Assembly (NCBI GenBank): GCA_013420905.1
Contig: JAAXNY010000007.1
Span: forward strand, 62,001 to 126,000
From: Collybia mongolica
Taxonomy: Eukaryota > Basidiomycota > Agaricomycetes > Agaricales > Clitocybaceae
Direction: 5' to 3'
DNA length: 64,000 nucleotides
The position numbers were made by a program, and so were the translations under genes. The notes under the pieces were generated by a model. It was not told where the DNA came from, did not search any database, and saw only the letters and a list, made by a program, of their open reading frames with translations. Of the stretch, positions 1 through 64,000 are shown piece after piece (the stretch's first letter is position 1; each line of letters opens with the position of its first letter).

Positions 1-800
1 GGTTATGGATCTATGGGTCAGGGGAACAATATCTGTTGGAATACCTGTGCCATGGGCTAATTACTGTAAAAAATGATACAGGCACAGAAAAATGGTAGTT
101 GATAGTTGTAAATGCAACCCTATGTCATGCTGTGCTAACCCAAGGTTGGCCAGAATGAGATCTTGCAGAGGTACCCAAAGGCATATTTAAGAAGTCAGGT
201 AAAGGCTGTCTACTTACCTAGCAGAGGGGAATACTCTGCAGATCCTCTGCTAGGGGTCTCAATTCTATATACTTATTCTAGATATAGCTATGAAGTCCCA
301 TTGTTGCCATGTGGCTCAGGGTTACAAGGTATATATATTATATACAAGCAAGTCATTGTGCTCTGATGGTTATGCAATAAGTAAGGCATATGAGTGGCAA
401 TACTGGGCATCACAATAGAAGGGTGTACACGTGCCAATGGCAAGAGGTGCTGATAGCAGAGGTGTGCTGACAGCAGGGTATCTGATGAACAATGAGTGAA
501 TGTTGATATTGAGAGTTGTGATAGTATATTGGGCATTCCCCCTACAATTTTATGGAAAAGGTACATATAATTCCACAGGTGTTGGGGATCTGACCCACAC
601 TCTAACCCAGGTGAGTCTAATTTCAAGCACTCATGGCAAGTAATTGCCAAGATCACAGGTAGTTAACAGATATAAATGTCACATACAATATGAGCACCTC
701 AATGTCTACCCATAGATTAGTAGTTGCTCATATACTTTCCTTCAAGCAAGGGCCTATCATGCCAAAATAAAGTCATACATATTATTTGGATTAGCAATTG
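1..800. other. No recognisable gene
   Basis: AT-rich sequence. Short open frames occur on both strands, but none has a recognisable domain, and I see no splice pattern joining them. Nothing is called. Confidence 0.5.
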
Positions 801-806
801 TGCCAA

Positions 807-1181
807 TTAGTGGGATAAAGCATTGTGTGGCACCGTGCCAAAGGCACGGGTCTTTAGCTTGTCATAGTATAAGGCCCATTTACACCAAGCATTAGGTGTT
901 GAACATTTGTCAGCATTGGTAGAATAGCCATAAGTTTGCGGAGGGTCGATTTGAACGGATAAGGGATATTCAGAAATCTTGTGGTGGCATGTGATGGTAT
1001 GATTCAGGGAAGAGACAACCTTCAGTTGTCCAAGAGTGACACTTGCAAAAAAATATTCGCAAGTGTGTTGATAGAAAGCCTTGGATACGAAGGAACAGGA
1101 TTTCAAGGTGAACATATTGTCATGGATGTATTTGATGATTTCATAAATGATATCGGGAGGGACTGGAGCTGATAGGACCAT
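807..1181 (-). pseudogene. F-box gene fragment
   Basis: The minus-strand frame from an ATG at 1181 opens with a residue pattern (MVLSAPVPPDIIYEIIKYI) closely resembling the start of the intact F-box gene at 46118-44873 (MVLSMEVPQDIIIEIIDIL). It is followed by an F-box-like LKSCSFVSKAF stretch, as in LKTCTSVSHSF of that gene. F-box proteins bind Skp1 and recruit substrates to SCF ubiquitin ligases. After about 75 residues the similarity fades and there is no LRR-like remainder, so this is probably a truncated copy. It lies beside the inverted segment that recurs near 43.2 kb, which suggests it was carried along or cut by that rearrangement. Confidence 0.5.
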
Positions 1182-1289
1182 GGGTGAAGCTGGGAGGTGT
1201 ATTAAAAACGCCTTTGACAATCCTAGTGGGTCTTGGCCATGACTTTCACTGTACCTGGGATGGTGGAAGGTGCACTGGGTTTAGGGTGA

Positions 1290-1385
1290 TGCTGATGGTT
1301 AACGCCAGGGGCTCACACCGGAGGATTCCATGAAATCAACTGGTACAGTCAGGTCGTGTGAATATACCTCACACGTGCTGAAAAG
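1290..1385 (+). repeat. Segment b, left copy (inverted at 43185-43255)
   Basis: About 65 bases around 1306-1370 (GGCTCACACCGGAGGATTCC and what follows) match the reverse complement of 43190-43250 with a few substitutions. This is the outermost visible piece of the inverted arrangement b-a-R on the left and R-a-b on the right. Confidence 0.7.
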
Positions 1386-1504
1386 ATAATCAAATTCGCA
1401 GTCCGAAGCCGGATTAGATTCTTAGATCATTCTTCAGCTATTTCTACATCTCCCCAATCCTTATGCCTCTTGTATCCTTGATGGTCTTGAGGTAAGCACC
1501 ATCA

Positions 1505-2332
1505 CGATGCGCATGGGCTGATATCCTGATGCGGGAAATCCCAATGGAATCGCAGAATCAGGACCACTATTTGTGGAAGATCCTGCTATAGTAAATGGGG
1601 AGAGAAATCAAACTATTGTCGGGATTTCCATGAGATGGGCGCATTGATGAACAGGCAAACTTTTGTTTATAAGATTAGCAATAGAAATGGATGGATTTTC
1701 TTCCCATGGCAGGGCCCAGTTTAGGCCGAGAATATTACAATCTTGCTTGAACTTTCATTGGCTGGGAAAGGCCAAGGAAAGTTATTTGCCGTAATGCAAA
1801 GGAAACGTTAGGATTTGTGGCACAAAGTTTTCTGCCACACAATACCACATCAACATTTGATATTTGCCTTGACTGGCCCCAGCTTGAACACACGAAGAAA
1901 AGGAATAGATGGCATCCACCTATCCTCCCCATGAAAACAATGAATTTCAACTAGCTTAGCTCAGCGGGGGCCGTTCAAGGAAAGTTAAACATGGCCTCCA
2001 ACTATCCCTATTACGAAAACAATACATGACATCCACCTGGCCTCGAAAAGGGCAGACTATGATAAGGAAAATATGTCGTGCTGTGTTCAAGGCCAAGAGA
2101 GGTTACTTTTTGCCAGCCTGGTAAGCAGAAGGGAATAAAATCAGGCCTGGTACTTTCATAGTCGCAAAATGTTAATTAATATCTTGGAGGAAAAGGAAAA
2201 CTAGCCCGGTATGTACTTCCCAATGGAAAGGAAAACCTCTTGGTAGGAGATTTGTGTATTGTTTATACCAGAGTCTCAACTACATGAAGATATGGGCGGA
2301 CACGATGTATGGGCCTGCAAAACAGTGGCACA
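1505..2332 (+). repeat. Segment a, left copy (inverted at 42076-42905)
   Basis: Roughly 830 bp are nearly identical to the reverse complement of 42076-42905. Both copies contain the same 71-codon open frame (1950-1735 minus; 42457-42672 plus), but I see no domain in it. I found no TG..CA termini or target duplication, so the segment is not assigned to an element class. At 2332 it passes straight into R copy 1. In the right copy about 780 bp of other sequence separates a from R. Confidence 0.75.
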
Positions 2333-3010
2333 CGTCACGGAATGTACCAAGCTTATGTTATCACATAATTCAACTTCCCAGACCGTCACAACTGGTGCTT
2401 GCAGATTCGTGACTTTTTTGTCAACCTCCTCCTCGCAACCTAACCACCATGCTCACCATTCCATGCTGGACGTCGGACTTGAGTTGAGCTCTGCATAATC
2501 CCTTCCTATGAACTGTCTATCTATTCTGGTGAAAAATCACCATTGCTGGCCCATTTTGTTCCAAGCAAATCCCATCATACTGTCACTCCCGTTCCTTTGC
2601 CCTGGACTTGCAAACATCAACCCCCATGTACAATTTTCAGTGATCTCACGCTCAACACTGGAAGATCCTGTGATGGGCTATCGCATTCTCTCCTTGTCCA
2701 TCTCTGTAGATCTCACGCATGTCATTAGACAATCCTGGGATGTAGTCGTGATTTCCACCCCACTGGTCAAGCTCAGTGGTCTCGTGTCAATTGGCACTAG
2801 AAGATCCTGAGCATTGTCTATGGTATCATTCGTGGCCCATCCCAGTGAATGCCGCACACATTCCTGGAAGATCCTGGAACGTACGTACCTGTACCTTTGT
2901 CCTAGTCCACCTTGGCAATTTTGTATTCAACACTAGGATACTCCCTCACGGACCTTTTCAGTGATCTTGCAAGGGTCTTTTGCCTTCCTGTACGTACCAT
3001 TCGTTGTTGT
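2333..3010 (+). repeat. Repeat R, copy 1
   Basis: Shares long near-identical stretches with R copies at 7040-8240 (inverted), 24120-25405, 30140-31140 and 40070-41460 (inverted). Internally it is built of degenerate units of about 60-80 bp, each carrying GTGATCTCGCGC-like and TGCTGGAAGATCCTG-like halves (units near 2641, 2790 and 2855). The open frames inside recur in every copy but look like by-products of the repeat. This copy runs directly into F-box pseudogene A, as copy 4 runs into F-box B. Confidence 0.8.
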
Positions 3011-3095
3011 CTATTATTTGGTAGCTGATATCCTAACTCCTGTAGCCACTCATCCATGGCCATCCATTCTCTCTGTCCAAACATATTACATGGCC

Positions 3096-4484
3096 ATGAC
3101 CTCAAATACCCTCTGTGTTTTAGGAGTATATGAGCTACTCAATATCATTATGGAACAACCATCCTATAGCAATCTTGCCGTGTTCGCACAGGTTGCCCGG
3201 GTTGTCTCCAACCAGTGCCTCGACGTCTTGTGGAGGCGTCTTCCAACACCTTTCCCACTTCTTGCCCTCCTACCGTCTGTCATTATATTAAAAGGGCAAT
3301 ATGTGAGGGTTCTCCTTCATTCATGTCTTAGAGATGCTAAGCTACTCAATTCAGACTCTTAGTGAAAGGCAAGCCATTCAAGCACACAAGTGGTGAGTCT
3401 TTGACAGCTATGCACAGCATGTCTATTACATCTCTCGTCAATTCTCTTCCACTTTGAATGGGCCCAAGGATCTCGATTCATCTCTATATTGAATGTTACA
3501 AATCGTCAAAGGCCAGCCTCTATTCCCGCATTTGAGGATCATCACCATCCCAGTCCACAACCTGCTCATCACAATCAACTCGTGCCACAATGCTGCACAT
3601 TTGGATACATATTTAGCCAATCTCAGTCCGTTTCTACTCCCCACATTAACACAGGTCAACTTGTTGGGACACCAACACTTGAACTGTCCTGTAAACCAAG
3701 CAATCATCCGATCGCTTTCTATTTCCAGCCCCCAGTTGCGCCAATTCCGCATTGATCAAATCCTTGATTCCTGGATTCTCACACTACTCCCAAATTTCCA
3801 TTATCTCAAGATATTTGATATTGGCTTTGACCCCAACCAGCCCTATTGGAAAACTCTGAGTAATGTGACATACACCCCTGATGTCCTCATTGCCCTTCTC
3901 AAAATGGCCTCCTTGTCGAAATCTTAACAACTCTTTTGATCAATGGCAATAATGCTGAATAAATGAACTTTCCATCCTCCTCCTTCCCGCCAATACCCAA
4001 CATTTCACGAATTGCTTTTAAGGCTTCTAGATGTTCAATCCCGATCAATATATTCACCCTCACTCCAAATCTTACAACCCTTTCCATTTCGACCCAGCAA
4101 CTCCACCCTGAGGACTTAGTGGAACTTGGTTCTACACTATTGGCATGCTCTTCATTATGCAGCTTGGATATTACTACTGTCTGGTTATCTCAACCAGGCA
4201 TGTTTGATCGTACCCTGCTTGCTGCAATAGACTTTGTTTGTCCTCTGAAGGGCCTGCAGCTCGAAGTTCTGATCCTGGAAGCCTATCTGTCTCTAGAGAT
4301 AATAATATCGCATAGTGATGTATGCGAAATATGCTCTGCCTTCCCCAAACTTAAAAAACTCCACCTGTTCAACAAAGCTTACACCAAGTCCTCTTTCTCA
4401 CCTATCGATGCTGGCATGCTGATGGCCCAATCATGCCCTGACCTCGTTGACTTCAAAATCAGTCATTTCCTCAGTGGCGCATGA
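3096..4484 (+). pseudogene. F-box/LRR-like gene, copy A
   Basis: Exon 1 (3096-3302, 69 codons) has an F-box-like core (YELLNIIMEQPSYSNLAVFAQV ... CLDVLW). A donor GTGAGG follows, and exon 2 begins after TTCAG at 3354. Exon 2 is open for an LRR-like region shared with copies B (31261-) and C (16966-). It is broken: TGA at 3394-3396 where copy B has CGA, TGA at 3490-3492 where copy B has CAA, a one-base frameshift near 3915 and a TAA near 3961. The frame then continues to 4484. The first 1.4 kb, including upstream R, is nearly identical to copy B, but the 3' half is quite different, so A or B is chimeric. If functional it would be an SCF substrate adaptor; here it is almost certainly dead. Confidence 0.75.
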
Positions 4485-4489
4485 CACCT

Positions 4490-5190
4490 GCCCCCCCTCG
4501 CCCCGTTCCCAACCGAGACAACATTTTACCCAGTTTGACCTACTCCAATATAGCTCACACAATCAAGTATATGCTGTAATTAGTCTGCTTTTAGTGTATC
4601 AATTCAATATACCACTATTTATTCTCATTATAACACAATGTCAATTGGTAAACTGTCGAATCATTGACTTCAAGGTATAGCAAAAATATTGCTAAAAGAG
4701 GTTGATCAATATGTCAAGAGCATACATAGTGTGACGATACAGTTCAGAGCTACTGCCAAACAAAGCTGTACCCCGATGGATAAACTTCACCAGTAAGAAC
4801 AACCTCCCCCCTTTTTTTGCAAGCAGTGTTCCACTCGGATTGAATGAAAGTACAGTGATTGAATCAGTGTGTTCACCGGCGATATGATAGCGCCGTTTAT
4901 AGATGAGACTTGGGAGTACATTCATGACAAGCTGAGATAGAAAATTGTGTGCTGGGAGTGGCTCAACCCCTCGTAGGGATCAGTCAAACTGTATTGAGGA
5001 GTTGCAATTGCTTTCATGTCTTCTGATCAAAAGAGTCACGTGTCAAGAGGGCAGTCTGGCGTGTCAAGAACAGTGTGCAATTTATAAGTACATGATATTT
5101 ATTTACAGTAATGGATCAAAAGATCTGAGATATAATTGCTGAAGGGCAATTTTGACAAGTGATTGTAGGTGCGTGCATATACGCAGTGTT
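4490..5190. other. Intergenic, no gene seen
   Basis: AT-rich spacer between the converging F-box A and the minus-strand gene ending at 5196. No domain, repeat or RNA structure was recognised. Confidence 0.5.
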
Positions 5191-5195
5191 CACCA

Positions 5196-6386
5196 TTATA
5201 AACCAATTTGTAAACTCTGTTGTTGCCGGATTCCAAGGCCTCCATACAACAGCAAGCTACGCTCCAAAGCCTTGCAGCCATCCGAAAGTTGGTGTAGGAT
5301 TATAGAGCAAGGGAGAGGCCCGTCAATCAAAAGAGGCTCTATAGCAATGATACATAGTGCGTTGGTAGACTTTTGAAGTTGATCCAAGTCCTGACAAATA
5401 GCCCCCACAATACTTCTCATTGCTTTGGTATGGTTCCCAACAGTGGATAGAGTTTTAAGTCTCCCAGAAACATCATCCAGGTGGCTGCGGTTTCCACCTA
5501 AACGTGTCCATAGTCTCTGCAAAAGTTCACCAAATTCCACCTCAGTTGCGTGGTTCTCATCTTCAACAAGATTGATGACACCATGTATGTGTTGTTCGAG
5601 GTAGAGTACAGAGTTGTTGGTTAAGGAGTTATAATGATGGAGAGTTGTGATGAGACCCTCAATGGTTTTGATGGAGTGTAAAAAGTACTCTTGAGCAGGA
5701 GTTTTACACCTTTCAAAAGTAGCACCAATTCGGCAGAACTGCTTAGTGATATATCCCAAGGTTGATTCCTCTGATTGAATAACACTTATTGCATGGGAGG
5801 CTGAGCTGACAATGCTGATGACGATAAGCATAAGCATAAGTTCAGATTAAAGTTCAAGTGGTAAAGGGTCTTACGCCATCATAGAAACAGAAACTCGTGC
5901 AATATATGCGGTGAGGTTTTCTCAACTCGTGTACCCGCCTTCAATGATAGCTTGCAATAATTCAACAATCGCAGCTCTATGCTTGACGTTGCTATTTCTG
6001 ACAAGAACTATCAAGTCTCGGATGGCCTCAACCACCAAACAAACATCAGAAATGACTCCATCAGCAACGGAGGTTGTGGCATGTAGGGATATTATTTGTT
6101 TAAATTTGTTTTCAACTGCTGCAGATAGTTGGGCGTAGTTGCGAGTGGCATCCCAACAAAGCGCTGTGGAAGACAGACCAGGAATCCAACAGATAAAGCT
6201 GTTGTTCTGGCAGGGTGTGGGAGTGACTGGAAGGATAGCTTTGGTGCAAAAAAAACTTGTGCGGATGGGGCCAGGTAAGTGGCAGAGTGGTACCATGATG
6301 AGAAAATGTAAGGTCCAGATCAAGTTGTTTGTCAACAAGATCATGGTGCACAAGAGAAATAATCCAAAAGAGATGCTGATACGCAT
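5196..6386 (-). pseudogene. Membrane-anchored helical protein of unknown function, broken
   Basis: The minus-strand exon from ATG 6386 starts with a strongly hydrophobic segment (ISFGLFLLCTMILL), then a Pro/Cys-containing stretch and amphipathic helix (NYAQLSAAVENKFKQIIS). The frame meets TGA at 5924-5922 but continues in phase through ENLTAYIARVSVSMMA to a donor near 5872. After an intron of about 70 nt the frame resumes (SIVSSASHAISVIQ) and is helical to 5196. This resembles a large mushroom family of unknown function with one N-terminal hydrophobic segment and long helices. The TGA fits loss of an Arg CGA codon. A further upstream exon (MSNTSDHFVP, about 6695-6579) may belong, but no joining splice sites were proven. 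Confidence 0.55.
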
Positions 6387-6804
6387 TCAAATTAAAGTGA
6401 GATGGGAGTGGGAAAGATGTGGAAGGAGGAAGAGTACTAGTGGTAGAGCAATTGTTAAAGGCAACTTAGTGTGACATGGAATCTTGTATGTCCCGTGATG
6501 TGACAGAGTGGAAGAGTGGCTAGCAAAGAGAACCCACAGGCAAAATTACTGGGATATGGTACAACAAGGGGGTATAGACTAGGTTTCGGCAAGAGCTCTT
6601 GCACTGACGTTAGGGAGTGAAGGAGAGGTCAAGTCCTGACAAGAAGCTGGTTGGGAAGAAAAGTCTGGAACAAAATGATCTGAGGTGTTACTCATAGCCT
6701 GAGTGTTTGGATATTCAAAAGTGATTACCTCAGGACTTTCCAGCGGCGTGCGAGATTGGTGGAATGAAAAAACAAGCTGATGGACGAAGGCAGCTTGGCA
6801 AAGG

Positions 6805-6850
6805 TACAATTGAGGATCTTCCAGCAATGGGCGCGAGATCACTAGATTGA
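6805..6850 (-). repeat. Single R-type motif upstream of the minus-strand gene
   Basis: A lone unit reads, on the minus strand, GTGATCTCGCGCCCATTGC followed by TGGAAGATCCTC. It matches the unit core of repeat R but is not part of a full R copy. It points toward the gene at 6386-5196, the same relative orientation as the motifs upstream of the F-box copies. Confidence 0.6.
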
Positions 6851-7039
6851 CTAACACAGCGGGCTCAACGAAGTTTAGTCAAAAATGGGTGCAGGGTTAC
6901 TTTGGGAAGCAAGGACGGCGAAAATGACGAGGTCATTCCACTATAATGCAGCCACCAGATACTACTTGAAAGGTTTCTATGGCAGATTGCCATCATGAAC
7001 CAACAAGGAAAGATAGGAGTACATTCATATGTGACATTC

Positions 7040-8240
7040 CATGCCGAGGCAAATTAGGAATGATGTGATGAGTACATCCCAGGACCTTCTGGTACCACGC
7101 ACAAGATCACTGAGATAGACCGGAGTGGCAAGTGGAAGTCCAGGTACGTTCCAGGACATTCCAATGGCATGCGCAAGATCACAGAGGCGGGCCAGGGGAG
7201 AATATATTTACGCATCCCAGGGACCCTTGCAAGATCACTGAAAAGGACTGTGAGGGAGTATCCTAGTGTTGAATACAAAATTGCCAAGGTGGACTAGGAC
7301 AAAGGTACAGGTATGTACGTTCCAGGATCTTCCAGGAATGTGCGCGGCATTCACTGGGATGGGCCATGAATGATACCATAGACAATGCTCAGGATCTTCT
7401 AGTGCCAATTGACACGAGACCACTGAGCTTGACCAGTGGGGTGGAAATCACGACTACATCCCAGGATTGTCTAATGACATGCGTGAGATCTACAGAGATG
7501 GACAAGGAGAGAATGCGATAGCCCATCACAGGATCTTCCAGTGTTGAGCGTGAGATCACTGAAAATTGTACATGGGGGTTGATGTTTGCAAGTCCAGGGC
7601 AAAGGAACAGGAGCGACAGTATGATGGGATTTGCTTGGAACAAAATGGGCCAGCAATGGTGATTTTTCACCAGAATAGATAGACGGTTCATAGGAAGGGA
7701 TTATGCAGAGCTCAACTCAAGTCCGACGTCCAGCATGGAATGGTGAGCATGGTGGTCAGGTTGCGAGGAGGAGGTTGACAAAAAAGTCACGAATCTGCAA
7801 GCACCAGTTGTGACGGTCTGGGAAGTTGAATTATGTGATAACATAAGCTTGGTACATTCTGTGACTGTGACTGTGACTGGGCTCAGGTCGAAGTTCAAGT
7901 CCAGTGGTCCAGGCCTCAGGCCTCAGTACTTGGTATGCAGTTCTCAGCAATGAACCCAAAATGATCTCACGTCCATTGCTGAGAGTTCAGACTTTAACAA
8001 CTTCTCACCCCTCATTGGTCTTCATGCTAGTGGTCTCGTGCCCATTGCTGGTAGATCCTAGTAGGCCAGTACTTGCTCTCATGGAGGCTTATCACCACTA
8101 GTAGTGATCCCTGTGGTCGCTGTCAAGGTTCTTAAGCTAGTGGTCTCGCCTCTGCTGCTGGGAGATCCCATCAAGCCAGTGCCTGCTCTCACAGCTCATT
8201 CCCACTGGAGGTGGTCTCGCACTTGCCGCTAGAAGGTCCT
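7040..8240 (-). repeat. Repeat R, copy 2 (inverted)
   Basis: Inverted copy of R, closely matching 24120-25405 and 40070-41460, with units containing AGGATCTTCCAG near 7330, 7391 and 7531. From 7904 to 8240 it continues into units (GCTAGTGGTCTCGTGCCCA) shared with 30140-30460. There is no coding domain. Closely similar but more degenerate material continues toward 8450. Confidence 0.8.
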
Positions 8241-8750
8241 TGACTCTTTGGCTCATTATCAACAATTTTACGCCCCTCTCTGGTCCTCAAGCTAGTAGTT
8301 TGGCACCCATAGCTGGTATAAGCCAGTGCCTGCTTTCATGGCTTGAGGTTTCCACTAGTCATTGTCTTGTGCTCTCCTCCAGAATACACTTGACTTTTCA
8401 GCCCACTATCGATGGTTTTACTCCCCTCCTAGGTCCCTCTTTGCTGGAGGAATCTGGATTACTGTTTCCTTTGTTCACTCGCTCATCCTTGTATCTCGGT
8501 ATATTGCCTGGATGTGCATCTCGCTCTTTACTTGCTTCACCAATTTGAAAAGCTGCAACGATCTCACATTCTCCCCTGTGTACATGTCCTGTATTTATCG
8601 TTATGATAATCGCTGAAAGATACTGCTCTGTGAGCTACTACCCTTTCCACTAAACATATTCCCCTTCATCTGGGATTTCACCAGCCACAAGTTCCTCCCA
8701 AGTAACAACTGCAAAAATCGCTTGTCTCTGTATCTATAGTAGGCACAGCC
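8241..8750. other. Degenerate R-like DNA, no gene
   Basis: Contains weakly recognisable R units (CTGGTCCTCAAGCTAGTAG, CTCCTAGGTCCC) that lose similarity toward 8500. No coding domain. Confidence 0.4.
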
Positions 8751-8755
8751 TCACT

Positions 8756-9300
8756 TCATTTGATTATCTCAAATTCTTCTTCTTTGCCACATTTTCCTTC
8801 GGTCTCCTGCGACTTTACAGGCATAATTTGTTTGGAAGACTTCGCTATTTTTGCTGCCTTCACACCAAGTTCTACCTTGCATTTGCTCCCGATTAAGATC
8901 CACTCGGAAGATACCTTCTGCTCTCGCAGTGAGCTGTAACTGTCCGATTTGTCATGTATCAAAACCTCAGCTGTTGCAACGGCCTCTTTGTATTTGTCTC
9001 AGGTGTGTCTGTTCTCCTGTATGCTGAAATGGCAGGTGATCAGTGGTTGTAAAATTTATTACAACTGCACTTACCACTGATGCACGAAGCGCATGTTGTT
9101 GTAATCACGGGCGTCTGTGATGTCTTCTGTAGTGACCTCACAATTGGCAACACCTTTTCTGAATGATTTTGGGGCTCAGACATGATCAATGTCACAGTTT
9201 CAACATAAATGATCTTACTCTGAGGCTGAATAGGGAGTTTTTGTATGCATAGTCTGTAGGCTGAGAAGGAGTATGGAGTATATTCAATTTTATATGGCAT
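8756..9300 (-). CDS. Small two-exon hypothetical protein (about 155 aa)
   Basis: ATG at 9300 (alternative in-frame ATG 9183). Exon 1 runs 9300-9075 to donor GTAAGT. The acceptor CCTGAG at 8998 gives exon 2, 8997-8756, ending in TGA. The two lengths sum to 468 nt, a whole number of codons, and the joined frame is lysine- and glutamate-rich at the end (KSSKQIMPVKSQETEGKCGK). No domain is recognised. The ATG lies only about 60 bp from the 5' LTR of the gypsy element, so its promoter has been separated from original upstream DNA unless that LTR now supplies it. The splice model is inferred. Confidence 0.45.
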
Positions 9301-9361
9301 TCTGCAACTGTTTTTAAAGGGTAAGGTGAGTGCCTTTGTTACAAGTTAGAAAGGGAAGGTG

Positions 9362-9837
9362 TGTAAGGGGAACTCCATTTCCGCCTTACTTCGCCGATCT
9401 AGCCTTACTTCGCCGATTCGCGACTCAGTCATCCCACCGACTTACGATACAATTTCTCTGCTTACTTCGCGCTCACTCAATTACATTCACTACATCACAC
9501 GTTCATTACCTACACCCACACGCACCCCCACTCTCTACTTCACGCGCAGTTTGCCGCCGGACTTCGCACTTGTTCGGACTATCAAGGGCACGGTCACGTG
9601 ACCTTCGCTAGCCCAACGCGTGTCGTCGTACCGCACCGGGAACGTGTATTTAATGTAGTACTAGGTATATAGCACACCCCCCCTGATGGAGGCTCCTCAG
9701 AGAATTCTCTTAGGGTCCCCTCCACCAGGTGAGTAGTACATATGTCGTACAAGTGAATACATCAACTTAGGATCCCCTCCACCAGCGTCGGCCCGCTCTA
9801 CTAAGTTCGCGCGCACTCTGCCGGAGTTGCCCTTACA
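9362..9837 (+). repeat. 5' LTR
   Basis: 476 bp, TGTAAG...CTTACA. It contains TATATA at 9666-9671, a predicted start region about 30 bp downstream, and an internal 19-base near-repeat (TTAGGGTCCCCTCCACCAG and TTAGGATCCCCTCCACCAG) on either side of a possible 42-nt intron (9729-9770). Confidence 0.95.
9666..9671 (+). promoter_or_regulatory. LTR TATA box
   Basis: TATATA inside the 5' LTR, also present in the 3' LTR. About 30 bp downstream lies AGAGAATTCT (9699-9708), the piece complementary to the predicted primer-binding site. Confidence 0.55.
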
Positions 9838-9839
9838 GT

Positions 9840-9849
9840 AGAATTCTCT
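9840..9849 (+). other. Predicted self-priming primer-binding site
   Basis: AGAATTCTCT, starting two bases after the 5' LTR, is the exact reverse complement of LTR bases 9699-9708 (AGAGAATTCT), which would lie near the RNA 5' end. There is no TGG start typical of tRNA-primed sites. The Tf1/sushi group of chromoviruses is known to prime with its own RNA 5' end. Assignment here is inference from complementarity and position. Confidence 0.6.
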
Positions 9850-9997
9850 CACCAGCAGAGACCGCGACCTCACCGCAGCCATTGCCAAATTCCGATCGGC
9901 AGAAACTGTCAGCTCCGATACAGAATCCGTCAAGACCGCGCAAGAATCGCCCTCTCCACCCTCCTCCGAACTAGAAGTGGAACTCCTACTCCGGCCG

Positions 9998-11164
9998 ATG
10001 GACGCCGAAACGAGGATGGATAACATTGAACGAGACGTAGGAGATCTCAATAGGAAGGCGGAGGAACAAGCCGAGCAGCTTAAGAAGCTCACCGACAGCA
10101 TCAATGCGCTGATCGCGCTCCAAACCGCGGCTCCCCCACCCCCGGTCAATACCCCTGCACCCAGCGCCCCTGTAAATAATGTATCAACACCTCTTCCCGC
10201 GACCCACGTTAATTCGGGACGACCTTCGGCACTCCGGCCATCGCTTCCCGATGACTTCGACGGATCGCGCGAACGAGGGCGTGCGTTCATTAACACATGC
10301 GAACTGTATATAAATCTTGTACCACACCAGTTCGCGGATGAAGTGACGCAGGTACGGTGGGCGTACACCTTCATGAAGAAAGGCCGAGTGTATCTGTTCG
10401 CGGACCGGGCCATGCGATACCAGACCGCTACCGGGAACCCGAAGTACGCAACATGGGCCCTATTCCGCGCCGACTTCGCGGTCAACTTCTTCGTGCAGAG
10501 CAAAGCGCAGCGGGCGATTACGAGGTTGGAAACGAGCAGCTACCACCAAGGATCGCGATCGGTGGACGACTACACGGATGAGTTCAGGGATCTCATCGAC
10601 AAGTCGGGATACAAGGAGGGGTTGACAATTGTGGTGAAGTACCGGAAGGGACTGAGTGGGGAGATTCAGTCACAGATCGCGACGATGGCAGTGGGACGAC
10701 CAGTGGACGATCAGCCGGAACAGTGGTATGTAGCGGCGATGAAGTGCGATGAAAACCGCCTCACCAACGAGGCCTTCCTGAGCACTAAACCGGCGGCTCG
10801 CGCACCTCCCGCACGCACTACCTCGGCGTTTTGCGCACCGCCGCACTTCTCAGCCCCGACGCTGCAACGGATGGCGCCACCACCACCTCCGCCGCCCCCT
10901 GCTTTCCCTCCACCGGTTCCGATGGATGTAGACGCGATGCGGAGGGCTCGAACGAACATCGAGACCTGCCACCAATGTAAGCAGCCGGGCCATTTCCGGA
11001 AGGACTGCCCCCTCCGCTACGACACGCAGTTCATGTCAATGGAGGAGCAGCATGAGTTCGCGCAGCACATCTTCGCGATGATAGACGCACAAGTCGAACC
11101 GCCGGCGGAAGAAGGGGAAACATTCGCAACCACTCAAGAGGGTTTTGTAGCGGACAGCGAGTGA
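9998..11164 (+). CDS. gag: Gag
   Basis: The first ATG in this frame is at 9998 (MDAETRMDNIERDV). An N-terminal heptad-like coiled coil (about residues 5-45) is followed by a Pro-rich linker, a retrotransposon gag core, another Pro-rich stretch with a proline run, and one CCHC zinc knuckle (CHQCKQPGHFRKDC) near residue 335. It ends at TGA 11162-11164. It would form the virus-like particle and bind the element RNA. The frame is open upstream back to a TAG at 9839 without an ATG and reads like protein, so an upstream start, possibly by splicing within the LTR, is considered in the findings. Confidence 0.85.
   Translation: MDAETRMDNIERDVGDLNRKAEEQAEQLKKLTDSINALIALQTAAPPPPVNTPAPSAPVNNVSTPLPATHVNSGRPSALRPSLPDDFDGSRERGRAFINTCELYINLVPHQFADEVTQVRWAYTFMKKGRVYLFADRAMRYQTATGNPKYATWALFRADFAVNFFVQSKAQRAITRLETSSYHQGSRSVDDYTDEFRDLIDKSGYKEGLTIVVKYRKGLSGEIQSQIATMAVGRPVDDQPEQWYVAAMKCDENRLTNEAFLSTKPAARAPPARTTSAFCAPPHFSAPTLQRMAPPPPPPPPAFPPPVPMDVDAMRRARTNIETCHQCKQPGHFRKDCPLRYDTQFMSMEEQHEFAQHIFAMIDAQVEPPAEEGETFATTQEGFVADSE
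11140..11146 (+). promoter_or_regulatory. Candidate -1 frameshift heptamer at the gag-pol overlap
   Basis: G GGT TTT fits the X XXY YYZ slippery pattern in the gag frame. A -1 shift here enters the pol frame, which is open from this point to TGA 11311. No pol ATG precedes the protease motif: the codon before its VDSGAT is TTG. Fusion synthesis from gag is therefore expected. A downstream stimulating structure was not tested. Confidence 0.45.
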
Positions 11165-14100
11165 ACAGTACGCCCTCGCTGTCATCTGTAAATAGGTTTG
11201 CATGTTTAGAAGTTGAGAATACAACTGAAATTTCCCAAACACCCGAAACTACTACAGAAGCCGTACAAGATACCATCCCCGTCCCTAAACCGCTGCGCCA
11301 GAGACTCCCCTGATGGGAACGAGCTCTACCCAAGCGATTCGTAGTCGCCGCCACCCCCAGCACTCGCTCGCTGAAGCTCAAGATTGAACTTCAGACGACC
11401 AACACAGGCAAGACATTCGCGACGAACAGCTTGGTAGACTCGGGAGCAACGGGCCTTTTCATCGATTCTGAATTCGTGTGGAGGAACAGGTTGACCTCGC
11501 GCAAGCTAGTTTGCACTATTCCGGTGTTCAACGTCGACGGCACTCCGAACGAGAACGGGTCTATTTCGGAGATCGTAGACCTCATCCTCCGGTACAACGG
11601 TCACTCAGAACGCACCCACTTCGCGGTCACCAGCCTAGGGAAGCAGGATCTCATACTGGGCTACACTTGGTTGCAGGAGCACAACCCAGAGATCAACTGG
11701 CAGACCAACGAGGTGAAGATGAGTTGCTGTCCCGACAAATGTCGGACCTGCGCGAACGAGGTTAAATCGGAAAAGGCGGAGAAGCGTAAATTGGAGGCCC
11801 GCATCAACGCCTGTCGCGCAGGACCCATGCCCGAACCAGAAACAGAAATTGGAGAGGTTCCCGACTCTGAGCACGAAGGAGATATCGCCCTTGAAGATTG
11901 CATCGAAGAGGGCGACCGTATCTTCGTGGTCAACATCGGCGAACCAGGACAGTTTCAGAAGGCACCGGAAGAGATTCGGACAACCCAAACCATCTCGCAG
12001 CGACTAGCGGAAAAGATCCAAACGGAAGCCCGGAAGAACGCGTCCCAGCAGATCGCAGACTCCTTTGATCGTAATGCGCAACCCAAGACGTTTTTCAATC
12101 TAGCACCGGCGCACGTCCACGAATTTGAGGATGTGTTCTCCAAGACGTCCTTCGACGCTCTCCCAGATCGCCGACCGTGGGACCACGCGATCGAACTTGT
12201 CCGCGACGCAGAAGGGAAATCCTGCAAGGTCTACCCGCTCTCAGTCGCCGAACAAGCGGAGTTGGACAAGTTCCTCGAGGAGAACCTCGCCTCTGGTCGG
12301 ATCCGCCCCTCCAAATCGCCAATGGCTTCGCCGTTCTTCTTTATCAAGAAGAAGGACAGTTCGCTACGCCCGGTACAGGACTACCGCGTTCTCAATTCGC
12401 TGACGATCAAGAACAAATACCCACTCCCACTCATCTCCGACCTCGTCAACAATCTTCGGGGAGCGAAATACTTCTCCAAATTCGACGTTCGCTGGGGATA
12501 CAACAACGTCCAAATTAAGGAAGGTGATGAGTGGAAGGCCGCATTTCGCACAAACCGCGGAATGTTTGAGCCCCTGGTAATGTTCTTTGGTCTCACTAAC
12601 TTGCCGGCAACGTTCCAAACCATGATGAACGAGATATTCCACGATCTCATCATGGAAGGAGTGGTATGTGTCTACATCGATGATATTCTAATCTACACAA
12701 AGACACTCGCCGAACACCGCCGAATTACGAGGTTAGTTCTCCAGCAACTCCACGAACATAAACTGTACCTGCGACTGGACAAATGCGAATTCGAGAAGAC
12801 CCGAATCGAGTATCTGGGGCTCATTATCTCGGAGGGGCAGGCGGAGATGGACCCGGTCAAGGTTGCCGGAGTAGCGGAATGGCCAACGCCCACGAACAAG
12901 AAGCAAGTGCAGTCCTTCTTGGGCTTCACGAACTTCTATCGGCGGTTCATTCGCGACTTCTCCCATATTGCGCGGCCATTGTTTGATCTCACCGGTAAAG
13001 ACGTGCCTTGGAAGTGGGGTGAGTCGGAGCAGGAGGCATTCGAAGGGTTGAAGGAAGCGGTGTCGTCTAAACCGGTACTGATGTTCGCAGACGACAACCG
13101 GCCGTTTAGGGTGGAGGCAGATAGTTCGGATTTCGCGACCGGCGCAGTACTTTCGCAACTCAGCCCGGAGGACGACAAGTGGCACCCAATCGCGTTTTCG
13201 TCAAAGAGCCTCAACGCGGTCGAGCGGAATTACGAGATACACGACAAGGAAATGCTCGCCATCATTCGCGCACTCGAAGAATGGCGACACTTCCTTGAAG
13301 GCGCGCGACACGACTTCGAGATCTGGACAGACCACAAAAATCTAGAGTACTTCCGGACGTCCCAGAAGCTAAATCGGAGACAGGCCAGGTGGTCACTGTA
13401 CCTCTCCCGATTCAACTTCTCGCTGCACCACAAGCCCGGACGAAGTATGGGTAAGCCAGACGCGCTATCTCGCCAAGCGGACCACAGCGATGGAAGCGAG
13501 GATAACTGCGATCTAGTCCTCCTCAAACCGGAGTTGTTCACAATCCGCGCGCTGGAAGGAATGGTCGTGGAAGGAGAGGAAAGGGACATTCTGCGGGATA
13601 TTCGGAGAGGCAATCGCGAGGGACATCAGGAGGAAGCGGTGGTGAAGGCAGCGCAGGAGTTGAAGAAGTCCGCAGGAAAATCGGTTCGGAGCGCAGAGTG
13701 GAGGGAAGCGCAGGAGTTGCTGTATTTCCGCGATCGCATCTACGTCCCAAAACACGCTGACCTTCGCAGACGTATAGTTGCGCAACATCACGATTCGCGA
13801 ATTGCGGGACACGCCGGAAGATGGAAGACGTTGGAACTCGTATCGCGCAATTACTGGTGGCCTCAAATGTCGCGCTACATCGGCGAATACTGCAAGACAT
13901 GCGACCTCTGTCTCTGAACGAAGGCTCAGCGTCAACTTCCAAGCGGCGAACTTAAACCGCTGCCGATTCCGGAAGGTCGCTGGGACGTCGCAAGCGTGGA
14001 TTTCATCATGGAACTCCCCGAGTCGCAAGGGCATGATGCGATCATGGTAGTGGTGGACACGGTGGGTAAACGCGTGCACTTCATCCCAACCACGACGACA

Positions 14101-15111
14101 ATTACCGCGCTTGGATTGGCGAGGCTTTACCTCCAGCATGTGTGGAAGTTGCACAGCTTACCGAAGGCTATGGTCTCCGACCGAGGGGTACAGTTCGTGG
14201 CGGAATTCACAAGGGAGTTATATCGCATGCTTGATATTAAACTCACAGCGTCTACGGCGTACCACCCACAGACAGACGGACAGACCGAGCGAGTGAACCA
14301 GGAACTGGAGCAGTATCTCCGGTTATTCGTCAGCGAGCGACAGGACAACTGGGTCGACCTTTTACCGCTCGCTGAATTCCAGTACAATAACCACGTCCAC
14401 TCCTCGACACAGCACTCGCCGTTCTTCCTGGACACCAGTCGACATCCACGCATGGGCTTTGAACCACAGACCGCACCATCCCGGCTGGAAACCGCGAACG
14501 AATTCCGCGACCGAATGAAGGACACCCTCGAGGAAGCCTGCGCCGCATTAGCCAAAGCCAAGGACGAGATGGCGATGTACTACAATCGCCGCCGAAACCC
14601 AACACCCGACTACCAGGTTGGAGACCGGATGTATTTGGATTCGCGCGACATTCGTATCACTCGACCGTCGCAGAAACTGGCTCACCGCTACATCGGGCCC
14701 TACCCCATCGAAGCCAAGGTTGGATCGCACGCCTACCGCCTCAAACTTCTGCCGGCGCTATCGCGCATCCACCCGGTCTTCCATGTTGTCAAACTCCTAC
14801 CCGCACCACACAACCCAATACCCGGTAGAACGGTCACCAAAGTCCCTGAACCCACTCTCATAGACGGCGAGGTACATTATGAGGTTCAGGAGATCATGGA
14901 CAGCCGGGTTCACAGGAACAAGCTGCAGTACCTGATCGCCTGGAAGGGCTACAGCTACGAACAGAACACCTGGGAACCTGCCGACAAGGTGAATGCGGAC
15001 GAGTTGGTCGCCGAATTCTACAGACGCAACCCCGGAGCACCGCGACTCGTACAACGCGTCCAATTCGCACAGATCCTGTTCCAACGCCGGCGTGAAGACA
15101 CGCGAACCTAG
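11147..15111 (+). pseudogene. pol: Pol polyprotein (PR-RT-RH-INT-chromodomain), two in-frame TGA stops
   Basis: One continuous reading frame, interrupted only by TGA at 11311-11313 (between frameshift site and protease) and TGA at 13915-13917 (just after the integrase zinc finger). Visible in order: protease DSGATG (about 11437), RT with FFIKKKDSSLRPVQDYR and catalytic YIDD (about 12676), RNase H (EADSSDFATGAVL), integrase HHCC (HHDSRIAGHAG ... CKTCDLC), DDE core (VDFIMELPE, VSDRG, QELEQ), GPY/F (HRYIGPYPIEAKVG), and a chromodomain near the end (YLIAWKGYSYEQNTWEP). Frame phase on both sides of each TGA is identical and both sites read as CGA-to-TGA. The chromodomain would steer integration to modified histone tails. 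Stop at 15109-15111. Confidence 0.9.
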
Positions 15112-15122
15112 AAGGGGGGTAA
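15110..15122 (+). other. Polypurine tract
   Basis: AGAAGGGGGGTAA directly before the 3' LTR, the expected plus-strand primer for reverse transcription. Confidence 0.7.
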
Positions 15123-15594
15123 TGTAAGGGGAACTCCATTTCCGCCTTACTTCGCCGATCTAGCCTTACTTCGCCGATTCGCAACTCAGTCATCCCGCCG
15201 ACTTACGATACAATTTCTCTGCTTCGCGCTCACTCAATTACATTCACTACATCGCACGTTCATTACCTACACCCACACGCACCCCCACTCTCTACTTCGC
15301 GCGCAGTTCACCGCCGGACTTCGCACTTGTTCGGACTATCAAGGGCACGGTCACGTGACCTTCACTAGCCCAACGCGTGTCGTCGTACCGCACCGGGAAC
15401 GTGTATTTAATGTAGTACTAGGTATATAGCACACCCCCCCTGATGGAGGCTCCTCAGAGAATTCTCTTAGGATCCCCTCCACCAGGTGAGTAGTACATAT
15501 GTCGTACAAGTGAATACATCAACTTAGGATCCCCTCCACCAGCGTCGGCCCGCTCTACTAAGTTCGCGCGCACTCCGCCGGAGTTGCCCTTACA
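15123..15594 (+). repeat. 3' LTR
   Basis: 472 bp, same termini as the 5' LTR, followed by the AGGTG target duplication. It lacks four bases (ACTT-type deletion) found near 9462-9470 of the 5' LTR. Confidence 0.95.
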
Positions 15595-15599
15595 AGGTG

Positions 15600-16335
15600 C
15601 TTACAGGTGGGAAAAGCATCGCAGTCAATCAATTGACACAAAATATATCTTCGTCGTTATTGTGTGCAACGTCTGATAAGCAAGCAGTGCAGTCTTTTGA
15701 AATTTACAGAGTATGTCTAACTCATATCACTTAACGTTTTTTTGATATCCGCCTGCAACTAAAAGAGGTTTACACATTTTGAAAGTGTGGCCATGGGCAA
15801 AGGAACAATTACTGCCCGATATTTTTCTTTGTACCAAGGATCTGTGCCTCGCGCACTGAATGCATCCTATTCATGCTCAGCAATTGCAATGTCCCGCACA
15901 ATTACCAGGGTGCTTTGTTCCTGAATAAGATGTCCTGGCCATCCGAGTTTCAAATTCCTTGACCTCAGGAAAAAATCTTAAGCTTGGTTTGATTACACCA
16001 CCAAAGAGAAATTTGATTTAGCCTTCATTGAGAATGTCGACAGTCAGTTTTTTCGGCCAATATTTATATGTATGTAAGTATAGGTTTTCTGTAGGTCATC
16101 CAGCTGACATCTGTCCATATGAACAACCCAATTAAAAAAGTAATTGTAGGGGGCATCATACTGCTGAACGTGAGGTTTGTACAATGGGGTACAATGTTGG
16201 AATGGGGGGAGGCGAGCCTTGGTTTCACCGAAGCTAACTGTCTTGCTGCATGAGGACCTCGTTGAACAGGGACTATTCGTTGCTTAAAGTTCTTAGGATG
16301 TGTTCTGCATATCTCCCCTAGATCTGTGCATTTTG
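15600..16335. other. Intergenic, no gene seen
   Basis: AT-rich DNA to the right of the retrotransposon. No domain or repeat recognised. Confidence 0.5.
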
Positions 16336-16580
16336 CTTCGGTGGTCTCGCGCAAGTTGCTGGAAGATCCTGAGGCAACCCCCCTAGTCCGCTTGTTCATT
16401 GTCACTCGCTTTCCAGTGATCTTGCGCCCAATGTTGGAAGTTTTGGGGACAGCTCTGCCTTTCTAATCCCCTTGCCCGTAATTATTCACTCGTTTCTTGA
16501 AAATCCTGGGACGTACTCTCCGTATATCTCCATTGTGCATACCCTAGTGGTCTCGCCCCCACCACTGGAACATCCTGAGG
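16336..16580 (+). repeat. R-type motif cluster upstream of F-box C
   Basis: Several degenerate R units in the plus direction: GTGGTCTCGCGCAAGTTGC plus TGGAAGATCCTG near 16340-16375, AGTGATCTTGCGCCCAATG near 16415, and GTGGTCTCGCCCCCACCAC plus GGAACATCCTGAGG near 16550. They lie 5' of F-box C, pointing toward it, as R copies do for F-box A and B. They are not a full R copy. Confidence 0.6.
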
Positions 16581-16965
16581 CATAGTCAACCCTCCTTAGC
16601 CCAACTGCCCATCATCACTTGCTCCCTGACTATTCTCATGCCCAACATTGGGATTCTGCAGTGGACTCATCTCCTAGTATACCCTTTTTATCGCTATTTC
16701 ATTTTTTCACGGTCGGAGCTCGAAAAACATATTGTACCCTTCCGCACTACAATGTTCAGGAAGGTCAGAAACGTATTCATAGTACCTATCTCAATGGCCT
16801 CCTGCTTGTTCCTGGTGGCTTCAACTGTATAGTACTAATCAACCCTTTTCGCAACATGTCTGTACTACCCACAGGTGCCATTGTTGTTTCTTATTTGGTG
16901 GCTGATTTTTATATCTGCTGGGCAGCCACTCATCAATTCCTTTATTCCTTAGTCCGTTACATGAC

Positions 16966-18339
16966 ATGACTTCAAATACCCTCTGCATTCTAAGAGTGTG
17001 CGAACTACTCAATCTCATTGCAAAGCAGTTGTCTCACAGGGACCTTGCCGCATTGGCACAAGTTTCAAAACTCATTTCTGACGGATGCCTCGATGTCTTG
17101 TGGAAGGACCTCCCAACGCCTTTCCCACTTCTTGCTCTTTTACCCTCCATCATCTGGTCAAACGGCCAATATGTAGGTTGCCTCGTTTGATTATTCACTC
17201 TCCGGAGATGCTAAGGTATTCAAATATAGGTGCTTGACCAGGGACGGCCCATTCAAGAGAGCAAGTGGCAGGTATTCAACAATTACGCACAGCGCGTCCA
17301 CTGCATTTTCTGCCAATTCTCTTCCACCTCACATGGGGCCAAGGACATAGACTCCTCCATTTTTTGAATGCTACAGGGCCTCAAAGGCCTGCCCTTATTT
17401 CCTTGTCTCTGAATCCTCACTATCCCAGTTGATGACATACTCTCCAAATTCACCTTGTGTTGCGTCGCAACCAATATCCAAGTATATCTAGCCAATCTTT
17501 CTCCTTTCTTAGCTCCTACGCTGGCCCAGGTCAACCTGTTGGGGCACGAGCATCTGAAATGTGCACTAAACCATGCAATTGTTGAACATCTTTCCATCAC
17601 TAGCCCAAACTTGCGCCACTTTCGCATTGACTCTATTCTGGACCCCCATATTATTAATATCCTTCCCAAATTCAATGACATGAAGATCTTTGATTTCGGC
17701 TTTGACTTCGACCAGCTGTATCAGCATCGCTTTTATGCAATCACACATATCCCCAATGTATTCGACGTGTTATTTAGCATGGCATCATCATCAAATATTT
17801 TGTCAATGCTATTAATCAATGCCGATAATATAAAACAAATAAAAATCCCACCCCTACTGTTTCCACCCATTGCAAATCTTTCGCGACTTGCCTTCAAAGT
17901 TCCCCGGTGTAATATTCTTACTGGCATATTTCATCTCACTCCAAACCTCACAAACCTTTCCCTTTCGGTGGAGAATCTTCATCTCGAGGATGTGAAGGAA
18001 CTTGGTTCTGCATTGTTAGCATGTCCCGCTTTGCGGAACTTGGAGGTCAATGCCTATTGGGCATGTCAATCATGCTCTGTTATGCCACATTCCCCCTTTA
18101 TCATGGTTGACTTCGTTCGCCCCCTGAAGGGTTTACCGCTGGAAGTTCTTGTCCTCGATACATTCATATCTCTCAACATTGAGGTTTCGTGTGGTGCTAT
18201 ATGCGAGGTTGGACAAGCCTTTCCCAAACTTCGAAAGCTTCACCTTTTCTCCATGTCTGGTCCTGTAGGGCCTCCCTTTTCGCTTGCCGCAGCTGGTATG
18301 TGCCTGGCTTGGTTGTGTCCTGATCTCATTGACTTGTGA
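16966..18339 (+). pseudogene. F-box/LRR-like gene, copy C
   Basis: Exon 1, 16966-17172 (69 codons, the same length as copy A), carries an F-box core (VCELLNLIAKQLSHRDLAALAQVSKL ... CLDVLW). The donor is GTAGGT and exon 2 starts at 17230. Exon 2 is LRR-like through 18339. There are no frameshifts, but TGA stands at 17365-17367 and at 17410-17412. The latter is where copies A and B have AGG Arg. The final TGA at 18337 falls where copy B has CGG. This is the most complete of the three copies and keeps CGA at 18232-18234, where copy B has TGA. Expected role if repaired in relatives: SCF substrate adaptor. Confidence 0.75.
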
Positions 18340-18344
18340 GTCAG

Positions 18345-19053
18345 CCGCCCATATTCTCAATTGCACCAGCCAACTCGCCTTGCAATGTTTCCAACTGAGA
18401 CCACTTTTTACGCAGCCTAGATATAATATTACTAACTAAATGAAATGTTCTTTGATTATGTACATACTCAAAGTTGTAGCTGATTAATATTAACTCTCAA
18501 TGGCGCCTGATCACTACTCAAAGGGAAGCTCAGATAAATAAACAAATATATTTACATTTAGTTAAAATTATGCCACAAAGCTCTTCCAAACCCAGCACAA
18601 ATCTGCTCGACACCCACCCCCTCTTACATGCTCAGAATGGGGTCACCATATGTAGCACATTAAAAAATAGCGCTTTCGAGACTCCGAATTTCCAACTATC
18701 ATACACAATTTAATGGACATGCAACATTGGATGTACCCTTATACAAACCTGAGGATATTCCCGGATTAGAACATCTGCCCTGTCCAGTGCGGGCCCTATT
18801 TGTTGCCTGGTACATATATATATTATTGTTAAATGCAATATCTGGGTACAAGAAACACACCTCTTCTCAAGGGAAGTTGCCCACTCCCCTATTAATGTTT
18901 TCAAGCAGATCACCACATACCGCCATAAACTACATTCTAGTTGGGACTTGATGAATAGGAGGAACATACAATATCATTGTGATCGTAATCCCAGAGTAAA
19001 ATGGATGTAAGGGTGGCAAGTATCTTGTTGTGCACCAATATGTTGTAATGCCC
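18345..19053. other. Intergenic, no gene seen
   Basis: AT-rich. A minus frame at 18967-18710 has a hydrophobic start but no recognised domain; it may be the far part of the damaged gene left of the hAT-like element. Confidence 0.35.
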
Positions 19054-19061
19054 AGAGCAAT

Positions 19062-19849
19062 CAAGGGGGTGGTGGAACCAGAATCCCGAACCTTGGGTAG
19101 GGGGGGGGGTCCGGCCAGAGGCCGAAAAAAAAGTTTGGACTTGTGCTACTCAGGTGGCAGTGGGCCGCCATCTGACAGAATAATTACTCTCGAGAAGCTC
19201 TCAAGCATCATAGGAAGCCATCATCGACAGTTAACACCTAATAGTAGACAGTTAATACCTAATAGTAATATGTTCTACTTCGTGAGCAACACAACAGTGA
19301 AAAAATGCCAAAGAAAAGGTAAAACATCTATGGAGGACCAATACAAGACACTGACAACACAGCTTGATACAGAGATTACAGCATCCCCTTTGGCCACTTC
19401 ACGCAATGAGTCTTGAGGTCGGTGTTTTCGTAAGACCAGGCAATTTGATCTCAGTGTGTGCAAGTGTGGCAACGAGGTGTCGAATGCAGAGATTAAAAAG
19501 GGTGACGCTGTCATGCAATGTAAGGTTCCTGGGTGCGAGACTGTTTGGGTGAGTCGTCAAGAAAATACTTGATCACCCAGGCAGCTGATGATTTGAGATC
19601 AGTATCATCGCAAGTGCATGGGATATGATGTGATACCTAAGAATTGGTCCTGCCGAAGTTGCAAATTGAGCACGACTGGCACAAAACAGCGCCACACTTG
19701 AGTAAATACAATTTCTTGATCAAACATGTGATCTAGCACGTGATGTGAAATTACCATATATAGAAGGAGGGGGGGGGGAGGGGGTCTATTCCTTGCTGAA
19801 ACAGAAGTTCCGACTGTATATATGAAAGTCGCGTTCCGCCACCCCCTTG
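19062..19849 (+). mobile_element. hAT-like element 1 (788 bp)
   Basis: Termini CAAGGGGGTGGTGGAACC and, inverted at the right end, GTTCCGCCACCCCCTTG. Flanking 8-bp duplication AGAGCAAT (19054-19061) and AGAGCGAT (19850-19857), one mismatch, at a CpG. The termini and first about 280 bp match the element at 26542-27877 in the opposite orientation. An 8-bp duplication with CA[A/G]GG ends fits the hAT superfamily, but no hAT transposase is present. It carries a PHD-finger gene. Confidence 0.75.
19305..19699 (+). CDS. PHD-finger protein encoded in the hAT-like element
   Basis: ATG 19305 starts a tiny exon (MPKK) with donor GTAAAAC, as in the sister element. The middle is unclear, with a stop in frame near 19416. 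From about 19440 the frame reads a C4HC3 pattern: VCKCGN, then MQCKVPGCETVW, donor GTGAGT at 19551, acceptor GAGATCAG, then YHRKCMG and WSCRSCK, ending at TGA 19697. PHD fingers usually read histone H3 tails. The Cys/His order supports the call, while the link between the first exon and the PHD exon is uncertain. A similar PHD piece is present in the element at 26.5-27.9 kb. Confidence 0.5.
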
Positions 19850-19857
19850 AGAGCGAT

Positions 19858-20398
19858 ACAACAATATTTGGCATGAGACACCCATAAATGGCAAAAACTG
19901 AACACCAGTCCTGTCTATCAACATGGAAAATACAATGATAGCAAGAGCCTTCTCCTTCACGATAAGATCCGATTGGACTACAAAGTCGTAAATAAACCAT
20001 GCGACTTCAAATGTATGGTTACTGACCAGGGTCATTGCGAGGTTCGTCCCACAGAATACTGTCGAAATGTACTTTAACCAACTCAGCCAAACGCCATGCC
20101 ATTCTTTCTGGATACTGCTCAATCAATAGGGCAGCAATGCGTTACGTCGCATTTTCATAGAGCGTTCCGCGGTCATAGCTTGTTCAAGAAGGTGTTCAAT
20201 TATGATGGGTAAGCAAGAAGGTCGAAATGATTGAATTGTGGTTCGCTGTCTTTCTGGGGGTTGTGGTAGTCGATGAAGTTCGAGCGCCAGCTGGAGACTC
20301 CTTGGGAGATGTTTTATCCAAAATGCGAAATCATTGTCGTGCTTGAAATCAGATTCAAATTGAGGATTGTGTTGGACTTTGTAGGCAAGGGGCATTTC
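19858..20398 (-). pseudogene. Unknown gene, damaged, cut by hAT-like element 1
   Basis: Minus strand from ATG 20395 reads MPLAYKVQHNPQFESDF... for about 80 residues. Similarity to a normal protein then appears to pass to another frame (ALLIEQYPERMAWRLAELVK, about 20140-20060), followed by hydrophobic segments toward 19860. The element with its 8-bp duplication sits at the left end, and a hydrophobic frame resumes beyond it (18967-18710). I do not recognise the family. Frame changes and a stop suggest a pseudogene. Confidence 0.35.
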
Positions 20399-20399
20399 T

Positions 20400-20821
20400 A
20401 TAGTCTAATGGATGGGTGTATGTGAGGTGAATGAATGAGAGTAGTAGATCCAGGAGTGGCTCACCCAGTAACTCATCTATTGTGATAACAAAGGGAACAC
20501 ATCCAGACATGTGGCAGTTATTTCCACATGTAGCACTATGAAGCCAATGCGATTATGATGTTCAGTAAGAATATTCATCATAGAGAATCAAAATCCGAAC
20601 TGGAAGACTATTGCTCTAATATATTACCCATGTTGCTTTTCAAACCAGCAGTGCTTTTGATCAATTGTGGTTACAGTGCAGAACACATGCCGATATGGAA
20701 CTTGAGAAGGTAATTATAGCAATGATAGTGTATGTACTAGCTGATCATGGTATTGATAGCCCAAGGAATGAAAACTGATGGCGTGGTGGCTATAATTATA
20801 TATTGTGTCAAATATGCAGTA
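20400..20821. other. Intergenic, no gene seen
   Basis: AT-rich DNA, no recognised feature. Confidence 0.5.
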
Positions 20822-22027
20822 CTTCACACTCCCCCACATCCTGCAGAGGAGTCCAATTGGAATCCAGAGGAATGCAGGAAGATTTTGAAAAAGTTTTAAA
20901 ACAGAAAATTCCTTTGAGGAATTCCGCAATATTCTGCTCGGATTCTGCTTGGAACACAGAATTCCGATTGAAATCATCGGAATTCTGCAGAATTTTGAGG
21001 AATTTCTTACAAAGTGTGGAAGAAGAAAATTCTCAAAGGAATTCCACAACATTCTGCTTGGATTCTGATCGGAATTCATAAGTTTTAAGTCAAAACAGTC
21101 AATAAAGTCAACAGTATATCTAACATTTTGAAGTACTAAATTACTCTCTTTCCGACGTCATCAGCAGCGGCGGCACTGGCCACTCTACTTGCCACTGTCC
21201 CCGTCCCCACTGCCACCGCTGCCGTCCTCGTGGTGGTGGTGGTTGTCTTTGTTGTAGTTGTCATTGTCATTGTCACGCCATTGTTGGAGCCACTGCTGCC
21301 GCTGCTGTTGCCGTTGTTGCCACAGGCCTCGTCGGCACTGTTGCTGTTGCTGTCTTTGTCATTGTCGTTGTCATTGTCGTTGCCGCCTTCCTCACTATTG
21401 CTGTTGGCGGCCGTATCGTTTGTCTCGAGTTCCTGAAGTGGGGGGGAGGGGGACGTGCTGCATGGTGAGCGTGTGGGTGAGCAGCGGTGTACGACTCACC
21501 TGGTTCTGCCCCTCGGGGCGCCCTTTCCTCGTTGTCCCCTCGTTCCACGTCTGTTTCTATCCTTCTCCCCACACCATCTTGTGCGTTGTCATGTCAACGT
21601 CGGTTGGCATTTGATGTGTTGGCATTGGCGGCATGGGTGCGTTGGCGTTGGTGTCAGCGTTGGCGGTTTGGCGGATGTCGTTGATGTGGTTGAAAAGAAC
21701 CAACAAAGACATGGCAATGGTAATGTGACCATTGCACGTGCCTCGTAATCATGTGACCTAAGTCCGTTGACTTGAGGCCAGTGAGCTGGCAGCTAGAAAT
21801 GCCCGCCTTGCCCAATGGTTATGAACGCCAAACATATTACGTAATGTTTGTGCCTGTACGCATTCGAACCTAGTCGGATGCAAGTTTTTCACCGCCGTTA
21901 TGTGATGTTATTAATAACAAATAGTATATATAATTTGTGTAAATAAAATTTATATTACTAATCTGATTAGTAATTGAACATGAGGATTCTGCTCGGAATC
22001 CGCTGGAAGATGTGGGGGAGTGTAAAG
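20822..22027. mobile_element. TIR element with subterminal repeats (about 1.2 kb)
   Basis: The left end CTTCACACTCCCCCACATCC is matched, inverted, by the right end (revcomp CTTTACACTCCCCCACATCT). Similarity extends over about 33 bp with a few mismatches. Inside the left end are repeated GAATTCCGCAATATTCTGC-like and GGATTCTGCTTGG-like units (20880-21080), and GGATTCTGCTCGG recurs by the right end. Positions 21225-21400 hold a GTTGTCATTGTC-type low-complexity tract. I see no transposase and no clear target duplication, so the class is open (MITE or CACTA-like). Confidence 0.5.
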
Positions 22028-24100
22028 ACCTCGGAACCACTCCTGGGAGATATGCATGAACAGCAGAGTTGGGCGACCATATTTTGCAGAGTTGATGACC
22101 CTTGAGACAAATCAAGCGCCCAGTGCATTGAGTGAGTAGAGGAAGGTGAGAAGGAAGTGTGTCATCGACAATAGGCAACTCTTGGTAGCCGTAGTTACTT
22201 CGCAACTGCGTAGTGGTGTAGTACTGGGTGTCAGTGGCACTTGACATTAGTTTGGAGGTAAGACTAGCTGGAGAATGCTCTTGGCCTTATACTGAACCGG
22301 ATTATAACGAATGTAATGACAGTTTGAGATTACTGGAGAAAAGAATAATTACAATGACAATGTTGAGAGTGTTTTGATGGATCTTCCAACAAAAGCACAA
22401 GATCACAGCAAAGATATGAGATAACTATCAGGATCTTCCAGCGACGAATGCGAGATCACTGTAGTAGGCAGAATAGCCTAGTATTGAACTTTGTCACCGC
22501 AAACGCGAAACTACCTCCGTGACCGTCATGACCTCAGAAATTTGTTATGTGACATAGCCCTGTTACATAAGAATAAGAGCGCACGTGATTAGTACATGCC
22601 CTTGACCATTCTATATTTTGAATTAATTGTTGCATACATGTTATAAGTCAAGCCAGGTTAATTCTGAGGCCTCCTCTGGAAAAAAAATTTTACATAGTGG
22701 TTTCAAATTCAGAATGAATAGAATTAATTTTGAGGGAGATGTTTCTTTATCTCTGACGAGCTGTCCCCTCATCACCAAAAATTGCTGTTCATAGTTAGAC
22801 TAGTGCTCGGACATTTAAATAACATCAGCTGCGCCCCTTGTTCGTATATCTGATTTTCAAAATACTTATTGAGTACTGATGACGACCCGGGGGCCAAGAT
22901 AAATTCAGGTTGAGTTCATACCATATTCCCAGGCGTTTACTGAGGATTGCCACCCAACACCCCCCCATCTGCTACTACTGTGCATGTTTATTGCTTTGAT
23001 TATTGTTTTTGATGTTTCTTGTTCTTGCTATTGTGTTGCTATTCTGCTAAAAAGTGCTTTCGATATTATCAACATGGATTCATAATGTGTCAACTTGTAG
23101 CCTTATGTGAGAAGACCAGCTATTATGAATATAAAGCAGGGCAAAAATCTCTAACCCCCAACTTGTGAAATGAATAGATATTCAGCACCAACGCGAAGCT
23201 CAAGATTACAATGAACGGGTGCAACGCAAGGCGTTGTCTAACCTCAAAGCGGGAAAGTGTCTCCAACATCGCATACCTGTTATATACGTTCACGCAAAAG
23301 TAAATGGCTTCAGGGTATACGCAAGCAAAAGCCTTTACAAGAATTATAATCCATGGTCCCGGATGGCTGCTGTGGAGAAGACTCAGGTGAAAACTACGAT
23401 CTCGTACACTCTAAATTCATCAAGATATATTCTGATTATAATTACAAAAAGGTTACCAAAGGATGGTGCCCTCCTGGTTGAGGAGAAAGGCATTGAGGAT
23501 AGTAAAAGCTACAATTAGTAATTCCCATCATTTGTCAAGCCAGTGTATGTTGTATAACACACCTAATAGGTCTTTTCAAATGTTCCCCAAGGCCCTTATG
23601 GTACCAAGCACCACAAATTAAGATGAAGATTCAAGTACATATTATGCATTTCAAAACTTATGAAAGCATTTTTATGCTTCGAATCCAAGAAGATGGGGAC
23701 TATAGCTATCGATCTGGTGAATGTTCTAGGCATATGTGTAGCTAAACCAAAGCTCTCAGGAATTAGTGCAAAATGATATGATCTATATGTTCTTCAAGTA
23801 ATTGTGCCATAATATGCAATTAGGAGCCTATTTCGAGCACTCATAATTGTAAGTAGCATAATGAGCTAAGACTTTCAAAGGTAAACTAGAGTGGTGAGTT
23901 TACATGTAATATGTCATGTGATGGGGGCTGGCAATGGGCAAGAAGGGCACAGGTTCAAGTGTCATGTCCCTCTCGAAAAACCTCTCAGAGGTAGTTGGTA
24001 AAGGCCTGAATCCAACTTGTCTTCACAGGATTCGGTGCAGTTGCAGCCTGGGTATTCTTTGCATTTTGCAGGACAAGTCCTCCCAAACACCGCCCAAAGA
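22028..24100. other. Intergenic; isolated R-type motifs at 22376-22475
   Basis: Two R units in the minus direction (GGATCTTCCAACAAAAGC and AGGATCTTCCAGCGACGAA) lie at 22380-22470. The rest is AT-rich. The plus frame 23219-23518 has no domain and no support from codon pattern or splicing, so it is not called. Confidence 0.5.
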
Positions 24101-24119
24101 AGTAGTAGGCACTCAAGCT

Positions 24120-25405
24120 GACTTGACCACTGAACTTGAACTTCGACCTGAGCCCAGTCACAGCCACGGTCACGGAACGTACCAAGCTTATGTTATCACA
24201 TAATTCAACTTCCCAGACTGTCACAACTGGCACTTGCAGATTCGCGACTTTTTTGTCAACCTCCTCCTCGCAACCTAACCACCATGCTCACCATTCCATG
24301 CTGGACGTTGGACTTGAGTTGAGCTCTGCATAATCCCTTCCTATGAACCGTCTATCTATTCTGGTGAAAAATCACCATTGCTGGCCCATTTTGTTCCAAG
24401 CAAATCCCATCATACTGTCGCTCCTGTTCCTTTGCCCTGGACTTGCAAATATCAACCCCCATGTACAATTTTCAGTGATCTCGCGCTCAATGCTGGAAGA
24501 TCCTGTGATGGGCTATCACATTCTCTCCTTGTCCATCTCTGTAGATCTCATGCATGTCATTAGATGATCCTGGGATGTAGTCGTGATTTCCACCCCACCG
24601 GTCAAGCTCAGTGGTCTCGTGTCAATTGGCACTAGAAGATCCTGAGCATTGTCTATGGTATCATTCGTGGCCCATCCCAGTGAATGCCGCGCACATTCCT
24701 GGAAGATCCTGGAACGTACATACCTGTACCTTTGTCCTAGTCCACCTTGGCAATTTTGTATTCAACACTAGGATACTCCCTCACAGTCCTTTTCAGTGAT
24801 CTTGCAAGGGTCCCTGGGACACATAAATATATTCTCCCCTGGCCCGCCTCTGTGATCTTGCGCATGCCATTGGAATGTCCCGGAATGTACCCGGACTTCC
24901 ACTTGCCACTCTGGTCTATCTCAGTGATCTTGTGCATGGTACCAGAAGGTCTTGGGATGTACTCATTACATTATTCCTGTTCTTCCGCCTCAACAATAAT
25001 GCTTACATCCCTGGAACATTTTGGAATGTACCCATACTTTGCCCCAATTCTCCTTTGTGATTTTGTACTTGACACTGGGGTATAATCTCGGTGATCCATT
25101 GTATAGAATTATGGTACATACTTGCGGCCTTATTCCTTGCCCATCTCAGCAATATCTAGAACCCACTCGTACCTTTGCTACAATCCCCCTCCATGCTGCT
25201 TCATTAGTGTGCCACCCACTGCGGTACTCCAAAACTAATGCCTATTGAGTATGATAATTGCACGACATTATCCCTGCCTCCTGCACCATGGTGCTGACTG
25301 GAGCGTTTGCCGGTTGAACTTGAGTTCTCAACATTTTATATTTCTCAAGATCAGACGCCGCATGGCACCATGGGCGGAATCAGCTGCGCCTTTTTGAGTT
25401 TCATA
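24120..25405 (+). repeat. Repeat R, copy 3
   Basis: Long copy, near-identical to the reverse complement of 40070-41330 for most of its length, including the end region GTTGAACTTGAGTTCTCAAC near 25312 and about 35 bp beyond. Units with GAAGATCC lie at 24499, 24636 and 24701. No coding domain. Confidence 0.8.
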
Positions 25406-26541
25406 ACCAACCGATTCCACCGAACCCCGGATGAGCCCCCCGTTTTCCAGGTAGCTTAGCCCATTCATCTCGCTCAATCCCCTATCCAGAGTACACCTCA
25501 TACAGGCCACTGAACAAACTCCAGTGTAAGGACAATGTTGTTAGTGTACATACATACAATTTAATCAGGCTCATTGTTGTGTAATGGCTGTACAGTGTAT
25601 TACAGGTGGGAGATGGAATGGCTTGTAATTTTTAATACTCTGTGGTCACCCACTCAACTAACCAATTTGGTTTCGATTTATAATCCTATCCATCTTCTCC
25701 GTGAATCCTAACACAATACAGGCACAACAACGTGCCCCCCCAATTGTCGAGAACATCGACGACAATCAGCTGACAGGTGATATTAAACTTCATAACAGAG
25801 TCCAAAGTTGAAAATGTTTGGATGTTGTCGCGGGCATGCAAATCATATTTTGGAAATGCTAACGGCAAAAACTGAGGGCCATCTGTTATCAATGGAGTGC
25901 GTCTGGAGTTGAGAGCTCGCAGTGCAGTGCCCTGTATTTCCCCAGACAATATCGAGCCCCAAATTTTTTTCCAATCTCCATTATCCATCTTCACCACTGG
26001 TTGTTCCCATATGATGGCATTGTGCGGGGCGTTCTGAATGCCACTGACCAACTCCTTCGGGATATGATCTATTGTGATATTTGTGACACAAATAGGGCGC
26101 CATAGATGAATGCCAAGCTGAGCAGTTGATCCCTCTACCCGCCAGGACTGTCCTGGTCACAGGTCGTCATCAAGTGCAATGATCGCATTGTTGGCTGGAT
26201 ATCCACCGCCAGGCGTTGTGATCTGGGTTGTTAATTCTTCAACCACTCGACCACTGTTGTAACGCAGGGCAAAGTCTTGCATGCCAACCCAATCGCGAGA
26301 CATGGCCAATATTCAAGCTTCTAGGCATTCAAGACAGTGGATGTATCCTTCCATTGTGCTTGATGGTCGACAATGGAGTGATGAAACCACTGGCAGCCAA
26401 CCAGTGTGTAGTGGCACCAGGCATTTCGTGTGAACCATCAGAGTTATGAATATGATTGAGCCCAGGACAAAAACAATTGCAAACGAGCTGATAGAGTACT
26501 GTGCGGTTCCTTGGTTTATTGGAGTTGTTGGTAAGTGTACA

Positions 26542-27877
26542 CAAGGGGGTGGCAGAACGGGACTTTCATATATACAGTTGGAACTTCTGTTTCAGCAAGG
26601 AATAGACCCCCTCCCCCTCCCCTCCTTCTATATATGGTAATTTCACATCACGTGTTAGATCACATGGTTGATCAAGAAATTGTATTTACTCAAGTGCGGC
26701 GCCGTTTTGTGCCAGTGGTGCTCAATTTGCAACTTCGGCAGGACCAATTCTTAGGTATCACATCATATCCCATGCACTCGTGATGATACTGATCGCAAAT
26801 CATCAGCCACCTGGGTGATTAAGTATTTTCTTGACAACTCACCCAAACAGTCTCGCACCCAGAAACCTTACATTGCATGACAGCATCACCCTTTTTAATC
26901 CCTGCATTTGACATTCAAACTATGCCACATCATGAAGTACCCGATGAATGCTAAAAAGCCATCAAGTCCATATTGACCCCGTTGCATCATGCCCTTCGCT
27001 GCAGCACGCATTGCATCCTCTCCCCACCCAAACACTCTCTTCATCATTGGGTTCAGCACCTCTTCCCAGTCATTGTCTGCAGGGCCTTGAACAATGGTTG
27101 AGGGATCTTTCGAGAACTCGCTGAGTGGATTTTCCACCATTGCCAGAGGGGTTTCACTTGGTATTCGCTTGATTGCCATGCGGAGTTGGGAGAGCAACTC
27201 TGTCACTATCACACATGCCTCTGCCTCGTCTGTTGTTGAATCGGACCTTGGCATGACCTCTAACGGCCTTGGGTTATTGTCTGCATTGGCTGCTTGTTCA
27301 GTGCCGACTTTGGGAGCATGGATTGGAGCTGGTGCAGATACAAGGGGAGGATTAGGGGCAGCCTTTGCCTTGAAAAATGAATGGAGTGACTGATTTGGCT
27401 TTGCCTCTGGCTTGGGCCAGGTATATGTCTTCTGTTGCTCTCTCTCAGCATGGCAAGGCTTTGACACATGGTGGATATCAAGGTTTTTTTGTCCCCCTGT
27501 GCCAACTTGGATGTCGCTTCCACAGTCTGGACACTCAAGCATGCTCTCTGGGGTAAATTCACCCGTCGTTCTAAAGGACACATTAGATCAACCTTTGGGC
27601 CTCCATAGATGTTTTACCTTTTTTTCTTCGGCATTTTTTCACCATTGTGTTGCTCACAAAATAGAACATATTACTATTAGGTATTAACTGTCTACTATTA
27701 GGTGTTAACTGTCGATGATGGCTTCCTATGATGCTCGAGAGCTTCTCGAGAGTAATTATTCTGTCAGATGGCAGCCCGCTGCTGCCTGAGTAGCACAAGT
27801 CCAAACTTTTTTTTTGGCCTCTGGCCAGACCCCCCCCCCTACCCAAGGTTCGGGATTCCGGTTCCACCACCCCCTTG
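26542..27877 (-). mobile_element. hAT-like element 2 (1336 bp)
   Basis: Termini CAAGGGGGTGGCAGAAC at 26542 and, inverted, GGTTCCACCACCCCCTTG ending at 27877. A perfect 8-bp target duplication AGTGTACA lies at 26534-26541 and 27878-27885. Shares both ends, the first-exon region and a PHD-like segment with element 1 (19062-19849), in opposite orientation, but has about 550 bp of extra interior. It is inserted in the SUN gene, whose frame lines up when the element and one duplication copy are discounted. Confidence 0.85.
26895..27634 (-). CDS. C2HC-type zinc-finger protein carried by hAT-like element 2
   Basis: Exon 1 is 27634-27618 (MPKKK plus part of R), the intron GTAAAAC...CTTTAG is 47 nt, and exon 2 is 27570-26895. 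The exons sum to 693 nt, giving about 230 aa. Near the start is LECPDCGSDIQVG...NLDIHHVSKPC, a C-x2-C ... H-x5-C finger reminiscent of the BED-like fingers of hAT proteins and of a finger near 53.2 kb. A Pro/Ala linker and a helical C-terminus follow (EEVLNPMMKRVFGWGEDAM). The PHD-like segment of element 1 follows in another frame. There is no DDE triad, so this is cargo or a transposase remnant; function unknown. Confidence 0.55.
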
Positions 27878-28309
27878 AGTGTACATCTTCACATAAAGCA
27901 ATTTCTACTTTGTCTAGATCCCCCTCTGAGTCTTGTTTGTCATCGGTATATCCAAAGGGAGATCTTGACATGTTACCCCTCCCATCAGGATCCATAGTAA
28001 GGTCGAAAGATTCCCCTTCAATGGGATGATGCCCGAACCGCCCAGCGTTTGATCTGGGTCTTAGTTGGTGAAGCTGAGGACCTAGCATGGCTGGATGAAT
28101 GTTGATTAAAGAATAGGGCATTTGACTTACACTCCCCAGACTGCCAGTCCTATATTGATGTTGTAGTATATAAATATAGTGAACATCAAGCTCAATGAAT
28201 GGGTGACGGCTGACCTTATTTGAAGGCGGTGTTAGGTTGTTGGTTGCAAACCTGGCTGGGTTGTAGACAGCTTTGTCTATGCTGCTAGCAATAGAAATGT
28301 GTGGCATTT

Positions 28310-29300
28310 TGTAACATGTAGGATAGTTGACTTATTGAAGTTAAGAGGTGAGGCTTTCAGCTACTTTCGGCAGAACAATTGTTTATGAAAATATTATTTA
28401 TATATAAAATATTTTTCTCTCATTTTAAGTTTATCTTATTTATTCAAGAAACATTGCTTTTGCCAACCAACAGCCATTGTAATTATATGGGTGGGCAAGA
28501 TCAGAGGAATGGTCAATCACCTGAGCAAAGTGATGACATTCTTTTTCAGTTGTTTACTGCCAATGTTTGTATATTCAACTTAAGCAGATTTCGAGACTGA
28601 GATTTATTGCAATGGGTGTCCTCATCGTATATTCATGTATTCCGTGAGCTTTGTGTAATTACCGTAAACTGGTTTGGCACAAATCAGACATCAAGTTCTC
28701 TAATGTGCTGTGAATACCACCTTGAAGCTGGTGGTTAACGAGTTATTGAGAGGCTTTTAAATTTGATGAAGGAGATCATGTACGTTTTTACTAGATTTTT
28801 CAAGGGCTTCATTACTATGTTGATATGGATCGGTGTTGAGCCGCGGACTGTGTAATTCCATCTTCAACCTAACTTGTAACTGGATGAATTAATCCTTCCG
28901 AGATATCAAGTACTTCACCAAATTGATGGATTATGTTCCCAGGTGCATGCTGGAGTAAATCCATTCGATGCGTTCAACATATTCCCGCGGCTTTTGGTTT
29001 CCTTGGAAGAAGTACTTGCATTGACATTAGAGGTGTATGAACTATGCTCATGAGTGATTAGCCAGGATGTGCCCAGAGCAATAGTCTAATGTACAGAGTC
29101 CGTAGTAGTCGTGTCGGGAAGTGCAACAAAGAACTTGACTCAGCCAAAGGCCTCACAAGATGAGCAAACTCATGTTGGAGTCCAATTCAATAGGACTAGG
29201 ATTGTATTGGGTTAACCACTCTCATTGAGATGATCAGGTAAAGAAGTGGACTGGGAGCTCTGTTTCACCAAATAATATTATATTATATGGGAAGAGGGAG
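28310..29300. other. Intergenic, no gene seen
   Basis: AT-rich. Short frames only, without recognised domains. Confidence 0.5.
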
Positions 29301-29308
29301 TGTTTCGA

Positions 29309-30004
29309 TCATGAGATGAGATGAGCCATCAAGGGGTCAGGTGGGGGATATGCATTGGTGCCTGTGTTGGTAATCAACAAACCTGTCTGGCAACACATCA
29401 TACGGGGTAGAGAACGAGTTTGTTTCCTGCTTTGAGCTAAGGATAAGAAAGGTTTATAAGTAGGGTCCCCGGGGTGACAAAAGCTCTCATTTTTATCACC
29501 TATTGATGCAGAGAACCGATGGATCTGTTTAGGACTGGGGGATAGGGTTGAATGGAGGGAATGGGTATGTTTCCTGTGCTGAATACCGAAAGATCCTGAG
29601 TCGCTATAATCCACATTGATTGGCAAGAGAGGGGGTAAATCAACTCTATCGGTGTCGGACTGATGAGGGGATAAGTCAGTAATGTTATATGGGCATTTCA
29701 GTTCAAGTTCACATACATTACTTTCTACTTGTATACCAGATATTGTCTGATATTCCTTGCCCGACACAGTGGGAGGCAAACCACTCCTTTCGACAAAAGC
29801 GTATGACGCTGGGAGATAGAAATGTTTCTTATCTACAACAAGGTATGTTGAAATTTGTAGAGGTGTGAGAGCTTTGCACATGGCCCCGTAGTTTGGGGAA
29901 ACGGAGAGTAGACATGAGCTAGCAAGGTTGATCGATGAAAAGGAAAAAGGCTCAAGTACGCCCATTGCAAAAAAGACCAGCATTGGGAGGCACCACCCAG
30001 ACAA
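29309..30004 (-). CDS. Hypothetical protein, 231-codon frame
   Basis: Open minus frame beginning MSGWCLPMLVFFAMGVLEPF, a hydrophobic start that could be a signal anchor, then a Ser/Pro-rich body with no domain I recognise. The length is unusual for a chance frame in this AT-rich setting, but there is no other support, and R copy 4 begins about 140 bp upstream. Confidence 0.3.
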   Translation of the reverse strand: MSGWCLPMLVFFAMGVLEPFSFSSINLASSCLLSVSPNYGAMCKALTPLQISTYLVVDKKHFYLPASYAFVERSGLPPTVSGKEYQTISGIQVESNVCELELKCPYNITDLSPHQSDTDRVDLPPLLPINVDYSDSGSFGIQHRKHTHSLHSTLSPSPKQIHRFSASIGDKNESFCHPGDPTYKPFLSLAQSRKQTRSLPRMMCCQTGLLITNTGTNAYPPPDPLMAHLIS

Positions 30005-30139
30005 GACGGGATCACTGATATGGAAAGATGAACAAGCAAGAAGGTGGGAGTTCAGTCCAGGATTGTCTACTAATGAGCCAATCCCTGAGATGGATAATAC
30101 ATCTAAATTGTTTGGGATAAGAAAAGAATTGTCAAGGAT

Positions 30140-31140
30140 ATTCTAGCGGCAAGCGCGAGACCACCACCAGTGGGAATGAGCTGTGAGAGTGGGCACTGGC
30201 TTGATGGGATCTCCCAGCAGCGGGCATGATACCACTAGCTTAAGAACCTTGACAGCAACCACAGGGATCACTACAGCCTCCATGAGAGCAAGTACTGGCC
30301 TACTAGGATCTACCAGCGATGGGCACGAGACCACTAGCATGAACACCAATGAGGGGTGAGAAGTCGTTAAAGTCTGAACTCTCAGCAACGGACGCAAGAT
30401 CATTTTGGGTTCATTGCTGAGAACTGCATACCAAGTACTGAGGCCTGAGGCCTGGACCACTGGACTTGAACTTCGACCTGAGCCCAGTCACAGTCACAGT
30501 CACAGAATGTACCAAGCTTATGTTATCACATAATTCAACTTCCCAGACCATCACAACTGGCACTTGCAGATTCGCGACTTTTTTGTCAACCTCCTCCTTG
30601 CAACCTAACCACCATGCTCACCATTCCATGCTGGACATTGGACTTGAGTTGAGCTCTGCATAATCCCTTCCTATGAACTGTCTATCTATTCTGGTGAAAA
30701 ATCACCATTGCTGGCCCATTTTGTTCCAAGCAAATCCCATCATACTGTCGCTCCTGTTCCTTTGCCCTGGACTTGCAGACATCAACCCCCATGTACAATT
30801 TTCAGTGATCTCGTGCTCAATGCTGGAAGATCCTGTGATGGGCTATCACATTCTCTCCTTGTCCATCTCTGTAGATCTCATGCATGTCGTTAGACGATCC
30901 TGGGATGTAGTCGTGATTTCCACCCCACCGGTCAAGCTCAGTGGTCTCGTGTCAATTGGCACTAGAAGATCCTGAGCATTGTCTATGGTATCATTTGTGG
31001 CCCATCCCAGTGAATGCCGCGCACATTCCTGGAAGATCCTGGAACGTACGTACCTGTACCTTTGTCCTAGTCCACCTTGGCAATTTTGTATTCAACACTA
31101 GGATACTCCCTCATGGACCTTTTCAGTGATCTTGCAAGGG
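30140..31140 (+). repeat. Repeat R, copy 4
   Basis: The first 300 bp match the reverse complement of 7904-8240 (units such as GGATCTACCAGCGATGGGC). From 30466 it is nearly identical to copies 1, 3 and 5. Like copy 1 it runs directly into an F-box gene. Confidence 0.8.
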
Positions 31141-31260
31141 CCTTTTGCCTTCCTGTACGTACCATTCGTTGTTGTCTATTATTTGGTAGCTGATATCCTA
31201 ACTCCTGTAGCCACTCATCCATGGCCATCCATTCTCTCCATCCAAACATATTACATGGCC

Positions 31261-32690
31261 ATGACCTCAAATACCCTCTGTGTTTTAGGAGTATATGAGC
31301 TACTCAATATCATTATGGAACAACTATCCTATAGCAATCTCGCCGCGTTCGCACAGGTTGCCTGGGTTGTCTCCAACCGGTGCCTTGACGTCTTGTGGAG
31401 GCATCTTCCAACACCTTTCCCACTTCTTGCCCTCCTACTGTCTGTCATTATATTAAAAGGGCAATATGTGAGGGTTCTCCTTCATTCATGTCTTAGAGAT
31501 GCTAAGCTACTCAATTCAGACTCTTAGTGAAAGGCAAGCCATTCAAGCGCACAAGTGGCGAGTCTTTGACAGCTATGCATGGCACGTCTATTACATCTCT
31601 CGTCAATTCTCTTCCACTTTGAATGGGCCCAAGGATCTTGATTCATCTCTATATCAAATGTTACAAACCGTCAAAGGCCAGCCTCTATTCCCACATTTGA
31701 GGATCATCACCATCCCAGTCCACAACCTGCTGATCACAATCAACTCATGCCGCAATGCTGCACATTTGGATACATATTTAACCAATCTCGGTCCGTTTCT
31801 ACTCCCCACATTAATACGGGTCAACTTGTTGGGACACCAACACTTGAACTGTCCTGTAAACCAAGCAATCATCCGATCACTTTCTATTTCCAGCCCCCAG
31901 TTGCACATTTCCGCATTGATTGAATTTTGGATTCTCAAGTCCTTCATTTTCTTCCAAAATTCCGGGCCCTTGAGATGTTTGACTTTGGTTTTGATCCCCA
32001 CCAATCATATCAGCGCCGCCTTTTCGTCATCACGCGGTCTCAAGAAGTCTATGCAACATTGTTTAAAGTGGTATCATTGTTGACCAGTCTATCAACTTTG
32101 ATAATTAATGGTGAAAACACAGATCCAATAACCTTTATGCCTTTTCCACCCATTTCAAACCTCTCCTGGCTTGCTATAAAAGTTCCCCACTGCTCTATTA
32201 TCACTCATATTTTCCCTTTCATTCCAAACCTCATTAGCCTTTCCATCTTGGTTGCGAACCTCCATCTTGAGGGCATCAAGGAACTTGCCACAGCCTTATT
32301 CTCGTGCCCTTTGCTTCGTAATTTGGAGGTCAGCGCCTGCTAGGCGCCAAAAACTGCCGCCGTTGTTCCTACCCCCTTCTTCATGCTTGAATTTGTATGT
32401 CCCTTGAAGGGTCTACCCCTGGAGGTTTTGGTCATGGACACGTTTGCTCCAGCCAATGTTGAATTGTGTTTTGGTGCCTTTCGCGAAATTGGTGGTGCTT
32501 TTCCAAACTTTTGAAAGCTCCATCTCTTCCCTAGTTGCTATTCTGCACAATTGCCTTTCTTTACAATCAATGCTAGCATGGTTATCGCTTGATCTTGCCC
32601 CAATCTCGTCAATTTCCGGATTAGCCGTTCCGTTTGTGACTCTTGACATCTGCACTCTTCCCGGACCCCCGGCTCACTTCAATTTTTAAA
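31261..32690 (+). pseudogene. F-box/LRR-like gene, copy B
   Basis: Exon 1, 31261-31467, is 207 nt, the same as copies A and C. Exon 2 starts at 31520 after TTCAG. Exon 1 differs from copy A at eight bases, seven of them at CpG. The frame is intact where A has TGA (CGA at 31559-31561, CAA at 31655-31657) but is broken by small indels near 31905, TAG at 32341 and TGA at 32512-32514, the last where copy C has CGA. Downstream of about 31910 it resembles C-like sequence more than A, so the A/B near-identity ends inside the gene. Confidence 0.75.
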
Positions 32691-32699
32691 CGAACCAAT

Positions 32700-33060
32700 T
32701 GTATCCACCAGATGACAACTATCAAATCCTGACTGTGGGTACTCATGCAGCTAAGCATTTATTCAAAGCAAACGGGCACCGCAATATGCACCATCTGGTA
32801 ACACAGTTCATATTTGTATCATAGACACCACATGACACAATGTAATGCTTAGATATACATACAAGGGAACGAGCTGTATCTTAAATAGCCAAAGACTATG
32901 TTACTTCAATGTTTGCTCAACTACGAATCGCTTCCGTCTAACTGATCCCTGTTGTGGTTTCGGTCTTCGCTACACCCTGTCCCCCCACGTTTGCTGCGCT
33001 TTCTCCGGTTTGCAGGGCAATAACCTTCCCGAATTTGGGGGGCGCAGGGAGACTTCTTTG
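32700..33060. other. Intergenic, no gene seen
   Basis: No domain, repeat or RNA structure recognised. Confidence 0.45.
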
Positions 33061-33062
33061 CA

Positions 33063-33650
33063 TCATTCAAACATGTGCACCTTTGGTTCAATGGCCATTC
33101 TGGTTTGGCCTGTATGTGATCCAGAAGGGAGGTTAGGAGAAGGAGACGGAATAGGCAAGTGCTGGACCACTAGATGAGATGGTGGCTGTGGGAATGATGG
33201 CGATGGGTATTGGCAGGCTGGAGGTCGATATGGGGATGGGTTAGGTGTTAGACATGAATTTAACATTGATGTGAGCTGCAGATCAGCCAGCGAGGGACAA
33301 TTGAAGGGGCCACCAGGTGTATTTCGTAACTTCATCTTTGTTGTTGAATAAACGGAATGGTCAGGACAATAGGAGATGGTGATATCCTTGGATTCGGCCA
33401 TTTGTTCGTAAACACAGGACGTTGTGGTGGAAGAGTGGCGTTGGGGGAGGTTATTGCTTGTGGGGTGTTGACCTAGAGCCAGTGAGTCGATGTAATGTCG
33501 GGGAGAAGGGCTGTGGAGATAATTCTTCAGCCCGGGTAGGCAAGGGGCGGGATAACGTGCTTGAAAGTAACGATAGGATGGGTGGTACTCAGGTCTTTCA
33601 GATCTCTGGCTACGAGAGGGGGAAGGGGAGTCGGTTGAATATCGATTCAT
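33063..33650 (-). CDS. Ser/Pro-rich hypothetical protein (195 aa)
   Basis: Single open minus frame from ATG 33650, strongly Ser/Pro/Tyr-rich and likely disordered, with many SPSP and PSP steps. No domain recognised. It lies about 320 bp downstream of the end of the many-exon gene on the same strand and could be a separate gene or noise. Confidence 0.35.
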   Translation of the reverse strand: MNRYSTDSPSPSRSQRSERPEYHPSYRYFQARYPAPCLPGLKNYLHSPSPRHYIDSLALGQHPTSNNLPQRHSSTTTSCVYEQMAESKDITISYCPDHSVYSTTKMKLRNTPGGPFNCPSLADLQLTSMLNSCLTPNPSPYRPPACQYPSPSFPQPPSHLVVQHLPIPSPSPNLPSGSHTGQTRMAIEPKVHMFE

Positions 33651-33967
33651 GATTACAGCTCGGCTATAGGTCCAAATGGAGAAGAAAACGCAGTGCTCTT
33701 GGTAGGATCATCCATGAGTCACGAATGGTGAACGAGAAGTGGATGTTCCTGGCCTGAAAAAAAAACAAAAAGCAAAAACGGATGGTAGTAATATTAAGGA
33801 ATGTATACATGATCATTATGATTTTAGGCTTGTGTGATATACATTATATACAATTCAGTGTGTATGCTTGTGAACGAATGTCAAATTTCACAGAGTGCTT
33901 TTCTATGCGGGCGTTACTTGGGAAGATACTCAGGATCGATGCTGAAGTTGTAATCACGATTGATTAT

Positions 33968-36900
33968 TTACATCGCCTCTTTTTGCCACCATGGAAGGGT
34001 TACCATCCATTCGGCATTGTAACAGTTGCGATATAGGGATGAAGGAGCATCCCCGTCTTCATACTTAGTGGATGGTTTACGGGTGCGAGGAGGGGCCCCT
34101 TGGGTGTTGTGAGTACACTCTTTATAACCTGCTGGTTTGCTTTTCCCCATGGTATTCTTTCAGCAGGAAGGTTTAAGATTAGGATGTCTCCAATTCTGGT
34201 GGTGAATCTCGTCGAGTCGGTTCAGGAACTGAGTAAACTGTGCGCTTCGCCAGCATGGGTTGATTATCAGCCAGCCTTTGGGGGGCCCCGGTAATTCAGG
34301 GTCTGTTTCGTCACCACTCATATGAACCGGTTGTAATTCAAGTAGGAGCTCCTTGTGATGCTTCAAGCTGTCTAGTAACTAAAGTGCTCGTCAGTCTCTT
34401 CATAAGATGGAACATATTTAAGGTACAAACTGTGGACTTTCTCAAGTTTTGCACTGCACGGCAACCTTTCGCATCGGTGGCTATTGGATTGGGTTCCATT
34501 TGTGCTTCCTTGTATTTCTTCTTCATGTGAGGTATGTGGCAATCGATGGCTTCTGCAATATCTGCTTCATTACAGAACTTTGGTGCTACAGTGTATATAG
34601 AACGCTGAATGCTCTGTATCAAATGCTTGATGAAGACTTGCCTAGCAGATGCATTGGGTAGGAATGACTGCCACGGTCAAGTGAAGTCCACTCTATAGCG
34701 GTTGGGTTTCCAGTGTTCGCTGTTGTAACCCCCACCGTCTTCAATGGTAAGACCATCAATGTCTTTATCTTCAATAGGAGGAGGCAGCTTGAGGAGTTCT
34801 TCCCTTGTCAGGTCCTTGATTTTCAGCAGAACAAGGAAGTGTTGACGGACAATGCGCTAAATCAAGTTTAATGGATTGCAACCAAGTATAGATGAACAGA
34901 GATGTTTATGCACCTGGAGATGCAACCACAAATGTCCTTGTCATTGGGATTTAGCGGCTTCCTTGGTGTCACAGTCCGATCCGTCGTCACCGTCAGTATT
35001 CATTTCATTGTCTGCATCAGTCTCATGACACTTGTCAGATTTTTTGTTACGTTGGGTGTATCCCCGAGACTTCCGAGGTTGTCCAGAACCAGAACTGATA
35101 TATGCATCAATCTTACTTGCCACTTTGGCTTGCTCAACCTCCATTTTGTCCATCCAAATCCCAATCTGAGTAATCCCAGAATGGACTTTGTGCACCGCTG
35201 CCAGACATTGGTAGAGCATTGTCTTATCCATCGTGGGGCCCTGCCAACAAGGTGATTGGTTCGGATCCTCTCCAGTATAATTGTTGGGTTTGGCGCATTC
35301 TGGCAAGGTTCTAGAGGGACCAGCATGCTCCTTCTTTTTACCTTTATTTCGCGAAGGACCACAGTTGCTACTTGCCAAATCAGGATTTTGGGATGGTAAG
35401 TCGTTACCCATTTGTACGTCTTCCTGGGTCACCTGCGAATTGAAATTGGGTCATGTTTGTGATGGCATGGTTGGTGGGCAGTGCTCAAACCTCCCTTGAG
35501 ACCCGTTATTGTTGTTACGGATAGTAGTCTATGCAACCAGTTGGTATATCTCACAAATAGGAAAAAGATATAAAATAGACCTGTGAGTTTGTTCGAGACC
35601 ACTGTGGACCTTGATGTGGTATATTTGGATGGGTGCTGTGGCTCGTATATTGTGAGTTAGGTGTTTTATGGCTAGGCGGCTTTTGGGTAATAAAGGATCA
35701 ACATGTATCCTAGTGGGAAGATCGGGACGTACGAATTGGTATTCATGTGCGGAAGGAGGAGAGTCGGAGAAAGGCATCTAAAATGATATATGAGATCATG
35801 TTTTAGTCCTCACGCTGGTGCATACCTGGGAGTCAAGTGTATTTTGACGAAATAGGGGGGGGTTTGAGAAATGCGTATCACGACCTTGACCTCATTGAGA
35901 TTGGAAAGTGTTCTGGTGAGCTAGCGGCATGTGAATTGGCACCTGTCCACTAGTATGTCCCGCTGCACCGTAAGCCCCAGCCTGGCTGTCATGCCTCTGC
36001 CCCTGTGTGTTTGCTTGGAAAAGGCTGGGATTGAAAAACTGGACAGTAAGTGGCTTAGATTAGAATAGCAGTGCTAGCGGGGGGGGATTTACACTAGAGA
36101 ACTGGGTGTGTGGGTGCATGGAGTTCATCACTTCTGACATTGTAAAATTGGTTTTTCCAGCATTGAAGCATTGATCAGTCTAGAGATGTCATATTCATAC
36201 CGTAGGAAATCAGATTGATCCTGTCATAAATAAGCAACTGTAGGTGGCATACCTGTGTGCTCAAATCTGAGGGGTTTTGTCCATTGTTGTGAGTGAAAAA
36301 ATTCATCCTGAGACCTGAATACATGTTTTGATTGCTATGATGAGCCTGGAAATGTTGCTGATTGTTCACTGAGTGCATGCCCGGATTTTTCCTGTGAGTT
36401 TGGAGATTATTGTGTTCACTCTGGATATATTGATTGGCAGGAAAACTATACTAAAGGTAGAGTTTCATCATTTTTTTTAATTGCAAAGAAGCTGATACAC
36501 ACTCCTAAGTTCATATTTGGGTGTTGTGGTTGGTTCCCAAGGTAAGTGGAACCCTGTCCCGGGGCTGTTGTGCATGAATAGGAACTGGTATGTTCACCAG
36601 AAAAGTACTGGCCTGTTTGAAATCCATTCTACCAAAGGATATTTTCACTGTCAAGGGGGGATAAATCGTTGGTTGGGTGCTTACCTGTGAATTTGGAACA
36701 GTATGTTGCTGCACATAGTTTCCTAGATGAGCGGAACCTTGGAAAGATCCCTGCTTATATGATATACATTCGTATTCTGGCCATAAAAACCAGGCTCATG
36801 TGCTTACTGGTATATTTGGTGCATGGAGATTTTGATGCCAAACACTTGAGTGCACCTGTCCATCCTGAAAGTTCTGAGAACCTTGAAAAGGCAAATGCTA

Positions 36901-38516
36901 CCAACAGAAAAGTGTTTTCAATAAAAAAGATAAGCCACAACTCCAGTGCTTACCTGCAAATTTGGAGGTGCTTGCTGTTCATGACCTGTAGGAATAAAAC
37001 TGTGTCTTGGGTCTGTCAAAGACAGTTGGGGGGTTGGATGCTGTTGTGAGGTGTTATGTTCTGGATCTATGGAATCTGTATTCAATTATTTACCTGTTGA
37101 TTCAATGTTGGAATATGTTGCATATTTTTTGACTGCGCAAATCCGCCTCCAAGACTTCCCGCAGGCACTCCGAAATAAGTATTTCCACTGTGAATATCTG
37201 GTTGCGCCGGAATAAACTCGGGCTATCAGAAGATATGTTTATATCTTGGATATGTAAGACCAAAATTAGCACACATACCTGTGGATCCAGAGTTGATGAA
37301 TGTTGTTGGCCATGACTTGGCAGGTGAGAATAAGTTTGTTCCAGGTTCGTTGGGAACTCCTGAGAGCGTCCGGGCTATCGATAGAGGTATCCAGTTACAC
37401 CTTTGTAGAAACAATGCTAAAGTACACACCTGCTGATTCGATCCTGGCTGAGTGAAGCCCGATTCCAAATGTGGCGGGGGCGCTTGAGGGTGAGTTTGAC
37501 CATTGCCCCAAGTGGGTTGACTCATTTGAGAAGATTTTTGAGAAGACTGAAAATATCAAGAGATATGTTCACGTCCGGGACATAATAAACTAAAATTTAA
37601 TCGCCCACCTGTAAACTTGCATCCTGGCTGCCTTCGGAAGATTCGCACTACCGAATGTATGATGACATTAGGACGTGCTGGGCCATAGCTTAATTGAAAC
37701 CTACAATATCCACATTTGGATTCTGAGTGTCTTGTTGCTCATGGTCCGAATGAGTGGATCCTGACTCCGAGTGTATGGGGGGCATTTCAATTGACTCATG
37801 CTAGCAAAATATTGGTTCATTTTATAAGTGTCCAACATGGCTCAGGTACAAACCTGCGGGTTGGGAGGCGGAGAATGTACGATATTGTTTTGGTGGTTTG
37901 ATGTGGGACCTTTACTGTGTCCTTCATGACTGTGTTGATTGGATTGATCATGATGTAATCCACCTCCCTATTGGAGAGATTCAGCTCATAACAATCATAA
38001 AATAAAACTAAGAGCCTAACACACCTGTGAGCCTGTAGCTGAAAAGCGTCCTGATTCATTACCAGCGCCATCAATTCCTTGCTCCAAGTTGGGCATCATG
38101 GATCCTTGGAGACTGGCGCTGCCACCTGCACGCCCACTATCAGTGTGCTGGTCCACTCTGGGATGCCCGTCCTATGATGAACACATGAGTTAGTTTCTAT
38201 TTTTCACCTGCTATGGGTTATATGAGCATGATATACCTGTGGTCTTGGTGTCCGGGATTTTGCTTGAAGAGGAGGTTTAGGACGCTTAACACGCGTCGAA
38301 CCTTGGACGAATTGTGTTGCATAATCTTGTGGAACAAAGTAAGGCCCCGACCATAATGGGTCACGTTCTGTAATGGATTGTGTCACCTGTTAACAGGAGT
38401 GAGCCTCTCTGTGAGCAATGTAGATTGTGCATATGTACCTTGTTATCCCTGTGAATTCTCTCATTCTGATTCGTGTGTCCCTCTTCATCACGGTATGCTT
38501 CGTTTGCCCTTGGCAT
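33968..38516 (-). pseudogene. Many-exon gene: Gln-rich cassette exons plus conserved basidiomycete domain
   Basis: ATG 38516. Exon 1 is 38516-38439 (26 codons) and exon 2 is 38386-38237 (50 codons). At least eight more short exons follow, with donors near 38028, 37855, 37610, 37430, 37279, 37090, 36955, 36685 and 36250. Those checked are all phase 0, and most end in CAG, so the encoded pieces are Gln/Pro/Ser-rich and end in Q. From about 35430 the frame becomes a conserved-looking part (GKKKEHAGPS, MDKTMLYQCLAAVHK, then REELLKLPPPIEDKDI, MSGDETD and LYRNCYNAEWMVTLPWW) that I know as a common mushroom-fungus family of unknown function. Damage in the conserved part: TGA at 34679-34677 and 34162-34160, each with the frame continuing. 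Ends at 33968. Confidence 0.6.
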
Positions 38517-38888
38517 CTTGCGTGTTCTGGATGGGATTATTGAGAATTAGCGCTTCGAACTCTCGGAGGTGCTTTGCATAAAACTGTGAGTGGTGGATTG
38601 TAATGGGAGTGAGGTGGAAAGGACAGAAAAGATAGTAGCAGCGGTGTTCCGCTGGGAAGTTCAGGTGGCAGCCCACTGTCAGATAGAAAAAAGATGTCCT
38701 AGGCCTTTGCTTCATTGCTGATTATAATAAGACTTATGATAAAGGTTGTTGATCAGCTTGGAGGGACAAAGGCTTGGAAGCGCGCATGGGTGCCACGTGT
38801 GGTAAGGTTGGGCAACTTCCATAATGCCACGAGCTGTGGCAGTGCTCAACCCAGATCTCTGAGACCTTGAACTTCTCATATCTTCAAC

Positions 38889-39254
38889 ATGTACCCTAGA
38901 TTCCGCGTCCAAGCTACCATCCAAACCTCAATAACTACTCAACTCGATCTACCTTTATACCCACTTACGTTGCAAGAATCAGAACAAACGTCTGTAATGC
39001 GCCTTCGTTTCTTTGATGCTCACGTTGATCAGGTTAGCCATTCAGTTTCTTTTTTGTCCTGTGGTCATGCTACCCGCTATATATATCAGCTCTCAATTTC
39101 AGAAAATGCCCAGATTACTATAGCAGAGACCCCTGACATGCCACCTGTCAGAGGTAACAACAGAATCAAGGCAACCTCTGTACAACACCCCCCAACCAAC
39201 TCAGAACATAAAAGGGAATTACAATCAGGCAACACTGAAGATCTAAGCCATTGA
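38889..39254 (+). CDS. Hypothetical two-exon protein
   Basis: ATG 38889, exon 1 to about 39030 (ending DAHVDQ), a probable intron GTTAGCC...ATTTCAG to 39100, then ENAQITIAETPDMPPVRG to TGA 39252. Small (about 95 aa), with no domain recognised. The splice model is inferred from consensus only. Confidence 0.3.
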   Translation: MYPRFRVQATIQTSITTQLDLPLYPLTLQESEQTSVMRLRFFDAHVDQVSHSVSFLSCGHATRYIYQLSISENAQITIAETPDMPPVRGNNRIKATSVQHPPTNSEHKRELQSGNTEDLSH

Positions 39255-39566
39255 CTAGATCTGCGGACAGGGTAAATACAGAATATGTACTACTTCATGA
39301 CCATTCAACAGCTCCAAATCAGTTTACAGGATATACCAGAAACTCTACCCATTCACTCGACTCCATCCCCAGTAAAGTTTGTTGCGAACACATCTTTCCC
39401 AAATTTGATTGACAGAAGCTTTCAATTAGCTACCCAGAATTGCAGCCACCTTCGGGGCCTGCAATAGATGAGTGCGTCCCTCTCTCTTTTCACCTGACGA
39501 CATACAATTGATTGGGATGGGACAGTCAATGAGGGCGGGAGCCAGTAAGCAAAGTGTTTATCTACC

Positions 39567-39938
39567 ATGCAATTTCCCGATGTTTCTGACCGTCAGATAA
39601 TGATTCGACAATCACATCAACTGCGAAGTGTGGAAGGGGCCTATGGATGGTCCGTGTCAAGATCACGAGAGCTTCAGCCCTTTCCGCTGCATTGTGAATT
39701 GTTCCAACAGTTGGAAAATGGAGACCTCTTTATCAACTGGCTGGAGGAAACGACAAATTGCCAGGTGTGGATATTTAACGCAATGCACAATGGAACGTGG
39801 CTACCTGCAACATGGGGAGAGCAGATTGATGGACGCCACCTCGTGATTACACCTGGGGGATCCCCGTCACTAGTTGTACAAGCAACATGGCTCAAGTCAT
39901 ATAAAAGGAAACCTTCGCGTATTATCTCTCAAGTTTGA
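39567..39938 (+). CDS. Hypothetical protein (123 aa)
   Basis: Open plus frame MQFPDVSDRQIMIRQ ... FQQLENGDLFINWLEETTNCQVWIFNA ... WLKSYKRKPSRIISQV. The composition looks like a globular protein. No family recognised; it may be a last exon of the gene at 38889. Confidence 0.3.
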   Translation: MQFPDVSDRQIMIRQSHQLRSVEGAYGWSVSRSRELQPFPLHCELFQQLENGDLFINWLEETTNCQVWIFNAMHNGTWLPATWGEQIDGRHLVITPGGSPSLVVQATWLKSYKRKPSRIISQV

Positions 39939-40069
39939 AAATTCCTTCCTACCGGACACAAGCTCCCTTTACTTGTTTCCTCCCTACAGAATGTACCGGG
40001 TGTTATAAATAAACAATAATTATTGAAAAAATTTAGCCAAAGGAAGTATGATACATTCATGTCATATCC

Positions 40070-41460
40070 GAAAAGGCGCAGCCGACTTTGCCCATGGTGC
40101 AACGCGGATCTGATCTTGAGAAATATAAAATGTTGAGAACTCAAGTTCAACCGGCAAATGCTTCAGTCGGCACCATGGTGCAGGAGGCAGGGATAATGTC
40201 ATGCAATTATCATACTCAATAGGCATTAGTTTCGGAGTACTGCAGTGGGTGGCACACTAACAAAGCAGCATGGAGGGGGATTGTAGCAAAGGTATGAGTG
40301 GGTTCTAGATATTGCTGAGATGGGCAAGGAATAAGGCCGCAAGTATGTACCATAATTCTATACAATGGATCACCGAGATTATACCCCAGTGTCAAGTACA
40401 AAATCACAAAGGAGAATTGGGGCAAAGTATGGGTACATTCCAAAATGTTCCAGGGATGTAAGCATTATTGTTGAGGCGGAAGAACAGGAATAATGTAATG
40501 AGTACATCCCAAGACCTTCTGGTACCATGCACAAGATCACTGAGATAGACCAGAGTGGCAAGTGGAAGTCCGGGTACATTCCGGGATGTTCCAACAGCAT
40601 GTGCAAGATCACAGAGGCGGGCCAGGGGAGAATATATCTACACGTCCTGGGACCCTTGTGAGATCACTGAAAAGGTCTGTGAGGGAGTATCCTAGTGTCA
40701 AATACAAGATTGCCAAATGGACTAGGACAAAGGTACAGGTACGTATGTTCCAGGATCTTCCAGGAATGTGCGCGGCATTCGCTGAAATGGGCCATGAATG
40801 ATACCATAGACAATGCTCAGGATCTTCTAGTGCCAATTGACACAAGACCACTGAGCTTGACTGGTGGGGTGGAAATCATGACTACATCCCAGGATCGTCT
40901 AATGACATGCATGAGATCTACAGAGATGGACAAGGAGAGAATGCGATAGCCCATCACAGGATCTTCCAGCGTTGAGCACGAGATCACTGAAAATTGTACA
41001 TGGGGGTTGATGTCTGCAAGTCCAGGGCAAAGGAACAGGAGCGACAGTATGATGGGATTTGCTTGGAACAAAATGGGCCAGCAATGGTGATTTTTCACCA
41101 GAATAGATCGACAGTTCATAGGAAGGGATTATGCAGAGCTCAACTCAGGTCCGACATCCAGCATGGAATGGTGAGCATGGTGGTTAGGTTGCAAGGAGGA
41201 GGTTGACAAAAAAGTCGCGAATCTGCAAGCGCCAGTTGTGATGGTCTGGGAAGTTGAATTATGTGATAACATAAGCTTGGTACATTCCGTGACTGTGACT
41301 GTGACTGGGCTCAGGTCGAAGTTCAAGTCCAGTGGTCCAGGCCTCAGGCCTCAGTACTTGGTATGCAGTTCTCAGCAATGAACCCAAAATGATCTTGCGT
41401 CCATTGCTGAGAGTTCAGACTTTAACAACTTCTCACCCCTCATTGGTCTTCATGCTAGTG
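40070..41460 (-). repeat. Repeat R, copy 5 (inverted)
   Basis: The longest R copy, inverted. 40110-41326 matches copies 3 and 4, and 41332-41460 continues into the extension seen in copies 2 and 4 before stopping abruptly at GCTAGTG/CGATCCTGG. Units with AGGATCTTC lie at 40751, 40820 and 40961. Confidence 0.8.
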
Positions 41461-42075
41461 CGATCCTGGGATGTACTCACACCTTCCGACAAGTGTTTGC
41501 ATCTAATCATGAACTCACACAAGTTTCGTCGGCAATTTCACATGACTTGAGTGCAATCGTACCCCTGTGTACTGTATGTACCAGGAGGTGGAGGAAGTTA
41601 TTTGTCACACTGCCGACAATATCTTGGATTGCTTTGTATGTTATTTACACACCCTTATCCAAATGTTGTCACATTGAGATTGGTGGCAACAATGAGCGGT
41701 ATACACGAATTGATCCATGGCTCAGTTCTGTAGTTACTGTCATCAAATGGCTTCCTTGGCCCTCGTCACGGTTCGATCATGTTCAGTTTGGTTCAAGACG
41801 CCTTCATACTTATGCTCAGTCAAAATTTCCGATCACATGGCCTCAGTAGTGGTCATCGTGGGCAGGCCTGGGCCTCAGGCCCTTGGACGGAAGAGTCGCA
41901 CAAGCCAACCACAGCCATGAACATGTTCATCCATGAATGCATAGTGAATCTGTTCACCAACGGTACATGGGTCAACTGACCTCAATCCTTGTGATGCGCT
42001 GGTTGAACTGTTATATTGGCAGACTATCATATGGTACTTACGATTCACTAGTCTACTCAATTGTCACCAATGGCT
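41461..42075. other. Unique DNA between R copy 5 and segment a
   Basis: Absent from the left-hand counterpart, where a joins R directly at 2332. No domain recognised. Confidence 0.5.
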
Positions 42076-42905
42076 GTGTGCCACTGTTTTGCAGGCCCAT
42101 ACATCGTGTCCACCCATATCTTCATGTAGTTGAGACTCTGGTATAAACAATACACAAATCTCCTACCAAGAGGTTTTCCTTTCCGTTGGGAAGTACATAC
42201 TGGGCTAGTTTTCCTTTTCCTCCAAGAAATTAATTAACATTTTGCGACTATGAAAGTACCAGGCCTGATTTTATTCCCTTCTGCTTACCAGGCTGGCAAA
42301 AAGTAACCTCTTGGCCTTGAACACAGCACAACATATTTTCCTTATCGTAGTCTGCCCTTTTTGAGGCCAGGTGGATGTCATGTATCATTTTTGTAATAGG
42401 GATAGTTGGAGGCCATGTTTAACTTTCCTTGAACAGCCCCCGCTGAGCTAAGCTAGTTGAAATTCATCATTTTCACGGGGAGGATAGGTGGATGCCATCT
42501 ATTCCTTTTCTTCATGTGTTCAAGCTGGGGCCAGTCAAGGCAAATATCAAATGTTGATGTGGTATTGTGTGGCAGAAAACTTTGTGCCACAAATCCTAAC
42601 GTTTCCTTTGCATTATGGCAAATAACTTTCCTTGGCCTTTCCCAGCCAATGAAAGTTCAAGCAAGATTGTAATATTCTCGGCCTAAACTGGGCCCTGCCA
42701 TGGGAAGAAAATCCATCCATTTCTGTTGCTAATCTTATAAACAAAAGTTTGCCTGTTCATCAATGCGCCCATCTCATGGAAATCCCGACAATAGTTTGAT
42801 TTCTCTCCCCATTTACTATAGCGGGATCTTCCACAAATAGTGGTCCTGATTCTGCGATTCCATCGGGATTTCCCGCATCAGGATATCAGCCCATGTGCGT
42901 CATGC
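42076..42905 (-). repeat. Segment a, right copy (inverted relative to 1505-2332)
   Basis: Nearly identical to the reverse complement of 1505-2332, with a few substitutions (for example CATCGGGATTTC versus CATTGGGATTTC). Confidence 0.75.
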
Positions 42906-43184
42906 ATCTTTCATGCGTATGGTAACTGGTTGAGTGACTGAGAGTAGTGGCGCCCGAGGCATTGGGTTGTAGAACTCAGAGGAATGGCAATAAATTGTTT
43001 GTGGTATTAAGACTTCTGTACACAATGTAGGGTTTTATACTTGAAGAGAGAACTCCGTAGTGAGATAATACTTCCGAAATATGGCATAGCGCAATGGTAC
43101 TGGAGTCGAAGACACTGCGCGCGAGGACTGTGCAGAGCAGCTATGCGATCTAGCCGAAACTGGCAACCGAAGCCACGTGAGCAT

Positions 43185-43255
43185 TCGCACGACCCAACTG
43201 TACCAGTTGATTTCACGGAATCCTCCGGTGTGAGCCCCCTGGCGAAGAACGCGGC
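43185..43255 (-). repeat. Segment b, right copy
   Basis: Reverse-complement match of 1300-1375 (GGAATCCTCCGGTGTGAGCC). The order R-a-b mirrors b-a-R on the left. Confidence 0.65.
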
Positions 43256-43688
43256 ATTTAGCGCGACACCTTTGGTTATTTAGTCGCCACATGCACAAGC
43301 ATCAGTGGGCCATGGGTGCTCCAAGTTTGGAACAACTCGACGCTAGATACCATCGCTCCTTCTCATTCTACATACTTGCTTGGCAGGAAGGCCCACAGGC
43401 AGAGATCTCGTCACTTGTGTACCTTTAGGATGTCACTGGGGCCCAGGCAAAAAATCATACATTGGTCTAATGCATCATGATACATCGTAGCTCAAAATAC
43501 TTCCACCTCATGGCCGCATAAGCTCCTTTATCATCGTAATTAGCTCCTTATTGGGGATGGTCTGTGCGCAGATAGAATATAAGTTGAGAATCAGCTGTTT
43601 ATGGTTCACACGAGTCTTTCTTCTGTTCAACTCCCCCCCCACTCTAAAGCTCGAGACTGAACGCTAAAACACAGTACACAGCCAATCC

Positions 43689-44668
43689 ATGGATCCGGTG
43701 CCTGTTGTCGATAATGATCACGAGTGTGCGCAACTTTGTATCAGGATCATTATCCGTTCGATCTACTGATGTACCTTTGCAAAAGTCAACGATCCAGGCG
43801 CAGATGTCATCTTCTGCTCCAGTGATGGAATTATGTTCCATATACATAAAGCAAACTTGCAAGTCGCAGCCGCTGGATTTGCGCCCGACTTGATTGGGAG
43901 TAGTACAGCGAACAGCGTTGTGAACCTGACAGAAACGGCTGTCACGTTGAAACTACTCTTCGCGTTTTTATACCCACAAAGGCATCCGACGTTGACAGGG
44001 GTGGAGTTTGAGATCCTTGAATTGATAGCCGAGGCTTCCGAGAAGTATGAAGTTTATGCTGCAATGAACACATGTCTCTCTCGAATGCGGTATGTCGCTA
44101 GATATTACGGTAGCTGCAGGCCATTCACCACGTACTAATTGAATATTATAACAGAGAACAAGTAGACGAACACCCAATCGAAGTCTTAAATTATGCCTTC
44201 AAGCACGGATATAAAGACCTCATCAACGAAGCCGGGTTGTATACGGTTGACAAGCCTTTCGATGAGATCGCAGACAAGATGGCACCGAATTTGCTGGCAC
44301 TATGGGTAGAGTAATTTTTTTGTCCTAAGATGGCCGCTCATTCCCTCTAGTTGCGCTACTACCAGAGATGGATGGCGTTTCCGCCTTCGAAAATCAGACA
44401 GGCCTTAGCTGGATTCCATATGCTCGGATCCAACCAGGAATGTCCACGTGTCAGTGAAGCATTGACAAAAATCAAGATACCTAAATGCGTTCAACACAAC
44501 TGGATGGTTTATGAACTTTGGGGGTATAAACAGTCGTGGAGAGATTGCACGAGGGGTTGTGGGAACCTTGAAGAATATTATGTGAGAGAACTGATCAAGT
44601 CTATCGCATCTTCCGTAGGTACGCTGAGCGATGCCCCACCTCCCATACATACGAAGACATCGCGCTAG
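43689..44668 (+). CDS. BTB/POZ-domain protein
   Basis: Four exons fit: 43689-43725, 43786-44089, 44155-44305 and 44351-44668, all with GT-AG introns of 45-65 nt and an uninterrupted joined frame. The BTB fold is seen in exon 2: DVIFCSSDGIMFHIHKANL, then LKLLFAFLYPQRHPTL and LIAEASEKYEVYAAM. This is the divergent BTB type expanded in mushroom fungi, with an extra C-terminal helical region (YQRWMAFPPSKIRQALAGF). BTB domains dimerise and can bind Cul3 ubiquitin ligases; this family's role is unknown. No premature stops, unlike the repeated genes around it. The intron 1 donor GTGCGC is weak, so exon 1 is the least certain part. Confidence 0.75.
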
Positions 44669-44872
44669 CATACTTAATAGAACAGATATATTTTTTTCGC
44701 CCCCACGTATTGAAGACATCACGATCTGATGCTCCACGCTGCGCTGTATGATGATTTTGACTGGAAGGCATTTACTTAAGCCCGATAGGACAGGCTAACA
44801 TTCGCCCTTCCAACTCGAGCCTGTAGTGGCCTCGTGAATAACCTCTACATATGCAATTAATTTCTCAATTGC

Positions 44873-46118
44873 TCATCCGTGCCTTCCCGAAGAGCATTCC
44901 TCTCGGGACGTTGAATACTGTGGATATACTCCTTCAATGGAGTATTCACAGAGTGATGCCTGTCGCTTCAAGGAGGGGAACTTCTGTCTAATCGCCAATT
45001 TTAACGTTTCATTCCTGCCAGGCGAGTCATAGAACTCATTGTCGAAGTATATTGCAATTTTCTTTAGCCGAGGAAAATACGACGTGTCCGTCAGAAGGGA
45101 CCAGGGGTTTCCTTCACCCATATATGAGATATCGCGCTCGAGATATCCGAGGGTTCGGTGGGGTTTGATGGCGAAATTGAGTACCTCCAAGCGTTGAGCT
45201 ACAGATCCTTGATTCGACAGGCTAGTAATCGACTCCCAGAGCGCTTTTATCTGTGGGGCTTCCATGTCTCGAGCGATCAGTATCTCGAATGACAGCCGTT
45301 GCAGATTCTGAAGTTCAGAAAAGTCAAACGAACCTGGGGACGCCAAATGTTATGTTACAGTTAGCATTATTCTGCTAAAACGAGTAACAGGACGAACCAT
45401 AGTCATAAAATGTATAGTCTCTCCAGATGATTTCTTCAATTGATTGCGATCCAGCGTCTACAATAGGTTGTGCATGTTTCCCCGATTTTCTCACCATCAG
45501 ATGCTGGAAATCACAAGACCCTGGTAGGGGCCATTTTGGCATAGATAACATATCATATACGTGAACCGATTTGAGTGCTTGGGTAAAAATGGATACTGTG
45601 GATTTAAGGTGGGGTGATCGGACACAATCGGCATGCATCATGTTCGGGTGTGTTAGTTGTCGTGGGATTCGAAGAAATGCTGAATGGAAATTGAGGATAG
45701 AGCGAAGGGAAAGGGTATGAATCTGTGGAAGCTTGAGAACTTCCATAATCATAAGGTTGAAGTCGGTTAAAACCCTGTCAAGCTTGGCGTAGGTACTTTG
45801 TGTTCCTAGCTCGAGATGTCGTATGTGCTTCAATCTGGTAAGGACGAGCGGGAGTTGTATGAAGGTATCACAGTTGAGGGACGAGATGCATAGTGTTTGA
45901 ACAAGCCGTGAGATCTCAGGCCTCCAGTAAAGGAGGCTTCGGAGTAAAGGTACAACTCTGGGATTATCAATGGTGATCGTGGAAAAAAGAAGTTTGCGAC
46001 TTCGTAGGCGGAAGGAATGGGACACGGACGTGCAAGTTTTCAATGCATCGCTATCGCCGTCGAGGATATCGATGATCTCAATGATTATGTCCTGAGGAAC
46101 TTCCATTGAGAGAACCAT
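44873..46118 (-). CDS. F-box protein
   Basis: Two minus-strand exons: 46118 to about 45400 and about 45330 to 44873, with an intron between. N-terminal F-box: EVPQDIIIEIIDILDGDSDALKTCTSVSHSFRLRSRKLLF. The remainder is LRR-like and ends TSREECSSGRHG. I start at ATG 46118 (MVLSMEVPQ), because the longer open frame begins at a non-ATG codon. No premature stops. It converges on the BTB gene with about 200 bp between ends. F-box proteins act as SCF adaptors; the substrate is unknown. The fragment at 807-1181 has a related start. Confidence 0.75.
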
Positions 46119-46169
46119 AGCTGGGTGGTGGGTGGTCCAAGAGGGCGAGAGTTTGAGCACAAGTTAAAT

Positions 46170-48930
46170 ATAAAAGCTCGTGAGAGTGCGTTGAACCCAA
46201 CAGATAGCACGTGCCACATCAAAGTATAAGGGCTGTTCAGGGGGGGAAGAGTGTGTTTAGTGGAGAACAGTGTCCCGTTCATATCAATGTGTTGCTTTAT
46301 ACTCTCACCCTGCACCGTTTCGCGACCAAAGGTGACTGTTGCTGTTCGTCCGTCCTGCACAGCCTGCGGTGTGTGCTCCAGAATTGGCATGCGAGTTGCG
46401 CATATCAGATGATACTGTGCAAACACCAAACAACAACACACAAGTAATCTTTTTCGCCACCACATCAAGTAGAGCGCCCTTCAGCAAGAGGCACCGCGTC
46501 AATGTTACAGGCCTGTTATGGTGCGGCGCCAAAGCAGCATCGACGTCGGCGTAAGGCAATGCGCTTGCACTGCATTGGTCCTGAAAAGGTCGCGCGTCTA
46601 ATTCGTGTATGTGGCACTAATTGGAAACTTCACAAAAATACTGCAAGTTCGGAAATAAAATCTAAATCGAAATTATCATCTTTGGAACTCCTTAGCCCAA
46701 CAGGACGGTTGGATTGGATCAACAATGGGCTATCTTGAATAGAACAGGTGTATACAAATGCTTCGAACATGCTCGCCCAATGTTGTCCTCACGGGGAATG
46801 GTCTGTGAGACCTTGAGTAGCAAGGATGAGAGCATCGAACGTCTCGATGATGGCGTCGCGCATGCACGGAAGATCCTAGCTGGTCAGTCGCCTGAATATC
46901 GCGCTGAGATGTCCATTCCTACATAGAGATTACATGGACAGCTCACATTGGGACACAAAATAACACCTAAAGATACTATAAAAAGATTTTCGCATGCTAG
47001 GCGGGTGATAACCGGATTGAACCGCGACACACATGAGGACCCTTTACGGCTGTTTCGCAAAATCTGTTCTCTGACGGAGGGATATCGCACTTGTCAAGCC
47101 CCTTCTATGGGGCAGGATCTCCATTACGATGCCACTCTCCAAAGGATTACTTTCTTTAGACCATATGTTCCTGTCTAACTACAAATTTAACATGGTTGAT
47201 TCCACTAATTGAAGAGTAGTGCGGGATCCGGGCTTCTGGAAGAGATCCAGCAGATGAGGGTTTTTTGGCACGAGTACATTGAATGAGGCTGAAGTTCTAC
47301 ATGTCCTCGAGGGCTGCGAGAGCCTGGGGGGGGTTGAGCGGATTGATGTTGGTGACACACTGTTCCCTTATGCTGGGCTTAGATACTGTGACTGGTATCT
47401 CTCCCTATCCCATACAGCACTCTCTGTTGATGTCCATAACCTGCCAGGATCACGGTCAAGGCGAAATAGAGTGACTCGTCATTTCCCTCCCAACCTCGCA
47501 CACTTGGAGGGCTGTAGGGAAGACCTCAGCCAGGGCATCTTCACTTCCCCAGGTTCGCGGCATTTTTGACATGCCAAGGTCCATACACAGGAGATGTTGG
47601 GGGAAGGTTTCTGTATACTGTGCAGGTGACCATGGTGAAAAGGGAGTCCATCTGGTTCTACTGTAGATATTGGGTAGGCCACAACCTGTCCATCCACCCC
47701 GCCCCCCAAAGAACCCGCCTTTGGGTTCAGGTTTGGATTTGATTATAGGAGGAATTGAGATGATGATTTTTTGGGAGGGGTATGTCAGGTGAGACACTTG
47801 GATAAACCTTCTGCCTGGACGTCTTCATATCCCCCCTGGATGCGCTGGGCATAGGAGTGATATTGGGGAGTTCTTGGCATTGGTGTGGTGAATTGCATAT
47901 GCGGCAGTTGGGGGGGGGGGGTGCCCTTTGTCCTTCATGTTTGGTTCAAAATGGTCCCTGGGACCATGGTGGCATGGGTGGATCATCTGTGTTGCTTGAC
48001 GTCCTGAGGGTTGTGATATTGCATGTCTAGCAGACCTGATGACGCCTCCTAATGATAAGTAAATATCACAATGTGTACCATTGACCTGCCTACCTGCCTA
48101 TCCCTGCACTCCACTCCACAACACTATGCTTTCTACATACACCCACAAAAAAGCAGGGAACTCATGTTCAAGATATAATTGCTATCCTATTACACTCACA
48201 ATCAAATGGAATTTGTGCCTGGCAGAGCCAACAGAGGGCTTTGCTTCTCTGGGAAGAGGTACATCTGGGGGCTCGTGAGGAGTCTTGCCTCTGTATTCAG
48301 GCATGGTGGTAGGGCTGTTTGAGCATGTGGAGGTTCTGCCCTGGGTCCAGTGGAGGGACTTGGATGTTGGGGAGGTGTCTGTTATTGAGTTTTCCAATAT
48401 CCTGTGTTATTGTAGGAACCTTGTTGGGTTCAGGGTGTATTTTGAAGGATGATGACCATGTGGATTTGTTGTGGTTCGCTGTATGTTTCCAGATTGGACA
48501 AGGAGGAGGATGTTGGTGGGCTCTAGGAGGTGGCTCCGGGTCTCGCATGGGTGGCAGGTAAACAAGCTGTTGTTGGGCTCCCTGGTTGTGTTTTTTTTCA
48601 GAGGGGGCTGGGCATTGAAGTACACTGGACGGACTGTGGGTATTGCGTTTGGGTAGTGTTGGTATGTACTAGAATGGAAAGAGTGAGTGATTGAGGACTG
48701 CTGTGACGTATTTGTGAATGATGTTCGGAGACAAGAGGTGTGCGATCTCTGGATCTTGCACACAATTCAAGTCGCGTGGCAGTTCCAACAGAGTTTTCCG
48801 TGACATGTGGGCCTTACCACTTTAGGCTATCTGCTAAAGCATGACATATTTCCGTTCCGAGAAAGCGGCACCCTCATTCGCATTTCATAGAGTTGAGATA
48901 TGATATTTCAAGTGTGATCATAGTAATTCA
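46170..48930. other. Mostly non-coding; possible degenerate coding remnants
   Basis: 46170-47200 lacks recognisable genes. Minus frames at 47797-47456 and 48763-48297 are Pro/Thr-rich and may be remnants of a repeat-derived gene, but no motif supports a family. Poly-G runs at 47911-47920 and elsewhere break the frames. Confidence 0.35.
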
Positions 48931-48932
48931 TT

Positions 48933-51900
48933 TTAGCAATGATGTGTGCGAGCTGAGTCTCCAAGTATGACAGTACTCAAGGATCTGGCTGAATAATCAA
49001 GCCGTGGTGCTTTATTAGATCTTGAAGGCTCATTTTCTTTTCCTCGACAACTAGGAGACCCCGGTGCTATGCACTTTTCTCCATGGATCCTGTTCGGGGT
49101 GGAGGAACTGAGAGGTAGAGGTGGTGGCCATTCAACAAGATTCTGCTCAGGAATACCCAGTGCTTTGTCTTCTGCTTGGGTAATCTGAATGCGAGTGAGG
49201 AAATCAGGAGTGATAAGTTGCCTCCATGAAGGGTGACACTTGCACAGATGCTGAGGGAAGTTATACTTCCAGTGAGTCTCGTTACACCCAAGAGAGCACA
49301 GAATAGGTGCGTTGGTACTTGGACACGTCTCCCAAAATATCAAAGCCACAGATATCTGGAAAGCATATGCTTGAGGGCAGTCAGAGTCTGCTTTTCCCCC
49401 TTTGATGCGTATCTGGCACCCATCTGTTGTAGGACCACCACATGTACCACATGGATATGAAGTGACCAGTGCAACCTGAAAGAATGAGTCAGTTATGATG
49501 CTATCATATGGGTTAGAAAAAGAGTATGCACTGGGCCTTTTGCAGAAATATCTACTACACCTTGCATTGCTTTCTGAAGATGCCCACCCATATGAATCTG
49601 ACAGTCCATGTCCTTTACTGGCTTGTGACAGATATGGCATGCTTGACGGTCAGTGTTTGATTGTGAAAGAGCCATACCAGCTATTGGGGAAGAATACATG
49701 AGCCCTTGAATGCTTAGAATGCTAAGTTTTAGTGTGGATTGTGGTTGTACAAGAGGATGAGTTACCTGGTGATGGTGCAACTTGGTAAGGATATTCACCT
49801 TTGAATACCCCAGTGAACTGCGGAATTTTAGTATAGAGTGTTGGGTCTGAAAGTAAGTGTTGCCAGAGCCAATTCCATGAAGAACGGAGGTGCTCATCTG
49901 AGAGAACCCATGTAGTCTCGCATGAATGGCTGAACAAAACGGAAAGGGCATCAGGCATTGTTGAGATGGGGACTTCTTTTGCATGCTGTTGTATTGGATC
50001 AATGAGTCTGCTTGTTATCAAAAACTGTAAGTTTTGTAAATGAGATACATTGTCTGAAGATGACTTGGAGTTCTTCTTTAATGAAAGTGAAACAAATTTG
50101 CCATTCCAGACCCATTCTAGTCTGCCATTTGACATTAATGGAAGAATGGAGAATACTTGACCATAGATCATATATGGGGAGGTTGGTAATTGAAGTTCTG
50201 CAAGGGGCACCGCCGAAACCAATGGGGACTTTGTGCCAGGTGGACCATGTTTGATCAGTGTGCATTTAATTATAGCAAGGCCAATGTGTGTCTGGTTGTA
50301 GCAAATGAGTGTCGCAAATAGATTTCCAAGTTGGAAGTGGGTCGACGACAATACACTCCTGCTATCAGGGCCCTGGTGAGTCCAAGACTTTCCTCCGATT
50401 GTAAATCCATGGATGCGCTGCAGGCAATCATGGCTACTATGATTATCATGGGTCATATCAAAGAGCATTTGTACGATGGCCTTTTTATGGGTAAGGTGGC
50501 CATCCACGTCAATTTCCGCAAATACGGAGATGGTTTCTGCTGATGCTAAGGCTACTTCATTCTGAGCCTTTTCCAGTGCAATCATTGAATCAAAATTGAT
50601 ATCGTGGATGGAATTATGAGCTTCTATATCGATTGTTGGTAGTACTGCCGATGAACTTGGGGAAAGGTTGGCCATAGAACGGTCAATTTCCACGGATATT
50701 GCAGGGTATTTACCACCAAATGGGCGGAGAAAATCTGTCTGGGGCTGCTTCCACCACTCTTCAAATGTCATTGGCAGTGTAACAGAAAATTTCTTCATGT
50801 CAGCCTCAGCACATTTTGCCCCTTCAGCCCAGCATCTCTTGATATTGCAACTTGATGTGACAACCTCAGATCGCCACAGTGATGGGTGGAAGTGGTCCAG
50901 ATTGCGGGAACAAATGAGTTTTAGCCGTTGTGGTTTCTTTTCTAGCTCTGCATGTTGATCATAAACATAGTCCAGATTCATTGCTGAGCTGAAGCGGTCA
51001 CAAAGTTCACCAACACTGCAGTTTGGAGAATGCCCGCCTATCATACGACAACGACCAAAAAGTGACTTGAGAACATCATCTCCGAGTAGACAAATGAAGA
51101 CCTCTAGTGACGAGTCAAGGACATGAGTTTTTGCTACCATAAAAACAGCATTCTTGACCATGGCCTGGAGATCGCCGTATAGTTGGTTGGGCATAAAGGA
51201 TGTGCCGTTATTGAGATACAGACCACATGTGAGGTGTGCAAATTTAACTAAGGAGATGAGTTGTTGTGAGAGCAAGAAATTGATATTGATAAATGGCTGA
51301 ACGAGGGCATCGAGTGCTTCTCCGAGAAGGCTCAGAGCTTCAATTTCAGCTGCTTCACTTGGATCAAGGAAGTTTTTGCCCAACTCTCCAATTTCAACAA
51401 TACACAGGAGGAGTCGAACTGCATGGGGAACATCTTGAGCATTGGATGGATCAAGGAGGGTGTGTATTGAGGTTTCAGACCAGTCATGAGCTGGCAGACA
51501 CTCAAACCACACAGCAAGGAGGTCATGATTGACACACACATGTTTCACGACCATGCTGTCCAACGAGCAGAGAAGGGTACATAATCCTTGTGTTTCCAAG
51601 TCAAAACAGGTTAGAGGCTGAGAAGAGGCGGAACTCACACTTGAACAGATGCTTGTAGTCAAAATCCATTGTGATATTATCATCACCCACTCTACAGTTG
51701 AGACCTCCGATTCCAGAGACCTGGGGAAAGAGCAAGTTGTCTGAAGAAACCCCACTGTGCATGCACATCATAAACAAGGCGGCACGCCGCGTCGCATCTC
51801 CGTCGGATGCAATTGAGAAGATAGGACCATGTTTCACCTCACCAAACTGTGATCGTTTCCATCCTTCCAGAACGACTGACATGTTTTGTAAGGAATCTTG

Positions 51901-53270
51901 CCATGTTCCTTTCTTGCAGGTAGGGCCTATGAAGGCAGGTTTCACACCATAACCTTGTCGAGCTAATCATGAGATTGCCCCCACTGATGCCTCATGTGCA
52001 ATGTGTACCCTCCCATCCTTCACTGCCTGGACCGCCAACTCGACAGACTTGATATCTTTACCAACCTTTACTATCCCCAGCTCGGCGACATGTTCAAGGC
52101 AAAATCCTCCCATCTCATTGGTTGCCACAAAGTAATCAATCTTCCATTCAGTGGCGAGTTCATCAAATGACAAAGTATGACCAAATCATTGTGACAAAGG
52201 CGCATTTTCTTGATCTCCAAACATGGCCTGAATATTGTGGAAGATATCTGTAATCCTTAAGCCATCGACACATGGCTTCAGCTGGCGTTCACGGCGGTAA
52301 GGCTGAATTATCTTTAATGATGGGAGGACAAAATGTGAATGGTTCATGGCGTACATGGCACCACTGCCTCCAAGCTCATACAGTAATATTGCAAGGTCAA
52401 TTTCATACTGCGTGTAGCTCCGAGGGGTGTATTTACCCAAAGCGGCATCACGGAGCTTCTGAAGTAGCTTTTTGACACCCCATCCTTCCTTGAGAGCAAT
52501 GGGAAATATGCGATGGAGAGCGGGCACCGTGTTCTCTCCAACAAATCGAACGACATCTGTAAGATCACTTGTGTGTGCACGCAATGCGATGTTTGAGTGC
52601 GTTAGGTTCACATTCTGAATTTGAAGGTAAACCAGGGATGGTGAATTACAGGACACTAATTAAATACCTTTAGTTTGAGCACGTTAACTTGACGCGTCCA
52701 CGTTAAACACTTATCGTGCAGTTGGTCGTAATTCAAGAGATCTTTGGAATGTATGGTGCCAAATGAACGCTGAGCTTGTTCTGTCATAATCTCAACATCC
52801 AAAATGAGATCGGAGCACCTCACACACGAGTAGGCACCTGTTGAGACCACGGAGCCGAGACAGCGCCTTGAGCGGATCTGCGCAGGCTCGAACGACATGA
52901 ATTCGTAGTTTGGTTGCCGCTTTCGATCTAAACCATGGAGCTGAAAAGGATAAGTGCTCCAAAATGGCCCAATATCCCAGTTGAGATAGATCCCAGGGCA
53001 GTTACGGTAGTGAGTGGGAAGGGAGACGTTGGAGAGTGGTGTCGTTTTAGCTGATGAATTCTGTTTGGGTGCTTTGTACTTTTTTGAGCCTGGCAGAATG
53101 CGAATAAAAGGCGTTCAGGTTAACGCGACGTGTGAGTGCCTCGAAAGACATATCTGGACACTTGCTTCCCTGCATGTGTTCATGGACTGAGGACACATTT
53201 GAACCCTCCGCAAAAACTTTTGAGCATTGCGGGCACTGAAGACAATTGCTCTGTGTCTCGAATCTCGTGA
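48933..53270 (-). pseudogene. P-element/THAP9-like transposase-family gene, decayed
   Basis: Order on the minus strand: a C-x2-C...H...C finger (CPQCSKVFAEGSNV, about 53240), a leader exon with CPGIYLNWDIGPFWSTYPF, then helical parts (VRFVGENTVPALHRIF). Next come an LSFDELATEWKIDYF strand, HGPIFSIASDGDATRRAALF and DDNITMDFDYKHLFK, which I read as an RNase H-like core with Asp residues. Then LLGDDVLKSLFGRCRMIGG, like the C-terminal block of P-element/THAP9 transposases, and a Cys-rich tail (ACHICHKPVKDMDC; SYPCGTCGG; NAPILCSLGC). The family is very common in mushroom genomes. Broken by TGA at 52188-52186 and 51969-51967 and by one split across the intron near 51639/51596, with phase kept throughout. 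The class assignment is from remembered family resemblance. Confidence 0.5.
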
Positions 53271-53299
53271 ACAGTCCACTTGTGCCATAGGTATTACTT

Positions 53300-53840
53300 G
53301 TGTGTATGGCTGCTGGTGCATGGGAGGCTGGAAGAGCGAAATGATTTGAAACCGAAGTTGGATAGCCCTCGAGAGTATAGACAGGTGTTTGACTATGTAC
53401 ATTATTTACAGTACTGCCATACTGATGGTGATTGTTCAGTGAAAGGTCGTTGAGACTTCGGCTTCAACTCCAACTGGTGGGACGGGGAGGATCACCCACT
53501 GCAGAGGAACGATCCAGCCGCACAGCGCGTTTCGAGTCCCTAGATTGTTCTTAGATAGTGGCGATGGTAATTTTGATATGAGAAAAGTCGCGCTGTCAAC
53601 AAGCTGCCACGATGTAATCACGTGTATGGTCGCTTAACGCCAATCAGTCTCCATTTGGGGGGGGGGTCTTGCCACGCGAGCTGAGATGTGTAGACGATCC
53701 AGACATCGCTTACCTTGTGTTCGGAGAGACTCGAGAACAGCATCATAGAGACTGGTGGCAAATGAACTCGGTTCGTTGAGGTACCCCGCACGCCGATCAC
53801 CGATCAGTCCAAGGGTCGGGGTGACAAGCGGAGTCTGAAA
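53300..53840. other. Intergenic, divergent upstream region
   Basis: Spacer between the minus-strand transposase-like gene and the plus-strand GC-rich gene. Base composition shifts sharply to GC after about 53850. A poly-G run lies at 53658-53666. Confidence 0.4.
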
Positions 53841-53851
53841 CGAAATGAACG

Positions 53852-56800
53852 ATGGCAACGAGCGACTCCCACGGTTCGCTTTCTTTGTTTTTTCTTTCCA
53901 CGTTTCCCTCTCAACGCCCACCACCAGCGCATCTGCGCCGCACGTTCCTTTCATCCAACTTACGACCTCTTCAAATGGGCTTTGCTACTTTCCGTGTCAG
54001 CCATGCTGGCGCACACAACATCCACAAATCCAACAAATCCAACAAATCAAAATCCAAATCCAAAAACCACGCCCCCCGCGACGACTCGGGCAGCAGCAGC
54101 TCCTTCAGCCCCAAGCCCAGCTGCTTCACCGGCGGGTTCTACACTTCCCCCTCCAACGGCGCCACCCTCCCCGCCCTCGACCCGCTCCCCATCTCCTGGG
54201 ACCCCTCCTGCCTCGACACCACCCACGCCGACATCTACCTTTTCTCCCCCGCCTCCGCCGCCTCCCGCATCCACGTCTGGCAGCGCGTCCCCTTCGCACC
54301 CGGCACCTACACCGCCGCCCTCATGCCCCGCTGGTGGAACGCTACCGCCGCACAGTCCCTCCAGCTCGCCATCGTCGCCTCCGACACTCCCCCCTTCCTC
54401 ACCCCCCTCCCCGCCGGCCCCGTCTTCACCGCCACATACACCCCGCCACCCGCCGGCACACCCCCCCCGCCCGAAGCCGATACTGCCCTCCCAGATACAG
54501 GCGTCACCACCGTCGACCCCGTCGCAGCAGCCGCGGGCGCACACAAGTCCCTCACCTCGGGCCGCACGGCCGCCGCCGTCCTCGTCCCCCTCCTCGTCGT
54601 CGCCCTGGCCGTGGGCGCGTACCTCAAGTGGCAGCGCGGCCGCGCACAGAAGGAGACAAAGCGCTTCAGCGTCGCCGTCGATAAGCGCATGAGCACCATC
54701 TCGGGCGACTGGAAGAGCATGACGCCGGCCGGCGCGACCGCGGCGATCCGGAGCAGCATGGCTGCCGGCCGCGACTCGGCCGCGTTTGCGTTTGGCGGTG
54801 TGAGGCCTGTTAGTGTGCTTGGCGCTGGCACGGGCGTCCCTGGGTATGCGCAGAATGACCAGATGGCGCAGGTGCCGTTTTCTCCCCAACTAACACCTCC
54901 TTCCCCTTTCGGTACTGATATCTTGCAACAGATCCGGACAGGCACAGGCGTCGGCCTGCGCTCGCCCAAGCCCCCCACCGCCCCGACAGACCGCGTCTCC
55001 CGCGTTTCCTTTGCAGCAGACACCCGCGTCTCCCGCGTCTCCTTTGCAGACACCGTCGGCCGGCCCTCGGGCGAGTCCCGCCGCACCCGCGCGTTTCATA
55101 GCGCGTACGTCCCCCCGTTGCCTACCAGGGAAGGCGGCGATGCGGGTGTGAGGCGCACGGAGGTCATCTCGGCTGCTAGTGTGTATCCTGACTCGGACTC
55201 GGTAAGGGGGTCCCCTGGTGAGTTTGCGTTTTCTCTCCCTCTTGGTTGGTTTTTTTTTTTTCTTTCTCGCAGCTGATGTGGGCTTGTCTGTTTTTTTTCT
55301 TTTGTAGATCCGGCGACGTTGTCGCCGCGCCAGGCGCAGGGCCCGTTGACGCTCACGCCGGATGATATTAGGGCGAGGATTCATGGACATGGACAGGGGG
55401 AGAGTGCGGAGAAGGAGGAGATGGATGCGGTTATGCCTGCGTTGAGTAGTGAGTGCCTTTTTTCTTGTGTTTTTTTTTTTGGTCGGCCTCTATTCCTGCG
55501 TTTGCGGTCACTTTGATCTGGTTTGTTGAGGGAGTTTTTTTTTTTTTTTTTTTCGTTGTTTGTTTCATGCTTCGAGAATGTCTCGTTCTCGCTTGAAGTG
55601 TGTTTTTTTTTTGGTGTTAGAGTCGAGGTGTTTTTCTCCGTCTTGTTTTGTTTTCCTGCCCCCCCCCCAGCCATGAATTGGGGGCGTTGGCTGTGGGTTG
55701 GGGTGGAGGTTTTGGTTCGTTGGAGGGGCATGGTTTTTTGGGGGGGTTTCTGTGCTGTGCTGTTGGTCTGGGGCTGTTTATTTCGTCTGAGGATACGTGC
55801 CCACGTTCTTTGTTTCTTGCCCTCGGGATGTGCAGTCCCCTTTCATAGACTGTTAACGGCGACCGGGACCTTGATCTTTTCTTCTAGTTTTTCATGTCCA
55901 TATTACCGTTACTTCTCTCTTCTCTCTTCTCTCTTTTCCCATCCCCCTCCCCCTCTTCTCCCCCCTCCCCCTCTTCCACCCCTCTCCCACTCGAAACTAA
56001 CGCACGCACCCCCCACAGTGATGCGCACAGGCCAAGCAGACGAGTACCTCTTCACGCCCATGCCCGCGCCGCCCACGCCGACATATCCCAAGCCGGCGAC
56101 GGCGCATTATACGCCCGCTAGCCCTGCGCCGACGTATGCCACCCTTGCGCCTGCGACGCCGACGTATGGCCTCGCGCCGTCTTCCCCATTTGCCCCGTCT
56201 TCGCCGTTCGCGACGTCGCCGGGGGCCTATGGGTCTGGGCTGGTGTCGCCGATGACGCCTGCCGCCGCTGCGGGTGGGGTGTTTGGACAACAGCAACAAC
56301 AGCAGCAGCAGCAGCAACAGGGTATGAGCCAGGGGCAGGGGCAGATGATGGCGATGTCGCCGGACGAGATGATGAAGGCGTATGCAGAGCGCAAGGCGGC
56401 GGCTGCTGCGATGGGGAGGAGCGCGAGTGCGATGTCGATGGGCGGGGCGAGTGGGCCAGGGGTTGGGGTGGGGTTGGGCGCGATGGAGGTGGCGGGAGGG
56501 TCTGGGTCTGGGGTGCCGCCGAGTGCGTTTACGCCGAAAAAGGAGAAGGGGGGGCGGAAGTTGAGTTTGAGGGCGGGGTTGGCGGGTGTGGTGGGAAGGC
56601 GGGGAGGAGAGAGGGAGAGGGAGGGGAAGGGGAAGATGGTGATTAGTGCGCCGATGCAGGTTGAGGGGGCTGCGGGTGTGGGTGCAGGTGCGGGTGTGGG
56701 TGGGGGTGTGAAGGCGCCGGTGGCGACGCCGTTGTATGCGACGTTTGCGACGGGTGGGCAGACGGCGTCGGTGTATTCGACTGGGCCGGGGATGGCGGGT

Positions 56801-56953
56801 GTGGGCGCGCGTGCCGGTGCCGGTGCCGGTGTGGGTGGAGCTGGGATGGCGGGTGTGGGGATGGGCATGGGCATGGGCGCGGGCGCGGCGTATGCGATTG
56901 GGGAAGATGAGGATGAGGATAATGAGAGTGCGTATATCGGGACTGCGAATTAG
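53852..56953 (+). CDS. Single-pass membrane protein with Kre9/Knh1-like ectodomain
   Basis: Exon 1 to 55217, intron 55218-55307 (GTGAGT...TTTTGTAG), exon 2 55308-55448, intron 55449-56018 (GTGAGT...CCCCACAG), exon 3 56019-56953; the phases agree. The ectodomain has two cysteines (SCFTGGFYTSP, SWDPSCL) and beta-rich DIYLFSP, IHVWQRVPF and PRWWNAT, resembling Ser/Thr-rich surface proteins of mushrooms. A membrane helix follows (TAAAVLVPLLVVALAVGAYLKW), then a basic juxtamembrane stretch and a long low-complexity cytoplasmic tail with polyQ and Gly/Ala runs, ending EDEDNESAYIGTAN. The start is uncertain: ATG 53852 gives no good signal peptide, while another frame at 53970-54010 (WALLLSVSAML) looks like one and may be joined by an unseen intron. 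GC-rich, CpG-rich and uninterrupted. Confidence 0.7.
56283..56320 (+). repeat. Polyglutamine-encoding CAG/CAA tract
   Basis: About eleven consecutive Gln codons, mixed CAA and CAG, within exon 3 of the membrane-protein gene. Length polymorphism is likely. Confidence 0.9.
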
Positions 56954-56999
56954 GCGTTGTGGGGGGTATGGGCCTGGCGTGCCCACGAACCTCGTGCTC

Positions 57000-58900
57000 T
57001 GTTTATGACCACCCACATACTCTCTCGTCTCCGATCCGCCGACTCTCTCCCTCACTTCTGATACTGATGGTGTGGAACTATGCCGACAACTCGATAACGC
57101 TCTCCCTTGCCCCGCCTGCTCGTCGACATAGGTAGCCCCACTGTGCGGTGTGGGTGCTGTACTTTGGTGGGAATTGTGATTTATTTATTTATTTTTCCGA
57201 GGTTTATTTTGTGTTCCGTGGTTCGTGTATTACCCTCTGCCTGTCCCTTCCCCTTCCTTTCCCCATCCCCATCCTATCCGATTCTATCTATACCTTGCGT
57301 AACTCCTATCCGTACTTGCACTGCGTCTATCTACTCTTCAATGTCTGGAACTACTCTCTACTCTCCGCATCTCTTCCCCCCCCCCCCCCTCGGTTCTGGT
57401 GATGTTCGTATTTACGTCTTCGTGGTTTGCCTCCTACCCTCCTACTTCTACCCTCGTCCTTGGTCCTTGGTCCTTGACTCGTGATTTATTATTTTCTTTA
57501 TATACGTACATATATATATATACCTGGCGTGTTACTTGCCCCCTTTTTCTCTTTTTTTTTTTCCTTTTCTTAGTCTAGTCTTGTCTAGTCTAGCCTGGTT
57601 GAACTTGGTTTTGTGTTTGTTTCTTGATGGATGGATGTTGGTTGGTGTGATAAGGGTGATGAAGGTGAGGTGGTGAGGGCTTGGTTGTGGTTGCTTTAAT
57701 GTAAAGCAGCTTGAAAGGTGATATGGAGTGTGACCCTCAGTTGAAATAAAAGGTTGTGTTTAGTTGGTTCCCGAAATTTTGACATTGGTTTAAAGTTAGT
57801 TGAAAATTGTATGTTCGAGATTTAACACTATTTTTTATTACCGAGTGTAACCCCACACCCCCCCCCCCCAGTCAAAACTAGTTCTAATTATGTAGAATTG
57901 ATCTGAATTTCTTCTGATTCTCAGCTCAGTCAATTAAATTCTTTGTAATGCTTTTTCAATTGTGCAAATCAAATTTCATTTTTTTTTTTCACAATTTGAC
58001 AAACTTCACCTTGATTTGGCCTGGTTCTGGTCATGCATTGGCTGAGTTTTGGTAATGCCTTCTATTTGGGTTTCCCTTCATATAACCATATAATTTTGTA
58101 GTCTGAATTGGCAACCCCTATTGCTTGATGTAAATGCTGTTTAGGCATGAGGCAGTGAACTGGCTTGTGCTCAAGCCTTATAATTTATGGGAAATACATC
58201 AATGAAGTGATTCACCGACAGATTTGGCCCACTATGAAAATGACTTGTCTTTTTAGCAGATGGTTCTGCTATCAGTTGAATCATGTACCATTGTCACTAC
58301 CTTGATACCTTTTATTGCCTCTATCATCAATTCTTAACAGCTTCTACCACTACTGTATCCTACTCCCCACTTGCAATGCTTTTCTCAGTTCCAGAATGGC
58401 AGATTGTGGCAACCATTGTAACTCCCACTGTACCTGCTGTTAGAAACACCACAAAGCTTGTGCCCATTCAGTATGTCCCAACACATCTATCAAGCCACTG
58501 GCCATTGGACCAATTATCTGCAGACATGGTATCATTTCTTTCACCCTTGCTTACACAACAACACAATAATCTACTTTGAGGACTACTATACTGGCTGACC
58601 CCAAGTGGTGCATGCCTCAATATAGTCTTTCTTCCATCATAGATGAGAAACAGACTGTGGACACTTTGTGAGCTAGTCCCTTTGGGTATCCCTTGAGATG
58701 TGCAACCAATCCTACCATCCTGCATTCAGCAATCTCAGACCTTGGAATCTCACTTAGGGTATAGATACTCCTCTACATAAGGTAGCAGACATTAGGAACC
58801 AATGCCCTTATGTAATCTGATTAGTAAGTGCCAAGCTGCACAAAAATTGTTGTCTAGAAGGAAAAAAAAAATCTAGGTGGTATAGTATAGTAAGAAGGGT
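57000..58900. other. 3' flank and AT-rich intergenic DNA
   Basis: 57000-57700 is pyrimidine-rich with poly-C (57367-57380) and an AT dinucleotide run (57510-57522). The remainder is AT-rich. No gene supported. Confidence 0.5.
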
Positions 58901-58904
58901 GTTA

Positions 58905-59102
58905 TTAGGGTGGAATGGTATCAGAAATAGAATCCTCAAGATCACTACCAAAGGTATAGATCTTTGTGGCTTCTTGCTGTTGTGGGTTCTGGCCCATTAA
59001 ATAATCTTCATCCTCTAAGTCTATATTTAGATAGGTTTCAAAATTTTTGGAGAGCCTGAGGTTTTGAATGTGAGTTGAAGTAGCCTTGGATCTTCTTCCC
59101 AT
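58905..59102 (-). CDS. Short frame, possible first exon of a mobile-element protein
   Basis: 65 codons from ATG 59102: MGRRSKATSTHIQNLRLSKN, then an acidic stretch (DLEDEDYL). MGR-K/R-SKAT starts are familiar from transposase-associated proteins in mushroom genomes. Nothing downstream on the minus strand extends it, so it may be a truncated remnant. Confidence 0.3.
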   Translation of the reverse strand: MGRRSKATSTHIQNLRLSKNFETYLNIDLEDEDYLMGQNPQQQEATKIYTFGSDLEDSISDTIPP

Positions 59103-59109
59103 TTGTTGG

Positions 59110-60380
59110 ATGACCTTGTGAGGCTATTATGTATATTTTTTGGCCTGTTTTCATCCCCCTCTCCTCCTCCCTCCCTCAGGGGGACGGACCATGTGACTGC
59201 TTATGTAAGCTGCAGAAAATTTGGTTACCAAAAAACCTTCCCCTTCCAAATATGTTTTCTCATCAAAACAAAGCTTTCTGAAGCTTTTTCCATTTCAAAA
59301 ATTGCCATTGCAACACTTTGGGGGAAAATAAATGTTGGTAGTGGGTCATTTTAGTTAATATTGTTGGCCTCAAAGTTCAAATTCCAAAACAGATTAGTAA
59401 TGTTGAGGATGTGAGTGCTGATAACAATTGCTTCTGGGGAGTGGATGACTGGATTAGAGTTGATTGTTTATCACACTGTTGGACTCTATACTGATGATAC
59501 CAAGTGCACTGGGTAGTTGCTAGATGAGAGTGTTACTATCCCTATGTGTCCTCTAGGTTAGTATAGTTAAGAGGAGTCTTCAATCACCAAAGGACTAAGA
59601 AACTGGTGGCAGAATATGAGATACTGCACCAAGTCAGGCTTAGGTCAGAACATCAGTGGTTGGTCTTCAGTGGTTGGTGCTGATTGGCCCTTCACACTAG
59701 ATAGGCAAACTGTTGCTAATGCAGCTCAAAGCAAGGTGTGGACAAGAGCAGTGCAAAGTTGGAACATGCACTACTTATGTGTGGTGCAATGCCTTTTGGC
59801 TTCTAGAACAGTGCAAAAGTGCAAGAAAAGTGCATCTCCAGACTGAAGTTGGAGCATGATGATATGGCCTGAAATTGTTTGCACTTGTAAAGTTAACAAG
59901 TAAGGCTATTAGTATCATTTCTAATAACCAAGTAAATGGTAATAAAGGATTAGAGTTGAGCTTCAAGACAGCTAATCAGAGTGAACTAGTCTGATGATAA
60001 ACACACTGTGAGTACAGACTATTATTAGTTCTATTCACCATGCCTGGTTACAACCTTGGTATCTTAACAATAAGTAACTATTGTAGTATGACATCATTAG
60101 TCTGGGGATCATCATTAATAGGAGAAGTAATTGTAAATTCAGGACTTGCATGACCCAAGGCCAGTGTCAGGGTGACCCTAAGTTGAAGTGTGTGCAATCA
60201 CAAGTCAGCCAACTTCTGACTGATAGAGGAAATCCTAAGTATATCATTATAAGTACAAGTCCAGACTACTCACCTGATAGGAGAAATCCTTAGAGATCAA
60301 TCTAAGGAATCCCCTACCAAGTGGTGGCTACTATATACCTATCTTAGTGCCTATGGTGAGGAACGAACCAAAGCGGTCGG
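59110..60380. other. AT-rich intergenic DNA
   Basis: No coding domain. Two similar motifs CTGATAGAGGAAATCCTA (60224-60241) and CTGATAGGAGAAATCCTTA (60280-60298) lie about 55 bp apart. The second is followed by a perfect hairpin, CCTTAGA and TCTAAGG with a 6-nt loop (60293-60312). Confidence 0.5.
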
Positions 60381-60386
60381 GACTTA

Positions 60387-60446
60387 AGCGGATTTCGCCC
60401 TTGCGAAGGGGCTCATCAGAGGGCTTTACCGCTGCCCTAATCCGCT
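60387..60446 (-). ncRNA. Hammerhead ribozyme, type III
   Basis: Reading the minus strand from 60446: stem III 5' arm AGCGGAU, cleavage nucleotide U (60439), stem I AGGGC with loop AGCGGUAAA and GCCCU, core CUGAUGA (60419-60413), stem II GCCC with loop CUUCGCAA and GGGC, core GAAA (60396-60393), stem III 3' arm UCCGCU. Every conserved core base is present, stem I has 5 pairs, stem II 4 and stem III 7 counting the A15.1-U16.1 pair. Predicted cleavage is between 60439 and 60438, after an AUU triplet. Stems I and II are closed and stem III is open, which defines type III. Such ribozymes process circular or multimeric RNAs in retrozymes and viroid-like RNAs. The host transcript here is unknown. 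Confidence 0.85.
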
Positions 60447-60449
60447 GGC

Positions 60450-61350
60450 CATCTTTGACAGGTACAGACTACCTAGCTTAGGTTACTGAGTGGGAGTATG
60501 GTCACATGGCAGGACATGTGATTATTAGCGCTAGGGCAGGACCGTGGCACTAGGACCCAGAGCAGGTAGGTATTACATTTGGGTTATAGTCAGGGGCGCC
60601 TCCCTCATGATCCGGTACTCCTGATGAGCGGCCGGACGACTACAGTGCGTAGTTGCATACCACAACTTTGCGTCTGTCTGTCTGTTTGTTTCACAAGTAG
60701 ACTACTTTGAGCATCCAGTCCGGCCGTCCCCGAAGGTAAGGTAGAAAGAACGCTAAAGTCTATACAATGCCACTATGTACTGCTATTGTTGCCACATGTC
60801 TCAAGGTCAAACAATAGGGTCAGTAATACAACAGGTATATTCATGTGATGGGCTGACATGATTTCAACAAGCAGCATGCATATTAGCATGGTTGTTTGCC
60901 ATGCAATCAGTTGATGGTACAAGTTTCAACATGTGGTGATGGTCTTTGATCAGTGGTAGCAACATTGCTGTGGACAGTGATCCCCTTACAGCCAGAGCCT
61001 AGTCAGGGGTGCTTGGTGTTAACTACTGGAAAGATGGAACACTGTAAAATGACAACCAGAATGATCAAGAGAAGTAAAAGACAGTGCTGCACAGTTTAGA
61101 AATAACCAAGCACACTGCCAAGCATTGATAAGAGTTTAGCCAGATCTCTTGATATTGGCCAAGTAATAAGTGATGATATAAGTGGCATGAATGGCATGCA
61201 CACCGAGTTGTAGAAGACAAGTCAGCATTAAAACACAAGCCCTTAGCACAGGGGGGTCTTGTTCCACATAAAATTATCATTCTTTATAACATTAATTTGT
61301 ACACTATAAATACACCATATACACCATAGATAGGTAGTGCTATGTATGTA
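60450..61350. other. Intergenic DNA right of the ribozyme
   Basis: No coding domain. Contains a second CTGATGA (60621-60627, plus strand) at the base of a 10-bp stem (60628-60637 with 60718-60727), and a TCTG run at 60673-60684. Confidence 0.5.
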
Positions 61351-61890
61351 TAGTGGTGTGGCACTTTTCCTGGCATGTCTCCATGGACTTTGTTATGGCT
61401 ACCTCAAGTAAACCAATTACTCTCACAGGCATCCCCCCTATCCACCTTCATGTTAAGAAGTTGGTGGAAAGGAGTCATGTCCGCTCTTCAGGCCTCACAC
61501 ATTTTTTGTTGCCTCATCAATGGGAACCACAAATTCTCTGCCCACAACCCAAGCCGTAGGCTTGGGAAACTTGTATCGCCTGTTGTAGAGGCCTGGGCTA
61601 ACCTTGGCCTCTCATCCCTGGATCTGGACCCCGTCCACCCACTCAATCAACCGGGCATGCGCCCCAGGGACCTGTTCCCTGATTGCATAGTCTATGATAT
61701 AGTCACCCCCCCACCTAAGGGCAGTGATCACTGCAAGGATTTCATGAAAGACCGCATCACAGTGCTGAAGAGCATCATCAATGAGGCCTCTCACTCCCCA
61801 TGGAGCATTTGCATCATCACTGATGCATCCACTCCCGCTCCTCCCATGCAGTCAGTCGTGGTCTACCACATATGGCATGCTGGGGACCTA

Positions 61891-62103
61891 CAGTGGCTCA
61901 AAAAACTGCCCCAATGTTTGTACATTTTTGAAAGATCAATATGGTATGAAGTGCTGACATAAGCAGGGGACCTGGGGTAATTATGTAAGATACTATGACA
62001 TCGTGGCTTTCCAATGGACCCTGGATCATGTGATTTGGATCAATATCCATTAAGCTATAAGCCAAACAAAATGGTTACTTATTGGGGCAGTTTTTTGACC
62101 CTT
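61891..62103 (+). repeat. Left terminal inverted repeat of the Tc1 element
   Basis: The outer end carries TCAAAAAACTGCCCCAAT and the inner end (about 62081-62098) carries the same 18-mer inverted, so the repeat is itself a fold-back unit. Confidence 0.9.
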
Positions 62104-62251
62104 ATCTTATTTTCCATTATTCTGGCATTTATGATCCAATGCAAGAACATTATGGACTGTGGGAAGAATAAACAATGTCATGTGACTTTATTTGTATCAA
62201 TTTGACATGTTGGAATTGGTTCAATCATCTTCTTGACCTCTTACCACCATC

Positions 62252-63271
62252 ATGAAAGCCATTTCTACTGCTCAGCACAATACTGTTGTTTCTCTCCTCA
62301 ATGAGGGCTATTCTCAGCGTCAAATCAAGGAGAAAACTGGTCTAGGGAAGGGTACCATCAGTAGGATCAGCAAAGATGTGGATGGAAACAAAGAAAACAA
62401 CCTTGGTGGCCGCCCCTCCAAGCTGTCTGTTCGTGACAAACAGTAAATTATTCGTCAAATCAAGTCAGGGAAGCTTGATAATGCAGTTCAGGCTACCCAA
62501 TTCATCAATGGCATCATCCCCAATCCTGTCACACCCCAGACAGTCAGAAATGCACTCAAGGAAAATCAATTTTATGCTGCTACAAAGAGGAAAGCTCCTC
62601 TTCTCAAACGAGCCCATCGCATCCGGCGTCTCCAGTTTGCAAAATATCATGAAAGCTGGACTGTGGAGGACTGGAAAAGGGTTCTATGGACAGATGAGAC
62701 CAAAATCAATAGGATTGGGTCAGATGGAAAGGTTTATGTCTGGAAACAAAGGGGAGAACCACCATCTGATAGAACAACATCACCTACTGTCAAACATGGA
62801 GGAGGAGGAAACCTCATGGTATGGGGTTGTATGGGGTGGAATGGAGTGGGAAAGCTCATAGAGGTGCAGGGGAACATGGACAAGGTTCAATACTGTGAAA
62901 TTTTGGAGAGTGGAGTTCAGGAAAGTTTTGAGAAGTTGGAAATGGTGGATGGCGAGCGCTACTTTCAGCAAGATAACGACCCCAAACACACATCTGGACT
63001 GGCCACACAGTGGTTTGAAGACAACAACATTCAAGTCCTTGGCTGGCCTGCCCAATCCCCTGACATGAATCCAATAGAACACCTTTGGGAACATCTCAAG
63101 CGCCGTCTTAAAGAATATCCGACACCACCCAAAGGAGTACATGAGTTGTGGGATAGATTGGCTGAAGAGTGGGGTGAAATTCCACCAGAGGTATGCCAAA
63201 ACCTGATAGAAAGTATGCCCAGGCGGATACAAGCAGTTATAAAGGCAAAAGGTGGTCATACAAAGTATTAG
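62252..63271 (+). pseudogene. Tc1-family transposase, one in-frame TAA
   Basis: ATG 62252. N-terminal paired-type HTH (VVSLLNEGYSQRQIKEKTGL), GRPSKLS linker, TAA at 62444-62446, then the second HTH, nuclear and catalytic parts in the same frame to TAG 63269-63271. The catalytic set is visible: WTDETKIN (first Asp), QQDNDPKHTS (second Asp) and MNPIEHLWEHLK (Glu), with 34 residues between the last two, the Tc1 signature. About 339 codons, normal length for the family. The stop separates the first DNA-binding helix from the rest, so an intact enzyme is not expected from this copy. Confidence 0.9.
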
Positions 63272-63285
63272 ATAGAAAATTAATA

Positions 63286-63498
63286 AAGGGTCAAAAAACT
63301 GCCCCAATGAGTAATCATTTTGTTTGGCCTATAGCTTAATGGGTTTTGATCCAAATCACATGATCCAGGGTCCATTGGAAAGCCACGATGTCATAGTATC
63401 TTACATAATTACCCCAGGTCCCCTGCTTATGTCAGCACTTCATACCATATTGATCTTTCAAAAATGTACAAACATTGGGGCAGTTTTTTGAGCCACTG
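63286..63498 (-). repeat. Right terminal inverted repeat of the Tc1 element
   Basis: Reverse complement of the left repeat with five differences, all in the inner 60 bp. It contains the 18-mer at both ends, as on the left. Confidence 0.9.
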
Positions 63499-64000
63499 TA
63501 TATGAGGACTGGTATGCTACTGGCCTCTCTACGTCTGATGACGCCAAGCTGCGAGCCATTGCGGAAGGCATCCGACAGGCAGCTGACATTGGACTAGAGG
63601 ACATTCATGATGTCCACATCTTCTCTGACTCCACCAACACCCTTAGGCATTCCCTCGACACGTCTCACCACTCAGGTCAAGCATCCGCCCTCAAAGTGTG
63701 TGAGGTGTTGCTGCCTTGGCTGCAGCTCCATGCCATCCACAAGATTCACCTCCACCACATTACAAATGGAGTGGAGATTGAAGACCACCAACTGGCACAT
63801 ATCAGCGCCATCTTGACTCGCATTGAGGCAGGTGGAGCGCCAGTTATATCTGCTGATTTTGCACGACGTGAAGCAGTCACATGCATGCTTGACGGCTGGA
63901 AGTCTCTCTTCCAATCCAAGAAGTACATTGGCTCCAATTTCCTGATGCTCTATGTGAAAAAGGACACCCCACTCACCCCGACCCATGTAAACAATGGGCC

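Follow-up and report, generated by a model that had tools for sequence, protein, structure and literature searches.

A family of small non-coding insertions carrying a conserved type III hammerhead ribozyme in the genome of Collybia mongolica

Introduction

Small genomic units that carry hammerhead ribozymes have been described in plants and animals. In plants, LTR retrozymes contain a hammerhead in each of two LTRs of 300-400 bp, together with a tRNA-Met primer site, a polypurine tract and 4-bp target-site duplications (PMC4918200). In metazoan non-LTR retrozymes, the hammerheads are of type I and lie in tandem repeats (PMC7229834). For fungi, Perreault et al. reported the first hammerheads in 2011, in interspersed repeats of Yarrowia lipolytica (PMC3088659), and a 2016 survey of Pleurotus ostreatus gives five Hammerhead_3 hits (PMC5040776), so the presence of hammerheads in fungal chromosomes is already published. 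Fungal viroid-like RNAs and ambiviruses are replicating circular RNAs, some with a ribozyme in each strand, and the size range given for subviral circles is about 200-1800 nt (PMC10162972).

Here, we describe a hammerhead in a stretch of 64,000 nucleotides of Collybia mongolica (contig JAAXNY010000007.1, positions 62,001 to 126,000), which is referred to in full as the window. The original prediction, made from the letters of the window, had suggested that this ribozyme might occupy a new setting, a suggestion that is overtaken by the earlier reports of fungal chromosomal hammerheads (PMC3088659, PMC5040776).

Results

Anatomy and detection of the hammerhead

The ribozyme lies on the minus strand, and was examined by a base-by-base reading of core and stems.

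60387..60446, minus strand: type III hammerhead ribozyme, identified from its core and stems, a strict descriptor and Rfam scores

In minus-strand order, stem III is formed by 60446-60441 paired with 60392-60387 (6 bp), and is followed by U16.1 (60440), which pairs with A15.1 (60393), and by U17 at the cleavage site (60439). Stem I (60438-60434 with 60424-60420, 5 bp) closes the loop AGCGGTAAA, the CTGATGA core occupies 60419-60413, stem II (60412-60409 with 60400-60397, 4 bp) closes the loop CTTCGCAA, and GAAA is located at 60396-60393. The cleavage triplet is AUU, with a predicted cut between 60439 and 60438. This reading agrees with the original prediction in core bases, the three stems, strand, triplet and predicted cut position, and the combination of CUGAUGA, GAAA, an NUH triplet and three stems, of which stem III is open, is that of a type III hammerhead.

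The strict descriptor asks for CTGATGA followed by G, for GAAA and for NUH, and sets a minimum of 4 bp for each stem, that of stem III being counted beyond the U16.1-A15.1 pair. It matched once in the window, exactly at 60446-60387 on the minus strand, and gave no match on either strand of 60 Mb of dinucleotide-Markov random sequence, which upholds the claim that this fungal chromosome contains a hammerhead of type III in complete form. The Rfam covariance check that had been proposed gave a divided answer. At the gathering score of 48.5 bits, RF00008 had no match in the window, nor in the genome (E up to 0.001). Below this score the hammerhead of the window was matched, with 24.3 bits in a local search (E 0.0038, 251 bases searched) and with 28.2 bits genome-wide (E 0.013). 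The genome-wide search covered 46 Mb, scored 68 of its 8130 candidates and gave 5 matches at E<=10, among which the hammerhead of the window ranked first. The best four of these five matches are members of one repeat family, and the fifth, weak match (L080) is without CTGATGA. The predicted folding energy of the hammerhead is not exceptional (z -0.82), so the case for it rests on its core, its conservation and its copies. A genome search with one exact hammerhead pattern returned 10 matches, four of them family members; none of the other six scored with a model built from the family, which would miss distant hammerheads. Two of the exact-pattern matches, L048 and L049, were rejected as hammerheads, stem II being absent as judged by eye. 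The random-sequence control and the existence of four genomic relatives rule out a chance motif and, judged by core and stems, 60446-60387 (minus strand) is a real hammerhead of type III.

The hammerhead lies in a delimited insert

The carrier was delimited by searching the 46-Mb genome of the window with 60900-60000 (minus strand). Positions 60759-60344 proved to be missing from other genomic copies of the surrounding repeat, which gave the following features.

60344..60759, minus strand: whole non-coding mobile element of 416 bp, 5' ACTTTAGCG ... 3' GGCACTAA, absent from other copies of the host repeat; this window copy of the element is called W
60760..60900, minus strand: left part of the older, split repeat, from comparison with other repeat copies
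60165..60343, minus strand: right part of the older, split repeat; 12 of 13 fetched copies read across without an insert
60344..60348, minus strand: short A-rich 3' tail of W, ACTAA, from the empty-site comparison

The right part of the host repeat has 14 other matches, 13 of which were fetched; the left part is directly joined to it in the 12 copies that read across, and the thirteenth (L009) is without the left part. The empty junction is GT[A/G]TAG joined to G[A/T]TA[G/A]G, and the window reads GTATAG, ACTTTAGCG...GGCACTAA, GATAGG. The right end of W was set at the cut that needs neither duplication nor substitution compared with the empty copies. No ORF of at least 80 aa overlapping W was found. 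A separate repeat of ~164 bp (window 60005-60168), which has many genomic copies with a best identity of 93%, directly adjoins the repeat that is split by the element.

Five copies in the genome

Searching the genome with the W insert alone yielded four relatives, all on other contigs (5 of 5 candidates scored), and a search with the relative L032/L036 found the same five places and no others (5 of 5 scored). The relatives measure 448 bp (L036), 453 bp (L037), 448 bp (L038) and 447 bp (L039), and each has the hammerhead at the matching place. The genome-wide search for further copies of the motif, advised with the original prediction, modifies two of the earlier claims: that there is no second complete copy holds within the window and fails for the genome, and the view of the ribozyme as a solo or loose remnant gives way to a 416-bp insert with four relatives.

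L036, L037, L038 and L039 are mutually 94-98% identical, and 60-64% identical to W over 404-405 aligned columns, in an alignment for which W was cut one base short. All four begin with TCTTTG and none is 5'-truncated; a 5' TC is present in four of the five copies. As cut here, the relatives end with GTTAGC followed by CAA (L036, L037), ACA (L038) or AAA (L039), the tail lengths of L037 and L038 not being fixed by an empty site, and the 3' ends across the family read AGCCAA, AGCACA, AGCAAA and CACTAA. Each of the five places has one unit match, i.e. only monomers were found, and none of the five copies, taken together with ~200 bp of flank to the left and right, contains a direct repeat of at least 20 bp. 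Two copies, L038 (1485-1932) and L039 (1485-1931), are depleted in CpG (8 and 1, respectively) and stand beside copies of the same family with normal counts (23 in L036, 23 in L037, 21 in W). This loss fits methylation followed by deamination, and suggests methylation-driven decay of some insertions.

No target-site duplication at the three readable sites

Empty sites are readable for three copies, W, L039 and L036, and in each the element was inserted exactly, with no target bases duplicated or lost. The host of L039 is a multi-copy repeat, of which all five fetched empty copies read gccttt or accttt joined to aattcac, and the L039 insert, TCTTTG...GTTAGCAAA, is situated exactly between the empty-copy halves. 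Among the 36 matches listed for the left part of this host repeat (best 40 of 488 candidates scored), 32 abut the right part exactly, and on direct reading the sequence of the remaining four likewise proceeds as GCCTTTAAT. For L036, the empty sites are two paralogues of 81% identity and, with the CAA tail, the target length with and without the insert is equal in both, from which we infer that this insertion was exact as well. For W, the reading without substitution gives no target-site duplication, and a 2-3-bp duplication combined with one substitution may be an alternative. The flanks of L037 and L038 have no other genomic matches, hence no readable empty site. Target-site duplications, 4-bp ones included, were therefore found at none of the three readable sites, where the junctions are G/G, T/A and G/T. 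Target-site duplications are expected with LTR integrases and are usual for LINE machinery. The element was rejected as the solo LTR of a retrozyme because a solo LTR should keep its target-site duplication, and none was seen at the three sites.

Insertion with neither duplication nor loss of the target at three of three sites would also be in keeping with movement at the DNA level, by a non-autonomous transposon, either Helitron-like or moved by a recombinase, that happens to carry a conserved RNA motif. The 5' TC in four of the five copies, and a 5-bp hairpin recognized by eye near the 3' end of the four relatives, point in the same direction. Helitrons insert between A and T and have a 3' CTRR. 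The family shows no CTRR 3' end and no constant site between A and T, its 3' tails vary, and the hairpin is not kept in W. There are also no evident terminal inverted repeats, the best local score between the 40-nt ends being 5-6 (no shuffled control). A DNA transposon, which moreover leaves unexplained that the ribozyme is the best-kept segment, is in our estimation rather unlikely.

The ribozyme is the best-kept part of the element

When W was compared with L036, 56 of 60 columns matched in the hammerhead and 201 of 404 in the rest of the element, with gaps counted as misses and one of the four hammerhead misses being a gap in both (Fisher p 1.3e-11, to be taken as a guide since columns are not independent events). 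Segments of hammerhead size scored as high in 2 of 405 cases, the hammerhead itself included. The hammerhead is thus far better kept than the rest of the element, which, at the level of sequence comparison, points to selection on the ribozyme. W and L036 share an identical loop II and have loops I that differ by a single inserted base; the distance from the predicted cleavage site to the 3' end is 95 nt in W and 96 nt in L036. The core is intact in W, L036 and L038, the last of which is changed in both loops and in stem III. The other two of the five ribozymes are damaged, by an extra A beside the cleavage site in L037 and by a change of G12 to A in L039.

The low copy number (five found), the occurrence of monomers only, the blunt, traceless insertion and the split into two lineages (60-64% identity) that differ least in the ribozyme would also be compatible with the capture by chromosomes of an episomal hammerhead replicon, a small viroid-like or satellite RNA of fungi that was occasionally reverse transcribed and ligated into chromosome breaks, the genomic copies being dead ends. 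Viroid-like elements and ambivirus circular RNAs with ribozymes do occur in fungi (PMC10162972, PMC13343976). However, the five copies end at matching places, whereas a randomly opened circle should give permuted copies, and the ends of the element differ from the ribozyme cleavage site. In addition, the opposite strand revealed no second ribozyme by Rfam (L036 and W, linear), and no hammerhead in a scan of all five circularized copies. An ambisense hammerhead was rejected: where copies have CTGATGAG on the opposite strand, as some do, it is not followed by a GAA together with a stem II longer than 1 bp. Viral contigs contained no match to two hammerhead patterns, which detect near-exact relatives only, and a pattern search of bacterial and archaeal genomes was likewise without match. 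Capture of a viroid-like RNA is, in view of both sides, an explanation that we consider unlikely.

Folding and a possible masking arm

All five copies contain, at the matching place, an exact complement of part of the ribozyme core.

60621..60628, minus strand: CTCATCAG, complementary without mismatch to the core CTGATGAG and kept in position in all five copies

When the pairing of CTCATCAG was forced, the masked fold was calculated to be 2.5-4.4 kcal/mol better than the hammerhead fold for both W and L036, as linear and as circular RNA (no shuffled control). For the full-length RNA of W and L036, the best predicted fold is a third one, neither masked nor hammerhead, and in isolated pieces of 60-62 nt of both the three hammerhead stems are the best predicted fold. 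We regard CTCATCAG as a possible ribozyme-masking arm, and as a lead only. A reading that includes this arm takes the five copies as chromosomal fossils of a fungal hammerhead RNA replicon, and the family as one of endogenous viroid-like elements, with full-length monomers made by reverse transcription from a fixed start on the circle, traceless insertion, and a core masked by the conserved complementary arm; we judge it quite unlikely to be correct. The consensus fold of the whole element comprises 14 of 119 pairs with two-sided changes and, given its unfavorable covariation term (+1.7), we make no claim of a global element structure. At E<=10, RF00008 was the sole ribozyme family found by Rfam in L036 and W, and snoRNA, sRNA and microRNA models were dismissed, with scores far below their cut-offs.

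The B-box-like motif GTTC[G/A]ACTC occurs in L036 and L037, as GTTCGACTC beginning 23 nt from the 3' end, and in L039, as GTTCAACTC, and is not found in L038 or W. Together with the short A-rich tails, this motif could indicate a SINE type with a tRNA-like 3' end, mobilized by a LINE, the hammerhead of which would trim the transcript. SINEs have their internal Pol III promoter close to the 5' end, and their insertion duplicates the target site. Here, the tRNA-like part is at the 3' end and not at the 5' end, the B-box-like match is limited to three of the five copies, and none of the three readable sites has a target-site duplication. ARAGORN detected no tRNA in the five loci, which also disposes of the element as a tRNA gene. 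With as many as 3 mismatches allowed, the terminal 26 nt on the 3' side were found in the genome in the four relatives only, and the idea of a piece shared with a host tRNA was dropped. Schistosome hammerhead repeats do carry a full tRNA-Gln (PMC4918200), and for the present family we consider a SINE origin very unlikely.

Other features of the window

A Tc1/mariner-like element is present at 61889-63500. Its ORF 62663-63271 has a DDE_3 domain and lies between two inverted repeats of 229 bp (61889-62117 and 63272-63500; 96% complementary), with a shorter inverted repeat inside each arm. An ORF of 677 aa (49722-51755) has no Pfam match and is perhaps a transposase; it has 95 relatives, many of them in Agaricomycetes with several per genus, of which a few are named for C2H2 domains. 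The named relatives listed for two window proteins are mostly from Agaricomycetes (Lyophyllum, Mycena, Pleurotus, Favolaschia).

Discussion

The best explanation, to which we assign about an even chance of being right, is that W and its relatives form a family of non-coding, non-autonomous elements of 416-453 bp with a conserved type III hammerhead, which spread through RNA. The unit, its ends, the five copies, the traceless insertion of three of them and the strong conservation of the ribozyme are directly supported. For the passage through RNA, which would involve a circle and borrowed enzymes, we infer the following series of steps. The element transcript would be cut by its own hammerhead, and the cut RNA would be closed into a circle, probably by a host RNA ligase. 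A borrowed reverse transcriptase would then copy the circle once around from a fixed start, and the full-length cDNA would be joined into a chromosome break, so that the target is not duplicated. An RNA route is proposed because the constant 5' end, the short and variable A-rich 3' tail, and the hammerhead inside each copy fit it. Since only monomers were found, a single genomic copy cannot be cut twice to release a unit-length RNA in the manner of retrozymes, and therefore a multimer or a circular template must be assumed. Several observations speak against the RNA route: target-site duplications are absent at all three readable sites, the B-box-like GTTCGACTC is not in W or L038, and two of the five ribozymes are damaged. 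Moreover, the hammerhead is absent from the predicted minimum-energy fold of full-length W and L036.

The window also contains a Ty3/gypsy element of the Tf2 type with three ORFs (9977-15111), a possible source of reverse transcriptase. The three ORFs encode a gag with a zinc knuckle, a set of reverse transcriptase, RNase H and integrase zinc-binding domains plus a protease match below threshold and, in the third ORF, a Tf2-type SH3 and chromodomain with a sub-threshold match to the integrase core.

For plants and animals, circular RNAs that carry ribozymes have been described as mobile elements, and in the cited reports, as far as their text is at hand, fungal chromosomal hammerheads come without a carrier of defined ends. 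The present family supplies ends, empty sites and two diverged lineages, which makes movement of the unit directly testable, and likewise the entry of fungal viroid-like RNAs into chromosomes. Among the titles and abstract openings listed from a mostly open-access literature, none describes such an element.

With the hammerheads of Yarrowia and Pleurotus, the family shares its location in a fungal chromosome and, for Pleurotus, type 3; it differs in that the available text of those reports describes no carrier ends, empty sites or mode of insertion, a comparison by description and not by sequence. Fungal viroid-like RNAs and ambiviruses are likewise ribozyme-bearing RNAs in fungi, and the unit of the W family is within their published size range, but the family is made up of chromosomal DNA, its ends are constant, and a single ribozyme was found in the unit. 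Metazoan non-LTR retrozymes resemble it in being small, without LTR and with a hammerhead, whereas the W family is of type III and occurs as single copies. Plant LTR retrozymes also have a small non-coding unit with a type III hammerhead that is dispersed in the nuclear genome, but the W family has one hammerhead, no LTR and, unlike LTR-type retrozymes, no target-site duplication. The original prediction of a retrozyme-like or circular-RNA locus is therefore borne out in that the hammerhead marks a mobile, possibly circular-RNA-producing element, and not in the plant-type features of LTRs, paired ribozymes and target-site duplications (0 of 3). By analogy, although it fails tested features of both described retrozyme groups, the element would be retrozyme-like in function, as a small mobile non-coding unit with a conserved hammerhead.
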